Shown here piece by piece: positions 1-11,852 of a stretch of 11,852 nt of DNA. The stretch covers positions 1 through 11,852 of the forward strand of contig JACOVV010000035.1 in the NCBI GenBank assembly GCA_016177145.1. Reading direction: 5' to 3'. Under the pieces are notes generated by a model that made no database searches, was not told the origin of the DNA, and worked only from the letters and a program-made list of their open reading frames with translations. Both the position numbers and the translations under genes were made by a program. Every line of letters starts with the position of its first letter. Position 1 is the stretch's first letter. The stretch comes from Candidatus Omnitrophota bacterium (GTDB taxonomy: Bacteria; Omnitrophota; Gorgyraeia; JACOVV01).

Positions 1-25
1 GGGGCACATTGCAATGTGCCTCTAC
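1..25. repeat. Palindromic repeat copy 1, inside trpE
   Basis: Core ACATTGCAATGT lies between GGGGC on the left and GCCTCTAC on the right. The left end is cut by the window edge, so three bases (GTA expected) are missing. One arm mismatch (CTCTAC for CCCTAC) breaks perfect symmetry. The core is identical to that of copy 3 at 670-697. It is read in frame in trpE as VEAHCNVP. Confidence 0.85.
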
Positions 26-631
26 CATTTCCGATTTTTTTAACAATTGGATCAATTCTTTAATCTTACCAATCGCCAGTTGGTAGGCCCGGGCCGCCGG
101 GATCCCTTCAATAAAAGCGTTGGCGACCACGCGGATCTTATGTTGAGCGTGATCGAAGACAACCATCTGGTCCGCCAGCATCAAGTAAGTTTCCGGCAAA
201 CCCCATGGATCGGGGTTCTTATCCGGAATCCTCTCGCAGAAACGGACTAAATCATAAGCCAGATAGCCGACGAGTCCTCCCTGAAAGCGAGGCAGGTCGG
301 CCGAAGGGATGAACCGGTATCCCTTCAACAGTTTTTCGATTTCATAGAACGGGTCATTCATCTGTCCGCCGACGATTTTTTTCCCCTGGATTTTCTCGAA
401 ATGGCGGCCGCGGCTTTTCCAGACATAACGGGGCCGAATCCCGACGAAAGAATACCGCGCGATCTTCTCCTCCCCTTCAACCGATTCCAGGAGAAACGCG
501 TATGGTTCGTTTTTGGAGATCTTCAGGAACGCGGAGACGGGAGTTTCCGTGTCGGCAAGGAATTCTTCGTAGACGGGAATGACGTTCCCTTGGGCGGCTA
601 ATTTCAGAAATTCAGGTTTATTCGGATGCAT
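1..631 (-). CDS. trpE: Anthranilate synthase component I, N-terminal part (runs off left edge)
   Basis: Anthranilate synthase component I makes anthranilate from chorismate in the first committed step of tryptophan synthesis, working with a glutamine amidotransferase subunit in the cytoplasm. I translated the minus strand by hand from the ATG at 629-631. The frame stays open for 210 codons to the window edge. Residues 47-50 are LLES, the motif around the serine that binds tryptophan for feedback inhibition in this family, followed by EGEEKIARYSFVG, typical of the TrpE N-terminal domain. The catalytic chorismate-binding domain would lie beyond the left edge. Residues 203-210 (VEAHCNVP) are encoded by a copy of the palindromic repeat, probably in the linker between the two domains. 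There is no good ribosome binding site close to the ATG; the leader ends in another repeat copy nine bases upstream. PabB or another chorismate-using enzyme is the alternative, but the N-terminal motifs favour TrpE. Confidence 0.88.
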   Translation of the reverse strand, partial: MHPNKPEFLKLAAQGNVIPVYEEFLADTETPVSAFLKISKNEPYAFLLESVEGEEKIARYSFVGIRPRYVWKSRGRHFEKIQGKKIVGGQMNDPFYEIEKLLKGYRFIPSADLPRFQGGLVGYLAYDLVRFCERIPDKNPDPWGLPETYLMLADQMVVFDHAQHKIRVVANAFIEGIPAARAYQLAIGKIKELIQLLKKSEMVEAHCNVP

Positions 632-640
632 TTATTTTTT

Positions 641-665
641 GTAGGGGCGCCCCTTGTGGGCGCCC
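641..665. repeat. Palindromic repeat copy 2, degenerate right end
   Basis: It starts with an intact GTAGGGGC end. GGGGCGCCC then faces GGGCGCCC across a short loop (CTTGT region). The right end reads CCCTTCC instead of CCCCTAC. It lies nine bases from the trpE start codon and forms the 3' end of the trpE leader. Confidence 0.75.
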
Positions 666-669
666 TTCC

Positions 670-697
670 GTAGGGGCACATTGCAATGTGCCCCTAC
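670..697. repeat. Palindromic repeat copy 3, perfect 28-bp palindrome
   Basis: GTAGGGGC and GCCCCTAC ends flank the core ACATTGCAATGT. The whole 28 bp equals its own reverse complement. The core is the same as that of copy 1 inside trpE. Confidence 0.95.
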
Positions 698-702
698 ACG
701 TT

Positions 703-733
703 GTATCAGGGCGGGCACAAGGCCCGCCCCTAC
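703..733. repeat. Palindromic repeat copy 4, degenerate left end
   Basis: GGGCGGGC (709-716) pairs with GCCCGCCC (722-729) around an ACAAG loop. The right end GCCCCTAC is intact; the left end reads GTATCAGGGC rather than GTAGGGGC. Confidence 0.8.
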
Positions 734-760
734 GTCAACGTTTATTGCAATTAATTCCAT

Positions 761-789
761 GTAGGGGCGGGTTTTAAACCCGCCCCTAC
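761..789. repeat. Palindromic repeat copy 5, near-perfect 29 bp
   Basis: GTAGGGGC and GCCCCTAC ends flank a 13-base core, GGGTTTTAAACCC, symmetric around a central T. Both ends are intact. Confidence 0.95.
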
Positions 790-821
790 GTCATTGTTAT
801 AATCCCCCGTGATTGTCTGAC

Positions 822-847
822 GTAGGGGCGCAATTTATTGCGCCCTA
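822..847. repeat. Palindromic repeat copy 6, left half of a paired unit
   Basis: GGGCGCAAT (826-834) pairs with ATTGCGCCC (837-845). The left end GTAGGGGC is intact; the right end is CGCCCTATCC, degenerate. With copy 7 it forms a two-hairpin unit whose outer ends are intact and inner ends degenerate. Confidence 0.9.
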
Positions 848-850
848 TCC

Positions 851-879
851 TTGCAGGGCGTGATAAATCACGCCCCTAC
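851..879. repeat. Palindromic repeat copy 7, right half of a paired unit
   Basis: GGGCGTGAT (856-864) pairs with ATCACGCCC (867-875). The left end TTGCAGGGC is degenerate; the right end GCCCCTAC is intact. It ends 11 bases before the stop codon of the DUF62 gene. Confidence 0.9.
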
Positions 880-890
880 AATGCATCGTC

Positions 891-1697
891 TCATTCCCAC
901 TCCACCCTCACCGGATCGCCTACTTTTGCTTGCAGTTCCTTCTGGGCGCTTCCCTGATTGACAGCGATCTCCAGCAAATCGGCGCTCGCAACAACAGCGA
1001 CCCATTCTCCAGGAGAGGCGTCTCCGTAACTACGGACAATCCGGTGTAATTTTTTATACGCGATCCCAACGCGGCACTGCCGGCTCCTTGGAATCATCTG
1101 CGAGGGGATGTTGGTAATCAAATTCCCAAAGTGATCAATATAGAAAACCTCCCCCTCGATTGTTTTCTCTCCTTTTGTGGCTGGTTTGGTAGCGAGCAAT
1201 CGTAGGGGCGAACGGCCGTTCGCCCCTACGTTGATCGGTTTCCCGAATTTCCTGGGATGGGGATCTCGATAGAGATGCGCCGCGACCGGAGACATGATAT
1301 CCCTTCCGTGGAAAGTGGCACTGACTGGAGAGAGCCAGTATTTGGCATTGGCCACTTCAATTACCTGCTTTAATTTCTCCCGCTCCAGCACCAACGTCAA
1401 AAGGCCGTTATCCGGATTGACAAAATACCAATCGCCTAATTGCGCGATGACGATCCGGCGATCGGTTCCGACGCCGGGATCCACGACCGACAAAAAGATC
1501 GTCCCTTTTGGAAAAAACCGATACGAGACTCCCAACAGATACGCGCCGGAACGGATATCCTGAGGCGGCACCTCATGGCAAAGATCAATGACCGGCGCCT
1601 GTGGAGCGATGGAATGAATCACCCCTTTAATCACCCCGACATACTGGTCTTTGTGGCCGAAATCGGTTAATAGGACAACGGGTGGTTTTCTCGTCAT
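891..1697 (-). CDS. SAM hydroxide adenosyltransferase (DUF62 family)
   Basis: This 268-residue protein belongs to the SAM hydroxide adenosyltransferase family (PF01887). Members split S-adenosylmethionine with water to adenosine and methionine; some relatives use halide instead. Family marks are TDFG (residues 11-14), DPGVGT (73-78), PDNG (95-98), TFHGRDI (128-134) and the C-terminal barrel start at GEVFYIDHFGNLITNI (182-197). D73, R80 or R81, and H130 match the Asp-Arg-His set described for the hydrolases. The ATG at 1697 is preceded by a weak purine stretch (AGAAAGA). Residues 157-166 (VGANGRSPLR) are encoded by a perfect palindromic repeat, between the N- and C-terminal domains. It lies 67 nt after the OppC-type gene and 259 nt before trpE, both gaps filled by the same repeats. 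The link to its neighbours is unclear. A housekeeping or SAM-control role is only an inference. Confidence 0.92.
   Translation of the reverse strand: MTRKPPVVLLTDFGHKDQYVGVIKGVIHSIAPQAPVIDLCHEVPPQDIRSGAYLLGVSYRFFPKGTIFLSVVDPGVGTDRRIVIAQLGDWYFVNPDNGLLTLVLEREKLKQVIEVANAKYWLSPVSATFHGRDIMSPVAAHLYRDPHPRKFGKPINVGANGRSPLRLLATKPATKGEKTIEGEVFYIDHFGNLITNIPSQMIPRSRQCRVGIAYKKLHRIVRSYGDASPGEWVAVVASADLLEIAVNQGSAQKELQAKVGDPVRVEWE
1202..1229. repeat. Palindromic repeat copy 8, inside the DUF62 coding sequence
   Basis: A perfect 28-bp palindrome: GTAGGGGC and GCCCCTAC ends with core GAACGGCCGTTC. It extends to 30 bp with flanking C and G (1201-1230). It is read in frame on the minus strand as V-G-A-N-G-R-S-P-L-R, starting with the GTA codon. 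Confidence 0.95.
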
Positions 1698-1710
1698 TGA
1701 TTATCTTTCT

Positions 1711-1740
1711 GTAGGGGCGGACCCCCGTATCCGCCCTCTT
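1711..1740. repeat. Palindromic repeat copy 9, left half of a paired unit
   Basis: GGGCGGA pairs with TCCGCCC across a CCCCCGTA loop. The left end GTAGGGGC is intact; the right end CGCCCTCTTT is degenerate. It begins 13 bases upstream of the DUF62 start codon. Confidence 0.85.
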
Positions 1741-1768
1741 TAGGGCACACACAGGGGTGTGCCCCTAC
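1741..1768. repeat. Palindromic repeat copy 10, right half of a paired unit; carries the stop codon of the upstream gene
   Basis: GGGCACAC pairs with GTGTGCCC. The right end GCCCCTAC is intact; the left end (TAGGGC) is degenerate. On the minus strand the GTAGGGG end supplies the TAG (1765-1767) that ends the OppC-type permease gene. Confidence 0.88.
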
Positions 1769-2550
1769 ATTTTTCTCCCTCTTAATCCTTCCCCCGCCAG
1801 ATTAAACGCCAGCACCGTCACTAAAATCGCCACCCCAGGAAATACCGTCATCCACCAGGCGGCTCCAAGCGTCGCTTTTCCTTCTAAGAGCATATTCCCC
1901 CAGCTCGGTGTCGGCGGCTGGACGCCAATCCCCAGGAAACTTAAACCCGACTCCACTAAAATCGCCCCTGCCACTCCAAGAATAGCGCTCACCCAGACCG
2001 GCCCCATCGCGTTGGGAATTAAATGCTTTGTCACTATCCAAAGATCGCTGGCGCCGAGGGCGCGGGCGGCCTGAATAAAATCTCGTTCTTTAAGACTCAA
2101 AATCTCAGCGCGCACCAAGCGGGCGACTCCCATCCAGCTCGTTAATCCAATGATAATCATAATATTGAGCAGACTCGGTTCCAGAAGCGTAATCACGGCC
2201 AGGATCAAAAAGAAAGTCGGGAAACAAAGCATGATGTCATTGAACCGCATCAGAGACGCATCCACCCAGCCGCCGTAGTAACCGGCCACGGCGCCAAGGA
2301 CCAACCCGAGAAGAGTGGAAATGCCGACCGCCACAAGGCCGACCAGAAGAGAAACGCGAATTCCGTAAACCATTCGTGACCAAACGTCCCGCCCCAACTG
2401 ATCGGTCCCCAGCCAATGCTCTCCCGACGGCGGCAGTAACGCCTGAGTGATTTGAATATCGTTGGGCTCATACCGGCTGACCCACGGGGCGAAGAAAGCC
2501 ATGAGGATCAGTACGACAATAATCACCGTGCCAATTTTTAGACCATTCAC
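1765..2550 (-). CDS. ABC transporter permease, OppC/DppC type
   Basis: A 261-residue inner-membrane permease of the peptide/nickel ABC importer group. A first membrane segment (about residues 6-24) is followed by the OppC-type N-terminal stretch ending in HWLGTDQLGRDVWSRM. Several more hydrophobic segments follow, with the cytoplasmic EAA loop for ATPase contact at about residues 148-180 (AEILSLKERDFIQAARALGA). The family's FLGIGVQPPTPSWG signature follows. The start is GTG at 2550, sharing GTGA with the pfkA stop (4-nt overlap), with GGAG about eight bases upstream. The last two codons and stop (AAA ATG TAG) run into a palindromic repeat, which may have replaced the original C-terminus; the protein still ends close to the normal point. 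It pairs with the OppB-type permease at 3517-4497, from which pfkA separates it. The transported substrate cannot be read from the sequence. Confidence 0.92.
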   Translation of the reverse strand: MNGLKIGTVIIVVLILMAFFAPWVSRYEPNDIQITQALLPPSGEHWLGTDQLGRDVWSRMVYGIRVSLLVGLVAVGISTLLGLVLGAVAGYYGGWVDASLMRFNDIMLCFPTFFLILAVITLLEPSLLNIMIIIGLTSWMGVARLVRAEILSLKERDFIQAARALGASDLWIVTKHLIPNAMGPVWVSAILGVAGAILVESGLSFLGIGVQPPTPSWGNMLLEGKATLGAAWWMTVFPGVAILVTVLAFNLAGEGLRGRKM

Positions 2551-3512
2551 GAAAGTATCTCCGCCAAACGAACCAGATTTTGATCCAGCTTGGGCGCTTT
2601 TTTCCAGGCGATATCCAAGGATGAGAGTATCAATTTCCCATTCACCCGCCCGATGACTTTGTTTCTCGCTCCTTTGAGCAGGGCCTCTACCGCTCCCACC
2701 CCCAGCTGAGAGGCCAGAATCCGGTCAAACGCCGTTGGAGAGCCGCCTCTCTGCTGGTGTCCTAAAATGGAAACTCGAATCTGATAATTTGTCTTCCTTT
2801 GAATTTTTTTAGCGATCTCAAACGCGCCGCCGGCTTCATCCCCTTCGGCGACCACGATAATCGTGGAACGTTTCCCCTTTTTTCTCCCTTCTTCCAATTT
2901 TTTACAGAGTTTTGGGATGTTGGTAGGCGTCTCTGGAATTAAGACTTCCTCCGCTCCTCCGGCGACGCCCGCGGCCAGCGCGAGAAATCCCCGTGTTCTT
3001 CCCATGACTTCTACCAAAAATAGTTGTTCATGGCTGGTGGCGGTGTCGCGGATCTTGTCGATCGCCTCCACCGCCGTATTGACCGCCGTGTCAAAACCGA
3101 TCGAGTAATCGCTCCCGCCAATGTCGTTATCAATGGATTTGGGGACTCCTATGATAGCAGTGTCTGTTTCTTTCGATAACTCCCACGCGCCTCGAAGAGA
3201 ACCGTTGCCTCCAATGACGATTAAGCCATCAATGCGGTGTCGTTTCAACGTGTGAACCGCTTTCTTCCTGCCGCTCGGGCGATGAAATTCTTCACTTCTG
3301 GCTGATAGCAAAAATGTCCCGCCCCGGTTGATGATCCCGCTGGTGGATTTGTAATCCAGCGGAATGATTTTTCCATCCATTAATCCTTTAAATCCGCGCC
3401 GGATTCCTAAAACTTCCCTGTTTGCCAGAAGAGCCCGGCGAATGACCGCCCTCAGGCAAGCATTCAGCCCCGGACAATCCCCGCCGCTGGTTAAAACCGC
3501 TAGACGTTTCAT
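2547..3512 (-). CDS. pfkA: 6-phosphofructokinase
   Basis: Phosphorylates fructose 6-phosphate to fructose 1,6-bisphosphate, the committing step of glycolysis, in the cytoplasm. The 321 residues match the length of bacterial PfkA. Visible motifs are TSGGDCPGLN (8-17) for nucleotide binding, GGNGS (101-105), PKSIDND (124-130) with the catalytic Asp128, EVMGR (168-172), AEG (222-224) and HQQRGGSPTAFDR (252-264). Position 104 is Gly, usual for ATP enzymes. Position 125 is Lys where E. coli PfkA has Gly124; Lys there is typical of pyrophosphate-dependent enzymes and some mixed-type ATP enzymes. Residue 103 is Asn where E. coli has the magnesium-binding Asp. The phosphoryl donor is therefore open. 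The ATG at 3512 has a good ribosome site (AAAGGA at 3520-3525). The gene sits four bases after the OppB-type gene and overlaps the OppC-type gene, an odd place for a glycolytic enzyme. Confidence 0.95.
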   Translation of the reverse strand: MKRLAVLTSGGDCPGLNACLRAVIRRALLANREVLGIRRGFKGLMDGKIIPLDYKSTSGIINRGGTFLLSARSEEFHRPSGRKKAVHTLKRHRIDGLIVIGGNGSLRGAWELSKETDTAIIGVPKSIDNDIGGSDYSIGFDTAVNTAVEAIDKIRDTATSHEQLFLVEVMGRTRGFLALAAGVAGGAEEVLIPETPTNIPKLCKKLEEGRKKGKRSTIIVVAEGDEAGGAFEIAKKIQRKTNYQIRVSILGHQQRGGSPTAFDRILASQLGVGAVEALLKGARNKVIGRVNGKLILSSLDIAWKKAPKLDQNLVRLAEILS

Positions 3513-3516
3513 GTTA

Positions 3517-4497
3517 CTATCCTTTCTCCCCCACCCGAATCCTGGGATCTACCCATGCGTAACCCAAGTCCGCCAGTAAATTCCCCAGTAATGTCAACAC
3601 CGCTCCAATCGTCAAAATTCCCATCACCACCGGGTAATCCCGCGCCATGACACCATCGTAGAAGAGACGGCCCAAGCCGGGAATCGCGAAGATAGACTCA
3701 AAGATCACGCTCCCACCCAATAACCCCGGCACCGACAACCCCAGGATCGTGACGATCGGCAGAAGAGCGTTTCTAAGGGCGTGTTTGTAAAGGACCTGCC
3801 GCTCGCTTAATCCTTTTGCGCGGGCGGTCCGGATAAAATCCTGCCGCAGAATCTCCGACATGCTGGTTTTCATGTATCGGGAAATTCCGGCGAGTCCCCC
3901 AAAAGCGGAGATAAAAACCGGCAGGGTCAAATGACGCGAGACGTCAATGACCTTTTCCCAAAAATTCATCCGCTCAAAATCCAAGGAGACAATCCCTGAG
4001 AGCGGCAACCAGCCAAGCTGGATTCCCAACCATTGCATCAAAAGAAGCGCCAGCCAAAAAGTCGGCGTCGCGAATCCCACGAAAACAAACAGGGTGATCC
4101 AGTGGTCCCAAAAACTCCCTTGCCGGACGGCGCCAAAAACTCCTAATGGAACCGCCACGACGAAAACAAGCGCCATCGCTAATAAGTTAATCATCAGTGT
4201 CACTGGAATTCGTTCCGCGATTTTGTCCCAGACGGAGCGGTCATCGACAAAAGAACGACCAAAATCCAATTTTCCCATCCGGGAAAGCCACTGGAGGTAC
4301 TGCGCGGGAAGCGGCTGGTCAAGGCCGTAAATCTTCGCCAACCGGTCACGGGCCTGGAGTGAAATTTTCGGGTTTAAATCGGTCAAAACATCCGTCGGCC
4401 TGCCGGGAGCGAGATGAATGACAAAAAAGGTAATCAGCGTGATGCCAATCAGAAGCGGAATTAAACTGAGTAAACGACGCGCAAGATACTGGACCAA
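3517..4497 (-). CDS. ABC transporter permease, OppB/DppB type
   Basis: A 326-residue inner-membrane permease. The N-terminus ([19 protein letters not shown]) is the classic DppB/OppB opening, followed by a hydrophobic segment and HLAPGRP. Then come a periplasmic region with [17 protein letters not shown], several membrane segments, the EAA loop near [28 protein letters not shown], and the C-terminal [20 protein letters not shown] signature. The start codon is TTG at 4497, chosen because it puts the N-terminus exactly where the family starts; a G-rich stretch (GGGGGGAA) lies upstream. It begins 13 nt after the glycosyltransferase gene and ends four bases before pfkA. With the solute-binding protein (5581-7197) and the OppC-type permease it would form the pore and receptor of a peptide-type importer. 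No ATPase genes are in the window. Confidence 0.93.
3520..3525 (-). promoter_or_regulatory. Ribosome binding site of pfkA
   Basis: AAAGGA on the minus strand, seven bases from the pfkA ATG, inside the last codons of the upstream permease gene. It supports the chosen start and shows that pfkA is embedded in the operon without its own upstream region. Confidence 0.75.
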
Positions 4498-4510
4498 CTT
4501 CTTTTCCCCC

Positions 4511-5584
4511 CTAGTTTTCCTGGAGCGCCTTCACAAATTCCGGCCCCCACCTGGCCACGGAGTATTTTTCCTCAACGGTCTTCCTTCCGGCCGCGGCAAT
4601 TCTCTGACGTAACGACGGATCCGCGATCAACAATGAAAGTTTCTTGATCCACTCCTCCCCGCTGGCAGCCAGAAAGCCATTTTCTCCGTCTTTGATAATC
4701 TCGGTATTGACTCCGACCGGCGAAGAGACCGTCGGGATGCCAAGGGCCATGTACATCAGGAGTTTAAACCCGCATTTCCCGCGGCTCCACTCGTCATCGG
4801 GAAGCGGCATGATTCCGATGTCAAAGCCGCGCAATTGCGCTAACTCCGATTCCAGACTCCAATCCAAAGCTTCTAGCGGAACTCCGGGAATGTTGGCAAC
4901 CCGAGTCCCAAAAATTTTGACGCGAACGGAAGGATGCCGACGGGTCAATATTTTTAATTCTTCTTTTACCAAATAGAAGTGCGGCAGTGTCGTCCAGCTT
5001 CCCGCCCATCCAATGCAGATCTCTTCCCGGTTTCGGCTATTCTCTTTTTCTTTGAGGAAGTACCCAGTGTCAATCGGTGTGGGGATCATACTGACGTTAG
5101 GATTGTATTGACGGGCGTACTTGGCCAAATGCTGGTTTCCGGCAATGACACGACGGCTCCATCGAGCGAAATCCCCCGTTTTGGAAGGGAATTTCAGACA
5201 AGCGACCATCCGATTGACCTGGTTCATGTTTTTCAGGTAAATCGCGTCATCAAAATCGAAGATAACTTTCTTTCCGAAGAACCTCCACAAAAATGGAGTC
5301 ACCGCGGGTCCTAAAGGAGTGACTTCCCGCAGAACACAGATGACATCATAACGGAGCGACTCCCAGAAATGAAAGAAACGCTTCAGGTATCCCCAGAAAG
5401 TGTAGAAACATTTCTGCCAAAAATAACCCCTTTTGTAGAGAATGCCGTAAAACCGGCCTGATGAGAAAGAACGAACGACGTATTGAATCCCTTCTTTTTT
5501 CAAATAGGGAAGATAGCATTCCAGCCGAAACCGCACATTCGGTCCTTTACCGAGAGGATAGGGTGTCAAGAAAATGATCTTCAT
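4511..5584 (-). CDS. GT-B fold glycosyltransferase (GT4-like)
   Basis: A 357-residue glycosyltransferase, probably adding a sugar to a growing surface polysaccharide or glycolipid at the cytoplasmic face of the membrane. It starts with a Rossmann strand and loop ([20 protein letters not shown]). FDFDDAIY (109-116) and GWAGS (192-196) follow; the second opens the C-terminal Rossmann domain. At 268-291 lies the donor-site segment ([20 protein letters not shown]), which contains the family's E/K-rich substitute for EX7E. The C-terminal helix ends in ALQEN. The N-terminal half is rich in aromatic and basic residues (about 40-105), which may help membrane contact. The ATG shares ATGA with the stop of the solute-binding protein gene, without its own clear ribosome site, so translation is probably coupled. 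Acceptor and donor are unknown. The nearby CDP-sugar genes make a CDP-dideoxyhexose donor possible, but that is inference. Confidence 0.88.
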
Positions 5585-7197
5585 CGAGTATAGCGCTGCT
5601 CATTCTGTGGAACGTACCAGTGAATAAAATGATAACCTATGCCTATCGGCGTCGCTTCCACCCCGCGGAACCGGCGGTGGACTACCGGTAAACTGTCGGG
5701 CGCATAGAGAAAAACAGCCGGCGCGTCATGGGCAATCAGATGGTGGATCCGATGGTAGATCCTCCGGCGCTCCTCCTGGTTGAAGTTTCTCCGCCCCTGA
5801 AGCAATAACTCATCCACTTCCGTATTGGCATAATCCAAAAAATTAAACTCGCCTTCTTTTGTCTTGGAAGAATGCCAAATGTCATACAGATCCGGGTCAC
5901 GGGAAAGAGACCACCCTAATAAGACCGCCTCAAAACGGCGTTTGTCAATGAATTCACTGATGAACGAACTCCATTCAATCACCTGAATTTTCATGGAGAC
6001 GCCGATCTGAGCCAGCCGTTTTTGGATGATCTCAGCCGCCATCCGGCGCTGATCGTTTCCTTGATTGGTGATCACCGTGAATTCAAATTTTCTCCCCTCT
6101 TTGTCCAACCAGCCGTCCTGATCGTGATCACTCCATCCCGCTTCTTCCAGCCGCTGTTTCGCTAAAACAGGATCGTAAAGAACCGGCGGGACCGCGGAAT
6201 CATACGCCCAGGAATCGGGCAGGAAAGGACCTGTCAGTTCTCTTCCGAGTCCCAGCAGGACTCCGTTAATAATCTCCCGGCGGTCAATGGCGGCCGTGAT
6301 CGCCTTACGCACCCTGACGTCTGAGAACAGCGGGTCCTTGAGATTAAATCCCAGATAGGTGTAACCGAAACTGGGGTATTGGAATTTCTGGTATTGTTTC
6401 CTGAAAGAATCCGTCTCCGTCTGTCTGTGGAACTGCAACGGGCTCAGTCCCATTGAATCAATCCCCAGTCCCTGGAGTTCCAAAAACATCGTGGCCTGAT
6501 CAGGGATAATCCGATACAGATAACGCTGAATATACGGTCTCCCTTCAAAATAATCCGCGTTCGCCTGTAATTCAAGTAACTCCCCCGTCTTCCAGCGAAG
6601 GAACCGATAAGGCCCTGTTCCGACAGGATTCCTGGAAAACTCAGCCGCATTGAGATCTTTTCCCTCCAGCAGATGGCGGGGAAGAATTCCCATTCCCCAG
6701 CTGGCAAGCCCCGGCACAAAGGGTTCTTTATATTTTACCTGAACCGTAAAATCGTCAATCACCGAGAAAAATTCAACCCGCTCGAAATCCCCGCTATACG
6801 GAGTCTTTACCTGCGGGTTCATCAACTGTTGGTAAGTAAACTCGACATCCCGCGCCGTTAATGGAACACCGTCGTGCCATCGAACATCTTTCCTAAGATG
6901 AAAGGTGATTGTTAACTGGTCTTCTGAGATCTCCCAGCTCTCGGCGAGTTCTCCTTCGAGTTCCAATCGGGGATTGTACCGGACCAATCCGTTGAACAGG
7001 AGTCCGCAAACTTCACCCGAGGCGCTGTCAGAAGCCAGAATGGGGATCAGGGTGCGCGCATCGCCGATGGACCCGGTGACAAAAGCATCCCCCGGCGCTG
7101 GGACGTCTGCCGAGTGAACCGCCGAAGAAGGAGCTTGCGAGGAACAGCCAGCCGCCCAAATAACCAACACCAGATAAGATAACGGTATTATTCCCAC
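5581..7197 (-). CDS. Peptide-type ABC transporter solute-binding lipoprotein (SBP_bac_5)
   Basis: A 538-residue extracytoplasmic receptor of the OppA/DppA group (PF00496). The N-terminus is a short hydrophobic signal ending in AAGC, so Cys18 is the likely lipidated residue; the signal lacks the usual basic residues at its start. Family marks are GSIGDARTLIPILASDSAS, LRKDVRWHDGVPLTARDVEFTY, NPVGTGPYRFLRW, FSDVRVRKAITAAIDR and the C-terminal hinge regions. The start is GTG at 7197. No in-frame start exists upstream before a stop codon, and the gene overlaps the end of rfbH by ten bases. No clear ribosome site is visible, so coupling to rfbH translation is likely. It would deliver its ligand to the two permeases at 3517-4497 and 1765-2550. 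The ligand (peptide, nickel or sugar-peptide) cannot be told. Aspartate-rich text near residue 345 (SDHDQDGWLDKEG) looks like a calcium-binding loop. Confidence 0.92.
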   Translation of the reverse strand: MGIIPLSYLVLVIWAAGCSSQAPSSAVHSADVPAPGDAFVTGSIGDARTLIPILASDSASGEVCGLLFNGLVRYNPRLELEGELAESWEISEDQLTITFHLRKDVRWHDGVPLTARDVEFTYQQLMNPQVKTPYSGDFERVEFFSVIDDFTVQVKYKEPFVPGLASWGMGILPRHLLEGKDLNAAEFSRNPVGTGPYRFLRWKTGELLELQANADYFEGRPYIQRYLYRIIPDQATMFLELQGLGIDSMGLSPLQFHRQTETDSFRKQYQKFQYPSFGYTYLGFNLKDPLFSDVRVRKAITAAIDRREIINGVLLGLGRELTGPFLPDSWAYDSAVPPVLYDPVLAKQRLEEAGWSDHDQDGWLDKEGRKFEFTVITNQGNDQRRMAAEIIQKRLAQIGVSMKIQVIEWSSFISEFIDKRRFEAVLLGWSLSRDPDLYDIWHSSKTKEGEFNFLDYANTEVDELLLQGRRNFNQEERRRIYHRIHHLIAHDAPAVFLYAPDSLPVVHRRFRGVEATPIGIGYHFIHWYVPQNEQRYTR

Positions 7198-8579
7198 GTT
7201 TGGCAGTTGTTTGCCGCGTTAGAAAGAATTTTACGGCTCTCCACGAGCTTCTCCGGACCAGGTCCTTGTTGAATAAATTCTTCAATTGATTCGACAATGT
7301 ACTCTAAATGAATCTTCTTAAGTCCCGGATAAACCCCGAACCAAAGGGTCTGGCGCATGATGCGGTCTGTGTTTGTCAACGATTCCGCAATTCTAAAGTT
7401 CTTCCCAAGGTAAGCGGGTTGACACGTCGCGTTTCCGGCAAAGAGCTGTCTTGTTTCGATCTTGCGCTCCTCCAGGAAACAGACGAGATCATTTTTCGCG
7501 AATGGGGCTTGTTCGGAGATAGTTAACAAGAATCCGAAAGGGTTCGGTCTGATTCCCGCCGCAAATCGCGCGAAAGAGAAAAAATCCTTGTAACGGCTCA
7601 GGTTTTTAAGGAAGAAATCGAAGTTCGCGCGGCGCGCTAGAACGAACCGCGGCAGTTTTTTTAACTGAGCCACTCCAATCGCCGCCTGCGGCTCTGTCAG
7701 TTTTAAGTTGTAACCGATGTGGGAGTAAACATACTTATGATCATATCCAAAGGGAAGTTCGCCATACTGAGATCCGAAACGCTTACCGCAGGTATTACTC
7801 TTGCCCGTGTCACACCAACAGTCCCTTCCCCAATCCCGGAAGGAACGGATGATTTTCCATAAAGAGCGGTCTTTCATGACGACCGCGCCCCCCTCTCCCA
7901 TGGTGATATGGTGGGGAGGATAAAAACTAAAAGTCGCTAAATCTCCAAAAGTTCCTGCTTTTTCCCCTTGATATTCCGCTCCCAGAGCGTCACAGGTATC
8001 CTCGATTAACCACAGGCCGCGCTTACGCGCCAGTCCCGCGATTTCTTTGGCGGGGAAAGGAAACCCCAGCGTGTGCGCCAAAATCAACCCTTTTGTTTTT
8101 GGGGAAATAGCCCGTTCCACCCGTTCAACGGTGGTGTTATACGTTAACGGATCCACGTCGATAAAAACAGGAATGAGTTGATTCTGGAAGATCGGATTAA
8201 TGGTGGTCGGGAATCCCGCGGCGGTCGTGATGATTTCATCACCAGGTTTTACGGCGCGGTCTTTCAACAGAGGGGACGTCAACGCCGACACGGCGAGCAA
8301 ATTAGCGGAAGACCCTGAATTAGTCAAGCAGACCGACTGCGACGCGCCCAGATAGAGCGAGAATTCTTTCTCGAACTCCTTGACGAACCGCCCCTCGGTC
8401 AGCCAGAATTCCAGAGAAGCGACTACCGCTTGATAGATTTCCTGCTCGTCAAATATCCTGCCGGCATAAGGAATTTTCGTCTCCCCAGGAATAAACTCTC
8501 CGTTCTCCTTATGCGCCTTCTCATAATAACGTTTGGTTAACTTCTCAATTTCCCTGAGGATGGATTCTTTGTTCCGCAT
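7188..8579 (-). CDS. rfbH: CDP-6-deoxy-4-hexulose 3-dehydratase (E1, Fe-S and PMP dependent)
   Basis: RfbH (DdhC/E1) removes the C3 hydroxyl of CDP-6-deoxy-4-ketoglucose using pyridoxamine phosphate and a [2Fe-2S] cluster, on the way to 3,6-dideoxyhexoses. The protein is 463 residues. In the aminotransferase fold the PLP lysine is replaced by histidine: YPPHHITMGEGG puts His223 at the lysine position. Cysteines 196, 254, 256 and 264 match the C-X57-C-X-C-X7-C cluster pattern of this enzyme exactly. I chose the ATG at 8579, which has GGAAG six bases upstream (8586-8590). A longer frame to a TTG at 8630 adds 17 unlikely residues. The start overlaps the end of the reductase gene by 35 nt, and the stop overlaps the binding-protein gene. 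The partner NAD(P)H reductase (DdhD/E3) is not in the window. Confidence 0.95.
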   Translation of the reverse strand: MRNKESILREIEKLTKRYYEKAHKENGEFIPGETKIPYAGRIFDEQEIYQAVVASLEFWLTEGRFVKEFEKEFSLYLGASQSVCLTNSGSSANLLAVSALTSPLLKDRAVKPGDEIITTAAGFPTTINPIFQNQLIPVFIDVDPLTYNTTVERVERAISPKTKGLILAHTLGFPFPAKEIAGLARKRGLWLIEDTCDALGAEYQGEKAGTFGDLATFSFYPPHHITMGEGGAVVMKDRSLWKIIRSFRDWGRDCWCDTGKSNTCGKRFGSQYGELPFGYDHKYVYSHIGYNLKLTEPQAAIGVAQLKKLPRFVLARRANFDFFLKNLSRYKDFFSFARFAAGIRPNPFGFLLTISEQAPFAKNDLVCFLEERKIETRQLFAGNATCQPAYLGKNFRIAESLTNTDRIMRQTLWFGVYPGLKKIHLEYIVESIEEFIQQGPGPEKLVESRKILSNAANNCQTWE

Positions 8580-9444
8580 AAAATTCTTCCAAGCTTTCCT
8601 GGAGAGCGGGGCCGTTAGCGATTCCCTCAATGGATGATGGAATAAGCCCCCCCTTCAATGGTCTTTTGGCCTTTTGCCCAAGCTCAGCCGTCGCTGCCGG
8701 CTCAATCCATTTTGAGTCCCATCCAAACCGCCTGGCGATCGCAGCGGCAAAATCGGACCGGCTGATTAATGTACTGCCCGCCACGTGAAATGTCCCTTTC
8801 CGGCCGGTCTGGACGAGACCCTTGACGACCCTGGCGATGTGCCCCGCGTAAGTCGGACTGGAGACTTGATCTCCGGGAACTCTGAGCGTCTTATTCTGTG
8901 TGAGGTAGCGGCGCACGGTGTAAAAAAAGTTCTTCTCGGCCGGTTCCCGCCCGTAAACTCCTGCGATCCGGACGATCAAATGATTAGCCGTTTCCCTGCG
9001 AATTAATTCTTCCGCCATCCATTTCGACGTCCCATAAACGCTGAGCGGGTTGGGTTGCGCCGATTCCTGGTAAGGTCCCTGCTTGCCGTCGAAAATATAC
9101 TCCGTTGAAAAAAAAACGAAGCGAAAAGGTTTTTTTGTTTCTTTCAGAAACCGTATCGTGTTCTCAACCGATTCTACGTTGGCTTTAAAACAGAGCCCCT
9201 TTTCTTCCTCACAGCGATCCACATGGGTCATGGCGGCCGCGAAAATGACGACATCCGGGCAGTGCTCGGCGATGAACCTCCGCAGCTGCCCGCGATCGGT
9301 AATATCCAGCGGATAAAAACCTTCTCTCACGCCGGAATGAATGGTTAAGATCGGCTTTTCATTCCCGCCGGCGCCGGTAAATTCTTTCGCAAGATAACCT
9401 CCTACCAAGCCGCCGCTCCCGATAATAGCGACTTTTTTATCCAT
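8545..9444 (-). CDS. RmlD-like NDP-4-keto-6-deoxysugar reductase (SDR)
   Basis: A 299-residue short-chain dehydrogenase of the RmlD (dTDP-4-dehydrorhamnose reductase) family. Here it probably reduces the 4-keto group of a CDP-deoxysugar with NAD(P)H. The glycine-rich nucleotide loop GSGGLVGGYL is near residues 8-17. Then come DVVIFAAAMTHVDRCE, the catalytic region FFSTEYIFDG and YGTSKW (the YxxxK pair), and RIAGVYG. The start is ATG at 9444, where it overlaps the cupin stop by one base (TAATG). The frame is open much further upstream to 9747, but that extension is arginine-rich shadow of the cupin gene. It ends 35 nt inside rfbH. Its role resembles AscF or RfbS/RfbJ, the final 4-keto reductases of dideoxyhexose pathways. 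The stereochemistry, and hence the sugar, cannot be decided from sequence. Confidence 0.88.
   Translation of the reverse strand: MDKKVAIIGSGGLVGGYLAKEFTGAGGNEKPILTIHSGVREGFYPLDITDRGQLRRFIAEHCPDVVIFAAAMTHVDRCEEEKGLCFKANVESVENTIRFLKETKKPFRFVFFSTEYIFDGKQGPYQESAQPNPLSVYGTSKWMAEELIRRETANHLIVRIAGVYGREPAEKNFFYTVRRYLTQNKTLRVPGDQVSSPTYAGHIARVVKGLVQTGRKGTFHVAGSTLISRSDFAAAIARRFGWDSKWIEPAATAELGQKAKRPLKGGLIPSSIEGIANGPALQESLEEFYAEQRIHPQGN
8584..8590 (-). promoter_or_regulatory. Ribosome binding site of rfbH
   Basis: GGAAGAA on the minus strand just before the ATG at 8577-8579. It decides for this start over the in-frame TTG at 8630, and lies within the end of the upstream reductase gene. Confidence 0.75.
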
Positions 9445-9947
9445 TAGCGGTGTTTCACGTCCCAATCGTACGGAATATCGCTGTTGAGGGGATCTATTCT
9501 TTCTATTTCTGCGGGATCGTGCGGGTGAGTGGCGCAATTGGCGACAATGGCTTGAGTAACGCCTAATCCCTGGAAACCGTTCCAGACCAGCGGAGGGATC
9601 TTCACTAAACAGTAATTCTTCTCGCCAAGGTAAATCTCTTGAATGTTGCCGCGCGTTGGAGATTCTTCGCGGCCGTCGTATACCGCCAGTTTGATCATTC
9701 CCGACACAACGGCGTAGTGAAGCGTCATCTGCCGGTGCAGGTGCCATCCCTTCACGACGCCGGGATAAACGGTTGAAAAATAGATCTCGCCGAATTGTTC
9801 AAACAGGGGGTCGTCTCTGCGGAGCATGGTTAGAACGGCTCCACGGTCGTCGGGAATAATCTTGAGGGGTTGGACAACAACACCGTCAACGTGAGACGAC
9901 TTTTTCTTTTTTGACGCTGGCTTTACTTTTACTGAAGAATTCCTCAT
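9444..9947 (-). CDS. RmlC-like cupin, sugar-nucleotide epimerase family variant
   Basis: About 167 residues from the ATG at 9947; a TTG at 9968 in the same frame would add seven. After a Lys/Ser-rich start it opens like RmlC (VDGVVVQPLKIIPDDRG). Then follow the cupin stretch KGWHLHRQMTLHYAVVSGMIKLAVYDG, IPPLVWNGFQGLG, and a C-terminal DPAEIERIDPLNSDIPYDW. The histidine of the GLHYQ-type motif is kept (WHLH), and the late Asp may complete the dyad. By my alignment, the lysine and tyrosine of classical 3,5-epimerases are not at their usual places (Leu, and the ANCATH stretch). It may therefore do a single epimerisation, an isomerisation, or another step. The gene overlaps rfbG by about 60 nt and the reductase by one base, so it belongs to the CDP-sugar unit. 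It could be the AscE counterpart. The fold is fairly certain, the reaction is not. Confidence 0.8.
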   Translation of the reverse strand: MRNSSVKVKPASKKKKSSHVDGVVVQPLKIIPDDRGAVLTMLRRDDPLFEQFGEIYFSTVYPGVVKGWHLHRQMTLHYAVVSGMIKLAVYDGREESPTRGNIQEIYLGEKNYCLVKIPPLVWNGFQGLGVTQAIVANCATHPHDPAEIERIDPLNSDIPYDWDVKHR

Positions 9948-10902
9948 ACCACCCGATCGTTTCTCCAAGCGCCTCTTCCATCCCCCATCGCGGTTCCCAG
10001 GAGAGACGCTCCTTCGCCTTGCCGGCGTCCAAATACTGATCCCGAATCTCGGCCTGCGCCTGGTTCAAAACCCGCTTCTTTAAATCGGCCGCCTTCATTA
10101 ATTTCACGATCAAACTGATGACTTCGTTGACGGAATAACGGTGGTCGGCCCCAAAATTAAAAACCTCTCCATGGAGTCCCTCTTCGACCATTTTCTCGGC
10201 AAGTTGAAGATAGGCTTCCACGGCGTCTTTGACATAAAAATATTCCCTCAGGAATTTGCCGTCACTGCGAACCTGCAGTTCTTCTTTAAGGAGAGCGGCC
10301 TTGATGGTTCCCGGGATAATTCGGCTGAAATTCAAATCACCGGGGCCAAACAAATTAGCGCATCGGGTCACGCAGACGGGAAGCCGGTAGGTCTCGGCGT
10401 ATGCTTGCGATATTAAATCAGCGCAGCTTTTTGACACATCGTAAATTCCCCGCGCTAGGAGCGGGAAATCTTCCTTGTAAGGAAGTTGATCGCTGGTCCC
10501 GTAGGCCTTGTCCGTGGAAGCGACAACAACGGCCTTGGCTTTGTGATACTGCCGGCACGACTCCAGGAGGTTCCAGGTCCCTTCGATATTGCTTTTGAAA
10601 GTCTCGATGGGCCCCGCCTGGGCGGTCGTCACGATCGTCTGCGCTCCCAAATGGAGAACAATGTCAATTTCGTATTCACAAAGAATTCTCTCCAACAGAA
10701 AGTAATCGTGGAGATCTCCCCGTACCGAAACGACCTTCCGGTTTAATCCTTCCAGTGCGAAAAGGGAATTCCCCACCTCGTCACGAATGAGGCAAACAAC
10801 ATTGGGACAATGCTTCGTCAGCGCGCTTACCAGATTAGAGCCGACAAATCCCGTGGCTCCCGTGATGAAAACTCTTTTATCTCGCCAGAAAGTTGGTTTC
10901 AT
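9886..10902 (-). CDS. rfbG: CDP-glucose 4,6-dehydratase
   Basis: RfbG (DdhB) converts CDP-glucose to CDP-4-keto-6-deoxyglucose using tightly bound NAD. The 338-residue protein begins with the family's FWRDKRVFITGATGFVGS, giving the NAD loop GATGFVG (15-21). The catalytic set is visible as STDKAYG (Thr130-Asp131-Lys132) and YDVSK (Tyr154, Lys158). CANLFGPGDLNFSRIIP and LREYFYVKDAVEAYL are typical of the sugar-nucleotide dehydratase branch. Other 4,6-dehydratases share these motifs, but the place right after rfbF and before rfbH fixes CDP-glucose as the likely substrate. The ATG at 10902 lies inside the end of rfbF (26-nt overlap), with only a weak purine stretch upstream (GGGAAAAGAAAAAA). The C-terminal tail is Lys/Ser-rich and overlaps the cupin gene. 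Confidence 0.92.
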   Translation of the reverse strand: MKPTFWRDKRVFITGATGFVGSNLVSALTKHCPNVVCLIRDEVGNSLFALEGLNRKVVSVRGDLHDYFLLERILCEYEIDIVLHLGAQTIVTTAQAGPIETFKSNIEGTWNLLESCRQYHKAKAVVVASTDKAYGTSDQLPYKEDFPLLARGIYDVSKSCADLISQAYAETYRLPVCVTRCANLFGPGDLNFSRIIPGTIKAALLKEELQVRSDGKFLREYFYVKDAVEAYLQLAEKMVEEGLHGEVFNFGADHRYSVNEVISLIVKLMKAADLKKRVLNQAQAEIRDQYLDAGKAKERLSWEPRWGMEEALGETIGWYEEFFSKSKASVKKEKVVSR

Positions 10903-11704
10903 ATTTTTTCTTTTCCCATGCGGCCCACGGCCTTTTGCCTTCTTCCCACATTTTGTTCAGCGATTCCGCCTGTTTGAAGGTATCCATGCACTGCCAGAAC
11001 CCGTCTTGAACGTACACAGCCAGCTCTTTCTGCCGGGTCAATTCCTTGAGCGGTTCCTCTTCCAGAACGGAGTCTTCTTTCAAGAACCGGAAGAACCGGC
11101 GATCGAAAACAAAAAATCCGCCGTTGATGAGCCCGTCCACCATCGGTTTTTCCTTGAAACTCTTCGCGATGCCGGCGGAATCGACCTCAACGGTACCAAA
11201 GGAAGTGGAAGGGTGCGCCGCCGTTAAAGTGGCGATTTTCTTTTTTTCCTTGTGGAACTCCAAGAGTTCTCTGATATTGATATCACTCAGTCCGTCTCCG
11301 TAAGTCAGCATAAACAAATCGCTGTCAATCAAATGTTCGATCTTTTTGACCCTCCCCCCCGTGGGGGTTTCAAGGCCGGTATTGATAAAGCTGATTCTCC
11401 AGTCTTCCAACGCGGCGTTTTGATGATGGATTACCTTTTGCTGTTTCGAGCGAAGATCGAGCGTGAAATCATTCGACGTCTCTTCGAAGGTCAAAAAATA
11501 ATTCTTGATCATCTCCCCCTTGTAGCCGAGGCAGAGGACAAACTCCATAAAACCGTAATAATCATAGGTTTTCATGATGTGCCATAAAATGGGCATATCT
11601 CCAATCTTAACAAGGGCTTTCGGTATTGTATCCACCTCATTCCTGAGCCGGGTCCCTCTCCCTCCGCACAGAATGACGACCTTCACCGGGGGAGACGCTA
11701 ACAC
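10877..11704 (-). CDS. rfbF: Glucose-1-phosphate cytidylyltransferase
   Basis: RfbF (DdhA) makes CDP-glucose from glucose 1-phosphate and CTP, the entry step to CDP-dideoxyhexoses. Counted from the GTG at 11704, motifs are CGGRGTRLRN (13-22, nucleotide loop), PKALVKIG (28-35), LTYGDGLSDI (133-142) with metal-binding Asp137, EKPMVDGLINGGFFVF (185-200) and GFWQCMDTFKQAE (235-247). Family proteins normally start as MKVVILCGG, so the second in-frame GTG, at 11686 (residue 7), may be the true start; neither has a good ribosome site. The coding sequence begins directly after the TAG of the preceding GC-rich reading frame, just where base composition changes. That makes the extreme 5' end uncertain, while the rest is solid. 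It overlaps rfbG by 26 nt. Confidence 0.93.
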   Translation of the reverse strand: MLASPPVKVVILCGGRGTRLRNEVDTIPKALVKIGDMPILWHIMKTYDYYGFMEFVLCLGYKGEMIKNYFLTFEETSNDFTLDLRSKQQKVIHHQNAALEDWRISFINTGLETPTGGRVKKIEHLIDSDLFMLTYGDGLSDINIRELLEFHKEKKKIATLTAAHPSTSFGTVEVDSAGIAKSFKEKPMVDGLINGGFFVFDRRFFRFLKEDSVLEEEPLKELTRQKELAVYVQDGFWQCMDTFKQAESLNKMWEEGKRPWAAWEKKKYETNFLAR

Positions 11705-11710
11705 CTAGTG
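11686..11710. other. Composition break at the rfbF start
   Basis: Left of here the DNA has mixed codon use and roughly half GC; right of it the DNA is about 72% GC by hand count with almost only G/C-ending codons. The break falls at the stop/start junction TAG-GTG (11702-11707) or within the first conserved codons of rfbF. I see no repeat, tRNA or insertion element at the border. Confidence 0.65.
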
Positions 11711-11852
11711 CGCCGTGTCCACTCGCGCGCGGTCGAGCCGGCGTGACCACGGAGCGAGGTCGAACGTCTTCGCCGCGACGAGGGACGTGACGACGACCGC
11801 GGCGGTCAGCGTGACCGCGAGGACGACGCCCTCCAGCAGGACGGAGCACACC
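11705..11852 (-). CDS. C-terminal 48 residues of a membrane protein, in GC-rich DNA (partial)
   Basis: Read from the right edge down to the TAG at 11705-11707, this frame gives 48 residues. A hydrophobic stretch (about residues 8-27, GVVLAVTLTAAVVVTSLVAA) is followed by a basic tail (KTFDLAPWSRRLDRARVDTAH). That shape fits the last membrane segment and cytoplasmic tail of an integral membrane protein. In a surface-sugar locus an acyltransferase or polysaccharide export protein would fit, but I recognise no family. By hand count 45 of 48 codons end in G or C and the segment is 107/148 (72%) GC, quite unlike the genes to its left. A codon bias this strong supports this frame over the others. 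Another frame is also open here but lacks this pattern. It may belong to a different genome (contig chimera) or to transferred DNA. Confidence 0.6.
   Translation of the reverse strand, partial: VCSVLLEGVVLAVTLTAAVVVTSLVAAKTFDLAPWSRRLDRARVDTAH

Follow-up and report, generated by a model that had tools for sequence, protein, structure and literature searches.

The palindromes at the left end of the window, by which we mean the whole 11,852-nt stretch of Candidatus Omnitrophota DNA analyzed here, are best explained as GTAG-tagged REPs of a type associated with TnpAREP (RAYT) subclass 2.4, present in a one-foot and a two-foot form (probability about 0.75). The window hairpins belong to an already described class, and this membership rests on their anatomy and on an enzyme gene of the same genome. 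The initial annotation knew of no mobilizing enzyme for such palindromes; double-foot REPs and the RAYTs of subclass 2.4 that go with them are in fact already in print, as the available text of Quentin et al. (2018, PMC6006769) sets out.

Hairpin Units in the Window

Positions 1–1768 hold ten hairpins based on GTAGGGGC / GCCCCTAC (Table 1). With at most one mismatch allowed, GTAGGGGC matches the window 18 times vs. 7.15 expected, a count reached in 0 of 200 shuffles, and all 12 exact matches fall between 641 and 1768, in agreement with the observation in the initial annotation that copies are confined to the left 1.8 kb. Beyond 1768 the window is dense with reading frames and holds no copies; crowding by reading frames may suffice to account for this. 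One protein encoded in the window has its closest named relatives in Candidatus Omnitrophica (67% identity), in line with a probable Omnitrophota host. The annotation also described ten palindromes sharing both ends. The count of ten hairpins stands, but just four have a GTAG foot at each end. The other six have it on one side and are arranged as three inverted pairs whose feet lie outermost (641/733, 822/879, and 1711/1768).

Table 1. Hairpin units of the window, with position, strand, and remarks.
Unit	Position	Strand	Remarks
Two-foot hairpin, core ACATTGCAATGT	1..25		First three bases lost, as the contig starts at the fourth base; right foot with one mismatch
One-foot REP, stem GGGCGCCC, loop CTTGT	641..665	+	Left arm of inverted pair with 709–733
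Two-foot hairpin, core ACATTGCAATGT	670..697		Between arms 641–665 and 709–733
One-foot REP, stem GGGCGGGC, loop CTTGT	709..733	-	Reverse complement identical to L346:2149–2173 (25 nt)
Two-foot hairpin, core GGGTTTTAAACCC	761..789		Top two-foot core of own-genome sample (13/41)
One-foot REP, stem GGGCGCAA, loop TTTA	822..845	+	Paired with 856–879
One-foot REP, stem GGGCGTGA, loop TTTA	856..879	-	Same loop as 822–845, different stem
Two-foot hairpin, core GAACGGCCGTTC	1202..1229		In frame within gene 891–1697, at about codons 157–166, between its two annotated domains
One-foot REP, loop CCCCGT, one stem mismatch	1711..1736	+	Paired with 1743–1768
One-foot REP, stem GGGCACAC, loop CCCTGT	1743..1768	-	Paired with 1711–1736

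Copies and Cores in the Own Genome

The whole-genome search that the initial annotation proposed was productive: the two-foot palindrome occurs in 76 copies in the 1.23 Mb draft genome (60% complete), vs. 0 for a reversed-pattern control. Cores were sampled from 25 stretches, 24 picked for holding copies and one for its RAYT. The 41 two-foot copies in this sample have just 12 distinct cores, and the four commonest account for 28 copies. They fall into about five groups: GGGTTT-N-AAACCC (17 copies), ACAT-type (10), GAAT-type (7), GAACGG-type (4), and GGGGTAACCCC (3). The 32 one-foot copies comprise 15 stem-loop types, among which the loops CTTGT, CCCTGT, and CCCCGT are prominent. Cores are thus copied whole in this genome, and the variety seen in the window is a blend of a few families.

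The initial annotation held that cores change freely, and that finding a few fixed cores copied whole would count against its view. Such cores are found in part, in the own genome with its few groups; between genomes, the variety is real (90 distinct cores among 126 copies from the scan described below). Free change fails within this genome, and the cores are better described as tied to RAYT loci.

Distribution and Pairing of Cores across Bacteria

A scan of genome contigs from across the bacteria returned at least 118 stretches with the palindrome, and the 80 of these that are titled carry about 20 phylum-level names. They include Cyanobacteria, Chloroflexi, Deltaproteobacteria, Omnitrophota, Planctomycetota, Bacteroidota, several Firmicutes, Spirochaetia, Acidobacteria, Gemmatimonadota, Poribacteria, Kuenenbacteria, and Nitrospirae, among others. 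In 49 scanned genomes, which were picked for a match, the pattern occurs 1,675 times vs. 9 for the reversed control.

The initial annotation had noticed that both halves of each core still match. Over distinct even-length cores, stem pairs are matched in 59–61 of 62 (95–98%; outermost 55/57), and the innermost two pairs are matched in 45 and 46 of 62 (73–74%). Matching also extends beyond what the conserved ends would give: in the 54 distinct 12-nt cores, pairs counted from the center outward are matched in 42, 43, 54, 51, 53, and 52, all above the shuffle means of 21.8, 17.3, 15.4, 16.4, 17.3, and 34.0. This profile is characteristic of a hairpin whose loop is four bases long, although the center is still more self-complementary than shuffled sequence.

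Two readings had been offered for the matched arms, selected pairing and copying of one arm onto the other. Replication errors of the second kind arise by template switching in quasipalindromes; one arm of an imperfect palindrome templates the other, and the arms end up matched without selection. The excess of central pairs fits such copying (a hairpin alone needs none), as do half-changed and fully changed core variants found side by side in the own genome (GAATAATTATTC, GAATAATCATTC, GAATGATCATTC). However, stem pairs are kept far better than central pairs, and this difference makes selection for folding the better reading. Arm copying would also leave unexplained why one-foot hairpins of the own genome retain unsymmetrical loops (0/14 self-complementary) and why identical hairpins lie inside and beside RAYT genes (see below). 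As a full account we consider it unlikely, and it may have contributed as a mutation process.

Conserved folding would equally suit selected RNA hairpins (terminators, mRNA stabilizers, or attenuators), spread by any means and with an incidental link to RAYTs. Di Nocera et al. (2013, PMC3733652, available text) report that most REPs lie downstream of genes and that transcription is presumed for many of them. Yet the copy at 1202–1229 and many copies in RAYT genes lie in frame within coding sequence, and an RNA hairpin has no need for the fixed GTAGGGGC sequence, so we regard this explanation as unlikely as well. Least credible of all is the idea that the palindromes are double-stranded binding sites whose symmetry is that of a dimeric protein. 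Many two-foot copies are indeed symmetric to the center, but a single protein would fix the core, which is not what the diversity of cores among scanned copies indicates, and the unsymmetrical one-foot forms carry the same foot.

Pairing ends at GTAG/CTAC. Across 125 copies, the flanks show roughly the complementarity of shuffled flanks, apart from five copies that have an extra inverted flank (7–11 bp); insertion into palindromes, considered as a general rule, was not supported. Target duplication is not above chance in the same 125 copies, with lengths 0–5 seen in 86, 26, 8, 2, 2, and 1 copies vs. 91.7, 24.0, 6.6, 1.9, 0.5, and 0.3 for shuffled flanks, which is expected with an HUH enzyme. 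If the palindromes were miniature elements whose terminal repeats, the GTAGGGGC ends, are recognized by a mobilizing DDE-type transposase, this would account for sharp ends, dispersed copies, and the lack of general complementarity past the ends. Against this stand the missing target duplication, the six window units without one end, and the HUH type of the gene that carries and adjoins the same hairpins; we hold this explanation to be highly improbable.

Loops of two-foot hairpins tend to be self-complementary and those of one-foot hairpins less so. In the own genome, 8 of 10 distinct two-foot loops are self-complementary, in contrast to none of the one-foot loops. At RAYT loci (described in the following sections) the two-foot counts are 19/22 for even and 6/7 for odd loop lengths, and the one-foot counts 9/35 and 16/35. 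The rule is weaker for odd RAYT-locus loops and in the scanned stretches, where two-foot loops give 29/52 (even) and 14/19 (odd) and one-foot loops 2/9 and 6/12. A two-foot loop would be symmetric because both strands must present the same loop to one enzyme.

A RAYT Gene in the Own Genome

The initial annotation recommended looking for a transposase of the Y1/RAYT type, and a RAYT of this kind is present in the own genome at G000:C73:5270-5839 (E 1.5e-53). It was detected with an alignment of 31 RAYTs, namely the query described below and 30 of its 120 best relatives. The gene (locus L346) is a 207-aa frame with NHLH, WQ, and YIINNP; compared to the subclass 2.4 consensus of NH[IFV]H, WQ, and YIxNNP, the latter part of the HuH motif differs. 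Like the subclass 2.4 proteins in the available text of PMC6006769, it has REP hairpins in frame after HuH. Two GTAG hairpins lie within the gene and two adjoin it, and one of the adjoining hairpins is identical to the window unit at 709–733 over 25 nt.

The L346 hairpins are all one-foot, and no RAYT with a two-foot core was found in the own genome. Its symmetric cores would belong to other RAYTs that are lost, missed, or located in the unassembled part.

NCBIfam NF047646 (REP-associated tyrosine transposase) gives the own-genome RAYT 58.7 bits, and all three RAYTs tried (58.7, 70.2, and 71.4 bits) fall under the cut-off of 80. We dropped PF01797 as a test for RAYT presence because it misses the own RAYT that the 31-RAYT alignment detects; it is also blank in the RAYT frames of L039 and L127. 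In an early check, 41 Y1_Tnp matches in 40 stretches had little association with GTAGGGGC.

The RAYT Family and Its Link to the Hairpins

At three scanned loci, a hairpin lies within a RAYT reading frame. One such protein served as query, and 7,997 of 8,000 scored proteins are its relatives. Among 121 proteins (the query and the best 120), 110 have an NH-x-HG motif, and in 96 of the 110 it is followed within 60 residues downstream by APT, which is what the right foot encodes in the RAYT frame. For 96 proteins with GT-xx-RAPT, the dipeptide can be encoded by a palindromic hexamer in 73, vs. 52 of 400 possible, a proportion inflated by common descent.

The RAYT alignment was positive in 25 of 47 genomes: 23 of 30 that bear the palindrome vs. 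2 of 17 palindrome-free class relatives (Fisher p 4e-5, confounded by phylum). Within the class the contrast is 3/6 vs. 2/17 (p 0.09). G037 and G073 gave weak, partial matches, and the alignment found no match in 7 of the 30 palindrome-bearing genomes, including the same-genus G001 and G071 with 110 copies. We also searched 301 genomes of Chloroflexota (the phylum of G049), a sample not selected for palindromes, of which 65 were positive with 109 matches, and 69 of these were taken as loci.

A GTAG hairpin lies within the gene in 56 of 96 RAYT frames, as opposed to 2 of 96 reversed genes (L332 and L039 are one gene, counted twice); the other 40 frames have none inside. Most of the inside hairpins (63/71) have the base GGGC, and 65 of the 69 that can be placed lie 10–88 codons past HuH. 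Where a locus has hairpins both inside and outside the gene, an identical one is found in both places in 28 of 40 cases (permutation mean 0.98, maximum 6), and 12 loci have no common hairpin. By sample, this identity is seen at 17/17 loci of palindrome-chosen genomes (permutation mean 1.12), 0/1 scan loci, and 11/22 loci of the Chloroflexota (permutation mean 0.74, maximum 5), in which 32 of 67 frames have an inside hairpin. A first pass over 30 loci with base GGGC had given 14/14.

At only 4 of 16 loci do independently scanned copies have a core found at a RAYT locus of their own genome (permutation mean 0.37), and one of these four is the copy within the RAYT gene itself. We set aside as evidence a near-match version of this test (8 of 14 genomes, permutation mean 1.5), in which L039 and L086 of the 16 were omitted and two multi-core loci were cut to one core each, with the matching core kept in L049. 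RAYT similarity and core similarity are correlated (0.15–0.18, above all 500 permutations), and common cores occur mostly at >60% RAYT protein identity; common descent alone could produce this correlation.

For 30 RAYT loci with at least two distinct hairpins, 24 pairs have the same stem and a new loop, 8 the same loop and a new stem, and 37 differ in both. These numbers do not generally support the notion of a loop that is read and a stem that is free, a pattern that only the one-foot units of the own genome seem to follow.

Possible Core Exchange in a 98-bp Repeat

In Nostoc-group genomes, a two-foot unit sits at the center of a 98-bp imperfect inverted repeat, and unrelated, well-paired cores occur at this same central site. 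We parsed 90 loci into 60 distinct copies, which have the cores ACAG-CTGT (38 copies), GCAA (10), AATT-CATG-AATT (4), GCAC or GCTA (6), and others (2). The junction CATCTGTY / CGCGT is found in some but not all copies of each of the first three cores (e.g., L289, L273, and L286), and the GCAC group has a different one, CAATCCYCG / AACGT. No empty repeat was found with exact anchors, with which 57 filled copies were recovered in 9 of 15 genomes. In G092, one RAYT has, both within its gene and next to it, the core GCACAGCTGTGC that some of the 98-bp repeats also carry, and a second RAYT of that genome has the loop CATTG, as in the repeat’s commonest core, with different stems.

The simplest reading of the 98-bp repeat is block replacement of the core with pairing kept. 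Separate insertions into a now-unseen empty repeat, followed by spread of the filled copies, might also have led to this pattern. More broadly, and tentatively, we suggest that GTAGGGGC hairpins could be swappable cassettes, with the foot as a shared socket and the core as the key to one particular RAYT. A whole core would then be replaceable at an occupied site with the surrounding repeat or RAYT frame left intact, and copies inside and adjoining the gene would change in concert. The 98-bp repeat offers a fixed site where core exchange could be followed.

Proposed Mechanism

In the preferred reading, that of GTAG-tagged REPs served by RAYTs, the constant foot consists of GTAG plus GGGC, and the core (middle stem and loop) varies among RAYT lineages and is copied whole inside a genome. 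The core resembles an address specific to one RAYT on a common foot. We infer that the RAYT moves the copies: it would cut and spread them, reading the core as an address. Pairing would be retained because the substrate of the HUH enzyme is single-stranded DNA in folded form, as has been established for other TnpAREPs according to the available text of PMC8266576. The one-foot form has an unsymmetrical loop and occurs in inverted pairs, and the two-foot form has a loop that is mostly self-complementary too. With identical foot, stem, and loop on both strands, one short two-foot element could replace an inverted pair.

REPs rank among the common repeats of bacteria, and the same source (PMC8266576, available text) describes their spread and their discrimination by RAYTs as open questions. 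One foot over about 20 phylum-level names, together with an identical core within and next to many RAYT genes, could provide dozens of natural enzyme-hairpin pairs for tests of a recognition code.

Comparison with Known Systems

We compared the hairpins with three published systems, each from the available text of the source. The GTAG-tagged REP superfamily (PMC3733652) has a GTAG tag, short stems, alternative complementary residues, and inverted dimers, and some of its families are inserted within palindromic repeats. In nine of the ten window units, a short GC-rich hairpin has a whole GTAG at its 5′ end, the tenth being cut at the contig start, and the many dispersed copies and alternative complementary stem residues of the superfamily are present here as well. 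Its tag is unpaired at one end, as in 6 of the 10 window units, whereas in the two-foot form (4 of 10) it is paired at both. The string GTAGGGGC does not appear in the main text of PMC3733652 (figures aside), and among the matches listed in a literature search for it, no title concerns this repeat.

REPINs (Bertels and Rainey, 2011, PMC3116915) are likewise inverted REP pairs linked to RAYTs, and inverted REPs with tags outside, by which REPINs are recognized, occur at all three inverted pairs of the window. Unlike in REPINs, a two-foot hairpin can sit inside the pair, as in the window at 641–733 and, with other cores, in the own contigs L021, L151, and L152. Lone two-foot hairpins, another difference, are the commonest cluster type here (26 of 46 clusters).

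We found no report of core exchange in the available main text of the RAYT/REPIN/GTAG, double-foot/tnpAREP, Chloroflexi-REP, or Nostoc-repeat literature. The common foot across phyla, the core identity inside and beside RAYTs, and the apparent swapping of cores at one fixed position appear to be unreported in the literature searched.

The hairpins also resemble the double-foot REPs of subclass 2.4 (PMC6006769), which start 5′ with GT[AG]G and finish 3′ with the complement, C[TC]AC, include in-frame REPs between HuH and Y, and belong to a subclass scattered over phyla. Beyond what the available text of that study describes, the hairpins here share one GGGC base over many phyla, carry identical cores within and next to many RAYT genes, and include unrelated cores that occupy a single fixed position in a larger repeat.

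Palindromes within and beyond the window

One two-foot hairpin (a GTAG foot at each end) lies in frame within the SAM hydroxide adenosyltransferase gene and falls between its annotated domains, 7–151 and 182–264. The window itself begins inside a palindrome (1–25), as do contigs C10, C49, C60 and C127 of the same draft genome; since several contigs start within one, GTAG palindromes probably broke this assembly.

An additional inverted flank of 7–11 bp, different in each case, was found in five of the 125 two-foot palindromes checked across many bacterial phyla, as if they had inserted at another palindrome's centre or been extended outward. In the 98-bp repeat of Nostoc-group genomes, some copies in G092 and G075 differ in the stem base itself, through a change that is paired between the arms: they carry GTAGGGTA...TACCCTAC rather than GTAGGGGC...GCCCCTAC.

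Positions of individual palindromes
Feature	Location	Context
Two-foot hairpin	1202–1229	Gene 891–1697
Palindrome with extra inverted flank	L057:4255
Palindrome with extra inverted flank	L102:3083
Palindrome with extra inverted flank	L062:1943
Palindrome with extra inverted flank	L037:6254
Palindrome with extra inverted flank	L031:589

Transposase loci

At locus L402, a GCAG-CACCG hairpin adjoins a RAYT (REP-linked Y1 transposase) whose core is GACC-CGCCG. This hairpin, which may be left over from an earlier core, resembles GCAG-CGACG, the core of the L335 RAYT, which is 63.5% identical to that of L402. Locus L361 has two adjacent RAYT frames (84% identical), and the RAYT relatives P0016 and P0017 repeat RAPT-like peptides downstream of the HUH motif. 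In genomes that carry the palindromes, further Y1 transposase genes (L208, L211 and L222) are also flanked by GTAG hairpins, with different stem bases of the types GGTGCGG, GGTGGG and GGCGGGC.
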